Positions 1 through 64,000 of a DNA stretch of 64,000 nt are shown in pieces (within the stretch, counting starts at the first letter, position 1; each line of letters begins with the position of its first letter). Source of the DNA: Ascaphus truei. Lineage: Eukaryota > Chordata > Amphibia > Anura > Ascaphidae. The notes under the pieces were generated by a model. The model had not been told where the DNA came from. It did not search any database and worked only from the letters and a program-made list of their open reading frames with translations. The stretch is taken from NCBI GenBank assembly GCA_036426205.1, contig CM071570.1:50018984-50082983 (forward strand), read 5' to 3'. Both the position numbers and the translations under genes were made by a program.

Positions 1-229
1 CCAAAACTTGAAACATTGATTCAGACATACTCATTTGTGAACACACTAGAGCTACCAGTGAAATACGGTATGGTCATTTCCACATGCAAATTAGTCTATT
101 TAAAAGGTTTCTTAGGTATCTTCATATGTATTTCTGAATGTGTTAGAGATATGCTTACTGTAATTTTCTTTTTCTCTCTCAAAAGTCCAATTTTAGGATT
201 TGGGCATTTCAGTTTTAAGAAACGTAGCA
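1..229. other. AT-rich non-coding DNA at the left edge
   Basis: I see no gene, repeat end or RNA gene here. The short open frames have no recognisable domain and are best explained by chance. Confidence 0.5.
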
Positions 230-725
230 GATTCTTGCAGCACGACATGCCTTTCCCTGTCTAAAAGGCTACCAAAATAAAGCCTGTCTTTAGCTGATGA
301 GTCCAGCAGGGAGCTGCTTAATTTCAGAAGGAGTTAATTGACTAGTCTCCACCTGGTGTATCAAGCATGCTTAAAAACCTACTGCACAGACTTCAGGGAA
401 TCTCTAGCACAGAGAGTCTGTGCTGCTAGAGAGATCTTTTGGGAAGAGAGAAACTGGACTGATGTGGAGAGCACCCTGCCTACAGGTACTTCTCTTTGGA
501 CTTGTCAAATGTTGGTAAGAGGCCTAGCTATCCAGCCCTAGGATAGGGACTGCTGAGGTCATAGTCAGGCCCCTACATTGTTGTTATTTTTTGCTCTAAC
601 TTTCTTTACTGATATGAAGCTGTTTTCTTTCTAAAGCTGCTGGTAATAAAGCCTTTCTCATAAAAACATCTCTGTCTTTTTACCCTCTGCACACATTTTT
701 TACATATGGTTACAGAAGTTGGGAT
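230..725 (+). repeat. LTR-like dispersed repeat, copy 1
   Basis: This stretch is recognisably similar to 53,700-54,260. Shared landmarks are the phrase GAGTCCAGCAGGGAGCTG, the following AGTCTCCACCT, a GTGGAGAG block, and a terminal AATAAA-type signal (AATAAAGCCTTTCTCA near 647) followed by a pyrimidine-rich stretch. A poly(A) signal near the end of a repeated GC-moderate block of about 500 bp is what an LTR R/U5 region looks like, but I cannot see both ends or a target duplication. It could also be another kind of dispersed repeat. No protein-coding part is visible beside it. Confidence 0.4.
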
Positions 726-839
726 GAGAGGTGGCTCTTGAATTTCAAAGGGGCTTTGGAGACCATCAGGGAATTTTTTGTGTGCTTTTGTTTGCAACAT
801 TTCCTCATGATGTAGATACCCATATTCAGTTATCTACGT

Positions 840-1174
840 CGGGGGTGTGTGCAAACTGGGGGGCACTTCCCCCAGAGGGGGCGTGGTGGTTTTCTGGGGG
901 GGGGGGGGGGGGGGGGGCACGGTGCTTACAGAGGCCCCGCGCGGTTCCCAAATGCATTTAAATTAAATGCTGGGGGACATCGCAAAGCCTCTGTAAGCTC
1001 TCTTACCTTGTCTCCGATGGTGCTTCGCCATGGCAACGCGGTGTCAAATGATGCCGCTGGGTCACGTGATGTCGCCTTGCTATGGCAAGGACGAGGCATG
1101 AGGGGGGGGGGGGGTGGCGCGAGTAGGGGGTGAGCAGGCAGGGAGGCGCAGGGGAAAAAGTTTATACACCCCTG
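840..1174. mobile_element. hAT-type non-autonomous DNA transposon (MITE), copy 1
   Basis: The element is bounded by GGGGGTGTGTGCAAACT at the left and AGTTTATACACCCCTG at the right, which form a terminal inverted repeat. It is flanked by an exact 8-bp target duplication, ATCTACGT at 832-839 and 1175-1182. An 8-bp duplication with CAGGGGTGCGCAAACT-type ends is diagnostic of the hAT superfamily. The interior is GC-rich, has poly-G runs at about 896-917 and 1099-1112, and has no coding capacity. It is homologous along its length to 6502-6810, including the shared CCATGGCAACGCGG block. Confidence 0.88.
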
Positions 1175-1182
1175 ATCTACGT

Positions 1183-4100
1183 CATCAAAGCGGTTGGACA
1201 GTTTTAAATGTCTTTAGCCCTTGCACGGAGACTGCTTCTTACCTCAAGTGTTTGGAGCTTCTCTGGGACTCTGCACAGCTCCTGAACACTGTTTGGCTTC
1301 CACACAGATAGTTCTGAAGGATTAACACTACAGGGGTCCCATTCAGAAGCAGGGACAACCGCAGCATTAATCCCTTCTGTTTTCACTGCTGGCTGTGGTC
1401 GTGGTACCGAAAGCATTCAATCTTTCTACATCTGTATGTAATGAAATGTACAATACAAATATATACATTACACTAACATAACACTACAACTCTAGCAGGG
1501 ATCACAGTGTTTGCAAGATATAAGTGTATTAACTCATCAGAACTACTATTTCAAACCAAAGTCTCTCTTTATCTAGACTAGATACTATATAGGAAAAAAT
1601 ACTACTGAATACCTCTAAAATTCTAAGAAAAAACGAAAGGGTTATACTTGTATTTCTTAACATTAATATAAGTGAATATTCTAATATGCAGTTTGTGTTT
1701 CACTATACCTAGTAGATTTTTGCTTTCCACCCTTAACACAATAATAGGATACTGCAAGCCAAGAAATGATGAAACATGATATTTAGTTAACGTAATATAA
1801 AATCAGACATCCCACAATTCCTGTAAAAGGAAAAACTCCTTACAAAACGTAAAGTAAATAATTGTCAGATTATATCCCCATACAATAAATAACCTTGTAC
1901 AATCCTGTTATGAATATTAGAATGCATTTCACAGTTAGCCTGACAAACAATAAACCTTGTACGTCTGCATACTGAAATCCTATCCAAGGCATTGTAATAA
2001 AATAACAATCTCTCCAGATGTGGTGCTGGGTTAAACATTGGTCATGGGCACGTGCCTAAAATATAGATTATGGAGATAGGCCTTTATCCAATAAGATTTT
2101 GATTGCAGATATAAACCTTTTGATTTACAAATGTTTTTATTACTCTTTTTTTTCAACACGTTTCGCTAATTCTATTTCGGAATTTCCTGCATGAAACCAA
2201 ACAGCAAACACGCAGAAATCTGAGGTCATATTTTATCTGATTTGCAGATCCCCATTTCTTTTTGTTTCTCTGCATGAGAGAAAAATACCCAAACACTATT
2301 TGCGTCATAGTAAATTGTTGACTTTATTTTAAGAAGAGTTGATTTACCCACAAGGTTTTTTTTTGTCTGCTCTCTGAATAGATTTCATCCGTATTCTAGC
2401 TACATTTCTGCAATAAGATACAAATGCTACTGTATATTTCAGAATAGACAGTTCCTGGGTAAGCTAAAATAGTACGATTTATATTATATGGAAATGAGTT
2501 CTAAGTAAGTCATAGATTCACAATGGGAAAGAGAAAGAAAACATTTTTTTTTTAAGTCAACTAGGTGATTGCCGCTTCAACTGCTTCTAAAGTTTGGTAT
2601 CATTGTCACATTTTAAGAGTTCCATTTGATATAATGGTCCTAGAGAATATAGATTTGTTTTAAGTTGTAACAGAACTCAGGGATTCACAAAATGACCAAT
2701 AATTAATCAGAAGCACTGTTCAAAATGTTATAGTACTGGAGTGCACAGAGTACTTCTACTTTTTATTCTTTTATTTACAATATTACAGTACTTTCTTATA
2801 AAGAAAAGGTGAATTTTTAGTTACATCTTTACATTTCTGTTGGTAAGGTATTAATGTTTAATAAATATTAGAATAAATTTGAAAGATTTGCATCAAAGTT
2901 TCGCAAGTTGCAAATTTCTTTAAATCATACACAACACCGCTGTTATTTTTAAGGTATTTTGACCACTGAAAAAGAACGTATCCCAAAGTCAGAAAAATGC
3001 TCAACTTTATTGAGCTTCATCATGTATAATCACACTATCCAGAAAACTTATTTTATAAACAACAGATTATAACGTGCACTTTGTAATCGTAGGTCCTCAC
3101 TCTAATAAATGTATAAAAAATATTAATATGACTAATATCTTTAAGGAGGTAGAATAGTGATAGTGATATAGGAGGATATCTTTAAGGAGAAGAATAATGA
3201 AACCTAGGGCTTTCTGAAATAGTTCTCAGCTAACATAACAGAGTGTTGCATGCACATATGCTATCTTCGTTATGAAGAAATTCCCCCTGCAGCCATATTA
3301 CAATTAATTATAACCGTATTATCATGATTTGATTTATATAGAATTATTTTGCAAGAATCATCTTCCTAGTGCTTATATGCTTACACAAGACATCTAGATG
3401 AATTGGTTTCATAACTTTTTTGCTTGGTTGTGATTATTTACCTGGTGTAAAACTGAACTTTATACTAAAGTAAAAACGTTAAAACCTTGTTTTATATAAT
3501 TCTGTGAATTATTCATATTGTCTGTTTAAAAAAAATAGATTACAATATTGGCATAACTTAATACTATATGAAATAACAATATCTCCTTTTATATTTGCAT
3601 GAGATCTCCCTAAAATTATGTTTAGCCTTACGTTTCATTTCTAAATGATTGATTGGTTTACTCAGGCACAGGAAATATAACACTCTTGTGAAAGTACAGC
3701 AATTGTTAGACAATACATGTAATTTCTTTGAAAACACAATAAAGGGTTTTGTTTTCTGAGATTAGCAGATGCAACAAGCCAAGATGTTTCGTAGAACTTT
3801 TTATGTGTTTAAAATAAATTGTATTTTACAACTATGGTTTGATACCACATTTTCCATAATTTTACATATTAATCACCTTTTAGCACCTTACTTGAATAAT
3901 TCCTAAATATATATTTATTCTTGGTATGTTTGATACTTTTCATATGAAAATAAGCATTTCAAGAAAATGTTGAAGAAAAATCTTAATACTGTTATTAATG
4001 AAGAGATCTAATAAATTACATTTATTTTATCACTTGAAGTTGCTATGCAATGTAAATTACTCCTAGACATGGACAAAATCAGGTGTGTGAAATCAGAACC

Positions 4101-4950
4101 TACCAGAACCAGAAATTCTTATGTTTTTTAGAACCAAAACCCATTTTTTTTCATCAAAACCAAAACACCAGTCCAAATGTCTATTACTTTGTGTTTCTCC
4201 CCATTCTTTTAGTTTCCTTATTAGTTTTATGATTTTAAACTAATTTTAAGTGTCTATCATGCTATTGTAGCACGTTCCTGCTTTTTTTTCATATTTTCTA
4301 GAATTGGGTAAAAATCCAAAACCAGACAAATCGAGTTTTGGTCAAACCAGAACCAAACCATGGAGAGCTTTTACAACCAAATAATGTACAAAACAAAAAC
4401 ATGACTTTTTAAAATAACCAAAAACATGAGTGAAAGCTCCCACCCTTCATTTCTGACCAAGTTATTAAAACACCTTTCAATAAAATAAATATCTGTGCTA
4501 TATCCCTCTCCATTAGAGATGGGCAATTTTTTCCCCGAATTTGAATCCGCAGTAAATCGTGTATTTTAGAGAAAGAAAGAATCCCTTTGTGCGGCACTAG
4601 AGAACACCCTCAAATGTGTAAAATAAACTTTATTAGTATACTTTAAAATATATATGCTTGGAAGTAACGACGACGAACAGAAGAAAAAATAAAATCAATT
4701 TAAAAATGGAGAGTGGCGTGTAGGCGTGTGTGTGCTACTAATTAAGCTTCTAATGGTGTACGTTAGTTTTATAATATAATCACACCCAAAGCTAGTAATT
4801 GGCACAGCAAATTCCTATAGGAGTTGTAGTAGACAGACCAAGGCCTGCCTACTAAGTATCCTGCCACTATTTGGTAACAGGATATAATATATACTGAAGC
4901 TACATAGAGCGTAAAATACTGAAGTCTGGTCTTCCTTGTTGCACAATTAT
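1183..4950. other. AT-rich non-coding stretch
   Basis: About 3.8 kb of AT-rich sequence without a convincing ORF, RNA gene or bounded mobile element. The region around 4055-4350 is rich in AAACC/AACCA words and probably derives from an old repeat. A CAACACGTTTCG motif near 2156 resembles the loop motif of fold-back elements elsewhere in the window, but I cannot define arms around it. Confidence 0.5.
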
Positions 4951-4954
4951 AACA

Positions 4955-5258
4955 CAAAGTAGTGATTAGGCACCTACAGGTGCAGCCACGAGTATCCAAA
5001 CACTTGCCTTGGAAAATCTGGGGTAATCTCCCAGTAGTGCTACAACATTTCTGTGCCATTTCTGCAGACAGACTAATGGCCCATTGGATTAACACAGCAG
5101 GTGTCCCTGGCAGTCCCATTCACTTTGATCTGAATTAATCCGATAGGCCATTAGTGTCACAGAAATGTTGCAGCATTACTGGGAGATTGCCCCAGATTTT
5201 CTAAGGCAAGTAGTCATGGCTACATGTGTAGTAATAGAACCTCTCACCACTAAACAAA
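4955..5258. mobile_element. Fold-back (inverted-repeat) element
   Basis: The block 5003-5055 (from CTTGCCTTGGAAAATCTGG through CAACATTTCTGTG) is the reverse complement, with few mismatches, of 5158-5210. A weaker inner match (CTAATGGCCCATTGGATTAA against TTAATCCGATAGGCCATTAG) and a weaker outer match extend the symmetry. The structure is a MITE or fold-back transposon of about 300 bp that would form a long hairpin. It has no ORF with known domains. The exact ends and target duplication are not resolved, and the superfamily is unknown. Confidence 0.7.
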
Positions 5259-5414
5259 TGTTAGTTAGCTGTTTAGTTGTGTAGTACTCTAAGTAGCACT
5301 TAGATCGCAAAGTGTCTACTATGGTTGATGACTCAGTGAGACATTAGAAATAGTACTTGTTACCTAGTATTGCACTAGACAAAAGATAGCAACAGTATTT
5401 AAGTATATATATAT

Positions 5415-5970
5415 ATATTGTCAGAGTGCGGTTGCTCCCCACGGCTGCAGTCTCTGAAGCACTCTAACCTCCAAACTCCCACGCCTCTCAGATGAGCCGA
5501 CGTCACCAAAGAAGTGATGTCAGACGTACCCGACGTAAGTTTCACCAGTTTGGCTTCATCTGGGGGCAGATCGGTCAGTTCCTTTGGTCCGCGGATTTCA
5601 GCAGATCAATGTCAAAAGGGGCAATTTGCATTTTGCGGATTTTTATTATTATTGCCAATATACTCCGCGGATTCCACAACCCGTGGACGGATTTGTAGAA
5701 TCCTATCCACAGATTCAACAATCCGTTTGTGGATACTTAAGGATCCGCCAATCGATTGCTGAATCCATTGATTGGATTCTACAAATGCGTCCACGGGTTG
5801 GATCCAATGGTGGATTTTGATGAATCCGCAAGGATTGAAACTGCCCAAATCTGTTTGCAGATTTTGCCCTGCAAAACGGATTTTGGGGGTAACATCAGCG
5901 AAAATCCTAGTCTCTATAGCATTCAACAATTCCAATGTCCAAAATATTACCCTTGAGGTACAATAATCAA
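5415..5970. repeat. Internally palindromic repeat built on CGGATT/AATCCG words
   Basis: The region is dense in CGGATT and AATCCG words in both orientations. The segment starting near 5671 (GGATTCCACAACCCGTGGAC) is an imperfect inverted copy of the one ending near 5806 (GTCCACGGGTTGGATCC), with roughly 33-35-base arms around a loop of about 70 bases that is itself made of smaller inverted pieces. Several open frames run across it on both strands, but their translations are low in information and none shows a domain. It looks like an element made of short alternating inverted repeats rather than a gene. Confidence 0.55.
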
Positions 5971-6501
5971 ATCTCTCAAAGGGAGTACACCCGCATGCCT
6001 CTGCAGCCCAATCACACAACTCTTCCTGAGTTTAGGAAGATTAAGGCAAGGACCATATGGATTTATCTTTGCCCTGCAACTAGACCATAGCACCAAGGAA
6101 TATCTATACACTTATTTTTTTTTAAATGCCTTAAATGAAAAGCAATAACAATGAGTAACAGAATGTTTAAATGAGACAATAATTAACAAAAATATTATTC
6201 CCGCCATCTCTATAATATTCCTCCTATGTTCTTGGTACCAGCGATTGCTGAGGTAACTGGCTGATATCTTTTCCTGTAAGTGAGGTAGACATCTGTCTCC
6301 TTCTAGGTTTTGTGAAGATACCAGCTCTATAAAACAAATCAATTTGAAATGAACAAACATCCTATTAAAAGACTATAACCCTTATAGTTTGCAGAAGGCC
6401 TTTGCCTATTTATTTATTTATTTTAGCAAACTCGTCTAAATCTGTCCTAGCAGCTTCAGGAGAGACTCCAATTCTAAACAAATTGATTAAATATTCTAGA
6501 G

Positions 6502-6810
6502 CAGAGGTGCGCAAACTGGGGGGCGCACCCCCCAGGGTTGGCGGGAGTTTATCTGGGGGGCGCGGGCCGTTGCAGACGCCCCAAGCTCTTCCCCCAGGCA
6601 TTTAACGCCGGGGGATCGCGCGAGGTCTCTGCAACAAGGAAACTTACCTTGTTTCAGATGCGTCTCCATGGCAACGCGGCGTCAAATGACACCAGGGGTC
6701 ACGTGGCGACTCCAGAGCGTTATTTGGCACAAGTGGAAGGTAGGAGAGGGAGCACGAGACCGGGGGAGGCCTGACAGGGGGGTGCAGCTTAAAAAGTTTG
6801 CGCTCCCCTG
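6502..6810. mobile_element. hAT-type MITE, copy 2
   Basis: Terminal inverted repeats are CAGAGGTGCGCAAACT at the left and AGTTTGCGCTCCCCTG at the right. The flanks are TTCTAGAG (6494-6501) and TTGTAGAG (6811-6818), an 8-bp target duplication with one mismatch that fits the nTCTAGAn site preferred by hAT elements. It is homologous to 840-1174, sharing the CCATGGCAACGCGGCGTCAA core. There is no transposase, so it depended on an autonomous hAT element for movement. Confidence 0.88.
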
Positions 6811-7175
6811 TTGTAGAGGCTATACTGCTTAAAACATCCAGGGGGAGCATATGGGGAGATAAGAGAACAATATATACAAAGTGCAGACATTATGTATTAG
6901 GTGGATATATAAGCAATATCTTGGCTCGTGTGACTGATCTACTCACAGGAGCAAGGTAATATTCAAAGCAGTTGGCAAATTGGGTTGCCACCCTTGAAGA
7001 TATCTGTAATCTGTACCCCCTAGCGATTCTCCGTCGGCAGTATGTGTATAGAGAGAAGGAGAGAACTACATAGTGCGATCAGTATGAAAATGTTTATGTA
7101 TGAAAAACACAATAAAAATGTGCACTTACAATTTGCACAAAGGTTAAAAGCATGTATCACTTAATGTGAATGGAA

Positions 7176-7418
7176 GATGTCCCGAAACAGCTCACCGCCT
7201 CCTACAGGTCAGTCTGCTGGCTTCCGCAGCTCTGTGTCCTGGACCGGAGCTTGCTTCTGCGCGCCCGTCTGCAAGGTGTGACGTCACTGCATACAGAGCT
7301 GGTTCTACGGATCCTCTTCAAGACCAAAATTGGTCCACTGGTAAACTCTACGCGTTTCTCCAGCTACCAAACTGTTTCTCGGCTTCGTCCTGACGCGTAG
7401 AGCAGCGTAGAGCAGCTG
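7176..7418. repeat. GC-rich repeat fragment with an ACGCGTTTC loop motif
   Basis: The piece contains TGTGACGTCACTGC and a small palindrome built from CTACGCGTTTCTCCAGC and TCGTCCTGACGCGTAG. The same ACGCGTTTC/TTCGTC arrangement lies at the apex of other inverted-repeat elements in this window (near 13,530, 17,970 and 62,300). I cannot name the family and see no coding region. Confidence 0.4.
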
Positions 7419-8083
7419 CAGCTGCTAATTATCGACTATGGGGACATAGTATATGGCTCGGCACCCCAAACCCACCTTAGCAAACTTGATACCCTCTGCA
7501 ATTCAATATGCCATTTTGTTCTCCATTGCAACTACAATACACATCACTGCGAAATGCTCAAAGAACTAGATTGGTCATCACTTCAGTCTAGGCGCAAAGT
7601 TAATCTTTCCTGTCTTGCCATCAAATACTTTCTGGGCTACCCGTCTATCTGAACAAGCTCCTCACCCCTACCACATGCAGCACTTATCATCTGAGATCTG
7701 ACTCCAAAAGACTGTTCATGGTCCCAAGGCTCAACAAAGTATCCGGCCGCTCCTCCTTCTCTTACCGTGCACCCTAAAACTAGAACAATCTACCAGAGAC
7801 CTCACAGTCACCACCTGTCTAAATTCTTTCAAAACTAAAGCTGTCTCACATTTTAATCTGATCTGTAACTGTTACATACGCCTATAATATATATTATCTC
7901 TAACTGTGCATGCAATGTCTTGTATATAATGTATACCCTGTTCACTTATGTAACTATGTATTTGTAACCATGTATTATTTGTCATCTTAACTCTCTGCCC
8001 AGGACATACTTGAAAACGAGAGGTAACTCTCAATGTGTTACTTCCTGGTAAAACATTTTATAAATAAAAATAAATAAAATAAT
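7419..8083 (+). pseudogene. 3' end of an L2/CR1-type LINE reverse transcriptase, degenerate
   Basis: A forward frame begins with a run reading like the C-terminal part of a CR1/L2-group reverse transcriptase: LIIDYGDIVYGSAP, then a THHCEML...LDWSSLQSRRKVN segment, the typical post-palm DYGDIVYG and WxxLxxRR motifs. Stops and a frame change after about 90 residues show that it is dead. The 3' untranslated part (CTTGAAAACGAGAGGTAAC, then TTACTTCCTGGTAAAAC) ends in an AT-rich AAATAAATAAA tail at about 8080, as expected for this LINE group. It is strongly 5'-truncated. A second, separate L2-type element follows at once. Confidence 0.7.
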
Positions 8084-8179
8084 CTCTCATCTCTTTCAAC
8101 TTCCTCTAACTTTACAATCTTGTCAACTCTTACAACTTTATCCTCTAACTCTCTTTAGATATATATATGCCCATTCCCG

Positions 8180-10350
8180 GCCCCACCTATCCCTCTAACC
8201 GATGACCCACTATAAATTTTTGATTCTGCTCTCTCTAAGGTCAAACATCACTACTTATCCTCACTCATCAACACTCACAAATCCAATCCGTGTCATCTTT
8301 TCTCTCCATTTGATTCCCTCCTCCGACCTTCTCTTCCCACTTCCCATCCTTCACATCTCCTAAAGTCTTTGCCAACCACTTTAAAGAAAAAGTGGATACC
8401 ATCCACAAGGAGATTCCATCTGTCCCTTCCCCCTCCTCTAACCTAAACCTCCTTCCACTCTTGATTCCCTTTCTCCTGTTACTGAGTTGGAAGTTTCTAT
8501 GCTGATTTTCTCGTCTCCCTGTACCTCATGTCCTCTTGATCTCATCCTCTCACACCTTATCAGGTCTTTTGCTCCTGTTGTAGTCCCCACTCTCCCCCAT
8601 ATATCTTCAATTCCTCCCTGTCCTCTGCCAATTTCCCATCCTTTAAGCATGCAGGGGTCACACCTACAGTATAAAACCCCATACTAACTACTTCCTTGTA
8701 TCACTCGAGCCTTTTGCCTCCATACTGTTAGCATGTCTTGGGTTCTCCTGTATGATAACATGTAGTCATTCCCATGCCCTCCTGGACCCTTTATAATGTG
8801 GCTTTTGTACAGCTACTAGAGCTACATGTTGCAAAATCCCATTATAAAGGTTTCCTACTTATCTTACTAGATCTCTCTGCGACCTTTGATACTGCTGGTC
8901 ATTCTTTTCGCCTTCATATTCTAAACTCTCTTGGTATCAGCAACAAAGTTCTATCCTGGTTCAAAGCATACATCACACTTTTTCAGTCTGTGTTGCAATC
9001 TCCGATTGATCTGTCTGTTGGTGTACCTCATGGCTCTGTTCTGGGATCTCTCCTTTTCTCTCTCTCTACATATTTGGTGACCTCCAACTATTTTTGTTTT
9101 AGGTTTCATCTCTATGCAAATATATATATATATTTTTTTTCTTTTTATATATATACAGTGTTCGACAAACCTATACATTTGCACGCCCCGGGCGAGTGGA
9201 TTTAACATCGTGGCGAGCTCCTATTGGCCCAAGTAGCACACGTTTGATACTAGGTGGCGAGTAGATTTTTTTGTTCGGCGAGTAGATTTTTTGGTGATTT
9301 GTCGACCACTGTATATATATATATATATACCTGTACCCTCACACCTGAAATGCAGTCCCATTTCTGATTTGCTTCCTGGCTATATCCTCGTAGATTGTGC
9401 TTTGCCACCTTAAACTTAATGTGTGTAAAACTGAGCTCCTCATATTTGCCCATAAACCTGGTATGATATCCCCTTTCCCCTCACAATAAACAGTACAACC
9501 ATCTATCCTGTCACCAAAGCACGTTGCCTGGGAGTGACATTTGAATCTTCCATTTCCTTCTCCATTCCATTCACAGCATGGATAAAATGTGTTGTTTCTC
9601 CCTCCGTAATATATTGCCACGATCCCCTGTTTCCCCTGTAAATCAACTGCTAAAACTCTAATGCATGCCATTATCTTCTCCCATGTGGAACATTGTAAGA
9701 TATTGCTAACAGGCCTTCCTGCCTCACAACTTTATCTTTCGCAAATCTATCCAAAACGCTGCTGCTAGGATAATTGAACTTGCTCCCAAAACAGTCTCTG
9801 CTCATCTCCTTAAATCCCTCTTCTGGCTTCTTATCAAATTTCAGATCACCTACAAAGTTCTCCACCTTGCCTTCAAGGCTCTCCACTCATCTGCTCCTCT
9901 TTACATATCAGCTTTGATCTCTCATATTGCCCCTGCTCGTCTCCTGCACTCTACCCATAACTGTCTCTGTTCCCTCTTTACTGCTCTATCTCACCTTAAA
10001 ACTTTTCCCCTCGTTGTCCCTTACCTGTGGAATTCCCTCACACTCAGTACACACCTTCTCTCGCCACCTTTACCTTAAGTCAAACCTAAAAACTCAGCAC
10101 TTAAAATTAAGCATCTCAATAGCTTATGGCCACTATCCCACATCCATTGTGGACAAGTACTGCCCTCTACTACACTTATTCTCTGGAAGTCTCCCAACAT
10201 ACCACTTAGATTGTAAGCTTTATGGCCCAGGGATTTTCTTTCCTATTGTCTAAATTTGTTTCTTGTACGTATTTTATTATTTTTTACTCGTACTGTATTA
10301 TCTCTTTTATAAAAGGCTGAGTATACTGTGGGTGCTATATAAATAAAGAT
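8180..10350 (+). pseudogene. L2-clade LINE, long degenerate copy (RT region recognisable)
   Basis: The best part is 8774-9145, where one frame reads through LLILLDLSATFDTAGH, then ILNSLGISNKVLSWFKAYI and GVPHGSVLGSLLFS. These are reverse-transcriptase motifs of the L2/CR1 group (LDLSAAFDTVDH, LGI...LSWF, GVPQGSVLGPLLF); the YADD region follows as a damaged LYANI. Upstream, degenerate frames resemble the linker between endonuclease and RT. Downstream (9335-10,250) the C-terminal part is scattered over several frames. The end, with TTAGATTGTAAGC and a TATATAAATAAAG tail near 10,340, is a typical L2 3' terminus. The copy has many stops and is split by a hAT MITE at 9156-9311. It cannot make a functional protein. 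Confidence 0.8.
9156..9311. mobile_element. 156-bp hAT-like MITE inserted in the L2 LINE
   Basis: Ends are CAGTGTTCGACAAACC and GATTTGTCGACCACTG, an inverted repeat with one mismatch over 14 bases. Both flanks are TATATATA (9148-9155 and 9312-9319), consistent with an 8-bp duplication, although the flanks are low complexity. A short internal repeat of GGCGAGTAGATTTTTTxG occurs twice near 9253-9292. It has no coding capacity. Confidence 0.75.
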
Positions 10351-11213
10351 ATACATACATATGTAGATATCACAAATAAATCTATAGTCCACTTTCTCTG
10401 AACAGTTCTGTTGGATTTCAAAATTAAAATCATTTTTTGTTTAAGGTTTTTTTTTTCCAAATGGAAATGTGCCAACTGAAGGAGGGAGGGTTACTAGCAA
10501 ATAAAATACTCAGTCCAAAGGGTGGATACATGTCTAAGAACAATTCTGCTTTTCAAACAAGATGAAAAGTATTTTATCATCCAGCAGCTGACGACTTTCA
10601 GAGTGCAAACCCTGTTGTCTTTTATCTAATAGCTCAAGTACAGCCTCTAGCTAAAGAACTCCTAAAGATCCATCTCTGACACCTAGACTGCTTCAGTAAA
10701 TCTTTCTAACTCTTACTTCATACAGCTCATTCTTTAACAGGGTTCCCACGTCCTCCACCCTAACTTACTGTTGCTCACTGTCTAATTTGGAAACTATATG
10801 GTGATCCTTCTCACAACAGCTTCCTCCCGTCTCATATACTGTACATCTGAATTTTTTTGTAACATTTCCCAAACTCTCACTGAAACTAAAGTAGCACTGA
10901 TAGTTTTCCTACATCACGGCAATGCTTTGTAAGCCATTAAGGTAGCCAAAAGGGGTATGTCGTGTCATTTTTTTTTAATGTATTAACCTCTTGGTGCCTG
11001 TGGTATACCATGGCATCAAATGGGTTAATGTTATTTCAATCATATGCTTCTGTAATGATAGTTATTATTATACTCACAATGCGGTAATTCTCATAAATAT
11101 TCTCACAATGCGGTAATTCATTCATTATTAACAGTTGTGTTAATTTCCGCATCGCGACTTTGGGTTAAATATTGCACCCAGTAAATTATTACAGCTATGT
11201 GGATGTATACATA
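10351..11213. other. Non-coding stretch
   Basis: No gene or RNA gene seen. The only visible structure is a direct repeat of CTCACAATGCGGTAATTC at about 11,071 and 11,101, 30 bases apart. Confidence 0.45.
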
Positions 11214-11217
11214 TTAA

Positions 11218-11629
11218 AGAGGCAGTCCCAGCGGGCGAATTTTTTTAATGTTTTTTTTAATTTTATATATATTGTAGAATTGAAGCAGTGGGTCTCTGGA
11301 GCTGAACAGCGTTAATTACATCTCTGGGGACTCCCTGCGTCCGGAGATACCTGCAAATTCTCGGGAAGGAGGGTTCACATAATGGCCACTGTTCAGATAT
11401 TGCCTGTTAATATTTCCAATTAGCACAGGAAGCCGTGATGTCATTGGTGCGGCTTCCTATTGGCCCATGTGACGCAGGTGCTTTAAAACTTAAATCCCTG
11501 CTTGCTGAGCCGGATCGACTACTGGCACCTACTTTGGAGGTATGAGATTAACAGGGTTCAGCTCCGAAGAACCCCCGCTTCAATTCTATGTTCATTTTAT
11601 TTTTTTAATTGCTATCTTGGACTGCTCCT
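11218..11629. mobile_element. TTAA-flanked MITE (Kolobok- or piggyBac-like)
   Basis: The 412-bp unit starts AGAGGCAGTCC and ends GGACTGCTCCT, so the ends are inverted repeats with two mismatches. It is flanked on both sides by TTAA (11,214-11,217 and 11,630-11,633), the target duplication of Kolobok and piggyBac elements. The interior is moderately GC-rich and has no recognisable transposase. The ends do not begin with CCC as most piggyBac ends do, so Kolobok is the better guess. Confidence 0.72.
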
Positions 11630-11874
11630 TTAACACTTTGCGGTTTTTATTTTTTTAACACGTGTGATATTAACGCACTTTTAGTACGCTTGATGTATCT
11701 AGGCTTTAGTTGGTATGTTTCACCTCTCGATAACTGGAGCTCAACTACGACTTCTAAGCTTCTGACTTCTAAGCTCAAATTGAGTTGCAGTATGACATAA
11801 GACCTGGTGGTGGAGACAGATTCCAACAATTGTTACCCCCAATGCATCAGTTTTGGCAAATACAGTACAACTTG

Positions 11875-12003
11875 GGAGGTTATTTATCGAACTGCTATTG
11901 TGCTAATCAGGGCACTGTCGCACTGAAACTCACATTTAAGTCAGAGGGCATTTCTGTGAGATAGTTCCGATCGACACTATGACAGTTTAATGAATAACCC
12001 TCT
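11875..12003. mobile_element. Short MITE with GGTTATTTATCGAACTG-type ends
   Basis: GAGGTTATTTATCGAACTG at the left is the inverted counterpart of CAGTTTAATGAATAACCCTC at the right. The unit is about 130 bp and non-coding. A related TTTAATGAATAATCCCC end occurs alone near 47,600. The superfamily is not determined. Confidence 0.55.
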
Positions 12004-13038
12004 TCCTCTTTAACAGTGAGTTTAATTTTGTTTGTGATACTGAATTATGTTTGTTTAAATTAATTAAATAAGATGTCAAGGGTAGAACAGAGTGGAAAAT
12101 GCCTGAGCTCTTTAAAAATTATTCAGTGGACATTTTTGATAAACTTGGTCAGATTACCATTTTTTGAAATTCATGTGTTTGTTGCTCCGTGTTTTTTGAT
12201 GCACTATCACCGTTTCCTCGTCCCTTGTGTCCTTTTTTTTTATTTATTGCATTTAAAATGTCACAATAACTAGTAGTGTTTTCTGGCAAATGTTATTTGT
12301 ATTGCTGTCATTTATTTTATTGTAGTTGGAAAGTAAAATTATCGAGTAATAAATGACAGTACAATATTCTAAATGAAGTTATTGACAATACCACGTAATA
12401 TTAATAGCTACAGTATCACAAAAATGTTCAGTCCATCATTTTGTAGAAAGTTTACTGTAATTGGATTTGCATTGTGATATCACCCTTTGCGTCATACAAT
12501 TAGCCAGATGAACTAGTGAGGCAATGACTAACACAGCTCCCTCTGTAAGTATGGCTTTCACTGCTCCAGATACGGATCACAATGACGCAAAAGTGAATCA
12601 GCAGATCAAAGTACTGAATCCTTCATTAAGCTACATCATTGTATGTGGCTTTTGCCGAACAAAAGGAACTAAGCAGATTAATTTCCCAAATCCCTACATC
12701 TGACCAAATAGAATTTGACCGGCTTTATTCAGCAACATAATTGTATTTGCATTTCCAGAGCAAAGACACATAATAATATTTACTCAGCAATTTTCATTGG
12801 GTCAGTGGATATTATACCATAACACATTTATTTTGCTGGTGGCTAGTGCTAATCAATATTGGTGAAGATTTCTTATACAGTATAACATGTGCATTTCAAC
12901 TCTTTCAATGTTGTGATTGGTCATGGGATTTCATGCCTTGTTACACATTTCTAAAGGATTCCACAATGCTGAAAAAAAGTGAGCAATCCATAACATTATT
13001 TATTTGTCACTGCTTTGGATAAGGGTATTCTTGTGTTT
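12004..13038. other. AT-rich non-coding stretch
   Basis: About 1 kb without a supported gene, RNA or bounded element. Confidence 0.45.
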
Positions 13039-13860
13039 GCAAAAAGGGGGTTCCAATGCGCACTCTCATCCAGTTCAATAGAAAGAAACAGAACAAAAAA
13101 CACAGATAGTGTAATACTGTTATGAATAAGTAAATGTAGAAGATATGATGATTTTACTCACATTTTATGTGAGTAATACAGGCACTTCGGTTGTTTCAAA
13201 GTAACCAACTTATAAGGTGTGATACTTCGTCACTGGAAGGGCAGGTTACTCACGACAAAGTAAAGGAGAGGACACAGGAATAATGAAGTAAACTTTATAT
13301 AGATCAATGATAAAAAATAGCAAACACTTACACATAAGCAAGCTAACATAGTCAGTCAGACCCTCAGTGACAGGTAGTGGGAGGTTCAGTCCTGGAGAAA
13401 CCCTTATTCTTAGTGAACCTTCGTGGTGGCCATCCACATAAAGGCACTTGGTGTAAGGGTACAAATGTCCTGGGTGATCCTTCACACTTCCTCTGGTTCA
13501 GTAAGCAGTGCTCAGTCTCTGTAGTGTGGCCCAACGCGTTTTGTCAAATGTGACTTCTTCAAGGGGCATTCTGTAAGTGTTTGCTATTTTTTAGCATTGT
13601 TCTATATAAAGTTTACTTTATTATCCCTGTGTCCTCTCCTTTCCGTTGCCGGGAGTATCCTGCTCTTCCAGTGACGATGCATCACACCTTATAAGTTGGT
13701 TACTTTGAACAACTGAAATGCCTTGATTACTCTCAAAATGTGAGTAAAATCATCATATCTTCTACATTTATTTATTCATAACAGTATTACACTATCTGTG
13801 TTTTCTTCTGTTTTTTTCTATTGAACTGGATGAGAATGCTCATCGGACCCCCTTTTTTGC
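13039..13860. mobile_element. Large fold-back element with AACGCGTTTT loop
   Basis: The left arm runs from GCAAAAAGGGGGTTCCAATG through ATCATCATATC-type sequence and CCTTATAAGG. It is matched in reverse complement by the right arm, ending in GGACCCCCTTTTTTGC. Inner matched pieces include TAACCAACTTATAAGGTGTG against CACCTTATAAGTTGGTTACT, and TGGAAGGGCAGG/GGAGAGGACACAGG against their complements. The apex contains CAACGCGTTTTGTCAAATG and TTCTTCAAGGGGCA. The whole would fold into a hairpin of about 820 bp. A 79-codon frame in it (13,246-13,485) is a chance frame. The superfamily is unknown to me. Confidence 0.7.
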
Positions 13861-13966
13861 TACTACAATAGTGGATTTGGATCGAACCCTCACCCTTTGT
13901 GGCACTCATCATAGGACTATCTACCAATCATCAGGAACATTTATTACTAAGTATACACTGTGTTTA

Positions 13967-15390
13967 TGTAGCCCCGGTGTCCTCCATGTCCCAGGGACCC
14001 CCCTCCTGAAGTGCCATGCGGTCGCGGTTGCCGCCGGAGGCAGCGACGGACCCGCCGGCTCAACACGAGGGTGGGGGCCAGTGCAGGGAGCACTTCGAGC
14101 ACTCGGAGGCTCGGCGGCGTACTTGGATAGCGGGGGCCGCCATGACGGGTTGCGCGAGCGTGCGCGGGATCGCGCATGCGCAGTAACAGTCAGGGAGTTG
14201 CGGCGGACATTGGAGAATCGCGCATGCGTAGGAGAATCGCGCACGTGGCCCCAATGCGAAGACAGGCTCCCCAGGACTACAACTCACATGGGGCATAGCG
14301 AGGGAGACACCACGAGCCTCATAGTGGCCAATGAGGGCCAAGGATTCCCAGGCAGGCAGATAGATACTTTTCGCGGGCTTTGGAGCACGGCAGTTGGAGC
14401 TGGGAGCAAGAAGGGGAAGGAAGGGGGTAGGGAGCAAGTGGCTCCTGCACCAGGTAAGGTTCCCCAGGTGCCAGACAGGCCCAACTCCCCACCAGGTTAG
14501 TGGGTAATTAATAAGGGACGGCCCCATGTTAGGGACCCTGCCCTTAGGTGCGTGTGGTGTGCGTCTTGTCAGTGTCACGGCTGTCAGTGCTGTGAGGGCT
14601 GACAAGAAGGCATTGTGTGTTTGTGCAGCACGTTCGCTGCAGGTACCCAGTAGGTTGCAGTGCGTTGCTGTAGGTGCTAGGTAGTAGTTAGCAGTCAGGA
14701 CCGGGAAGAGCTAGGGGAATGGATTAGGCCAGTAACCCCCTAGGTCCCAGCTAGGTCCTCACTCCCCAGTTTGTGGTGCTACAGGGACAGGCCCTAGGTT
14801 AGGGATCCTGTCACAGTAGTACTAGTGTTAGATAGGGACACAGCGGACGCTGCGCTTCCTGAGAAGAGACTTGGGCTCAAGTCTGCGTTAAAGAGACAGA
14901 GACTATCTCCAGGGTGGGATCGCCCCTGGCGGACCCCGTGCAAGGAACCACAGGATCAGACGGAATCACCCAGCGGCCGATCCTTTTTGAAGTGCTTGCA
15001 GGCCCGAGTGCAGGAGCGCTCGGCAGGTATCTTCATATGTGCACCAACGTATCCTAACATATTATCATCACACATAGTGGCAGCGCTGACCACAGGACAA
15101 GGGGGTTGGGCTGTGGACAGTGTGGGGATACACGGTGACTGTGGAGCTACTCCCGCCGGGGAATGTTATAAGTGTGTTATTGTCTGCATATATATAAACT
15201 GGTTATATACATCCCTGAGTATGTGGTTATTGTATATGCGGGTCCTGTGTAGGTAACCTTCTACATCCCTAGAACCCTACACAAGGCGCTGAAACCAAGA
15301 AACGTTCCAGAGATTCACCCCAGGCTCTCACTGGCGGAGGCTCAGACCTCCTGAGAGCCTGACAGGTATACTGCACCACACCTGGTAACA
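13967..15390 (+). repeat. GC-rich LTR-like repeat, copy 1
   Basis: The block begins TGTAGCCCCGGTG and ends near GACAGGTATACTGCACCACA. It is diverged but collinear with 19,129-20,140: both contain CTTTTTGAAG, a CGGCAGGTAT/TGGCAGGTAT step followed by GTGCACCAACG, an AGTGGC(A/T)GCGC block, and a CACCCCAGGCTCTC segment near the end. TG...CA ends and a large GC-rich, non-coding, repeated body suggest a solo LTR, but no target duplication or internal coding region is visible. NRF-1-like GCGCATGCGCAGTA sits near 14,171. Open frames of up to 209 codons reflect high GC content and lack domains. Confidence 0.45.
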
Positions 15391-15419
15391 TATAGGTTCC
15401 CCCTCCATATGCCATATAT

Positions 15420-15534
15420 GCGATTGGGTGGGGGGGGAATACCCATTACATTTATATACAGTATTTTTGCCCTCGATCTCTTGTTCTATTATTGTGATTG
15501 TCTATTAGATCTATAATATATATATATATATATA
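15420..15534. repeat. TA-rich low-complexity stretch
   Basis: A short (TA)n run immediately precedes the Helitron end at 15,535. Helitrons insert at A|T dinucleotides, so an AT-rich target is expected. Confidence 0.6.
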
Positions 15535-15984
15535 CTAGCTGATATACCCGGCGTTGCCCGTTATTTACCCCCCTTCACAGCTGGCTGGCCCCCACATTCA
15601 CAACTCCGTTCTCCTTCACAGCTCCGCCCCCCCCCCTCTTCACAGCTCCGTCCCTCCCCCCCTTCACAACTGCGGTCTCCCCTACCTGCACCCCACATCA
15701 CGCTCCACCCCTCCTAGCCCCCACATCAGTGTCCCCCGCCTTGCACATCCCATCACTCTCCACCCCTTGCACCTCACATGACTCTCCCCCCCCTTGCACC
15801 TCACATTACTGCCCCCCCCCTGCATCACCCCCGGCCCCCACCACATCACCCACCGGAACCTTCTAATATCACCCCCCGTCCTCCCCCCACATCACCCCCC
15901 CCCGGCCCCCACCTTTAAATCAACCTCTCCCGGCCTCCCCCACAGACTTGTTTCACATTCCACACACAGGCACACATCAATCAT

Positions 15985-16048
15985 CATCACACACACACAC
16001 AACACACACACATTTGCACACATCACACACACACACACCACACACACA

Positions 16049-16089
<41 letters not shown>

Positions 16090-16650
16090 ACAACGTCACA
16101 CACACCACACACACACGACATAGTAAGGCAAGTACACACACACACACACCACATGTAACACACACACACAGTTCACCACACACACACACACAAACAACAA
16201 CACACACACCACCACCCACACCACACACACACCCACCCACACACCACACACACACACCACAACCAATTACAACAACACACACCTACACACCCACACACAG
16301 TTACACACACACACACACACACCCCACAAGCACCACCACACACACACACCACACACAACACCACACACACACACACACACACACACACAACACACACACA
16401 CAGCACACACACACACACACACCACACACACACACACACACACCATCATACAAGGATTAACTTTAACACACACACCACACACACACACACGACAACACAC
16501 ACACACACATGTAACACACCACACCACATGTCACACACACCACCACACCAACACACACACAACAACACACACGACACACACACCACAACAACCACACACC
16601 ACACAACACACCAGACACACACAACACACACTAGCACACTCAAACACACA
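15985..16650. repeat. Large interrupted (CA)n microsatellite
   Basis: About 660 bp of CA/CAC repeats, broken by CACCAC, AACA and ACGAC variants. It lies inside the Helitron. Cysteine/valine- and threonine/histidine-rich frames across it are artefacts of the repeat. Confidence 0.95.
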
Positions 16651-17165
16651 CAGTTTCCACCAACCCGTCATCCCTCTCCTTCCTTCCTCCGCCGGCCTCT
16701 TACTCCCGCTAGGAGGAAAGGGGGTCCTTCCGGGCGCCGCCATCTAAGGCGCCTGTTATTCCACTTTCCTGTTCGGAGCACTGGGGGGAGGGATGTGAGC
16801 ACAGGGGTGGGATGAGCGGAGCACCGGTGAGTGTGTAGCGTTAGCACCATGGGGAGCTGAGCGAACACCGGGAGGGAGAGGTGCACGGAGCGCTCTGGGG
16901 GGGGAATGCCCTGTACGTAGGCAACGGGTGGGAGCTGTCCAACGGGGAGAAGAGATTCTTCCCTTTGTCCTCCTCTGGCTCATTCTTGTAGCTGTGGTGG
17001 TTTTGCGGCTTTTGTGCGCTTCTGCATATTTACCGGGAGTATAGTCCGCTCCCCCCGCTGACTTTAAGCGGCCGTGGCCGTGTGGGGGGGGATGGTTGAA
17101 AATCGGGGGAATACAGGAGCCTTCCCGGGTAGGATTAGAGTGCACCGGTCACTATACTTTGGATG

Positions 17166-17174
17166 TGTGTGTGT

Positions 17175-17206
<32 letters not shown>
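17166..17206. repeat. (TG)n microsatellite
   Basis: A TG run of about 40 bases near the right part of the Helitron, in the opposite orientation to the CA array. Confidence 0.9.
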
Positions 17207-17208
<2 letters not shown>

Positions 17209-17309
17209 TCACTCCGCCTCAGGCCATTGAGAGGTGCAGGGGCAGATGCAGACAGGCATACAGTGCTTTCACTATTATATAGTAATATATAGTAATATAT
17301 ATATATATC

Positions 17310-18045
17310 AAAGACCAACACAAAATTAAGTAGCGCTCAGGTGGATAATAGTGACAATATATATAGAATAATGATAATAAATTATATGAATCAATAAAAA
17401 TCCCAATACAGTATCAACACACTTTTAACTACATATAACATCAAACCATAAAGTGATAGTGAAAAAAACAAAGTCCAAAATAAATGTTCCACTTGAAAAA
17501 TCCAGCGAGATAAAGGTCCCAATTGATGATCCAGGGAGCGTCTTTGCAGCTTCAGATAAATGTGGTATAGCCAACCACTACAAATCTAAGAACAAAAAAC
17601 AAACAGAAGCGCAAGCTCCATAGCATGTAACTGTTTAAACAAAAGAGTACATTTATTAAAAAACTGCAGCCCAAAGGGAATGCACTTACAGGATTAAAAA
17701 AAGCAACCATACGTGGGAGAGAAATCTCTGTGTGTAGTCATCTGCGGGTGTGAGAGGGTCCCAGGTAGGCAAGGTATATCTGCACAGCTTGTAGCCACCA
17801 CCAACTCCTGTCACAAGTTGGCGCCAAGAGACTGAGTCAATCAGTGCCTCCACGTCCTCTGCTCCTGCATAGGATAGTTGCCAGCACTTGAAAATACAGC
17901 TAGTAAGATTGCAGGGACGCCCAGGACTCAGTGTAGACACACCCACAGCGCGATGACGTCACCAACCCTACGCGTTACGTCACACAAAGGCAACTTGTGT
18001 TGACTCAGTCTACTGGCGCCAACTTGTGACAGGAGTTGGTATATA
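17310..18045. repeat. Repeat with fold-back core and ACGCGTTACG loop
   Basis: CAACTCCTGTCACAAGTTGG (17,801) followed by CGCCAAGAGACTGAGTCAA is inverted at 17,999-18,039 (TTGACTCAGTCTACTGGCGC, then CAACTTGTGACAGGAGTTGG). The loop of about 155 bp includes GATGACGTCACC and CCTACGCGTTACGTCAC. The AT-rich upstream part (17,310-17,700) resembles the left parts of similar frog repeats but contains no identifiable gene. Confidence 0.6.
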
Positions 18046-18098
18046 TATAGATAGATCGATAGATATAGATATAGATAGATAGATAGATACATAGATAA
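18040..18098. repeat. (GATA)n / (TAGA)n microsatellite
   Basis: Imperfect GATA/TAGA tetranucleotide repeats with a short TA run in front. Confidence 0.9.
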
Positions 18099-19128
18099 TA
18101 ATTTTTTTCTATTATTTCTAAGTAGTAGTATAGGCTATAAAAGTTTGTAACCTCATATGCTCTATTTAGGTGGCTTTTCAAATGTACTGAGCTATTGCAA
18201 CATCTGCTGGGGAGCTGCAGAGTTAAAGGGATGATTCAGCTTTTTGGAACAAGATACAACCATAATACTGTACCTGTGAACACCCTTTTTTTAAATAGAA
18301 AAAAGTAGTGTCTGTAACATAAAACATTTCCAGTGCAAACTACAAAGAAAACTTTTGCTGGTCATGGAAAAAAGTAATTTATGTGAAAGGGAATATGTCT
18401 ACATCTGGCAAGAAATAGTTTATAGATACAACATGATAAAATCAAGCCTGATAATAATTGGAAAATAAAGTAGAAACATTTAGTTTAACCCTTTAGATGC
18501 TAGAACAACCTGCAACTCTGTGATGTATTAGCAGTGGACACCCTCTCATAAGAAAATTGAGGGAACGATGGCTTTACAAAAAGTACAGTATTTTTAAATA
18601 TATCTTCAGCATTAATTTATAAATATAGTAAAGGTAGGCACTTTTGCTGCTGGTTTTTGGCCCATTTTAGTTTTGTAAAAAATGACAGGGACAAATTTCT
18701 AAATAAACAGGAAAATAATTTCAAAATTAGAACTTTTGTAGGCTACTCTAGTTCATAGGGTTTCCTTTAGTAAACCCAAACGTTTACCCAGTTAACCCAC
18801 CCCCCCCCCAAAAAAAACCAAAGCAAGTTCATTCCAAAGTTTGATTTGGACATCTGAACAAATATCAAAGTTTGGATTTTGAACCTGCAAACCTGCCCAT
18901 CCTTAAAATATGTTAAGCTTAAACATGGGAATGGCTTGCCTTTATTTAGTGGGATGATGTGGAGTGCAAAGCATAGCCTACTCTATCTGCAACAGTAACC
19001 AACGATGGATTTCCTAAGGGACCAAAATTATTATCTGTATGGGGATTGCATACAAGTTAAAATAATATCTTTATATGTTCAAGTGCTGTTTTTTGCTGTC
19101 TACAGTAGTGACCGCGACATTATACTAC
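18099..19128. other. AT-rich non-coding stretch
   Basis: No gene or RNA gene supported. Confidence 0.45.
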
Positions 19129-20140
19129 TGTAGCCGTGACCCCTGATTCACCCCAAAGAGCGGGAGGTTGCGCTTGCAAAGAGTAGTTGCAAAATCCCGC
19201 GAAGGAGGAGAGTGCATTTGGCGGGAGAAAGCAGTCCCTTGACCCAGCAGCCCTGCGGGGAGGGTCAGGCGAGAGAGTCTAGCCAATAGGCGGAGGAGGT
19301 GCCAGAGATATAGGCAGTGGTTGCGCGCACGTGGAGGCAGAGCTGATTGGAGAGGAGAGGAGATGGAGAGTCTGTGAGGGGAGGTTGAACCGCCCCGGCG
19401 CAGGCTAGGTGCCCAAGGCCCTGTTAGCCCTGAGTCACCTCATAGACAAGCTGAGCTAGGGATCGCCTTAGTGAGGTTCCTGTTCCCCTAGTAACTGTAA
19501 GCCTTGACCGGGACTATACTGTCGAGAGGGAGGTCTGGGCTCAGACCCCCACTGGTGTTGCTAGAGAGAGAGAGAGATAGATTGGTGTCGACGTATCGAG
19601 ACCCTTTTTGAAGACCGTGGCAGTTCCGAGCACCGGAGTGTTTGGCAGGTATTTCATCAAGTGCACCAACGGTACCATTCATTCACTCGAGACACAGTGG
19701 CTGCGCAGTCACCCATACACACACATAGGGCCTGCTGTGAGCGGGAGGACTAATCCGTAAGGATCGGACACGGGGTGGGCTCACCTGGTGGCGGGTGTGG
19801 GAAGTATTGTTGGCGTCCGCCGTGGCGCATGTATTGGGGCGTCCGCCGTGGCGCTAGATAATGTTGGCGTCCGCCGTGGCGTGCTATATAACGTATACAT
19901 ATATATAGGAATGTTATGGCATGTAATGTACTGTGAATTTGGTTTGCAAGTAAAAGAGATTGGTTTTAGAACTTGGTTGTGTAAGTGTAATTCTTGCATA
20001 TACGTCCTGCGAGGACCCACTCCCCCTTTGGCGGGAGCTGTCGCAGGTGGAGGCGCTGCACCAGTTATAAATATTGCGTGCACCCCAGGCTCTCCGTGGC
20101 AGAGACTTAGGCCCTGTGAGCCGGCAGGTAATACAGCACA
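19129..20140 (+). repeat. GC-rich LTR-like repeat, copy 2, with an internal 16-bp triplication
   Basis: It begins TGTAGCCGTGACC and ends near GCAGGTAATACAGCACA. It is collinear with 13,967-15,390 at moderate identity, so the two copies are old or represent subfamilies. A distinct internal feature is three exact copies of GGCGTCCGCCGTGGCG at 19,812-19,827, 19,838-19,853 and 19,866-19,881, spaced 26 and 28 bases apart. Open frames across this part are side effects of GC content. An LTR is my best guess; no flanking duplication is proven. Confidence 0.45.
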
Positions 20141-20869
20141 TAGTAGCAGCTTGCTAGTGATAGGAAGCAGGGCTACACTACTATCAGTTAAAGGACTGCT
20201 CATCATCGAATTGCTCTTCGAACAAGAATGGCACATGAACAAATGCATTGTCAGAAGATATACAGGCACCCATGATGAGTTGAGATAAAGTCTATTCAAT
20301 GTTTCAGCTCCCTGTGGACTAATGCTGTAAAGGCTTAAAGTGGCAGCCCCTTGATTCCACACACTTACGGACATCACACGTGTAAGTAAAAGAGGTCACA
20401 TCTTTATTTATGCTTCAACATTCTCATTAACTACCTGCCAGCCAAGAACAATGAATTCAGAGCTTCTATAAGTTATGACCCCCTCAGTGGGATACCCTCA
20501 CCAGCCATATTTCAGTGGACATCCCTCACCCACCCAACTCAGACTATGGGGGGAGACCATCACCAGCCATATTTCAAATGACCTCCTCCCCCAACCACCC
20601 CAGGCTCAGGATAATTCACTAAAGTCCCTTGCGGCTCATCAGACCCAACCACACAGCTGGCATCCAGCTTTTCATACCGATCTCTTATTGGGACTACACA
20701 GGCCCGAATGTATAGTTGGCACCCACTTGCTTGTTCTTTCTTTGCATCCCATAACTGGTTAGCGTGTCAGTGACACCACCCAGAGGACCAATTAAAACCT
20801 GATTGCAATGGGGCCATCGATGCTGAGCTGTGACCTCTACCTTAAAACGTCTAAAGCTTTAAAAACATC
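20141..20869 (-). repeat. Presumed 3' untranslated part of the Ngaro-like element
   Basis: This segment follows the SGNH-like fragment in its reading direction and has no coding signal of its own. A direct repeat, CACCAGCCATATTTCA, occurs at about 20,500 and 20,561. Assignment to the retrotransposon rests on position only; the element's outer end is not identified. Confidence 0.35.
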
Positions 20870-21362
20870 TCGGACATTGCATATAATTTCATCAGAGAGG
20901 TGCATCCCCATCATGCATGTGTCAGTTGCCTTTACATAAGTCTATTCCCCAGTGCCTTAGCCCACTCTCACCGCAAGAGAGGATGAAGCTGTCGATGGCT
21001 TTGTTTACTCTCTTTGTGGATGACTCAATCCCAGTTGAATGGTTAACTCCTCTCCATGACAATCGTGTTATTATCTCAGACCAGATTATCACAATTTCAT
21101 TCCACTAAACAGCTTTTAACCTGGCACAGTCTGTTTGAATTTGGAAAATCAGGTCTAATGATTTATGTTTGGCCAGGTCATTTCCGCCCAGGTGCAATAG
21201 AATTACTTCTGGCTTCACCCGTGCTGGTAGTAATGCTTCCAACGCCAATACCTCTATGTCCAGTCATCGGATGTTCATCCTCTCTTTCGGATAGCCTAGT
21301 TACACACAGCACAGTTTGTCCTTTGCCCTTTTGTGGGCTCACTGAATAAATGAGTGGCCTAC
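20870..21362 (-). pseudogene. SGNH-hydrolase-like domain of an Ngaro-like YR retrotransposon, decayed
   Basis: Reading leftwards, one frame gives AHKRAKDKLC, then an ALLPARVKPEVILLHLGGND run (the GGND codons lie near 21,178-21,189) continuing into LAKHKSLDLIFQIQTDCARLK. VILLHLGGND is the block-III motif of SGNH/GDSL hydrolase-like proteins carried by vertebrate Ngaro/DIRS-group elements. Farther on, another frame gives a damaged RHWGIDLCKGN...HMHDGDAPL, corresponding to the DGVHLS catalytic Asp/His block. Several stops and frame changes show it is inactive. In Ngaro elements this domain follows the tyrosine recombinase, the order seen here. Confidence 0.75.
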
Positions 21363-21834
21363 AAGCCAAAGTTTTTGTATTTTAATGTTCTTGTAGACTG
21401 AAGATACTCCATGGGGTTAATGGTGCATTCACACATATACAGTATACACAATAACATAAAATATCTATTATTTGAAAAAAAATCTCATGACAGGGCCCAC
21501 CAAACAAAATGGAGCCACAGTAATCCATAAAGCAAAAGTCAGGGGAAGAAATTCAGTCAAAAAACAGTCAACACTCAAATGGGATATACAAAAAAAGTGA
21601 TGTATTTCAATATTGTTCAAAAGGTACAAAAATCACAATATCATAATGAAACAAAATACAGATAAAACAAACATGCAAAATAGCAAAAAAAGGGCCAACA
21701 CACATAAGAAATCGCCTTTTTGCCATTGTGCATGTTTCCATTATCTGTATTTGAGTGCAGACTCTTCGTGTAGACAGTAGCATAACTACATTTTTTGACC
21801 CCCCCCCCCTGTAAAAAAATGTCAAGGGCCCGCT
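21363..21834 (-). other. Degenerate or inserted sequence between YR and SGNH parts
   Basis: No domain is visible in this piece. It includes a CCCCCCCCCC run near 21,801 and AT-rich DNA. It may be decayed linker or a further insertion. Confidence 0.35.
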
Positions 21835-22640
21835 ACATTAAAAAAAGCATTGGATTTCAACCTCCCAAATGTCTTTATCTACTCTGCTGTATGCCCTTCC
21901 TCTGCAGCAGTATGCCCTTCCTCTGCAACTCCAATTCTAAACTAACGAGTTCCTAATACTTTTGGATCCATATCGCCTGCTTGTAAGCAGCGTGTAAATA
22001 TTCTCTGCAGTTGATATCTCGGGAATGGTGTTAGGTCTTGGTGGATCAGAAATATGTCACCCCCTTTTGGTCTATGCATCATAAAAAGTTTAGTTAAATG
22101 AACTAGATATATTTTCTTACTGTCGTGTTTTATCAGGTACCATGCACCTTTTCATGCCTGGTCCATTTTTGACCTGTATATCCTACATGATATTGTTTTG
22201 CCTTTAATAATTATGTTCTTAGAAAGCAAGCCTGAATTGCTGCGAGACTTCGCTGCTGCCATTTGAGCGCCAATACTGAACGCACCGAAAAATGGCAGAG
22301 CAAAAGCCGCCTTGAATAGTGAGCTCTCTCTGTGGGCCTTGTACATACCGACTCTGTGGTCCAGTGTTATGGGTTTCTTCCATTAGCCCATTTCTCCTCT
22401 ACCCCAGCCTATGAAGATTGCCTTATAATGAAATCCTTAAGTATGTTTTTCCACTTCTGAAGGAACAAGGCCAAACCAACTAGCATGGATCCTGCGCTGG
22501 CACGTGTTACTCCTGCTTCCTTTTGTGCTAGCGTGTAAGTAATGAGCTGCTCCATGCTATCTGCCACACCCCTTGTTCTAGTAGCTGTTTTGAAAGCCTA
22601 CCTTTTGGTGCCACACGTTGTTATATGTTTTTTTACGTGC
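21835..22640 (-). pseudogene. Tyrosine recombinase (YR) of an Ngaro-like retrotransposon, decayed
   Basis: Minus-strand frames show, in order, LAQKEAGVTRASAGSMLVGL (core-binding region), LFKAAFALPFFGAFSIGAQM (22,152-22,346; the usual FFGAFRIGEL box), NSGLLSKNIIIKGKTISCRI-YRSKMDQA, then a shifted TPFPRYQLQRIFTRCLQ and DPKVLGTR-stop-FRIG, then TFGRLKSNAFF. These match the box A, linker, HxxR (HSFRIG) and GRWKSNAF parts of YR-element recombinases. The box A arginine is serine (FRIG to FSIG) and the HSFR histidine region carries a stop, so catalysis is lost. A short tandem duplication (EEGHTA twice) lies just after the FRIG motif. Such recombinases integrate circular cDNA without an integrase. 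Confidence 0.82.
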
Positions 22641-22689
22641 AGGGTGCTAGCGACTTCTGGATAATTTCCATTAATCTATGTGCCCTATC

Positions 22690-23052
22690 TGCCGAAGGTG
22701 ACGTGGGCAGGTTAAACCTTTCTTTATTAGTTCTCCTAAAAATCGCTTATGAGCCACCTGAGCTTCGCTACCTTATCCTTGGGCAATCTTGATTCCTTGG
22801 CCACTGTGTCAAAGGATAATGTACCTGTGGGACCCTCTGTTTTGTCTTCTGCTATTGGTATTTCCAGCTCCTGCATGAGCTCGATACTGCTGTCTAACAG
22901 TAGCCTGTACAACTGAGAACTGGGAAGGCCCACTAACATGAAATCATCTAGGTAGTGGGCTATTATTCTGAGTCAAAGTATGAGTCCAATATGGCTCAGA
23001 TCATGGGAAGGCATTTGTCGATCAAGTATAAAACCTCCAATTTGCACACTGT
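22690..23052 (-). pseudogene. Reverse transcriptase (palm to C-terminal part) of the Ngaro-like element
   Basis: A minus-strand frame gives GGFILDRQMPSHDLSHIG, then AHYLDDFMLVGLPSSQLYRL with the YLDD catalytic pair, then EIPIAEDKTEGPTGTLSFDT and AKESRLPKDKVAKLRWLISD. PIAxDKTEGP and SRLPxDKxxxLR are hallmark motifs of DIRS/Ngaro reverse transcriptases. The right edge stops abruptly at 23,053, where a DNA transposon was inserted; the upstream part of the same gene resumes at 32,932. It is a pseudogene by insertion and by further decay. Confidence 0.85.
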
Positions 23053-23964
23053 TGGGGCTATGCACTAAGCAGTGAGCTTTTGCGTTCGAGTATGAAATTT
23101 TGACTCGCCTGTTATAAAATGAAGCCAAACGTAGGATTCATTAAGAAGTGAAGCCCATTTTGGTACGTGCGATCAAAAACATGCCCTATTATGCGATCTA
23201 GTTTTTTTCCCCTTTTAGGGCTATACATACATTCATACAGTGACAATCAATTTTATTGGTGTGCAAATGCTTGCTTGAATGTATTTTAAATGTGTTTTAG
23301 TACTTTGTTTTTTCTTTTCTAGTCTATTTATTTTGTGTTTTGATTTTGTATGCTGGCATTTCTGGTGGTGTTTTCAATGGATTATTTCAGGGTGGTATTT
23401 GGTGTTCGCTTTTTAATACCGGATTGTTTTTGGTATTTGGATTTTGACTGATGTTGTTTATTTGGAGCTTTCTTTTATTTATTGATGGTTTTGTTTTGGT
23501 GTTTTTAATTGTTAATTCTGGTGTTTAATTGGTATTTGCTTAATTGAATGGTGGTAATGTTGTTGTGTTCACTTTCTTATTGTTGTTTATTTGGTTATTG
23601 TTTTGAATGCATTGGATATTGTTTTTGATTGTTTATTTTTAGGTTGACCATTGGCTGACCTAGTGTTAAATCATGCCCATAATATATGGGCATGATGTAC
23701 CCACTGTGCCAGTCAATTGTTTTCTTGGCATTTGTTATGTGTTTAGTTTGCTATGTAATGTGTTTTATTTTGGGCCTGTTTTTTGTTTACTTAACCATTT
23801 ATTGCTTCATTCATCTTCCTCTGTAACGCATTGTAATCCTATTTGTGGAGGAGGTCCTCCCTCCTCGGCTTCTTGCCATCAAATGAGGCTGCACAGGCTT
23901 TTATAGGCCTGTGACGTCACATTTGAGTGCAAATGGTTCACACGCCATCTAATTGGCTGTAAAA

Positions 23965-23978
23965 ACCATGTGCCTTTT
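23965..23978. repeat. L1 target-site duplication, poly(A) side
   Basis: ACCATGTGCCTTTT matches exactly the copy at 32,548-32,561. The adjacent T-run is the L1 poly(A) tail read on the plus strand, so the exact inner boundary is ambiguous by a few bases. Confidence 0.88.
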
Positions 23979-24262
23979 TTTTTTTTTTTTTTTTAAATAT
24001 TTTTCCTTTATTGGTGTCGGACAGCAGATTGGTACATGTTACATACATTTATGAGCGACTCAACACAGGAATACAGCTTGATACATGTACAATGTTTGGG
24101 GGAGGTTGATGACACACAATAGTCCCTTTTCCAGTTTTCAGTGGTGAAAAAGAGGGGGGATGACGAAGGAGGGGTGGATAGTTGGGAACGACTTTGGACA
24201 AAGAGAGGGGAGGGGGGGGGAGGCAAAGATGGGGAGGACTTTGAGGGAAGGGGGGGTCGGTC

Positions 24263-26635
24263 CTATGGTCCTGTGATTGTGAAGGTCAGGGGGTCTGATC
24301 CTGGCCAAGGTTCCCATGTCGAATGGAATTGCGGCATTTTTTGCTTCAGCATTGCCGTTAATCTTTCCATAACCATGATTCCGTTTACCCTAGTGACAAC
24401 CGTTCTTCTGGATGGGGCTTTGATTTTCTTCCAGGCTGCTGCTATACAGCATCTGGCGGCCGTCAGAATCGCTGCCATGAGCCTGGTTATAGGGGGGGGA
24501 AGGTCATCGACTGGTTTTCCCAGCACATAGGTCAGAGGGTCTAGGGGTACCTCCACCTCCAGGGTCTCGGTCAGCAGGCCCTGGATCCGGGTCCAGAATT
24601 TTTGGATCTCCGGACATGTCCACCAAATGTGGGACATGTCCCCCCTTTGACCACATCCCCTCCAGCAATCGTCAGGAGTAGCTGGATAGATCTGGTTCAG
24701 TCTACTCGGGGTCAGGTACCAGTGGAATAATATTTTGTAAATATTTTCTTTTGTGATGGAACAAATTGAAGTTTTGGAAGCTGCCTCCCAGATATCCTCC
24801 CAGTCCTCTATGTCTATATTGGTGTTTAGTTCCTGGCTCCACCTTTTCATATATGCGTGGTTAGGGGAGGGTTGGGCCGCCTCTAGTGTTTTATATATCC
24901 CAGAGATGAGGCCTCTTTGGTACTCGCCTCTGAGGCAGAGGTTCTCAAATCTGGTGCACGACGGGAATTTTAAGCTAGGGGATAGAGTTCTCAAAAAATG
25001 GCGAATCTGTAGGTATTGGAATATAGGAAGATCAGGGGACGTTAGTTTGATTCTCAGTTCTCGGAGGGGCATGACCTCATCGCCTTCCAGCAAGTCCGCA
25101 ACCACTCTGATGTTTAGGCCTTGAAATTGGCTGAATTGGGGTCGGGAACAACCGGGTGGGAAATCCGGGTTCCCGAATAGAGGGGTCAATTGAGAGGGGG
25201 TTGAAGCTAGGCCATATTTCCCTTTGGTTTTCAACCATGTCGACCACGTGCATCTCATTGCTCCAAGGCTGAGTCTCGTGGGCCTCCTTCCCTTGTGGAC
25301 GTGAGTCCAAAGCAGGGCTGAGAGGGGGGTCGGGGACGCGTGGAATGTCTCTATTTCCAACCAACAATTGGAGGCCGGGGGGTTGTTCCAAACCACCGCC
25401 TGTCTCAGTTGTGCTGCCCGATAGTATCGGACCACGTCCGGCGCCCCCAGACCCCCTCTCGTCCTCGACGCCAAGAGTACCGACCGTGGGACCCTGGCTC
25501 TCCGTTGTTGCCAGATGAAGCGCAGTATATGGGACTGAATATTCCTTAAATCTGCTAATGGGACGGGGACAGGGAGGGTTTGAAAATAATAGAGCAGGCG
25601 GGGGAGGATATTCATTTTGGCGGATATTATCCTGCCAAACCATGATATTTGGTGGGTCTGCCAGGTCTCGAGATCTCTTAAGATCTGACGGAAAAGGGGA
25701 GGGTAGTTGGTTTGATATAATGAGCCATATGAGCTTGCTATTTTGACCCCTAAATACTTAATATGGGAACTATTCCATCTATACTTAAATTTCTTTTGTA
25801 GGGATGTCCATACGGGGTTCGGCAGTAATATATTGAGAGCCTCTGATTTGTCTGTGTTGACTTTGTAGTCTGAGAGGTGGCCAAATTGGTCTAACAGTTT
25901 TTCTAGGTTGGGGAGGGAAGTGAGGGGGTCTGATAGGGTAAGGATGATGTCGTCGGCAAACAGGGATATTTTATACTCCCTGTCTCCGACTAGGATTCCC
26001 TTTACGGATGGGTCTGTTCTAATTCTGGCGGCTAGGGGTTCTATAGACAGGGCGAAAAGTAAAGGGGAGAGGGGGCAACCTTGTCTAGTACCGTTGTGGA
26101 TTTTTATTGGATTGGATCGGCCACCCGGGAGTTTTAATATGGCCGTGGGGTTGGTATAGAGGGCTCGGACTCCTTCTAGGAACGGGCCTGAGAAGCCGAA
26201 CTGGCGCATTGTCTGGTCAAGGAAAGACCATTTGATCCGGTCAAAGGCCTTCTCCGCGTCGAGGCTGAGTATCAAGGCCTGGGACTTTTTGAGGTGCACG
26301 TGGTCTATAATGTCAATAATTTTGCGGGTGTTGTCAGAGGCCTGTCTTCCTGACACAAATCCCACCTGGTCTATATGAATTAGTCTCGGGAGAATAGGGT
26401 TCAGTCTGTTTGCTAGAATTTTGCTGAAAAGCTTGAGGTCAGTATTCAGTAGGGAAATGGGGCGGTAGCTGCCACATTGAAGTGGGTCCCTGCCCTCTTT
26501 ATGTATGATAGCCAAGTTGGCTGCCGACATAGTGCCTGGGATTTGTTCTCCTTGGAGAAATGAGTTAAACATTTCTAGGAGGTAGGGGGACAGGGATTTT
26601 GCTAATTTTTTTATAGTAACCGTTGGTAAAGCCAT
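24263..26635 (-). CDS. L1 ORF2 protein, part 2: reverse transcriptase and C-terminal Cys motif
   Basis: This is the downstream part of L1 ORF2. RT motifs in order are YRPISLLNTDLKLFSKILA (about residue 57), SLDAEKAFDRIKWSF (about 124), GTRQGCPLSPLLFALSIEPL (about 182) and the catalytic FADD at about 226-229. About 460 residues later comes the CWRGCGQRGDMSHIWWTC cysteine/histidine motif of L1 ORF2 C-termini. The Met at 26,635 is not a true start: homology runs upstream into the other frame (28,076-26,565). The change lies in a T7 run (A7 in sense) at 26,606-26,612; a length change there would explain it. Otherwise there are no stops across about 780 codons. The enzyme copies L1 RNA into a nicked target. 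Confidence 0.93.
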   Translation of the reverse strand: MALPTVTIKKLAKSLSPYLLEMFNSFLQGEQIPGTMSAANLAIIHKEGRDPLQCGSYRPISLLNTDLKLFSKILANRLNPILPRLIHIDQVGFVSGRQASDNTRKIIDIIDHVHLKKSQALILSLDAEKAFDRIKWSFLDQTMRQFGFSGPFLEGVRALYTNPTAILKLPGGRSNPIKIHNGTRQGCPLSPLLFALSIEPLAARIRTDPSVKGILVGDREYKISLFADDIILTLSDPLTSLPNLEKLLDQFGHLSDYKVNTDKSEALNILLPNPVWTSLQKKFKYRWNSSHIKYLGVKIASSYGSLYQTNYPPLFRQILRDLETWQTHQISWFGRIISAKMNILPRLLYYFQTLPVPVPLADLRNIQSHILRFIWQQRRARVPRSVLLASRTRGGLGAPDVVRYYRAAQLRQAVVWNNPPASNCWLEIETFHASPTPLSALLWTHVHKGRRPTRLSLGAMRCTWSTWLKTKGKYGLASTPSQLTPLFGNPDFPPGCSRPQFSQFQGLNIRVVADLLEGDEVMPLRELRIKLTSPDLPIFQYLQIRHFLRTLSPSLKFPSCTRFENLCLRGEYQRGLISGIYKTLEAAQPSPNHAYMKRWSQELNTNIDIEDWEDIWEAASKTSICSITKENIYKILFHWYLTPSRLNQIYPATPDDCWRGCGQRGDMSHIWWTCPEIQKFWTRIQGLLTETLEVEVPLDPLTYVLGKPVDDLPPPITRLMAAILTAARCCIAAAWKKIKAPSRRTVVTRVNGIMVMERLTAMLKQKMPQFHSTWEPWPGSDPLTFTITGP

Positions 26636-28076
26636 CCGGTCCTGGGGTCTTTGCTAATTTGAGTGAGGATATTGCTTTATCTAACTCTTCTTGGGTTATG
26701 CTCTGGTTTAAGAACTCAAGTTCTTCTTGTGAGAGGGAGGGGAGGTTGCATTGGGTTAGATAGTCGGTGGTGCTCTCATCATTGGGGTCTGACTGATTGA
26801 TGGGGTGGAGGTTGTAGAGGTCGGTATAGAACTCTGCAAATTCCCGGGCAATATCTTTCTCATTATATGAGATTTGACCACTTTTGGTTTTGATTTTTGT
26901 TATCTGGGTCTTTGTCTTAATGCCTCTTAGTTTTGAGGCCAAAAGTTTGTCCGCTTTGTTACCCCTATCATAGAACCGCTGTTTGGTCCATTTCAGGGCT
27001 CTCTCTACCTCGTCAAGTTGGAGTATTTTTAGGTCGGATCTCGCTTTCTCAAGGGTTCTAAACACCTTTCTCGATTGGGATTGTTTATGCAGTTGCTCTA
27101 ACTTTATGATTTTTTCGGTTAGTTCTTTCTGGGCTTTCTGTTTAATTTTTTTCCTATAGGAGGCTAGCGATATGTGTTCCCCTCTTATAGTGGCTTTGTG
27201 GGCTTCCCAGAGCATTGCTGCTGCCGGGACCGAGCCTTTGTTTAACTGGAAAAAGGTGTGCAGTTTTTGTTTAATTGTCTTGATCACTTGTGGGTCGTTG
27301 AGAAGCGAGTCACTGAGTTTCCAGGAATATACTGTTGTTTTGACGAAGGGTAGAGAGAGGGTGAGTATGATAGGGGCATGGTCAGACCAGGTTATTGGGC
27401 CTATGTCGGAATGGGAGGATGCCTGGAGTACATTGTTGGTGCCCAGAAAGTAATCGATCCGCGAGTAAGACTGATGGGGGGTTGAGTAGAAGGAATAGTC
27501 CCTCTGGCCCACATGCTGGGTCTGCCAAATGTCTGTCAGCGAATACTCTCTGATAGTGTTCTGGAACTTTTGGGCCTTTTTCTGCAGTTGGCTAGAGTAT
27601 GGGGTCGCTGTCTGCCCTGATCTATCTTGGTCCGGGTCAAGGACCATATTTGCGTCACCGACGAGGAGGAGGGAGGAAAGCGTCGAGTGGTCAAGGGTAC
27701 TAAGAAGGTTCTGGAGGAATTGGTTCTGTTTTGCGTTCGGGGCGTAGATGTTGAGAATGGCTATGGGGGAGCCTGACAGTGTGCCTTTGAGGAGTATATA
27801 TCGTCCCTCTGGGTCTTTGGTTACCTGTGTAAGGGCAAATGGGGTGTTGTTTTTAATCAGAATAGCCACCCCTCTTTTTTTGTTGGGGGAGGATGCAAAG
27901 AATGCTTGGGGATATGTATGCTTAAATGTGTTAGGAGGGTCAGCAGTGTTGAAATGGGTTTCTTGGATACATATTATATCTCCTTTGGTTTTTTTAAATT
28001 CTTGGAGGGCTAGTTTGCGTTTGCGTGTTGAGTTAAGTCCCTTAACATTCAGGGATATGATCTTTATTGACGCCAT
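26565..28076 (-). CDS. L1 ORF2 protein, part 1: APE-type endonuclease and linker
   Basis: The start is taken at 28,076 (MASIKIISLNVKGLN) because the conserved endonuclease begins there; the frame stays open upstream only through C-rich repeat. Apurinic-endonuclease-like motifs are SLNVKGLN (Asn 10), CIQETHF (Glu 39), NIYAPN, the GDANM box (Asp 141, Asn 143), SRIDYF and WSDHAPI (Ser-Asp-His 231-233), all catalytic positions intact. The linker ends with the L1-typical KTPGPDGFTNGYYKK at about residue 495, after which the frame is lost in an A7 run and continues in the 24,263-26,635 frame. The nuclease nicks target DNA at T-rich sites to prime reverse transcription. Confidence 0.92.
   Translation of the reverse strand: MASIKIISLNVKGLNSTRKRKLALQEFKKTKGDIICIQETHFNTADPPNTFKHTYPQAFFASSPNKKRGVAILIKNNTPFALTQVTKDPEGRYILLKGTLSGSPIAILNIYAPNAKQNQFLQNLLSTLDHSTLSSLLLVGDANMVLDPDQDRSGQTATPYSSQLQKKAQKFQNTIREYSLTDIWQTQHVGQRDYSFYSTPHQSYSRIDYFLGTNNVLQASSHSDIGPITWSDHAPIILTLSLPFVKTTVYSWKLSDSLLNDPQVIKTIKQKLHTFFQLNKGSVPAAAMLWEAHKATIRGEHISLASYRKKIKQKAQKELTEKIIKLEQLHKQSQSRKVFRTLEKARSDLKILQLDEVERALKWTKQRFYDRGNKADKLLASKLRGIKTKTQITKIKTKSGQISYNEKDIAREFAEFYTDLYNLHPINQSDPNDESTTDYLTQCNLPSLSQEELEFLNQSITQEELDKAISSLKLAKTPGPDGFTNGYYKKISKIPVPLPPRNV
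26606..26612 (-). other. Frameshifting homopolymer in L1 ORF2
   Basis: The T7 run (A7 in sense) lies exactly where the protein similarity passes from one frame to the other. It is the only inactivating change I see in ORF2. A sequencing or assembly error at a homopolymer is a real alternative. Confidence 0.75.
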
Positions 28077-31000
28077 TAATGGGGAAGGGGGGGTCTCGGG
28101 GTTAAACCCTTGTCCCTGAGGTATTCCCATGTCAGGGTCGGCTTGGGCCTTGTTGTGAGTATGCGGGGGGGGGTTTCTGTTGTGCCATAGGTAGGTGGTG
28201 GGTAGGGGAGGGGGGGGGAGGGGAAGGGTGGAGTAAGAGGGGAATGGGGGGGGGGGGGGCGACACAATAGGGCAAGAAAGAAGGTGGGCTGTCCTGGAGC
28301 CCGAAAAAGATTCCTCTTGACATTCTGGTGTCAAGGGGGGGGGGTACAAAAGACCCCTGGGAGAACTTTCGGGGCGTCACTCACAGATCGGAGCCAGGAA
28401 GCCGGGTCCGGCGCCCTCACTAGGTTGCGGGCAGAGAGGGGGGGGAGGGGGGGGGAACTTAACATATACGTAGTCCGCATGAGGTTTACACATTGCTCTC
28501 GGGAGGAGTACTTTTCCTAGACTGAATCTTCGCCTAAACTTTATGGTCATTGTCTATACAATCAGTATTGGCACATCTATTCATACATAGTGAGACAGGT
28601 TGGTCAGACATAGTAGACTTTGCCCGGGGGGAGAGGAGAGGGGTGGTGGGGGGGGCAGGTAGTGGGGGGGGGTGTTGGTGGAGAGGTGTAGAAGGGATGA
28701 GGTTTCTGGGAGAGAGGAGGGGGGAGGAGGGGGGGGGGCAGCAGGAGAGGGTGGGGGAGGCGGGAGGAGGGGGGGGAGGGGGGGGGAGAGATGGGGGGGG
28801 GAGGGGGGCTTGACTTTTCTCTTGCCAATGAGAGGGGGGGGAGGGGCTGGGGAGCGGGGGGGGGAGGGGGGAGGTAGGCGGGTGAGTGAGGGGGGTGAGG
28901 GAGGGCCAAGGTGGGGGGGGGGAGATAAAGGCGGGGGGGGTGTGGGAGGAGACCGATGAGAGGGGGGGAGAGAGAGAGGGAGGGGGGAGGAGAGGGGTGG
29001 GCGCTGTCTGAGGATGAGAGGGGGGGGAGGGAGAGGGAGGGGGAGGGGGAGGGGGGAGGGGGGAGGGAGGGGTGGGGGGGAGGGGGGGGAGAGGGGGGGG
29101 GAGGGGGGGGGGAGGGGGGGGGGGAGGGGGGGGGATTTGGAGGGGGGGAACTCACATATACATAGTGTCCACCTGTGGTTACATATTACTCTCGGGGGGT
29201 TACTTTTCCCTAGAGTGAATCTTCACCTAAACTTTATGATCATTTTCTATACATTCAGTATTGGCGTATATATTCCTACAGAGTAAAACAGCTTGGTCAG
29301 ATCTAATATCTTAGCTCTGGGGGGAGAGGGAAGGGATGAGGGTAGGTGGGGGGATGAGGGGGGGGAGGGAGGGGTGGGGGTAGGTGAGGGGATGAGGGGG
29401 AGGAGGTTGGGAGGGGTGGGGGGGGGAGGGAGAAGGGGGGGGGAATAAGAGGGGGGGAGCACAATATTTACATCATCAGCATAAAATTGAAACATTGCCT
29501 TCTGGGGGAGATCTTTTCCCCAGTCATGATATCGCATATCGCTTGTGGGTGTCCTTTATACATTCAATATTGGAGTATGTCTCAACACGGAGTGAGACAG
29601 GTTGGTCAAACACATCCAGCATGGGGAGGGGAGGGGGGAGGGGGGGGAGAGAAGGGGAGGGGGGGGGGAGGGGGGGGGGGAGAGGAGGAGAGGGGAGGGA
29701 GGGAGGGCGAGGAGGGAGGGGAAGGGGAGGGAGCGGGATCTTGGGCGGGGGGGGGGGGGGGGGAACTCGACATATACATCGTCCACCTGTGGTTTACATA
29801 TTACTCTCGGGGGAGTACTTTTCCCTAGAGTGAATCTTCACCTAAACTTTATGATCATTTTCTATACATTCAGTATTGGCGTATATATTCCTACAGAGTA
29901 AAACAGCTTGGTCAGATCTAATATCTTAGCTCTGGGGGGAGAGGGAAGGGAGGGGGTAGGTGGGGGGATGAGGGGGAGGAGGTTGGGAGGGGTGGGGGGG
30001 GGAGGGGGGGAGGGGGAGGGAGAAGGGGGGGGGAAGGGGAATAAGAGGGGGGGAGCACAATATTTACATCATCAGCATAAAATTGAAACATTGCCTTCTG
30101 GGGGAGATCTTTTCCCCAGTCATGATATCGCATACCGCTTGTGGGTGTCCTTTATACAGTCAATATTGGAGTATGTCTCAACACGGAGTGAGACAGGTTG
30201 GTCAAACACTACCAGTGGGGAGGGAGGGGGGGAGGGGGGGGGAGGGGGGGGAGAGGGAGGGGGGAGGGGGGGAGAGAAGGGGAGGGGAGAGGAGAGGAGA
30301 GGAAGAGGGGGAGGGGGGAGGGAAGGAGGGAAGGGGGGTGGGGAGGGTGGGGGGGAGTGGGGGGGGCTGGGGGGGGGGGATAGGGGGGGGGGGAAGGGGG
30401 AGGAGGGGTGCATTTTATTACAACATCCATCATTATTTGGGGGGGCACTCCTAAGGGGAGCTCCCTCTTATGGGCTCTGGGCATGCTCCGTTCATACAAA
30501 ACCTGCTTGTTGTGAGTAGGGGGGGGGGGGCGGGGGTCACCCGCAGCAGTCTTTGGTGCTTGAGTTTGTCAGAGAGTCCCGGGTCTCTGGCCCGGAGCTG
30601 GTCTCCTCTGGGTGGGGTTAGTGGCGGGTTCTCATCTCGCGAGGGCGTGGAGAACGAGACATACGGAGTAGCGCGGATGCTGATCCCCGTCCCTGGAGCT
30701 CGGATCCTAGCGGGCGTTGTCCCTTGGTTCCTGCGGCCTCGGCGGGAACACAGGGGTGAGTAGGTTGGTTACTCTGGTTAACAAGCGGGGGGGGGGGGGG
30801 TGAAGGAGAGGGACCGTAGTGGGGAGGGGTGGAGGAGGGGGGGGAGGAGAGGGGAGGGGAGAGAGGGGGGGGGTCCGGCAAGAGTCTCTGGAAGGAAGGT
30901 CTGTTAGAGGGCGTCTTGGTTCTCGGCCACGGGGTCGGGCCTCCTCCGCTGGGGCCGTGCTGTTATCTGCTCATTGAGATCGCGCGAGAGGGGCCCTGGT

Positions 31001-31409
31001 GGACTTGCAGGGGAGGCGCAGGTACTGAGTCTCGCCGGTGCCTGGAATTGTGGGAGCGAGCATGAAAGAGGTGAGGGAGGGGGGGGGATGACGGGCGGGG
31101 GGGGGCGGGGGGATGTAGGGACGAGGGAGGAGAGTGGGGTGGGGGGGGAGAGGAGGGTGTGGGGGGGGGGGGGAGGGGTGGGGGGGGGGGGCGGGGGGAG
31201 GGTGTGGGGGGGGGGAGAGAGGGTGTGGGGGGGGGGGGGGGTTTGCAAGTAGCTGTGTCAGGGCCTGTAGGGTCTCCGTGCCTTTCACATCTTGGGGGAT
31301 TTTGGCGGCAGGCGCTGCTTCAATCCTCCAGGGCCTCTAGAGTTGTGGGTGTGTCTGTGAGGGAGACTTGCGAGTTTCTGAGTCCCACTAGGCAGCAGGG
31401 ACATCTGGT
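28077..31409 (-). repeat. L1 inter-ORF spacer: C-rich (sense) tandem repeat region
   Basis: About 3.3 kb between ORF1 and ORF2, dominated on the plus strand by GGGGAGG/GGGGGG tracts (for example 28,620-29,150, 29,620-29,765, 30,215-30,410, 31,075-31,240), thus C-rich in L1 sense. Interspersed are related islands of about 170 bp beginning near 28,455, 29,148, 29,455, 29,763 and 30,053, so most of the region is a roughly 300-bp tandem repeat; the pairs at 29,148+29,455 and 29,763+30,053 form a recent higher-order duplication. Glycine-, arginine- and proline-rich frames crossing it are repeat artefacts. The plus strand has very high G-quadruplex potential. Confidence 0.88.
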
Positions 31410-32402
31410 TCACGGGGCCGTTTGATAGCCAGTCTCTCCGATGCTCGGGGGGTTTCTTGGGGGCCGTCTCTGGACGCTGGCCGTCTGTGAGGGGGCGCGT
31501 TTGTTCTTCGGTGGGGGGAGTGGGATCCCTAGAGCTTTTAGGAAGTCCTTTGAGTCCTCAGGTGTGGATATTGTATAATGGCGGCCATTGCGGAGCACCA
31601 CCAATTTGAAGGGGAACCCCCAGCGGTATTTAACCCCTTGGTCTCTGAGGTAGGTGGTGAGTGGGCGCATCGCGTTTCTCTTGTTGATAGTTAGTTGGGA
31701 GAGATCATTAAATAGTTGGATCTGTACGCCGTCCATTGATACTGAACGCAGATCCCTGGCGGCCATCATGATGCGCTCCTTTGCAGAGTATGCGTGCATT
31801 CTAAGCACCACATCTCTGTGACGGTTGGGGTCTGCTGACTTTGGGCCTAGGGCTCTGTGAGCTCGGTCAGTGTGTAAATCATGGTCTGATAAGTCGGGGA
31901 CAAGCTGTAGGAAGAGCCTGCGGAGGTAAGGTTGTAGTTCCTCATGTGTGATGTCCTCAGGCATATTTTTAAGGCGGATATTCTGCCTTCTTTCCCTGTT
32001 TTCAAGATCCTCTAATTTGTTCTGTAAGTCGCGGATCGCATCCCCGCATCTCAGGACTTCCTCGTGGGTCTCAGCTTGCTCGTTTGATATTCCCTCCACT
32101 TTGCTCTCTAAGTCTTCTGTTCGCTCCGTTAGCGCTCCTATTTCGGCGCGTATGGTCTGGAGGGCTTTTTCGGTGTCTTCTTGGACCCCTCTTCTCATTT
32201 TGGTGACGAGAGCGTCAAAAAATTCTTTATTTAGAACGGGGGGGTCCTCATCAGCCGGGCTCTGTCGGCCGCTTGGCGCCTCGTGCTCCGGATCTCCCTC
32301 GGCGCCATCTTGCCCATCAGGGCTGATACCAGCCAGGCGCTGTGCCGGGGGGAAAAACTTGGTTACCGGGTACTGATTTTTCTTTTGAGATTTCCCTGTC
32401 AT
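31410..32402 (-). CDS. L1 ORF1 protein (RNA-binding coiled-coil chaperone)
   Basis: A 330-residue protein with the L1 ORF1 (Transposase_22-like) layout. It has an acidic, proline-rich N-terminus, a heptad-rich coiled coil at about residues 60-138, then RRQNIRLKNMPEDI opening the RRM-like domain (about 139-215), TDRAHRALGPK, and a C-terminal domain with INKRNAMRPLTTYLRDQGVK and WGFPFKLVV up to about 292. ORF1 proteins trimerise through the coiled coil and coat L1 RNA. The start at 32,402 is the first Met of an uninterrupted frame, about 145 bases from the element's 5' end. It is full length and intact, which supports recent activity. It lies 3.3 kb upstream of ORF2. Confidence 0.93.
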   Translation of the reverse strand: MTGKSQKKNQYPVTKFFPPAQRLAGISPDGQDGAEGDPEHEAPSGRQSPADEDPPVLNKEFFDALVTKMRRGVQEDTEKALQTIRAEIGALTERTEDLESKVEGISNEQAETHEEVLRCGDAIRDLQNKLEDLENRERRQNIRLKNMPEDITHEELQPYLRRLFLQLVPDLSDHDLHTDRAHRALGPKSADPNRHRDVVLRMHAYSAKERIMMAARDLRSVSMDGVQIQLFNDLSQLTINKRNAMRPLTTYLRDQGVKYRWGFPFKLVVLRNGRHYTISTPEDSKDFLKALGIPLPPPKNKRAPSQTASVQRRPPRNPPSIGETGYQTAP

Positions 32403-32547
32403 CTCAGCAGTGTTAGGGGTTGGTCTGGAGTCTAAATTCGGGGGGTTTGGGGTGGGGGAAAAGCTTATTCTAATAGCTTTATCTGTGAGGGCGCCAGGAG
32501 CTCTCTCACTAGCAGACCATCGGCTGTGACGTCACCGGAAGTTCGTC
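32403..32547 (-). promoter_or_regulatory. L1 5' UTR / internal promoter region
   Basis: Only about 145 bases separate the element's 5' end from ORF1. The piece carries a perfect palindromic CRE, TGACGTCA (32,527-32,534), directly followed by an ETS-like CCGGAAGT (32,535-32,542). Such sites close to the start are compatible with a TATA-less internal promoter. Promoter function is an inference. Confidence 0.5.
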
Positions 32548-32561
32548 ACCATGTGCCTTTT
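32548..32561. repeat. L1 target-site duplication, 5' side
   Basis: ACCATGTGCCTTTT, identical to 23,965-23,978. Confidence 0.9.
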
Positions 32562-32931
32562 AATTTGTGACATCATGTAAAGGGAGTGAAGCCAGCAAAT
32601 CAGAATGGCTGTGCTTCCTTTCCCTTTATCATGACGTCACAAAAAGCAACATGGCTGCAGTCACATGGTACTTCAGCCAATCCGATTACAGTGCGATTCA
32701 CTTATCACTGCTTTGTGAATTGCGCTGACTGGCAAAAAATGGCGGGTTTGCCGTTTTTGGCCTGATCGGACAACTTTATTTTCACTGACTTTTTTTTGGT
32801 GGAAAAAAAGCCTTTTAAGAGCGATACTGCAATGTTATCAATGCTTTGTGAATCACGCAGCAGGCAGTATCGCTCTTAAAAGCCATTTATCGCAATTAAA
32901 AGCAGTTATCAATGCTTAGTGCATAGCCCCC

Positions 32932-33700
32932 TTAGAATCTGAAACTGTTAGTGTCTAGAGATGGGACTGGACTATATCTAGTTGGAACATTAGGACCCTT
33001 TAACCATAGAACTTAATTATATCTATGGCCATGTCAAATGATTGATATTGAACCCTGCAGCTCTGTTGGACTATTGCGATGTTTACCCATTTGTCTTTAG
33101 GGTAAGAAAGTTGCTGGGTCAATTTAAATTTAGCCAGCGTTTTTTGGGGGGATCACCGACTTATGGAAAGCAATATTTTGTTTCATCAGCCTTTACAAAG
33201 CTGTATTTTCCTCATCAGATAAGCTTTCTGGCTCTGAACAATGCTATCGCACTGAGATTTGCTACTGTCTGGAAATTGAACAGAATTTGTATGCTCATCA
33301 GATCTTGAAGTGGAGGGAAGCGGTTTCCTGTTTGGGCCTGTTGACGAGATCTATGATAAACCCCTCATGATGGAACTTTCATCTGGAATGGAGAGCCCTC
33401 TGACTGTGTGCAGAACACGCTCTGTCCTCAACTGTTGGTTCTGAGGTCAGGTGGTCCTGGGTGATGGGGTGGGGGTGGCTGAGTCCTCAATACTGTTGCT
33501 TGATCTGCAGTGGGAACCCATTGCTAATTTGGGGTGTGTGGGAGGGATTCAAACTTATTTGTTGTGGGTTGAGGGCCCCACTCCTGGGGGCGTGAAAAGC
33601 CAGGGGTTTAGGTCTCTCCTGCAACTGCCCAGCCCATGCTTATTGTTGGGGAGGGTTAACTTGTGAGGCCTTGGAAAGGTGGAATGGGACGTTTGGCCGC
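32932..33700 (-). pseudogene. Upstream half of the interrupted Ngaro-like reverse transcriptase
   Basis: Minus-strand frames near 33,140-33,170 give SPQKTLAKFKLTQQLSYP (compare the usual VPKKxPGxFRLIHxLSYP), then CRVQYQSFDMAIDIIKFYG and VLMFQLDIVQS, the N-terminal fingers and first palm motif of DIRS/Ngaro reverse transcriptases. Similarity ends at 32,932, where the GGGGGCTATGCAC transposon begins, and continues past its other end at 23,052. The upstream part (33,200-33,700) is too decayed to assign but has no competing identity. Stops and frame changes show this copy was inactive independently of the insertion. Confidence 0.75.
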
Positions 33701-33771
33701 AATGTTTTATTTCACATAAACAAGGAGGAGAGGGCGGGAGAGCAGCAGGAGCAGCCGGGGCAGCAGCACAC

Positions 33772-33964
33772 AAACCACACACACAACACAACACACACCA
33801 CACACAACACACACACACACACCACACACACACAACACACACACACACACACACACGACACACACACACACACACACACACAACACCTACACACACACAC
33901 ACACACCACACACACACACACACACGACACACACACACACACACACACACACACCACAACACAC

Positions 33965-34019
<55 letters not shown>
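33772..34019. repeat. (CA)n microsatellite
   Basis: About 250 bp of CA repeats with CACAACAC and CACGACAC interruptions; the last 60 bp are pure CA. Frames across it are artefacts. Confidence 0.95.
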
Positions 34020-34838
34020 TAAGTTAAAGACCATAACGGTAGGGGTTATAAAGGTTTAAATATTACCTGCTCTCCTTCGCCATGACCTTGTTTCTGAATG
34101 CCCAACAGTATAACGTCCATTAGGACATTTTGGCACAACAGTGGTTAAATTAATGTTTACCTATTCATTGTTGAAGATATGATAAGTGATTATTTCCACA
34201 GGCTCAGAAAACAAAAAGTTTGGGGGAGTACATTGCTTTATTACTGCTCCCAAATTATTCCATCATCTGGTACAAGAAGACACTGTCCACTACAATCTGT
34301 ATTCATAAAAGAGCATTTCCACCATATCACTGTGCCAAAAAGGGTATGGCCTGCTGCTGGACTGCATCTGAGACATTATGAAAGCTAATAATGAAAAGCA
34401 GTACACTAGAAATAACATAAGATGGAAAAAAATGGTAGCTAAGAAAAAAGAAAATATGAAATAAAATAAATGGTAAAGGTAAAGGCAGAGTATGACTAAC
34501 AAGACCCATCTAGGGTGTCCTGATGCGTTTGCACTTTACGTTAGCTTATTCTATATAAGTGCTAATGCCAAGTACTAATTGTGTCAGGAAAAGCCTATGC
34601 AGGTCTTGTTTTTCATACTCAGCATGTCACTTTTACAACTTTTTATTAAATGGTTTCTGTTTTTTCCTCTTCTCCTGGTTATATTGCAGTGTTTTTTGTT
34701 ATTAGCTTTGATCATTACAATAGGGTTCGTAAGGGAAAATGTTCTAATGAGTAAATATTAAAAGCATTGTGAATAAAACGACCCATTACTACAGTTATGG
34801 TTTGTCCTTATTTGTATTGTTTTGTGGCTATACATTTT
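34020..34838. other. AT-rich non-coding stretch
   Basis: No supported gene or bounded element. Confidence 0.45.
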
Positions 34839-35259
34839 TAGAGATGGCCGAACTAGTCAAAATTTGACCTTGCAGTGTTTTCGATTTGCGGATGAATATT
34901 CGAGAGAGACATACTGTTTTAGTACGAGTCCCAAATACTACATATATCTTCTTAAACACAACTTACCCAACACATAGGGAGACATGTGCAGAGAAAATGG
35001 GCAACGCTGAGATGCCTGGGAAATATGCTAATAGTAGTCATTGGTACATACGATTACCATATATATTAGGGTCTGGAACTTTTGAACAAATTAAATGTCA
35101 GGGCGTAGCGAATGTGCGAACAATGGTGGCCGGCGGTATTGTAAACATTCGAACAAAGGTACACAAAGGTCCCTTTATTGAAACCAAGCCACGAATATTG
35201 GTGCGTGATAATAAATGCGACATACGCAGCGAAGTCTGTGAATCATTTTCACATCTCTA
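34839..35259. mobile_element. Possible MITE with TAGAGATG ends
   Basis: TAGAGATGGCCGAACTAGTC at the left faces GAATCATTTTCACATCTCTA at the right. The outermost eight bases are an inverted repeat and inner identity is weak. A 125-codon frame (34,886-35,263) runs through it but shows no domain and ends at the element end; I treat it as chance. Confidence 0.4.
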
Positions 35260-35549
35260 TTAATTTTTACACACAGTGTATACCTGAAAAACATAAAATT
35301 CATCAAATGAATCTCAAGCTATATTCAGAGCATGTTTTTACTTGCTGCGAAGGGCAAGCCTCAACAGTGTATACTAAGCTAAATAGATTAGGAAATAATA
35401 TTTTCATTTGTTGGTGCAATGTTTGAGAAACAGTGAAATTATATTTGCATTAATTTAACATTTTGTTTTTTCTGGACAATATTCTCTAGTAATATTTAGA
35501 AGGCCCGATTTTTGGTACAAATAAAACAAATTAATTAATACTTAATGAC

Positions 35550-36430
35550 ATGTACAGCACACCTGTAAGCACGTGACCTGCATAATACACAGCTCACAAG
35601 CTGTCCCAATTTTCCCCTAAGCAAAGGTCCCTCAAATGGACAATATCTCCCCTGAATCCGTCCCAATATACCACCTGTCATGAACAGCACACAAGTGAGG
35701 ACATGACAGATATGCAATCAGGGCTAATACACACGGCTACTCTAGCCAACTCACCTTTCACCTGTGCAAGGTACCTTCACTAAATTAATATTAATCAATT
35801 ACTCAATTGCAATCATATCTATACGCTGCCCCCATTCGAGAAATTATGCAAACACGAGATGTAAAATTAATAGATCTGCCAGGGTCTCAGGTCCCTGTTT
35901 AGAATAGAAAAAATTATGCACCTAACACACAAAAATCTGTTGTAGCAAAATATCCAAGAATGTAAATACTATCTCCACCACATGCAATCAGTTCATTCAG
36001 AGCCCAAAGCATCACTTATTAAATGCTTTAATATATATAAAAATACATTGTTCAGATTACAGAAAAAAGATTACAAGAACATACAATTAAAATAAATGCA
36101 AGACAGTTTATTAAAATAAAAGGATAAAACAAAAACAGAAATCCCTATACATTACCATATGCCATACATTTTCCTCAGAGAGGTCACTGGCGCGGAAATG
36201 AGACTCAATGTTTGGTCCAAACCCACCTCTGTTGAAATCTGAATTCCTAAAACATTGCTAAGACTTAAGTATTCTTTTCCCCCATTGAAACAACATAAGC
36301 TCACCCCCTGTCATAACTTGGCTGTGAGATTGACAGTTTTAACAGAGTAGAAAAAACATTTTTACAGAACGACGTTCAAACTTTGCCTCAGTATATAAAC
36401 GCACTCATAACTTCCCTTAACTAATACTTA
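35550..36430. repeat. Dispersed repeat, copy A (pair with 54,270-55,020)
   Basis: Collinear blocks shared with 54,270-55,020 include TGTCATGAACAGCACAC, GTTAATACACACAGC-like sequence, ACAAATCTGTTGTAGCAAAA, AAAAAGATTACAAGAACATA and CATTGAAA-CAACATAAG. Together they cover about 850 bp with many indels. The family is unknown. Its TG-beginning block and association at 53.6 kb with the LTR-like repeat suggest an LTR retrotransposon remnant. Confidence 0.55.
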
Positions 36431-38604
36431 GACACACGTGAGTCACATCAATACTTCAGGCGCTCATGGCAGACGCAATGACACAAAGCATGACCGTCTT
36501 ACCCCTAAATCTGAGCGACAAATGTATATCTGTCCCCCAGTACCTGCCAGACCTCCCATATAAGGTCCCATTGCATTCGTGTCCCTGTCACAAATGCAAA
36601 TATCAAAATTGTATACTTAAGCATCGCTGTCAAGTCCCCGATTCCATGTTTCATATCTTTGGGATGATATAGTATGGTATAGGATAGTCCCACCTCCCTG
36701 TTAATCCATAAACCTATTCCAGAGAGGCTTTGAAAAACTGTTGTTTATGTTAGAGAACCCATCTCTAGCAAAACACATGTTCTTATCTCTAGATTATATC
36801 CCTCTAACAACAATTATCCCCAGATCTCTGTAAGGCTACGATTATAGCAGCTCCGGCTGGGTGTCAGTGTGATCCTGTGACGTCATCCTCACGGTGCTGC
36901 CGAGCGGCATGTGAACTGCAGGCAGGAGACAAGCAGAGGAGACAGGGAGGTGTGGCCATGAATGGTTTGCCCTCATTGGCTGAACCGCTCAGTGACATGC
37001 CTGTCGCCTCAAGATAACAAATTTGCAAGTCTGCTCACCAGTCTGCCACCCTGCAGTTCCAGGCGACGTTTCGCGGCTCGCAAGGTATGATAGCTTTAAT
37101 AAGATTACTGCAATTTGTTTTTGAGCTGTGCATCGTTGCGTCACGTGATGCCGCCGGCCGGTTTTGGTATAATCACGGCAGGGATTAACAAAGCGTTAGT
37201 TAGGTATCACCTAAAGGTGGTGCTATCTGCCACCAGATCCGGAAATATGGATTTTGCTGGAGGGGGGAGATAAAGACAGAGAGGTAGGAGAGGGAAGGCA
37301 GTGCTAATGTAACATTCTGCTATGCCTATAATAATGAGATAACTAATGGCTGTTGTTTTTGCATATATCTAGCTTTGTGGATTATCGGTAACCTCAGGGA
37401 ACATAACGTCCATTTACTGATTTTGATAACATGACGTTATGCATAGCTCACAATAAAAGTCATTTTAATTTACCAATCCTTTCATACTGGGCATCATATC
37501 GGTCCCTCCTTAGCGATCAATTATACCTATCTAGTCCATTTATCATGGTTGTCTCTACGCTGATAACAATTCTTTGAGTGCTCTCGTTTATTGGGGTTCT
37601 TTTCTCTTTAGTCCATTGTCTCTACCTTACCCCAGATTGTAGCACCACTTCACTACATTTTGTTTGTTAGAGCTGTTGTGAGGGTTTATCTCCACCCCCC
37701 TTTCCCACTCAGTACGCATTAATTTTTATATATTTAGTTAATGATGGCTCAGAAAGGATGACAAGAATAATGAAGGAGTCAAATAAATGGAGGATAGTAC
37801 ATCTCATCTGGGAGAGGTACATTCAAAAGAGCAAACTAAGGGTCCCAATATGCCACAATATGACAGGATGGCAGACATATGGAGGACAAGTGCCACCTAA
37901 ATGTTGACGGATTCTCTTTCATTATATTGCAAAATTAAGGTTTTAGTTTTTTCTTTATGTAAGATTTCTTTTTAATTAATTGGAGGATGCCTGATCTCTA
38001 GTTATATTTAAGTCCCTATTAAATAATTTTATTTATTGTATTGAACTCTTTGGGCAAGTTTGTTTATAAGCAATTCTGAGCACTAATGTTATTGTGGGTA
38101 TCTCTCATAAAAGAATATCAAGAGATGAGTTGTTCCTGTGTGTGTAAGCTATCCTAGTAATGACATTACATTACAATAATTGGTGGTCGAGTGGCAGGGA
38201 ATTCTTGGATATTAAATGAAGTATTTATAGACAAGAGAAAAATAGAACAAAGTTTTTGAACCAGTGCTACCCAGTATTGGGCATAAACAGCATTTGACTG
38301 AAGCTGTAATTAGCTAGTTAGGGAGAGACCAATGAAAAAGTGAGAGAGATTATACAAAATCATGGAGTGTGTAATCCTCATGACATAAATGAGGGTGAAG
38401 GTATTCCTGTGCAGGAGATGATGCAGCCAGTGGTAGCCAAACTGGCAATAGTGGCTGGCTCTCCTCCTTAGTCTCAGGAACAAATACCCTTAGAGCTGAA
38501 TGCAATTTGTCATCTTCATACAGGTATATAAACCAATAAATGACCTGGTAAGGTACTCACTGTGTGTCCTCCCGCTGAGGCGTGCTTCCTGTTTTATGAT
38601 GCAA
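36431..38604. other. Non-coding stretch
   Basis: About 2.2 kb without a supported gene. A GC-richer patch at 36,840-37,080 contains CCTGTGACGTCATCC and GTTTCGCGGCTCGC. This may be a repeat edge. Confidence 0.4.
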
Positions 38605-38809
38605 TAGAAGAATCCAGGATAGGAAAAAATAGAGCAGGGCAGACGAAAAACAGGGGCTATGCACAAACCAAATAGGTTAAAAACAATTTATTGAAATAGG
38701 GGTGACATCACGGAGGGTGGCATTAAATTGTTTTTAGCCTATTTGGTTTGTGCTTGGCCAACGTTTTTCATCTGGTGTGCTCCGGTTTTTTCTATCCTGG
38801 ATTCTTCTA
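38605..38809. mobile_element. Short fold-back element
   Basis: TAGAAGAATCCAGGATAGGA at the left is inverted as TATCCTGGATTCTTCTA at the right. The inner arms AAACCAAATAGGTTAAAAAC and TTTTTAGCCTATTTGGTTTG also match. The loop contains GACATCACGG and CAACGTTTTTCATCTGG, similar in position to the ACGCGTTTC loop of the larger fold-back elements. Confidence 0.7.
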
Positions 38810-40886
38810 TTTATAGACAAGGATTATTGTCATTTTAGCCTTTCGTTGAACAATGAATTTAGGGAGCAGTAGATGGAAATGGTCCTGAGATCTTACCTTC
38901 TTGGGAAACAAAACACATACAGGAGAACTGTTGAAGTGAAATGTTCTATGTCCATCATTTAGATCCAGGAAGGAGGATCCAAAGGGGTCGTTAACAAAAA
39001 GGGCCTTAGAAACCATGGAAGTGTGAAATACCACAAATGAACTGACCCAGAGAAATTGGTATATTTCTTGCACCTGTAGTTGTTTTACAATCTACTGGGA
39101 GTGTTCATTAGTCACACCATTAACACTCTTCTGCAACAATGTTATGCCTCTCACACGCGATTATTTAGAAAATGGTATATGACTACCTGAATGAGCTGTA
39201 GTAAAGTAAATGAGATTTAGTAGCACAGAGAAACAAGTCAATTAGGTATATGTACTGTATAAAGAGGTGGGAAAAAAGTTTTTTTTGTTCATTTTTTTAC
39301 TATTTTGCGATTTTCTAAAACATCAGTCACATCCAGGTATTTTAGCAATGATGGGAAGATAACAGTAAAAGAGTGAACAGTAATATTATGAAAAACAAAG
39401 AAAGAAAGGATACCAATTTGTGGGGCACATTGTAATGAAACATTTTTGGGGCATTATTGCAGTGAGTACCGACATGCAGTTTGAAAAGAGATGTTATTCC
39501 ACAAATAAGCTTGTCCTAGCCAGCTTGGATTTTCCAAGTTTTTGTAGTTTTAATTCTTAGTCACCGTTCTTTACTGTTGGAATGCAAATCCTGGGTTCAG
39601 CCAAGGAACTGTTAGCAGTGAGTGAGAGTTAATGGATCAATCTGCTCTGTCTTGTCAGTGCTTTTACTGCGGACTTCTGGAATGTGTTTGATGAAAAGAA
39701 AGCTACTTCTTGAGACAGAAGATACAGATGTAACATGTAGAGGTTCGGACCTACAGGAACAATAAAGCAATGTTATCAGTGGTTCGTTTTTCTAGTACCT
39801 TATGCCAAACTGACAATAGAAGACCAAGAAAGTATTTTTCTGTTGTGTTGTAGTTAACCATTTATTCAGTTCTTTTCTGTATTCCTTATTTATTTTATAG
39901 CAAATGTCGAGAGGGTTTTGCCCCTTTTTTTTACCCACCATAACTTATTTAATGTGTGGGTTATTTTAGCAATGCGGTCTTTATTTGCAATAGAATAGAA
40001 ACATTTGAACATTTAACATATTATAGCAGTGTTACATTAATAAAGATAACATGTAGAACAACCCACATTTATTTCCATTAAATTTCTACTGTGTTTCCCT
40101 GATCTGTAGCAGATGTCACAGAAATTATCTTTTAATTAAATATATGTGCTTTACCTTTTTTCTTTGATTTACTCAACTACAGGTTCCTCTCATTTGTCCA
40201 TGTTAGTGCTTGTAATGCCATCCTATATCAGACGTTGCTTAAATAAAGATTTTCCTTTTAGATTTTTGCCCCCCCCCCTTTTTTTTTTTTTAACAATTAG
40301 CACATTAATGATTTTTACATACTTCAAAAGTTTATTTTAAGACTTGGCAGATGGAGACAAAATAATGAATGATTAACAGATTGCTTCTTTAGCCATCTGT
40401 GATTGACATCTGTTTACATGAGTTTTTATGCCCTCTGGCATTTCCTCAAGTAAATGGATGATTGTATTATCAGCACAAGCCAGACAATTGATGTATCAGT
40501 AGAATCAGTATCTTTTGCTGAAAACGTAAACACTTGACAGCATGTTGTAGCAATAGTAGAAAGTGAAATGTAGCCAGGGTGATAAGAGAGATATACATTA
40601 AAGATTGTAATCAACATTTCAGATCCACAATTCCAAACATCTTTGTATAATATGGACTCTCTCAAATCATGTGCTTCCTATACAGCAGAGTTTTTAAACT
40701 CTGGCTCAAAATCCCAAGAGTTTGTACTGTATAAACAGAAAGTATACTTTTTAGACAAACGTTGTTTTCGTCCATAGTTAAAATAAAGCTATGTCTAAAA
40801 AAACACAATGAAAATAACTTTTCTTCATTGTCTGCATAAAGTATAAAGGATTCTTGACTGTATTTTGTTCTGCAGATGTTTCATTG
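38810..40886. other. AT-rich non-coding stretch
   Basis: No supported gene or element between the fold-back and the forkhead/BEN element. Confidence 0.45.
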
Positions 40887-41078
40887 TACTGCTGCGGCTC
40901 ATCTGAGTCTAACACATCGCCGGTTTTTACCTGGCTTTTTCCTGGAATGCGACGCACTTCACCTGGAGCATGCCGCATTCATTTTGCGTTCTCAGCCACG
41001 GGTCAAGCGCGGTTGACGCGCGGTTGCTGCGTTTATTGAGAATTGTTCGGATTTAATAGGTTGCAATTCTTCGCATGT

Positions 41079-41092
41079 CCGCCAGATGGCAG
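41079..41092 (+). promoter_or_regulatory. CTCF-like motif
   Basis: CCGCCAGATGGCAG fits the degenerate CTCF core at every position. It lies upstream of the forkhead frame, 20 bases before an NRF-1-like site. A single motif match is weak evidence of binding. Confidence 0.3.
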
Positions 41093-41108
41093 ATATTCAT
41101 GAATTGTA

Positions 41109-41121
41109 ATGCGCATGCGCT
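41109..41121. promoter_or_regulatory. NRF-1-like palindrome upstream of the forkhead gene
   Basis: The sequence ATGCGCATGCGCT contains the NRF-1 core GCGCATGCGC. A second copy, GGCGCATGCGCAG, lies near the opposite end of the element at about 46,497. NRF-1 sites often mark TATA-less promoters; use here is inferred. Confidence 0.35.
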
Positions 41122-41300
41122 TCAGTAAAGTGTCGACTTGCAGGTGTTTCATGTAAAAAAGATACCACAGTGTGCTATTGTAACTTGGCCTTGAGACTGG
41201 AGGAAGAGGTTGCAAAAATGTATCAATTTAGGCTTTTCATATTAAAGAAAGACAAAGACCAGTTTCGGTTTCAGTATTCTCCAGAGACCCGCCGCCCGCC

Positions 41301-41632
41301 ATGAGTGTTCAAGTGCAGCCCGCTTTCCAAAAACCCGACAGAAGTTACGCGTATTTGATATGGGCCGCGATTAATGCTACAGAGGATTAGATGGCAACAG
41401 TTGTTCAAATTTATCAGTATTTTATCGAAAACTATGACTTTTACAAATTTTCGCCAGCTCCTCATACATGGAAGCGTGCAATAAGGAAAAGTTTATGTAG
41501 CGATCCCTGTTTTTATCGTATTGAGCCACAATTTGTTGGAGGGTATTGGTGTGTATTACCGGCTTTTTCCTGTATTTATGATAATGATGACGGCAAAAGA
41601 CGAAGGGTCGTGTTAAAACCAACTAAGAAATG
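41301..41632 (+). pseudogene. Forkhead (FOX-like) domain protein with one in-frame stop
   Basis: Starting at an ATG in good context (GCCATGA), the frame reads KPDRSYAYLIWAAIN, then a TAG at 41,388-41,390, then MATVVQIYQYFIENYDFYKF, TWKRAIRKSLCSDPCFYRIE and VGGYWCVLP. This is the forkhead winged helix in full order: KPPYSYxxLIxxAI, IYQFIxxxFPYYR, WQNSIRHSLSxNxCFxKV and GxYWxLxP. The stop replaces the usual Lys (one base change from AAG). In the recognition helix the DNA-contacting Asn and His of NSIRHS are Arg and Lys (RAIRKS). The basic tail KRRRVVLKPTKK may be a nuclear localisation signal. Downstream frames up to 41,890 look like a decayed C-terminal part. It could be a dead host-gene copy, but the enclosing TIRs argue for a transposon passenger. 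Confidence 0.82.
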
Positions 41633-42700
41633 ACAGTCGCTGCCAAGCAATGCACCAGCAACGGCTTCCAATGACGGTCCCACCGTCAGTGACAACCCTT
41701 GTTGTCTATCCAGCAAGCCTTAGCCGGATTTCGCGTGCAGTTTAGATCAAGCTTGCATGTAACTAAGCAATTTCCAGCCTCATCAGCTGACTACAGGTGG
41801 ACTAGTCCCACTGCAAACTATCGACGTGGATGATCAAGAACACTGGACTGGCAGTGGACCGGCGCCGGCGCTAGCTGAATGGGAAATTCTATGGTGAGTA
41901 TTGTTAGTATTGTTGCCGTATTATTTTCTGTGTTTTTTTTTATTTTGACAATGCAGTATCAATATCGGTGCGATTCGAAAGTCAAGCGATTCTCCTGTAA
42001 GCAATATCATTGGCTGAGCGGCTTCTACAGTACTGTACTGCAGATACTGAACAATTGGTGGAATGCTAGACGCATGCACATTGGAACCTTCTTGAAACAC
42101 ATATGCGTGTCATTACATCGACGGTAGGCACGTGCGCATGTGAACAGGAGACGCCCCCCGAGAAAATTATTGGTGGGACTGGCTGGGAGCGTCTTTAGGG
42201 GCTGACCATTACAGTAAAACTTTTCTTTTTGTTTTTGCTCAGAAAAGAAAACGGCTAATGGAGGGGTTTCTATGGCTAATATCGCTTTGTCTAACAATGC
42301 CTGCACATTGCTGAATCGGATTTAAAAAGCCACGTACCGGAGTCTACAGTTTAGCGGCCGTTGTTATTGATTAGGATAGAATACCTGAAACAGTATGCTG
42401 ATGTTTTCCGGCCGTACAGTATACAATACTTTTTTATATACAGTATACTGTGTAATAAACCCGAAAAAATAAAAACTATGCATTTATTCTACATGTATTA
42501 CAGTGCCAGTACATACAGTACAGTACAGTACAGTATGTGTCTTCTATTTTTTTTACTACTCTTATACTGAGCATGCCTACAGTATACAGTGCAGTATGCA
42601 TCGACATTCTAGAAACACTGTATTTTGTTACAGTAGCAAAGGAGCCAATGGAACAATGTAAAACAAATAAAAATGTTCTTTTATTGGTGGAGTAAGTACA
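41633..42700 (+). pseudogene. Possible decayed downstream part of the forkhead gene
   Basis: After the forkhead stop codon the same region keeps coding-like texture (for example TIDVDDQEHWTGSGPAPALA near 41,800) broken by stops. A good 5' splice site, ATG|GTGAGTATT, at 41,894 and an acceptor TTTGACAATGCAG at 41,956 would define a 63-base intron. Nothing here matches a known domain. Beyond 42,130 I see no coding signal. Confidence 0.3.
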
Positions 42701-42799
42701 AAAACATTTATTTACAAATACTGTTCAATGTAGAAACATTTTAAGTGCACAGCAATTCAAAATATCAACAGGTGTATGGTTTACTGCTACAGTTGTGAA

Positions 42800-43521
42800 A
42801 ACATTTATGTCAGTCAGTATGGTTTACAGTCACATGTTTTAAAAACAAATTCTTTATTCATAAAATAAACATATATATTCAAAACATATACTGTACAGTG
42901 GGATGGTGTGCAAAACAGTCTGCACCAGTACAGTCCTTGAGGGCAGCAAACAGGGCGGGTTTTCAGGGTAACCTTTGAAAACTGTGCCTGTTTGCGGCCC
43001 TCAGGAACTGGAATTGTGCAGGTCCTGTGTGTGTTCAGCAAGTTAAAACATTTCTGTATAAATACAAGTTAAAAAACACACAACAACATCTCCTTTATTT
43101 AAGTACAGCAGGTCAAATCATGTAGAGTACAATACAGTTCAGCACAACAGTATGGTCTTACCTGTGATTACAAAAAAAACTTTATTCATAAAATACAGTA
43201 TACGAACGAAACATCTCCTTTATTAAAGAAACATATACAGTACAGTGGGATGGTGTGCAAAATTGTCAGTCAGACCTGCACCACTACAGTCCTCGAGGGC
43301 AGCAAACAGGGCAGGTTTTGAGGACAACCTTGAAAACCGTGCCTGTTTGCGGCCTCAGGGACTGGAATTATGCAGGTCCTGTGTGTGTGGACAGCAAGTT
43401 AAAACATTTCTATATAAATACAAGTAAAAAAACACACAACAACATCTCCTTTATTCAAGTACAGCAGGTCAAAACATGTACAGTACAGTACAATACAGTT
43501 CAGCACAACAGTATGGTCTTA
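42800..43521 (-). repeat. Tandemly duplicated 3' UTR-like region (period about 350-361 bp)
   Basis: Two copies (about 42,800-43,161 and 43,162-43,521) share TTTATTCATAAAATA, CAGTGGGATGGTGTGCAAAA, the GAGGGCAGCAAACAGGGC block, AAACACACAACAACATCTCC and CAGCACAACAGTATGGTCTT. The junction falls within the stop codon region of the BEN frame. On the minus strand each copy supplies AATAAA signals. An inner palindromic segment (CCTTGAGGGCAGCAAACAGG against CCTGTTTGCGGCCCTCAGG) resembles a hAT MITE. Confidence 0.7.
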
Positions 43522-44873
43522 CAGAAAGTCCTCCACATTGTCCGTCCATGGTCGATTCCTTGCATGGCGCAAAACGCCATTAATGCAGTCTCGAACGCCT
43601 TTCATTACAGGATCTGTAATTGGATAAAAGCGCCACATTTCATCCAGAATGTTCTTTCTTAAATTGGCAGGAAGCGCCTTTTTTACGCGATTTCCTTCGT
43701 AGTTCACTCTGAAGGCCCAGTCGCAGTACAACGAGTAGGGAACATGGTGCTTAAAAAGTAACAAGGCATACTTGTGGGGTGCACCAGCACTCTTCACCCT
43801 ATACTTCTCCGTGAGCGCCGGTGGCAGATCGCACAGGGTGATGTCTGGCACCGTATCGATGCGAGCGAATGTAGGTCTTTTGGGAGTGGGTGTGCTTGAG
43901 GCGACGGGCGATGGTAGGTTGTCTGGGAGGAAGCTTCCCTCCGGTCTTGGTCGCCGTGTTGTCTCCTGGCATGGTCTTGACTGGGTTGTCAAGTCCTCTT
44001 CAACGGCATACATGTACACTACATCTTCTGGTGGAGGGGTTGCGCTTGGTGATGGAAGGGGGTCGAAGGTCCCATTCATCACATCCATGTCACCCCCCTG
44101 CTCCAGTGTCGGGGAAACAGGGGCATTAAAACTGAGCAAATAATGTATACCCGCTATGTAGACTCTATCTTCTCCATCCTTCGATCCATCCATTGTTGCA
44201 TATGTATCATCCGTTGCTCCACATTTAGCATGGTCTCCAGAAGCAAATCTATCTTTGCTAGCACAATAGAGTTCCCGGGGAGATCCACAGTTATCCCATT
44301 CAGCATCCGGTCTAACGAGCTGCTTCTTGTGCATGGCGTCTGGAAATCTGGGTGGATGGGTGCAATGGATGATGAGATGTCGGATCCATGGAGAGAAGCG
44401 GCAGCGACGTCGAAGAAGGGTGGAGGAGGTGACCCGTGGATATCCGGTAGAGGAGAAGCGGCAGCGTCGTCGAAGAGGGATGGAGAAAGTGACCTTTGGA
44501 TTTCTGGGAGGGCGGCGGCAGCGTCGAGGACGAGGGGTGGAGAAGACAGGCTGAAGATTTCCGGGACAGCGGCGGCAGAGTCGTCGAAGCATATGTGAGG
44601 AAGTGGTCTGCGGATTCGATGGGTTGGCTGCCAATCGTTTTGCATCGAGAGTACATCACCGTATATCTTCTTGACATAATAAGGCTGACGTCTATGAAAA
44701 CCTTTAGCCTTTGGGGTCAGCAGAAGATTTTCTTTATTGGCCTTAGCCTGTCGCTTTTGCCTTGGCGGGGAAACGGCAACCACCTTTCGCTTTTTCTGCT
44801 TGACAGGCACGGCAGAGGCGAGTGGGTTCCTGCGTCCGTAGAATCGGGGTTGATCCATGGAAGCAGATGGCAT
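43519..44873 (-). CDS. BEN-domain protein, split between two overlapping frames
   Basis: The N-terminal part (44,873-44,154, 239 residues) is basic (KQKKRKVV, PPRQKRQAK), then has about four imperfect 20-residue repeats rich in Ala, Pro and Ser (FDDSAAAVPEIFSLSSP type), and ends in NVEQRMIHMQQWMDRRMEKI. Coding then continues in the frame of 44,634-43,519: EDRVYIAGIHYLLSFNAP, a Pro/Thr-rich linker, and at about 43,806-43,550 GAPHKYALLLFKHHVPYSLY, WAFRVNYEGNRVKKALPANL, then MWRFYPIT, RDCINGVLRHARNRPW. That arrangement (LLxxLxP...G...LPxxL...FP...R..INxxLR) is a BEN domain, a DNA/protein-binding module of host regulators and some DNA viruses. The frame change near 44,155-44,165 suggests an indel; an intron is possible. 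Convergent with the forkhead gene. Confidence 0.72.
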
Positions 44874-45121
44874 ACAGTAATGCAGTATCTGGACAAGGGC
44901 AAGTTCAGATAAAGATCATCGAGTGGTGGGCTATGCAAAGTGTGTAACCTTTTTTGCATGGCGGCGAGGTACAGGTGTTGAAAGTGGGCGTACTCTAATG
45001 TGAGTCATTACCGTAAATATACACCATCCATTTTGTGGATTCACTGCACATTGAATACACATCGACTAAACATCGAATATACATTCTTGTGTTTGTGTTT
45101 GTATTTCTTTCTACTCGCAGC

Positions 45122-45725
45122 AATGGTTGTTAAAAAGTTTTCGAAGGTAATTAATATCCTTCATTCTTACCGCGGCGAGATGCTGTATTGCGGCCTCCTG
45201 GAGGAAAACAACAGTCCCGGCACTGAACACGATTAAAAAGCGAATTAGCGAGGTAATGATCATGGAAAGGCTTACCGCCACCGTGAGGCATAAAATCCCC
45301 GCTTACGAAGCTATCTGGGAACCTTGGTTCCTCCTCTCCAGAGACCGCCACCCAAACCCAACAAGATAGAGGCCTACTCTCCCCCCCCCCCATATGGGAC
45401 TCAGTGACGACCCCACTCAGAGTTCTACCTACCAGTCAAATGGTTCAGCTGCACAGCTGTTCTGAGGTGGGGTTGGATCCCCTCAGTTTTTGTGTATTTT
45501 TAATAAATTACCTTCCACTAATCCCTGGTGCGCATTTGTACATTTTTTATTATCTTGTTTTTCAGGGTGCCTTCCCCCCTTTCTAAGGGGGGTTCACCTA
45601 GATTTGAGAGTTTCTGGGGAGACGCTTTATGTACATGCTGCAAAGGGATCATCCACACCATCACACAGCACGAGCGCTGAATATCCTGTTTTTTCAACCC
45701 CCAAATACAGTACATAAAAAGCAAG
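45122..45725 (+). pseudogene. 5'-truncated L1 ORF2 C-terminus
   Basis: From about 45,168 a forward frame gives TAARCCIAASWRKTTVPALN and SEVMIMERLTATVRHKIPAY, then EAIWEPWF. These match the end of the full L1 in this window (TAARCCIAAAWKKIKAPS, MVMERLTAMLKQKMPQF, STWEPW). The protein ends soon after and an L1-type 3' UTR follows to about 45,725. It is a short dead-on-arrival copy inserted in the forkhead/BEN element. The first bases (45,122-45,167) may belong to the host element. Confidence 0.75.
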
Positions 45726-45892
45726 TCACTTTATCTCCCTGTGTCTCAGGCACCAAAAACATAGATTGTGAGCTCCACGGGACAGGGACCTGTGCCTGCA
45801 AAATTTCTCTGGAAAGCACTACGTTCTATATACTGTAACTAACAGCGCTATACAAAAACATGCTATTATTATTATTATTATTATAATATCAA
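45722..45892 (+). repeat. MIR-like SINE tail fragment
   Basis: AGCAAGTCACTTTATCTCCC, then CTGTGTCTCAGGCACCAAAA, ATTGTGAGCTCC...GGGACAGGGACC and AGCGCTATACAAAAACATGC match the 3' part of the SINE at 51,185-51,420. It ends in a TAT/ATT trinucleotide tail. The tRNA-like head is missing. Confidence 0.75.
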
Positions 45893-45960
45893 GGTGATGC
45901 TCTGTGCAAATAAAATTCGAGAAGGGATTTTCCAAAACGTTGCCGTAAACAAAGCCTCAA

Positions 45961-46229
45961 AGCTCCAGTCTCAAAGAGAATTGCACGCAGGCGCAGTGAG
46001 GCTTTGTACTGTAGCTCGGCTATGGACGGATTAAGAACACAATTGCAAGATTCAAAAAATTAACGACTCTGTGGAGAGGAGGGGTTGGGTGACTCATGCG
46101 CAGTAAGCAGCTAAACAGCTAAGCAGCTAAATAGCTCCCATCTGAAAAAGGATTACACGCAGGCGCAGTGAGGCTTTGAAGATCGGCTATGGACGGATTA
46201 AGAACACAATGGCAAGATTCAAAAAATTA
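45961..46229. repeat. Direct duplication of about 105 bp
   Basis: GCACGCAGGCGCAGTGAGGC through GATTCAAAAAATTAA occurs at 45,961-46,066 and again at 46,131-46,229. CTAAGCAGCTAAATAGCT-type words lie between them. Not coding. Confidence 0.75.
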
Positions 46230-46449
46230 AAGACAGCCGCATGAAGTTCAAAGCTAAAGACATACTTTAATTTCAAAAGGCAGTTCATCATAATAATACA
46301 CCCCCAAATACATTACTTAAAAAGCACACAAATCAACCATGTGCAGTCAAATGCACAGGGTCGCAGACAAAAGCTACAGCACAGATTGAATATCATAATA
46401 CAGTAAGATGGTTTTTGCAGGCTTGTGAAGAAAAAAAAAATTACAATAA

Positions 46450-47055
46450 TTTTTTTTTTCACTCACTCAAGCAAGCAGTGGTGGGTGAAGTTACAGGCGC
46501 ATGCGCAGTAAATTCCTGCTGTCAAGCAGGAATGTGATTGAAACCAGACACACGTTCAAAGGAATGGTGTGGGAGAGATGTACTGCATTGCACAGAAGAT
46601 AAGAAGTTGAAATACCCTGCAGTGCAGTTAATTATCCTGAGCGAGGAGAGAGCGCTGTATATGCCGAAATGTGACACTGTTACAGTACAGTACACGCTTA
46701 TGCGTTTCAACAATTTTCAAATAAGACATACTGTACTGTACTGCAGAACAGCACTGCAAATGCATGTATACTTTAAATATGCAAATTTACAATTACTGCG
46801 CGCGCACACACAGACTGTGTACTGACCTAAGTTGAACCGCGAAGGTATTAGACTTCCAAGACAACAGCTCGCAAACGCCCCCCTGAGTTTTTACACGGCA
46901 TTGCAGTATTGCAGACAGCGAGAATAAAATGCTAATATCACGAGCGCGAAAATAACGCAGTTCACTCCGGGCGAAAATGACAAAAAAACGCACATAACCG
47001 GGATAATCTGAGAACCGCGGATCTAGCCGACTTAGACTCAGATCGGCCGCCACTG
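46450..47055 (-). other. Right terminal region of the forkhead/BEN element
   Basis: CpG-rich DNA with an NRF-1-like GGCGCATGCGCAG near 46,497, many TACAGTACAGTA words, and the TIR. No ORF with a domain. It could hold a promoter, but no gene for it is visible. Confidence 0.35.
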
Positions 47056-47059
47056 TATA

Positions 47060-47880
47060 ATTACTACATTCACATATTTAAAAAAAATACCAATATAACC
47101 ATATACTAACTCTTTCTCTATGTCCTCTAGCCATATGTAAAATCAAACATGTTTTGATTTACATAAAAATAAATAAATGTGTCTATCTATACAGATAAAC
47201 ATATACAGTTTTATATTCTTTATCATCATTAAAAGAATCAATACATTTGCCGGCAACAAAGAAAACGTACAAATTTACCGTAGTTCAATAACAGACTTCC
47301 TGTTTAAGTGTTGCGAAATATTGTGATGAGTGCATGGTGTACTATTACAGAGACATTATTTTGTAAACAGAAATTTAGATAGAAAAAGGTGAGAAGAAGG
47401 AAAGAAAAGGGGAGACAAAAAGAAAAGAGTGGGAAAAGTAAACAGACAGAAACTTAAATTTCTAGAAATAATAATCTGCTGACATGATGGCTGGGGTAAT
47501 ATTGTGTTAAATATATAGCCATATTCATTAATTGAGACTGTCAATAGTCATATTGAAATGAATGGTAGTTTCCATGCGATAGTGCCCTGATCTTCACTCT
47601 AGCAATTTAATGAATAATCCCCATAGCGGCACTAGTGAAAACGATTAAAAATATGGTAGAATAATCTAATTCTCCACATATCGAACGTAGACAGACTACA
47701 GGGAAAAAGGAGATAATTGCTAGGCTGTAAAAAACAAGCAAGACAAAATTTAAATCAGTAATGCTGAGGCCATGTACCAGGATTTCATGGGCAGGCAATG
47801 TTGAATAAGAAGCCTTATTAAACTGGAAACTGGGAGCCATGCTTGTATGAATGCAAAACAAAGTGACAGAGTTTCTGACA
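47060..47880. other. AT-rich non-coding stretch
   Basis: No supported gene. A single MITE-like end, TTTAATGAATAATCCCC, lies near 47,608. Confidence 0.4.
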
Positions 47881-47881
47881 A

Positions 47882-48608
47882 TCTATATATATAAAAGTCA
47901 AAATCTGTTTGTTTGTGGGTTTGTTTGTGCTCATTGCCTCTCATTGGCTGACTGACATTGGCTAACCCCCCCGCCCGCACTGCAGTGAGCCGCCGTCCCC
48001 GATAGTAACCCCCTCGCCCGCACTAGCAGTGATCTGGCACCGAACAACCCGAGGGGGTATGCCCTCCCAGTGAGACGCCGCTGGCGAACTCTGAAGGGAG
48101 GGGGGAATCACAGCCCACTTTCCCCCCCCATTGAGCTGCCGCCGGCGAGCTCTGAACGGGTGGGGGGGGATTGGAGATGTGAACTGGGGAGGACCAGTGT
48201 GGAATACATTACTTTGTATTTTGGCCTTTCACCAGCCGCTGCAGAGAAAAAAAAAGTGAGCCGCCGCCGCCCAACCCTCCTGCCCGCCCACCGGAGGGAA
48301 GAGATTGAGGGCTGCTCCGTGGGACTCAGGGGGACCGGAGCTGTGAACTGGGAGGAAGGGGGGGAACGGACCTGTGAATGGGGGGGGGGGCGGGGCGGGG
48401 GGGGGGGGGGGGACCCGCGCGGTGTGCGGGGGGGGGGGGGCGCATTCATGTGCAGGGGTTGGCCGATTGCTGTGAACAAGGGAGAAAGAGAGAGGGGGAG
48501 AGAGGGGAAGGGGGAGAGAGAAGGGGGGAGCAGAGAGAGAGAGGGGGAGTGGAGAGAGAGGGGGTGCGGGAAAATTAAATCCCGGGCAACACCGGGTATA
48601 TCAGCTAG
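47882..48608 (+). mobile_element. Non-autonomous Helitron, plus strand
   Basis: It starts TCTATATATATAAAAGTC directly after A (47,881). It ends with the hairpin CCCGGGCAACACCGGG, the spacer TATATCAG and the terminal CTAG, followed by T. A|TC...CTAG|T is the canonical Helitron insertion. The 727-bp body is non-coding: a GTTTGTTTGTGG start, GC-rich CCGCCG sequence, poly-G and a GAGAGGGGGAG purine tract. The 190-codon frame at 48,070-48,642 is a product of the purine-rich DNA. Its 3' end is near-identical to the minus-strand Helitron at 15,535, so both used the same transposase family. Confidence 0.9.
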
Positions 48609-49722
48609 TAGGACATCAAATTGTATCTGTTTGTTTTTGTGAGCAGTGGAGCTGTCCAGCTGCTGCAGTGGATTACTGCTTAAGGCTGGTGTCCCTCAAG
48701 GCTGAGATCCATGCTTCTGATCCCATCAAGAAGAGTGCGCAGATCTGTGTATTATCATAGAAGGCATTTTACTGACCATTTATCAAATAGGGCACAAGTT
48801 AACAGCTACACTGAAAAATTTACTTGCAAAAAAAAAGTTAATAATTAAACATTAAAAAGAGCAGAGTAAATGTTGCAAAAATTATATTTACACTTACCCA
48901 AGTTTTTATATGTTTAGAAGATTGCTGTTAATGATGTGCTGATGTCATTCTATATACAGTACTAATGTCATACTGAACACCATTTACTACAGTTCATACA
49001 TAGTTACATAGATAGATAGATTAGCTTGAAACATATATTCATCAAGTTCCACCTTTGTTACATTTTGAATTATAGGATAAAAGGGTTGTGTATGTTTGTC
49101 CTTATTTGGTATGTAACTCTGTTTATGTAATTTACTATACATCTCTATGTACCCCCATTGTACCATGCAGCGGGATATGTTGGTGCTTTACAAATAAACG
49201 ATAATAATAATAATAATATATTGAACAAAAGGAAAGCAAAGAAAAAACCCCAGTAAAACATGTGCCAATGATGTCTCATAACAGGAAAAAAACATTCTTT
49301 CTGACTCAAGTAAATGCCTAAAGCAAATGTACTCAGGATTATGCCAAATAAGTTAAACATAGGAAAGGTGTTGATCCAGGGCAAAATACCAATCAAATAC
49401 AGACAAAAAATAAGTACATGTACAGTATTTCTCCAGGAACATGGCAGCAAAGCAAAAAAAGTATGACATTCATCTATAAACATGCATACTATATGTGTTA
49501 TTTTAATTTAGATTTAAAGATAAATGGATAAATTGGATCAAGGGGATAAACCACAAAATGAATCCGAATGATGTATACTGCCCAGGCAACTGATAGTAGA
49601 TGAACATTTATTTAAAATCTCCTTGGGTTAAAATAATCATTGAAAGCCATTTAGTAACATTTACTAGAATTGCAATAAAACAGAAGTACTTTGACATGTA
49701 ATATCTTGTAAACCATCTGTGT
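48609..49722. repeat. AT-rich DNA with an L2-type LINE 3' end (about 49,000-49,215)
   Basis: Within this stretch ATAGTTACATAGATAGATAG, ATTCATCAAGTTCCACC and CATGCAGCGGGATATGTTGG, then CTTTACAAATAAACGATAAT ending in a TAA/AAT tail, form a typical L2/CR1 3' terminus. The rest has no supported feature. Confidence 0.5.
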
Positions 49723-49845
49723 GGGGGATTCACGTACAGTAGCTCCGGTAACGGGTATCACAGCTTGATTGGAATTTCTGTCCTTTAAGTCAATGGCAGT
49801 TGATCGAGCTCAGATACCTGATATTGGAGCTGTGTGAATCCCCCC
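49723..49845. mobile_element. Short MITE with GGGGGATTCAC ends
   Basis: GGGGGATTCACGTACAGTAG at the left faces TGGAGCTGTGTGAATCCCCC at the right. The unit is 123 bp and non-coding. Confidence 0.65.
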
Positions 49846-51184
49846 AATTGACAGTTGTTTCATAATTGAATAGGTGCAATCCCTAATAGCTGACCTAGAA
49901 ATACATTTTGATATTAATTCAATAATCTAATTGCCGTTCTTAAATAATGTAACCATGCATAAATCGAATATGTGGCTGCTTTTATTTCTTTAGAAATTAA
50001 ACATGATTTATTTTCTTTTGTGGCCCCTGAATGTTTTTTTTTTTTTGGTCAATCAAGTGTTTCCTCTACCCTTACCCTAGCCTGTCTTTATCAGGCAATA
50101 AAAGGTGGGTGCAGGACAAGGGAGGATTTTATCTGTGCAAACTCTTCTTGAACACAGTGACGTCAGATAAAAAAGAGTGGGCAGAAGAAAGCAAATACTT
50201 CCCACGTCTCAGAAGAAAGTACACACTGGTGATAGCTATTGATTATAAAAAAAAGCATCAATCACTAATATTCAGACCCATATATACAAAGCAGTCTTCT
50301 GCCATAAGACACCTTCCAGTGCTAGAACACACCATATATCCCATTGACGGGAATGGCCTACAAGGTGTCTTCCTGATTCAGAATGTGCATCATGGCAGAA
50401 AACTACTTAATGAAGATGGTGTCACTAGCAATATTGCACGTTGGTCCTAGGAGGGCCCGCCTCTCTCCGGAGGGTTGCATAGCTTTGCAATGCTCAAAAG
50501 TGACAGGCAAAAACACATGAACAAATATCACAGAATATACATTGCATACTACTTGCATTAAAGACTAGGCAAAGGCTCATACCTAACTAATTAAAGAGTG
50601 CAGTAGCCATTACAAATTTGCCAATGAAAAGGGGCTGAGTTATAAAGCAGTTCTCCAAAGCAGCAGGTTGAAAGAGGATTTCACATTCAAGCACTTGATC
50701 GGGCTTTAAGGCAATGGTTTCCATGGTATTGTGAGTTTACATCTTATAAATTACGTACTTCGCTGGTCCCTCTCCTGGAGAACCAACATACTGTACTTAA
50801 TTCCAGAGGTCTGAGAGAGGACAAGTTGTGGCTGAACTCTTTATGCTGTTTGACAATCATAGTTTGTCTCTTACTCTGTAGAGCTAACACTTTTTTGCTC
50901 AACACAGCCTGTTTTTAACACTTGCCAACATTCGTTAGTCAGGGGTTTTAAACAGCAAGTGGTATTTAACAGTATTTAGAAATAATTTGCTTATGCAATT
51001 ACCATGATCACTGATACATATTTGTTCGGAAGGATAGATAAACAAGATTATTTGCAAAGGGCTATAGCAGACTGAACAGCCTTGGGCACTATGTTGTAAG
51101 GCAACATAGCATTAAACGCTAATAAACATTTTTACCTGTGTCTCTTGGAATGTCTATCAAGGTAATTTATTCCTATATTTACAA
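49846..51184. other. Non-coding stretch with an unassigned 140-codon frame
   Basis: A frame at 50,031-50,450 shows no recognisable domain. Part of it (50,290-50,405) is an imperfect inverted repeat (TCTTCTGCCATAAGACACC against GGTGTCTTCC...CATGGCAGAA), so it is more likely a MITE than a gene. Confidence 0.4.
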
Positions 51185-51425
51185 AGGGAGAAGGAGTTGC
51201 TCAGTGAGTAAATACACTGACTGGCACTGAGTTTGATGCAGGGGAACCTGGTTCAATTCCTGATGTGGCTCCTTGTAACCTTGGGCAAGTCACTTTATCT
51301 CCCTGTGCCTCAGGCACCAAAAGATTAGATTGTAAGCTCCACAGGGCAGGGACTGTGCCTGCAAAATGTCTCTGTAAAGCACTATGTAAAACTAGCAGCG
51401 CTATACAAGAACATGCTAAAAAATA
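51185..51425 (+). repeat. tRNA-derived MIR/CORE-like SINE, near-complete
   Basis: The head carries a pol III A-box-like GTTGCTCAGTGAGTAAA and a good B box, GGTTCAATTCC (51,250-51,262). The middle GTAACCTTGGGCAAGTCACT and TATCTCCCTGTGCCTCAG closely resemble the conserved MIR core. The tail AGATTGTAAGCTCCACAGGG, CAGGGACTGTGCCTGC and AGCGCTATACAAGAACATGC is of L2 3' type, which would let L2 machinery mobilise it. Other copies lie at 45,722-45,892 and 63,535-63,735. Confidence 0.85.
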
Positions 51426-51489
51426 TATATATATATATATTTCCACACGTTCCTCAGTTTGTGACATACATATTATAATACAATGGCTC

Positions 51490-51585
51490 GGATTCATTTA
51501 GCACTGTGCGAGGTATCATATCCTCATCCGGCGTTAACTCCCTTTGACTTGAATACCCCATTGATACGCTTAATGAATCCTGGCA
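51490..51585. mobile_element. Short MITE with GGATTCATTTAGC ends
   Basis: GGATTCATTTAGCACTG is inverted as ACGCTTAATGAATCC over about 95 bp. Non-coding. Confidence 0.5.
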
Positions 51586-51678
51586 AATATATCAAATTCT
51601 GCTTCACACCATTTTTCCCTTTTTCTTTTACCTTTCCTTAGAACCAAATCACTCCACCAGGTCCGAGATGGTTTAAAC

Positions 51679-51790
51679 CAGGGGTCTCAAACTCTGTCCT
51701 CAACGGCCACCAACAGTATAGCTTTCATGGATATCCCTGCTTCAGCACAGGTGGCTCAATCAGTGAACCTACTGAATAACATTCTGCATT
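51679..51790. mobile_element. hAT-like MITE fragment
   Basis: It begins CAGGGGTCTCAAACTC, a Charlie-type hAT end, followed by GTCCTCAACGGCCACCAACA. No matching right end is seen, so it is truncated. Confidence 0.5.
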
Positions 51791-53590
51791 AAATTTGATT
51801 AACAACTTCTTTCTTTTGATACAGCCACTGCATTAATACAGATGTTGTCCAGAGTCAATTTCCCCCGACTCCAATAAAACAACAGCTCTGGTAAGGCTGC
51901 TTCATTTTCTGCTGCAATCAGCTTTTCCTGTGGCTCAGGATTACCATGTTGTGTTCCCCCACGGCAATCCGCATCTGTAGGTGGGGTTGCCAGATGTCCC
52001 ATGTATACGGGATTGTCCCTTATTTCATTGACTTGTTCCGCTGTACCGGAAAGCTTTGTCATCATTGTCCCGTATTTTAGCCCCTTGGGGTGAACTTCAA
52101 ATTACTGTCATGAAATTAGTCATAAAAATGTAATAGATTTCTAGTTGAGTGTAATAGTTACCATTTCTGAAAGATGCCGCCTTATTAAATTATTAAAATA
52201 ATAAAGTTAAGCTACTGCTTGGTCATCTCATAATACCATGATACCCACCCCTAAAGAAGTTACGTTTTCTCCCACTGCTACTTGTAAGTTCAATGCATTT
52301 CTGCTCGGTCAAGAGCAGAAATTATAAAAAATATATATCTATAGCGGTCAGGCGGGAAAAACCATTCAGCTCAAAGCATTTGCAAATCATTCATCACTCA
52401 TTATGATGTCACACTTTCATACTGGATTTCGGCGTCTCGTACTATAAAAACTTAAATGTGGTGACCCTAGCTGTATGGAACGTTCATGTTAATTTAACAT
52501 TGGCGCTAATCCCCTATTTGACACTTAAAAAATATGAACGTGAATTCTATGAACGGTTCACTTCAGCACTAAATATGAATAAAAACTGTTTTGTCTAGAA
52601 GCTCATATTTAAAAGAAATAATAACGTTGGCAATTCAAAAGTTGCAGTAATCTTTTTCCATATAAATAAATTAACTGGTTATTTTTGGTTATTTATACCT
52701 ACCTAAAATGGCATGTGGATAAAAGTGATGTTCTATTTTTTTAATTTAATCATAGCTACTAATGTTGTTCCATAAAAATGCCTTTTTATAGCAAATGTAG
52801 GGCCATAGTTACTAAGCAATATTAAGCCATAAAACACTTTATGGCCCAATCAAGTGAATGTGGCATCCAAGAGGGCAGAAGCAAATTCTTATCTCACAAA
52901 GAACTATTTAAGTACTAAAGGAACGTGTGCTTTATAATCTCTCTGTCGGTGTGATTAATAGTACACGTCAATAATTTGGTTGCAGTTTTGCAGAAATTTC
53001 AAATGAGAAATTCAACATGAATGTAATTGACACGTACATACTTTCCTGGAGGTAACGTTTTCATGCATGGAGAAAACGAAACAATTGCAATTGTTAACAA
53101 ACATGAGAATTCCATTAGAGTACATACATATAGAATTTTGCTTAGTTATCCACACTGTGAGTGCTCATTTGCATGTCATTACCAAGAATCCCTAGCTGCA
53201 GTGGATGCATTATATACTGTAATTAAAAAAACAGGGATTCGGACCCTTTTTTTGTGTGAGCAATTTTACCAATCAAACATTAAACAGTATCTTTGTTCAT
53301 TTATCTTTGTTCAGCCATTAAGCAATTCTAACGGTATGAGTTTTAGAATTCACAACAAAAACCTTTCGAATGGAGCAATTAATCCAGCAGATTATTCTGT
53401 TTAACGATAGAGCAATGAATGGATAAATTGTGTGAACAATACAGCAACCTTGGAATTAACATTATTTTGTTTTTTATGCTTTTTATTTCTTTAAATTTTA
53501 ACAGGATTTAAAAAATAAAGAAGGATAAGGGGAAGGTACACAGTAAGAAAAAGAAGGGAAGTGCGGAGCGATATGGTACAGGTCAAATAC
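51791..53590. other. AT-rich non-coding stretch
   Basis: A 125-codon frame at 53,027-53,404 has no identifiable domain and compositionally resembles its surroundings. A GGGCCATAGTTACTAAGC MITE-like end lies near 52,800. No supported gene. Confidence 0.4.
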
Positions 53591-54269
53591 AAATACATAT
53601 CTATTGTAAGTGCCACATATGGCACACCTGTGAGCATGTGTCCTGTCAATGGGACAAGGGTTAATACACACAGCTATCTGTAGCGGAGTCACTTCTTTCA
53701 ATGCCTGGACCCTGCGGCAGGGTTTCTTCCATGTCTAAAGGTTTTGCTGGAAAATTCTTTCATTAGCTACTGAGTCCAGCAGGGAGCTGGTTAATCTGCA
53801 GCCTGAAGCAATACATCAGTCTCCACCTAGCTCATTAACAGACTTTAAAGTCCTGCAGTAGGGACATCTCTGCTCCAGGGAGACACCCTGGACCGATCAC
53901 GCAGGGACTAGTTTCTCTGACCCTGGAAGGCCTGGACCCTGGACCGCTGTGGAGAGAAGCCTGCACTTGGGCTTCAACACTCTTCCCCCCTCCTAGCCAG
54001 AGCTGATTAAACCGAGACCCGAAGGTAACTGACCTTCACGTTGAACTCTATTTTGTTGTTGGTAAGGGGCTTAGCTCCCCAACCAATGGATAGGGTGTAT
54101 GCTGCCATGCAGTCAGGGCTCCCTATAGGAGCTTGGTCTGTTTTGTTTTCCTCTAACCCTGTTTCTGCTGATCACAAGCTTTTTATGTTATTAAAGTTGT
54201 GGCTAATAAAAGCATATTTTGATTTTTCCTTTTAATGTCTCCTAATCTAAACCTCTGTACGCATCCCTA
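53590..54269 (+). repeat. LTR-like dispersed repeat, copy 2
   Basis: Homologous to 230-725, with GAGTCCAGCAGGGAGCTGG, CAGTCTCCACCTAG and the AATAAAAGC signal near 54,205. It is more complete upstream: GCCACATATGGCACACCTGT and GTTAATACACACAGC. The TG start, the internal TTGG...TAGG block and the poly(A) signal suit an LTR. It directly adjoins the dispersed repeat that follows, which also begins with a TGTCATGAACAGCACAC block. Confidence 0.45.
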
Positions 54270-55020
54270 AAGACCCTCAAAATAATAATATCTCCCCTCA
54301 ATCTGTCCCAATATACCATCTGTCATGAACAGCACACGTCTGAGCACGTGACTGATATATGCAACCAGGGTTAATACACACAGCAAACTCGCTGCCACAC
54401 CTTTCCCCTTCACAAGGTGCTGCCAATTAGTTAATATTTACCTTTACCGTTACAATGTATATAATTATCCGCTTCCACCACTATAGGTATTATTAAAAGA
54501 TGTATGTACAGTGCCTCTTGTATCTGTTTATTAAGAAAAACTATGCACTTAATACACACAAATCTGTTGTAGCAAAATGTGTTCGAAAAATACTCTACAA
54601 AGTGTGCAACAGTTGAACCAGAGCCCACATTATTACTAATTAAAGGTTAGCTTTAAGATACAAAAATACAATGCTTATGTTACAGAAAAAGATTATTACA
54701 AGAACATAAACTTATATTAAGTGCAGACAGTTTCATCAAAATAATGAGGATAAACAAAGAATCTAACTTCCATTATCGTCTAAAATTGATCAGATCTTTT
54801 CCCAAAGGGTCTTGAGTGAAAATTGAGATTTCACATGTTCCAGCACGGACACTCCCTTAGTTGAAGTCAAATTTCTATTCACACATGCAAGTTTTTATGC
54901 CAAAAGCCTCCCATTGAAAACAACATAAGTTCACCCTGTCTTCAGCTCTAGCTGACATTTTTACAACTTAAAAGAAAAAAACTTTTCTTTTGACTTTTGA
55001 AGTTTGCCTCAATATATAAA
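54270..55020. repeat. Dispersed repeat, copy B (pair with 35,550-36,430)
   Basis: Begins AATATCTCCCCTCAATCTGT, then CCAATATACCATCTGTCATG, and follows copy A block for block to the CTCAATATATAAA region. No coding potential. Its position just after an LTR-like repeat suggests both belong to one retrotransposon family, but no gag/pol is present. Confidence 0.55.
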
Positions 55021-55674
55021 AGACTTAGGGGGTAATTCACTTACTTACGTGTATGTATTATATATTTGACACTGTTCAGTTGAATAGCCTATTTTTAGTA
55101 CAATTAATCTATACTTGTCCTTAATTATCCATTAATGCGTACTGTAATAAATATGGCAGAAATTATTACGTATTTGAAGTATTTTAATCAATCTGGTACA
55201 GAGGAGGTTAATGTTGACTACAAATTGTCTTAAAAATACAAGTGTCTAATAGGTTTTATAGGGCATCTATTCTTGCCAATAAGGAAATTGAAATATGGCT
55301 TCCCTGACAATAGAATAAAAGGGACAATTTTAAATGAAAGGCATTCTTAAGTGGATCTGCAAATACCAGAGGTCGTGGCTAAGCAGTATTCCAAAACGAG
55401 AACATTTATTAAATATGAAGATATCATACTGTAGGCCCGACATCAATTTTCAAGACTAACAAATACCGTAGATATTTGTAACTGTTGCAATTACACAAAT
55501 CAAATGATACAAAAAATAGGGTTTTCTATGTATAATCTCTGATATAACTGTTTCTCCTGAAAAAATTGAAGTTATATGGTCATATTTGGTATACTGGTGT
55601 ATTTCTGTTAAGTACACAGATGCAACAGTGAAGATGGGGTGGGTCTAAATATTCTAGAAACAAAAAGTTATTAA
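55021..55674. other. AT-rich non-coding stretch
   Basis: No supported feature. Confidence 0.4.
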
Positions 55675-55904
55675 GGGGGTTATGCACAAAGCAGTGATAA
55701 GTGTTTTTAAGTGAGATAAGTGCTTTTTGGCGCAATTTATGGCACAATTTTTTTAGCAATGACTGGGTTTTGATGAGGAAAAGCCTTTTAAGCGCGATAC
55801 TGCAGTGTTATCACTGCTTTGTGAATCGCGCTGCACGCAATATTGAGAAATAAAGGCATTTATCTCACTTAAAAACACTTATCAATGCTTTGTGCATAAC
55901 CCCC
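55675..55904. mobile_element. Complete 230-bp MITE of the GGGGGYTATGCAC family
   Basis: GGGGGTTATGCACAAAGCAG at the left and TGCTTTGTGCATAACCCCC at the right are near-perfect inverted repeats that extend inward (GTGTTTTTAAGTGAGATAA against TTATCTCACTTAAAAACAC). The middle contains AAGCCTTTTAAGCGCGATAC, matching the right part of the larger element at 32,780-32,931. It is the intact short relative of the transposon that interrupts the Ngaro-like element. The target duplication is not resolved. Confidence 0.85.
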
Positions 55905-55944
55905 AAAGTGAGAGGCACCTTTTGGAATAATATATTTGATATAT

Positions 55945-56700
55945 TGTATATATATATATATATCTATATATATATATATTCAAAAAAGGAACAATGAAGT
56001 GGTGCCTACCCACACCTATATCCACACAGGTTGACTCTCATTAGGTCCAAAAAGCTAGTAAATAGAGACCTTGAATGTTTTGGAGATCTGTGCAACTAAA
56101 TATATAGCCAAACAATGTTACAGATAAATCAATTGTTTACCATATATATATATAAACAACTAAAAATAGCCAATTAACAACTAAATAATAATTGTTTTAA
56201 AAAATATATATAAATGAATTAATAAAAAATAATAAAAATCAACAAATACGATACAAATAACAGTCCAGTTCCAGAACCACTATCCATCAGAGTATATGCA
56301 GCCTATTTGTAAGGATCACCACTCCTTGAAGGATATCTATAGAAAAGAAAAACAGAAAACAGGTGTACTCATAGTGTAGTAAGATTAACATTTTTATAGG
56401 AACTGGATAAAAATAAATGCGCACTCACAAACAATTCATGAACAGAAAGCATATATGAAAAGAAATATCTCAAACGCCAACAGCAGCAGAGTCCCAGCTA
56501 TACTGCAGATGCGCATTCAGCGTCTCACTCGTGTTTCAGCAGCCACCGGTGGATGTGTCAGACTCTGTGTTCCGGATGTAAGAAGCACACGCCATGCATC
56601 TCACCAACTCTGCTACGCCGTCCACTGCTGATCAGCAACGTCACAGGGGACTTCGGATTGGTTGTAACAGCTCTCCGCAAGGAGTCACTGCCTCAGCTAC
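55945..56700. repeat. TA microsatellite and unclassified repeat
   Basis: (TA)n at 55,950-55,980 leads into AT-rich DNA, and then a GC-richer end (ACTCGTGTTTCAGCAGCC near 56,528) whose layout resembles the ACGCGTTTC-bearing repeats. No gene. Confidence 0.35.
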
Positions 56701-56756
56701 CCTCGCAATGAAAGGGCTATGTGTCCCTGACTGTATGATCGTGCATACAATATTAA

Positions 56757-58890
56757 AACAGACATTCACCACCCATCCACCACAGCCAAACATCCACCCA
56801 CCCCAGCCAAACATCCATCCACCCACCCACCCACCCACCCACCCACCACAGCCACCCACCACAGCCACACCCAACCACCACCACAGGTCCGCCCCACCAA
56901 GCACAACATCTATCACACCGCACCACAGTCCCAAAATCCACCCACCACCACCACAGCCAAACATCCATCCACCCACCCACCCCCACCACAGCCAACACAC
57001 CACCCAACACCCACCAACACACCCCACAGCCAACATCATCCAAAGCCCAAACATCAACCCATCCACCACAGCGCCAACATCACCCACCACACATAAGCCC
57101 AAAACATCCAACAAAACCAAAACAAACCCACCCTACACAGCCAAATATTCCACCCACCCACCCCACCACAGCCAAAAATCCACATCACCAAGCCAAACAT
57201 CCACCCACACAGCCAAACATCACCATCCCCAAGCCAACAACCAATCCCCACGAGACACCTACATCACCCATCCCACCCACCATAGCCAGACACTATTACC
57301 CAATATTCATATCACCCACCATCAACCAGACATCTGCCCACCACAGCGACAGAAAAGCCATACACCCATCATCATCGTCCTGCGCCCAGTACCCACCCTC
57401 CACCCCGAAAAGACCGAAACCCACTATTACCCATTCACCACAACCAGAACTTCACCCCACCACTAGCCAGCCACCCACCATCCACACAGCCAGACACCCA
57501 CCACCATCCACATACAGCCAAGACACCCACCCATCCCAATCAACATAGCCAGACAACCACCACTCCAACACGCAGAACCCATGTCCCCACAGGCAGACAC
57601 CCATCCATCCACCACAGCCAGACACCCACCCACCCATGACAGCAACACAAATTCAACAAACCCACCCACCACAGCCAGACACCCACCATAACAGACACCC
57701 ACCACCACAGCCAGAACCTACCCACCCATTCACCACAACCAGACACACACCCACCAAAGCCAGACACCCCCACATCGTCCAACACAGCAGAACCCACCCA
57801 CCCATTCACCCATTCACCACAACCAGACACTCACCCACCACAGCCAGACACCCACCCATCCACCACAGCCAGACACCCACCCATCCACCACAGGCAGATA
57901 CCCATCCTCCCACAGCCAGACAGCCACCCACCCATGACGCCAGACACCCACCCACAACAGCAGACACCCAACCCATCCCCACAGCCAGAAACACACCCAC
58001 CCCCACACAGCAGACCCATCAACACAGCCAAAAACCCACCACCCATCCACCACAGCCAGACAACCACCTGCCCATCTACCACAGCCAGACACCCACCCAC
58101 CCACCATAGCCAGACAACCCATCCACCATAGCCAGACACTCACCCACCATCCACCACAGCCAGACACCCACCCCTCCACCACAGCCAGACACACACCCAT
58201 CCACCACAGACAGACACCCACCCATGCAACAAAGCGACACCCTACCAACCACACCATCCATACAGCAGACACGCACCCATCAACCACCTTCAGACAACAC
58301 CTGACACTCAGTGACAGCAAGACACCCACTAACCAACAACCAGACAATCCACCCATCCACCACGCAGACACCCAGCCATCCGCCGAAAGCTAAGCACCCA
58401 TCCACCACCGGAGGACCCCTACCCAGCCACCACGGCTGACAGCCACCCACCCATCCACACAGCCATCCAACCACCTTCACCCACCCATCCACCACAGCCA
58501 GACCCCACCCACCTATCCACCACTGCCAGACGCCTTCCCACCCACCTATCCACCACTGTCGACGCACCCCTTCCCACCCCACCAAGCTTACCGACCCATC
58601 CACGATACACACCGCAACCACTCATTACCACCCACAGCATAGTACCCACACACACTCCACCATCAAACCCAGCAACACCAACCACCAATCCCCAAGCCAT
58701 GACTCCATAGACCACCTCACTAACCTAGACACCACCCCATCCACCACAGCAGACACCCACCCAGCTTCAGATTACCGCTGACATCCCACCATTAATCCCA
58801 ACCAGCCAGCAACCCACCCACCCTTTCTTTCTTCTAATCAGCCAGGACCACACCACCTACCTCCATCCCACCCAAAGCAGCACCACCTCA
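56757..58890. repeat. About 2.1-kb minisatellite, unit CCACCACAGCCAGACACCCA-like
   Basis: Imperfect tandem units of roughly 20-27 bases composed of CACCCA, CCACCACAGCC and AGACACCCACC. The 57,590-58,230 portion is the most regular. The plus strand is almost free of G except in AGCC/AGAC words. Proline/threonine/histidine frames on + and glycine/tryptophan/valine frames on - are repeat artefacts. Confidence 0.93.
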
Positions 58891-60016
58891 TTACCATTTA
58901 TGTGCTAATGTTTGCTAATGATGTAACATTTTTAGTCAACATTGAATACTTGTGACAACTGTCATTTGGCTATTACTATCATCTTTATTTTTCAAACTAA
59001 ATAATGATTGTCTCTGAATACCTATGGCTCTGTGTATGCACTGATCAATTTACCTTTTAGAATATCCCCTCTCTGATAACCTATCGTCCATGCAAAAAAA
59101 AAAAAAACACGTTTGGGGATTAAGCAAACAAAATCTGGCCTTTTATATGATTGCTTGCACACATCTTGAATTACAGAATTTACAGAAAAGTAGCTTTAAA
59201 TAACTTAATTTGCACTGATCAAAAATGTATGTTCTGTACTTGAACCACAAATCTCTAAAGTTTTAAGTAAGTAAGAATACTGAGCTCAATCAACCTCTGT
59301 GCACTTCAATCAAGCACTCACCAGACACTACAGCAGCATAAAGCATGAAGCATGAGAATGCCCCCGGCCCTTCCCCTGAACCTCCCTGCCTGAGCTGGGT
59401 GTGATGTCCTCTACCTGTATAATAATCATGTAACAAAAGGTTTCAATACGTTCTTGCAATACACTGAATTCATGCTTTGGTCAGAGCCATTTTCATCTCT
59501 TGGTCATTCCTCTCTGTGTGGATTGGGTGACTAGTAACACCAGATAAAAAGAAAAACATTAGCACCAACCAACAACCAGGGTATAAGAAATGCAGGGATA
59601 AACAGATATAAAATATAAATATAAATTTTACAATGGCTGCAGAGTCCAAGGAGGTATTCCAAACCCTCCAATAAATAGCTTGAATAAAAGAAAGAAGTCC
59701 TCCAGCGCATAGACTCTGTGATTAGTAACACGTCTAAATAAAATTTAAAGTACTGGCCCATTTACATCATATTGCATCAGCCTGTCTTTTCTCACTAAAA
59801 GTGCAAAGCTGAATATGCCATTCATACTCCGTCAGCAGTAGATGCTAGTCAGCTGTTCCTGATGGTATGCTTATTGTTGTTTAGAGTACTGGTCCCATGT
59901 TAGCCATGGTTTAGGATTAAAGTAAGCCTACAGTGACATCTTTAAGAAAAGAAACTTGATAATGGTGCATTACAAGACAATGAAAAACATGAATTTATTT
60001 TATGACAATTACAATT
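58891..60016. other. AT-rich non-coding stretch
   Basis: No supported gene. A repeat-like piece at 59,540-59,750 (AACATTAGCACCAACCAACA, TCCTCCAGCGC) is of unknown family. Confidence 0.4.
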
Positions 60017-60520
60017 GTCAGACCTGTGCATTGGCGATTAGCCAGGATATGCAATGTTATGAAAACCTGTTTGTTCTAGCTGCAGTATTGCAAGTGTCCA
60101 CCAGGTTTAAGGCAAAGGAGAAAACAACAACTTCCAGATTCATTGCAAGACTGGAACCTCCCACCTCCTGGGTAAGCCCTATTTAAAGATCAGCAACTCC
60201 TATGCTCCTTGCGTTACAACTTTGATTCTCCATTCAGTTCACGTCTGTTGCTGTCTTCTGCTAGCGAAGTATTCTACCGTATTACCCTGGATGAGCTCAG
60301 ACCTGTTCTAAACGTTGCTTTGCTTAACGCTTCAATTACCTTGTCTGCTATATTGTGTCTGACCTCGGATCTGTACTGGACCTTGCTGTGCCTTAACCCT
60401 TATGTTACCTTGCTTGATAAACCTGTGAATGACCCTGGATTGCTTTTGATTCTGCTTTGTCTAATACTTTCCCCTTGATTTTCCTCCCTGAGTCTGCCAT
60501 CTCTGTGTTCTCAGAACAAC
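60017..60520 (+). repeat. LTR-like sequence
   Basis: It begins TGTCAGACCTGTGCATTGG, has a CCTATTTAAAGATCAGC TATA-like step at about 60,178, and is followed by CT-rich downstream DNA. This matches the general look of frog Gypsy LTRs, but the end and target duplication are not visible. Confidence 0.3.
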
Positions 60521-61036
60521 TGACACTATTACATCCATATAGACATCTCGTTTCTTTCAATAGTCACCGGTAACACATTATATGGTTAATGTAGTTCTTA
60601 CAAGTTTCTACACTTCGACATTCATTTTAGTCATTTTGTATCCCCTTCACTAGTTTATCTTGGTTAGCAGGGTTGACTTACTTGAGCATATCATGCTTTA
60701 ATGCATGCCTGACCAATTATATGGGGTTAAAATCAGAGGGTCTGTACATATAGAGACAAACACAGTGTGGTTATTGCCAAGAACAACACAAACACACACA
60801 ACAGCACATACAGTAAATAGTACTGTAATGCCCCTATGAACACACTTAAGTATATTGATGGACATGCCCTCTGTTCAATGGCTGTGAGACAAGGAAAGGA
60901 CTGAGAACATAGGACACTGAGAGGATGACATCACGGAAGGAGGCGTCAAGAGAGAGTGATAGCAACAGAGAAGGGTGTGAATAGGTGAGACCTGCAGTGA
61001 CAAAGAGAGAAGGAGGACATGCCCTAAGTAGCCTGG

Positions 61037-61500
61037 TGTCAGGAATAGCCCTGACATATTTTCCTAAGCCTTCCTCTCTCCCAGTTCCCTTGTCTGTCCA
61101 CTGGGTGTGCTGCTGTTTTCTGTCTGCTCTGGGTTTCCTCTGTCTGTCACCTCTTGGTGCTCCTGACCTCTGTCTCAGCCTGTCCTTATAGTTTCCAGTT
61201 TCCTGTACTTCCTTGCCTTTGCTTTATATGTTTGGTGACTCCCTATTCCCTGATCTATTTCTGTATTGAGTCCTGTACATATTAAAGGCCCTTGCTATTG
61301 AACTAGCTTGCCCCAGTCTGATTCCTGCTAGCAAGTCCTGTTCCTGCTTCTCTGCCCTGTTCCTGCCTTCCTGCTGCTGACCTCTGCCTGTGACCCCGAC
61401 CGCTCTATCTGCATGCAACCCTGATGAGTCTTGCCTGCTCCCCGCTGTTCCGGACACCCTGGTCATACCAGCTACTGGAGTCTCCCTCATGAGAGAAAGC
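61037..61500 (+). repeat. LTR-like sequence (Gypsy type suspected)
   Basis: Starts TGTCAGGAATAGCCCTGACA, an inverted start, then pyrimidine-rich DNA, an ATTAAA signal near 61,280, and TCCTG-rich U5-like DNA. No internal coding region is adjacent. The right boundary is uncertain. Confidence 0.4.
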
Positions 61501-62189
61501 AAAGGGCACTTCTGGACCTTGATGGAACAGATCCATCACCTGCCTACTAAGCAGACCCCTCCTGCTTGTGTTGGGTTGAACATAAGTACTCTGTTGGTGT
61601 TTGAAATCTGTGGATTCCTAAATGTGTTTGCTTCAAGTTTTTATGCAGGGTTTGTTATATCCTGATTTTTGTCCCTGAGAAGAGTTCCCTTTTTCTTTTT
61701 GTGGAAATTCCAGTTGAAAATGTTTTTTTTTTAGTTTCTTAAAGCAAATCCTCCACTGCACCCCCTGTACAGATAGGGAAGACTTATTGCATTTAAAAAT
61801 GTTTCTGCAAAGCTAGAACTGTTGCTACAGAGACCAGTGCACCTTTCTTTGAGGTTTTTGCAGTGTCTGGTTTAACCCCTGCTAATCCTCATATTCCCTT
61901 TTCCAAAGATCAGCTTGTATTTCCCAGCAGTACCTGGTGTCACCACTTCAGACTCTCAGACTGGAATTTCTAAAACAAACTTGTGTTACTTTGATTTCTT
62001 TGCTTGAGTATACCACTGCTGTTTTTAAAGGTTCCTATTTCAAAAACAAGAGTACTCCCATTGTTTTGTTGCTGTATGCCATGATTTCTCTGAAACCTGT
62101 GATATTCCTATGATTGATTTTAAAAGTTTCAGATCTAACTGCAAGTTTCTCTGTAGGATCCAATAAATGTGCAAAAGTTTCAGATCTAA
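61501..62189. other. Non-coding stretch
   Basis: No supported feature. Confidence 0.4.
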
Positions 62190-62600
62190 TGCACAAAGCA
62201 GCGCACTTCCCAGGGACACAGGTGTATCAAAAATGAAAAAATGAATTTATTGTCAATCAGACATAACAAACAAGGAGGTAGAGACCCTCCAACGCGTTTC
62301 ACACAACAAGGTGCTTTATCAAGAAGTAAGGCACAATACATTGGGGGACCCTTTTATACCATATCACAAATGTGTGGTGAATTAGTCAAATTTTGCGCCA
62401 AAAACACGTGTATATGACGTCATCAATGCGTCCATGTTTACCTCTGTGGGTGTGCATATCTAAAGATATCTCAAAGTCCCTCCCTGTTAACGCCCCTTTA
62501 ACTCTTTGGCCAAAGTGTTGTAAGCCCTTGAGCCCCTCCAAGGTAGACTACGTCTCAATGGTCCTAACACTAATAAACTTTAACAGAGTTAAACTAAAAG
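62190..62600. repeat. Unclassified repeat with an AACGCGTTTC motif
   Basis: Contains GACCCTCCAACGCGTTTCAC and GGTGCTTTATCAAGAAG, the same pairing as in the fold-back elements at 13,530 and 7,350. Only one arm is recognisable. Confidence 0.4.
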
Positions 62601-62609
62601 ACCATTTTA

Positions 62610-62622
<13 letters not shown>

Positions 62623-62668
<46 letters not shown>
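62623..62668. repeat. (TA)n microsatellite
   Basis: About 46 bases of TA next to the MITE that follows. Confidence 0.9.
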
Positions 62669-62672
<4 letters not shown>

Positions 62673-62823
62673 AATACAACTACAACTGTATGCTCATTTG
62701 CATGTCTTAGGCAGGTCTGCAACCCCGCCTTTCCCCATTATCACCCAGCATACAGCACTTCCACTGCCGCAAGGGATTCTGGGTAATGACATGCAAATGA
62801 GCAAACAGTTGTATTTGCATATT
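62666..62823. mobile_element. Palindromic MITE with ATGCAAAT ends
   Basis: TATGCAAATACAACTACAAC at the left faces GTTGTATTTGCATA at the right, and GCTCATTTGCATGTC faces GACATGCAAATGAGC. The 158-bp unit carries the POU/octamer word ATGCAAAT (or its complement) in each arm, four times in all. Non-coding. Confidence 0.75.
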
Positions 62824-63089
62824 TGCTTTCCTGTGGAGGGTTTTTGTCACTTTTTTTACTCACCATAACTTAACTCAGTATTATGGTATATATATAAATA
62901 TATAGGCACTGTACAGTGTATTCGTGTCATTAGATGTAGCACTGGGCTCTGACTGCTGTGTTTCATGTTCTGTCTCTGGTTTTAAATATATATTGCCATG
63001 CTCAGTAGCACTCCTCTTTGACACTTATACGCATATATATATGTTGCGGTTATTTTGGAGGTTCAATATGAGCTTATAGGGGTCCTATA

Positions 63090-63434
63090 TGTTTTTTCAA
63101 TAGATAGCAGAGATGCAAGGTAGGGGTCACAGACTGGGGTCGGCAACAGGTAATCTACAGGTAGGATGACGGGTAATACAGCCAGAGCTGCAGACAAATA
63201 GGAACCGGAAACAAGACTATTACACAGGAACCAGGCACGGCGGAGGGAGTCTGCAAAAACACAGACTAGAATACCATGATCGTGCAAAGGCTTGGAGTAG
63301 CTGGCTGCTGTTTAAGATCCTGGAAAAGGTGTAGCAAATTACAAACTCCAAAAAGAGGTTTGCCAGGAACAAAGATGACTGCAACGGCCACGTAAGGGCA
63401 AGTCCCAGAAAACCCTCGGACCGGAACCCTTACA
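63090..63434 (-). repeat. LTR-like sequence, minus strand
   Basis: On the minus strand it begins TGTAAGGGTTCCGGTCCGAG and continues GC-rich for about 340 bp. The TG start and composition resemble other LTR-like pieces here. The end is not visible. Confidence 0.3.
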
Positions 63435-63534
63435 AACTGTCATTTAGTAACTATAGTTCTTTATGCCTTGCAGTTTGGGGGACTGAAAATGTAATATAAT
63501 TTGCAGTCCTTCTTTGATATGCCTGATATGGGTT

Positions 63535-63735
63535 TAAGAAGCAGGTTAGTGGCCTCTGCCTCTTAAGCTTCTTACCTAGTTTGAATCCCAATATTGGCTT
63601 TCTTGTGACACTGGGCAACAGTGTCACGTTATCACATTGTATCTCAAGCACCAAAAATAGATGATAAGCTCTTCAGGGCAGGTTTCTGTGAAAATTGTAC
63701 ATATAGCATTGCATACATTTTAAGTGTTATATGAA
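63535..63735 (+). repeat. MIR-like SINE, degenerate copy
   Basis: GTTAGTGGCCTCTGCCTC, a B-box-like AGTTTGAATCCC, then GTGACACTGGGCAACAGTGTCAC, TGTATCTCAAGCACCAAAAA and TAAGCTCTTCAGGGCAGG follow the order of the SINE at 51,185. Confidence 0.65.
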
Positions 63736-63911
63736 AAAAAACAATTTATAAAAATATATTATCTTTATGATTTTCTCATGTTCGCAATACTACCTCGTGA
63801 TTTATCAATATAAATGGTTATTTTCTATAAATATAGTTCATGGATTTTGTACTTGACCAGATCTCAAAGAAAGCTTCCCGTCTCAATCACTGAAAGTTTG
63901 CTAATTCATTA

Positions 63912-64000
63912 CTGCTGCGGCCAAGTTTATTCGAGCATTTGCCCGTTCTTGCCCGCAGCAGTAGCCTGGCGCGCGCCCGAGAGTGACGGGCGCGCGCCGA
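63912..64000. mobile_element. Left end of a TA-flanked element, cut by the window edge
   Basis: CTGCTGCGGCCAAGTTTATT directly follows TA (63,910-63,911). The first ten bases equal the left end of the forkhead/BEN element at 40,889 (CTGCTGCGGC). A short inner inverted pair (CTGCTGCGG against CCGCAGCAG) and a GC-rich GGCGCGCGCC palindrome follow. The rest lies outside the window. Confidence 0.4.

Follow-up and report, generated by a model that had tools for sequence, protein, structure and literature searches.

The 6.2-kb unit and its parts

The window, i.e., the whole stretch of 64,000 nucleotides of DNA from the tailed frog Ascaphus truei that was analyzed, contains a 6.2-kb unit with inverted ends, between which lie a forkhead (FKH) coding exon, a second gene on the opposite strand, and the leftover start of a transposase exon (Table 1). 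Both ends adjoin a TA and form a 30-nt pair with 80% complementarity (40883-40912 / 47032-47061), which confirmed an earlier note on this DNA that had reported inverted ends next to TA. The terminal inverted repeats are imperfect, 24-30 bp long, and the same across the copies described below.

Table 1. Features of the 6.2-kb unit, given as positions in the window
Feature	Position	Strand	Basis
Left TA target-site duplication	40887..40888		Read from sequence
Left terminal inverted repeat, CTGCTGCGGCTCATCTGAGTCTAA	40889..40912	+	Inverted-pair search, copies
Forkhead (FKH) coding exon, from its ATG up to the splice donor	41301..41893	+	PF00250, copies
Consensus splice donor GTGAGT, directly behind the FKH frame	41894..41899	+	Phase 2 at the common exon length
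Second gene	43519..44873	-	Frames, copies; BEN-like by eye only
Transposase exon 1, leftover start	45121..45147	+	Acceptor CTCGCAG up to 45120, ATG from 45123
Foreign or rearranged stretch	45148..45891		Replaces the remainder of exon 1 and exons 2-5
Right subterminal region, common to the family	45892..47055	+	Comparison of copies
Right terminal inverted repeat, inward CAGTGGCGGCCGATCTGAGTCTAA	47032..47055	-	Inverted-pair search, copies
Right TA target-site duplication	47056..47057		Read from sequence, two-ended copies

An 80-aa piece of the window matched the Pfam forkhead family PF00250 (E=1.2e-8, 35.4 bits), and the FKH frame contains stops at 41388-41390 and 41631-41633. Two overlapping frames (44154-44873 and 43519-44634) make up the second gene, which has apparently been frameshifted near position 44150. 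The foreign stretch includes the part of an L1-like LINE ORF2 that codes for the C-terminus, with 51% identity over 59 aa to the window frame 24263-26635, and also sequence that looks SINE-like by eye. As judged from the comparison of copies, a LINE 3' fragment together with SINE-like sequence has taken the place of most of exon 1 and of exons 2-5, and the unit is very probably an internally deleted, damaged copy of a Tc1/mariner-type transposon without a transposase of its own. The earlier note had seen no transposase and had considered a non-autonomous element with captured regulators. The latter fits the window copy, and the former also holds for this copy, but not for the family.

A high-copy family with a Tc1-like transposase

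The unit is one member of a high-copy transposon family in the 2.82-Gb genome. At 96-97%, 39 further left ends were scored, 40 including that of the window, and they are distributed over many contigs. A first look yielded 3594 candidates with the left end, 13522 with transposase exon 5, and 10292 with the second gene, which are not confirmed copies. The window copy and 20 fetched copies were compared. The left end is preceded by TA and followed by the FKH exon in 21/21 copies, with differing flanks, and TA is present on both sides in all seven two-ended copies. The FKH exon was found in 21 copies, the second gene in 16, and one or more transposase exons in 13, while for 14 of the 21 copies the right end lies outside the stretch fetched. 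Four two-ended copies have sizes of 7.5-8.5 kb. L040 and L016 contain the empty site of L022, and L025 contains that of L023, each with a single TA and at about 92% identity, and this evidence comprises three alignments covering two copies. One damaged copy represents a second subfamily (B), and in it the FKH exon is followed, in unchanged order, by the beginning of the second gene and by transposase exons 1-5.

Two explanations were set aside on the basis of these copies. Separate short MITEs at the two ends were ruled out, because both ends share insertions. Host genes in conserved synteny that lie by chance between MITE ends are virtually inconceivable in view of the 40 scored left ends on many contigs and the FKH exon behind every left end examined.

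Transposase exons are present between the left and right ends in all six other two-ended copies. The longer copies contain a Tc1-like DDE transposase with five exons and four introns, which would have about 332 aa after splicing at the predicted joins. In the Ascaphus protein P0005, exons 1-2-3 are connected in the way predicted here. The protein joined from the five exons of L023 matched Pfam DDE_3 with E=6.8e-17 and the Sleeping Beauty chain 5cr4_A with E=7.6e-12. For a paired-like bipartite HTH region that would bind DNA, the scores were 17.6 bits for HTH_Tnp_Tc3_2, which lies below its cut-off of 31.5, and E=0.036 for the PAI subdomain of Sleeping Beauty. Relatives outside of Ascaphus occur in Latimeria, carp, a mormyrid, and a mussel. 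The relative P0007 (337 aa) is 51% identical over 97%, and a Latimeria protein annotated as 'transposable element Tcb1 transposase' (P0008) is 51% identical over 79%. In the transposase tree a clade of 10 rows, including Latimeria, carp, mormyrid, and metagenome rows, had a support of 100/99. In the Tc1 family proper (DD34E), the second D and the E are separated by 34 residues. Counted by eye, this spacing is 32 residues both in the spliced model and in P0007, and therefore the family is placed in the Tc1/mariner superfamily, but outside of DD34E.

The family is assigned to the Tc1/mariner type by its TA duplication and empty sites and by the DDE_3 transposase that longer copies carry within the same ends. 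Empty sites and longer copies with a DDE transposase, for which the earlier note had proposed to look, were thus both found. Its suggestion of a new transposon lineage stands insofar as the family is distinct, and falls insofar as the class is a known one. The family is almost certainly a multi-gene Tc1-like element, and very probably the unit belongs to a cut-and-paste family of the Tc1/mariner type in which a forkhead protein or exon and a second gene in opposite orientation are encoded as well. The note had also considered the remains of an integrated DNA virus, in line with its remark that BEN domains occur in some poxviruses and polydnaviruses, and a title in the reference list of PMC5704228 mentions DNA viral proteins. 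Against this origin stand the TA duplication, the empty sites, and the Tc1-like transposase. Furthermore, a pattern scan and tblastn gave no relatives of the FKH exon and the second gene in IMG/VR contigs, and no viral genes were noticed among the element frames read. A viral origin is thus extremely improbable.

The forkhead exon and the opposed second gene

The forkhead frame on the plus strand that the earlier note had recognized is real. In L010 and L016, as well as in copies from both subfamilies, it stays open over about 200 codons, the B copy having a stop at codon 4, and the open frame of L016 matched PF00250 with E=1.1e-14 and 54.7 bits, compared to a gathering cut-off of 27. The forkhead domain is shared with the FOX transcription factors, and the best solved relative is FOXP3 (E=4.3e-9). 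In the sequence alignment the stretch WKRAIRKRL of the element, which we take to be the recognition helix, corresponds to WKNAIRHNL of FOXP3. These residues differ from those of FOXP3, and thus a different DNA specificity is likely for the forkhead domain of the element. Database searches, in one of which the best 7997 candidates were scored, gave relatives of the FKH exon and the second gene from Ascaphus truei, but from no other species.

The splice donor GTGAGT follows the FKH frame in 21 of the 22 contexts found. Its phase fits transposase exon 2, so that the FKH exon may be an alternative 5' coding exon, and the two exons could be joined in frame in four of six testable copies. No forkhead-transposase fusion was present among 23 relatives of the transposase, for which lengths of 184-586 aa were allowed, a range wide enough for such a fusion, and precomputed forkhead domains were checked. 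It is tentatively proposed that a Tc1/mariner-type element might have taken up a forkhead domain, which would serve as an alternative first coding exon spliced to the transposase. If this were true, one transcript unit could encode both the normal HTH transposase and a fusion protein with different DNA targets, and the nested antisense gene would be a second, fast-changing regulator.

The opposed minus-strand gene of the earlier note was also verified, with long frames from stop to stop of 456 aa in L012 and 535 aa in L017. In contrast, its designation as a BEN-domain frame was not borne out. Similarity to BEN-domain proteins (PF10523) is confined to the C-terminal block and was seen by eye only. 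No Pfam family was found at E<=10 for the two long frames and four C-terminal pieces, and sequence and profile searches of the PDB gave no relevant chain. A single-sequence structure prediction was all-helical and of low confidence (pLDDT 45). Eight pairs of second-gene and exon 5 matches lie within 20 kb of one another, two on the same strand and six on opposite strands, and two of the latter six are spaced by 7.9 and 19.9 kb.

Selection and possible roles of the additional genes

In the comparison of subfamilies A and B, for which one degraded B copy was available, omega was 0.29-0.46 for the transposase and 0.83-1.06 for the FKH exon. Within A, omega of the second gene was 0.59-2.23 over 10 pairs. 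Changes shared between copies were counted in 24 FKH stretches, 18 second-gene stretches, and 12-14 stretches per transposase exon, whereby CpG changes were left out, site totals were unadjusted, tandem duplicates were counted twice, and a B-type FKH stretch was possibly included. The ratios of nonsynonymous to synonymous changes were 5:7 for the transposase, 14:2 for FKH, and 17:5 for the second gene. For the forkhead domain alone they were 5:1 for shared changes and 71:13 for singletons. Fisher tests with these small counts, uncorrected, gave p=0.017 for FKH versus transposase and p=0.023 for FKH and second gene together versus transposase. Purifying selection is apparent in the transposase, whereas neither the omega values (A versus B and within A) nor the shared changes, for which omega was near 1, gave a sign of it in FKH and the second gene. 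Both seem to change fast, but relaxed constraint would fit equally well.

On balance, FKH and the second gene are somewhat more likely than not to have a function for the element. Alternatively, they could be captured host or foreign pieces that were amplified without a role for an ordinary Tc1-like element. This explanation would account for the predominance of nonsynonymous shared changes, the higher omega of FKH, the five of 21 copies without a detectable second gene, and the absence of the fusion protein from the 23 relatives. However, the FKH frame has stayed open over about 200 codons in both subfamilies apart from the early stop in B, its forkhead signal is strong, and in the second subfamily FKH again occurs together with the transposase and with the second gene, or at least its beginning. 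Mere cargo is thus regarded as rather unlikely. The differences in selection pattern and database reach between the accessory genes and the transposase would also agree with an insertion of a Tc1-like element into an older, unrelated element with FKH and the second gene, followed by a joint spread. But the outer ends themselves produce the TA duplications, no inverted repeats flanking exons 1-5 were found in L022, the one copy tested, and the acceptor region in front of exon 1 is the same wherever the pattern found it and also in the divergent L011 copy. Such a composite origin is improbable.

In the proposed mechanism, transcription from the left end would generate a pre-mRNA with the FKH exon, a large intron, and transposase exons 1-5, and the second gene would sit within this large intron on the opposite strand. 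Exon 2 could be joined by alternative splicing to one of two preceding exons, namely exon 1 with the normal first HTH or the FKH exon. The products would be a typical Tc1-like transposase and its forkhead variant, or separate FKH and transposase proteins, and the extra DNA-binding proteins may be element-encoded regulators or targeting factors of transposition. Splicing, translation, and the roles of FKH and the second gene are all predicted from the DNA sequence.

Tc1/mariner elements are generally regarded as minimal, with one gene and two ends, and Tc1-like transposons typically have a size of about 1.5 kb. The element shares the TA duplication and the DDE_3 transposase with Tc1-like transposons such as Sleeping Beauty and the Latimeria Tcb1 element. 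Unlike these, it is several kb longer and has four transposase introns, two extra genes, the 32-residue spacing, a left end that starts with CTGC, and a right end that starts with CAGT. Harbinger, with a Myb-like protein, and En/Spm, with TnpA, also combine a catalytic gene with a separate gene for an accessory DNA-binding protein, but they belong to other superfamilies and use other DNA-binding folds. If a lineage with introns, a forkhead exon, and another gene of regulator type grew to a size of about 8 kb and still spread to thousands of candidate places, this would show that the Tc1/mariner superfamily can gain and keep transcription factor domains. The element would offer a direct test of how transposons acquire new DNA-binding specificity, and of the exchange of parts between transcription factors and transposases. 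A limited search of open-licence papers by title did not reveal a transposon with forkhead or BEN genes. In PMC5704228 the term 'BEN domain' occurs once, in the reference list, and PMC12822217, in which the word mariner does not appear, lists an Ascaphus truei assembly of 3.72 Gb.

Possible binding sites were also considered. The FOX-type motif RYAAAYA occurs 17-29 times per copy, or about 2.8-3.4 times per kb compared to 2.7 in the rest of the window, which is no clear enrichment. The motif TACTGTA/TACAGTA was rejected as a binding site and not used as support, because its conservation between the subfamilies (5/20, 7/25, and 7/20 aligned sites) was lower than that of control 7-mers (450/1094, 493/1118, and 439/983). 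It occurs 53 times in the window compared to 8.8 expected occurrences, and it is about tenfold denser in five element copies than in the rest of the window.

The repeat family and its insertion sites

The genome (2.82 Gb, 19,235 contigs) was searched with the first 512 bp of the element, which yielded 40 scored left-end matches: the window's own and 39 further ones at 96–97% identity. The element is a repeat family. Twenty of the 39 further copies were taken, with extra 3′ sequence for 15 of these (L numbers denote the stretches holding them). The inverted ends proposed in the earlier note were borne out for the window copy: a repeat search returned a 30-nt repeat pair (80%), and both ends adjoin TA. 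TA precedes the left end in all 21 copies examined (window plus 20), and the flanks differ. Both ends were present in seven copies (see table), with TA on both sides in 7/7. Empty sites were found for L022 and L023: other sampled stretches match their joined flanks through the junction at about 92% and carry a single TA; one base differs beside the TA of the L022 site. The same joined-flank comparison revealed no empty site among the sampled stretches for the other five. When L012 and L043 were joined, two copies with an identical left flank were seen, suggesting a tandem duplication of the locus and not two insertions.

Features of the element family and its surroundings (window positions unless a stretch is named)
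Feature	Position	Strand	Size or content
Two-ended copy, window	40889–47055		6167 bp
Two-ended copy, L014			7510 bp
Two-ended copy, L021			7697 bp
Two-ended copy, L022			8487 bp
Two-ended copy, L023			12610 bp, insertions included
Two-ended copy, L024			8115 bp
Two-ended copy, L026			5364 bp
Transposase exon 1		+	first HTH-like part; own ATG directly 3′ of acceptor
Transposase exon 2		+	second HTH-like part
Transposase exon 3		+	first catalytic D
Transposase exon 4		+	second D
Transposase exon 5		+	E
Element copies, L012 + L043 joined	1249 and 9026 (element orientation)
MITE-like insert, L011/L035 joined	~10975–11385		~400 bp, TA-flanked; ends CACTGGCGACACACTTTATTC / CTGCACCGACACACTTTATTC
L1-like LINE (names by eye)	24263–28349 and 31410–32402	-	ORF2-type frames, 790 and 594 aa; ORF1-type frame, 330 aa
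G-rich tandem arrays beside the LINE	28714–31241		~2.5 kb

A Tc1-like transposase in the longer copies

The element is a transposon of Tc1/mariner type that has acquired two regulator-type genes, and the window holds a deleted copy. TA, ends and transposase make it a member of the Tc1/mariner superfamily, but by its catalytic-residue spacing it falls outside DD34E Tc1 proper. The absence of a transposase, noted earlier, applies to the window copy and not to the family, as transposase exons were found in the 3′ half of 13/21 copies. Gene content was counted from left to right end, or to the stretch end in the 14 copies without a right end, where a match may come from a neighbouring copy (as in L011, with exons of a divergent second copy); the forkhead frame was present in 21 copies, the second gene in 16 and at least one transposase exon in 13. 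Between both ends, exons were present in all six two-ended copies besides the window, exons 1–5 in five and 2–5 in L026.

Comparison of the 40 left ends with the best 150 second-gene matches gave five pairs within 12 kb (one being the window), all on opposite strands and spaced by 2.0–2.6 kb, and comparison with the best 150 exon-5 matches gave three, all on the same strand. Second gene and exon 5 (best 150 matches each) formed eight pairs within 20 kb versus 0.32 expected by chance; six were opposite-strand (four at 2.9–4.9 kb, two at 7.9 and 19.9 kb) and two same-strand.

The Tc1-like transposase consists of five exons with GT/AG signals at the joins. The spliced L023 protein was 51% identical to a 337-aa transposase relative (P0007), aligned over 97%, and also aligned with Latimeria, carp, mormyrid and mussel proteins. 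Joined exactly at the splice signals it matched DDE_3 at 6.8e-17 (3.6e-15 with approximate joins) and Sleeping Beauty at 7.6e-12 (2e-10). Exons 1, 2 and 3 are joined identically in the Ascaphus protein P0005. In a 24-row tree the query grouped with three Ascaphus sequences; these fell in a 10-row clade (support 100/99) whose other members are Latimeria, carp, mormyrid and three metagenome rows.

In the window copy exon 1 stops short at 45147 and is followed by an L1-like LINE C-terminal coding end (51% over 59 aa to frame 24263–26635), then by SINE-like sequence to 45891 and the right part common to the family; because of this break and the intervening sequence, the copy lacks a transposase. 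In addition, its forkhead frame has two stops and its second gene is apparently frameshifted. A LINE whose 3′ end has this relative within the transposon copy lies elsewhere in the window.

The two additional genes

The forkhead frame proposed for the window scored above the Pfam cut-off. Of the proposed opposed BEN frame, the opposed gene was present, as two overlapping minus-strand frames, but the name was not upheld, no Pfam family matching the second gene. The predicted forkhead domain is Pfam-supported and the putative BEN domain is not. Both genes had two protein-database relatives each, all from Ascaphus truei (the forkhead search was blind to proteins above ~350 aa). At least 40 of the best 150 second-gene matches had open frames of at least 400 aa (manual count). 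In the Ascaphus truei gene model P0002, about six tandem repeats resembling transposase exon 2 precede the beginning of the protein of the second gene.

The forkhead frame was open from ATG through the domain in 12/25 stretches of the sampled copies (manual count); it has about 200 codons and ends with CTATG/GTGAGT. Where FOXP3 has WKNAIRHNL, the element has WKRAIRKRL. A donor pattern requiring TCTATGGT matched 22 contexts, of which 21 read GTGAGT and the one in L014 GTTAGT; it gave no match in L018, L026 and the second forkhead stretch of L012. Forkhead frame and exon 2 join in frame in 4/6 joinable copies (L013, L021, L023, L027), a phase match having by itself a one-in-three chance, and out of frame in L022 and L024, where exon lengths are shifted. 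When the frame is joined to exon 1 using the common phase, a stop follows after four residues, overlapping the transposase ATG. The consensus donor at the frame end is the stronger sign, compared with the phase match, that the forkhead frame may be an exon. No forkhead domain, and hence no forkhead-transposase fusion, was found among the listed transposase relatives; a fusion of ~470 aa would be detectable. The family would function as a cut-and-paste transposon that mobilises itself, the two extra genes serving as putative DNA-binding accessories.

Subfamilies and selection

L011 and L035 together hold one divergent copy (subfamily B), with 66–89% identity by segment to three copies of subfamily A. 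It contains the forkhead frame and just the opening codons of the second gene; transposase exons 1–5 are all present, with a MITE-like insert interrupting exon 4. Part of this insert is 74% similar to the left region of the big element. The Ascaphus proteins P0003 and P0004 look like B type by eye.

Between A and B, omega was 0.29–0.46 for the transposase (five A copies versus the one B copy) and 0.83–1.06 for the forkhead frame (three versus the one). Changes common to at least three sampled copies (N:S) were 5:7 in the transposase, 14:2 in the forkhead frame and 17:5 in the second gene, and the singleton values were 0.66, 1.08 and 0.88, respectively. For the transposase these values argue for maintenance by selection during the family's spread, while those of the forkhead frame and the second gene would fit either adaptive change or little constraint. 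The motif TACTGTA/TACAGTA, its positions not conserved between the subfamilies, is about 10x denser in the element (40889–47055, L014, L021, L022, L024) than in the rest of the window.
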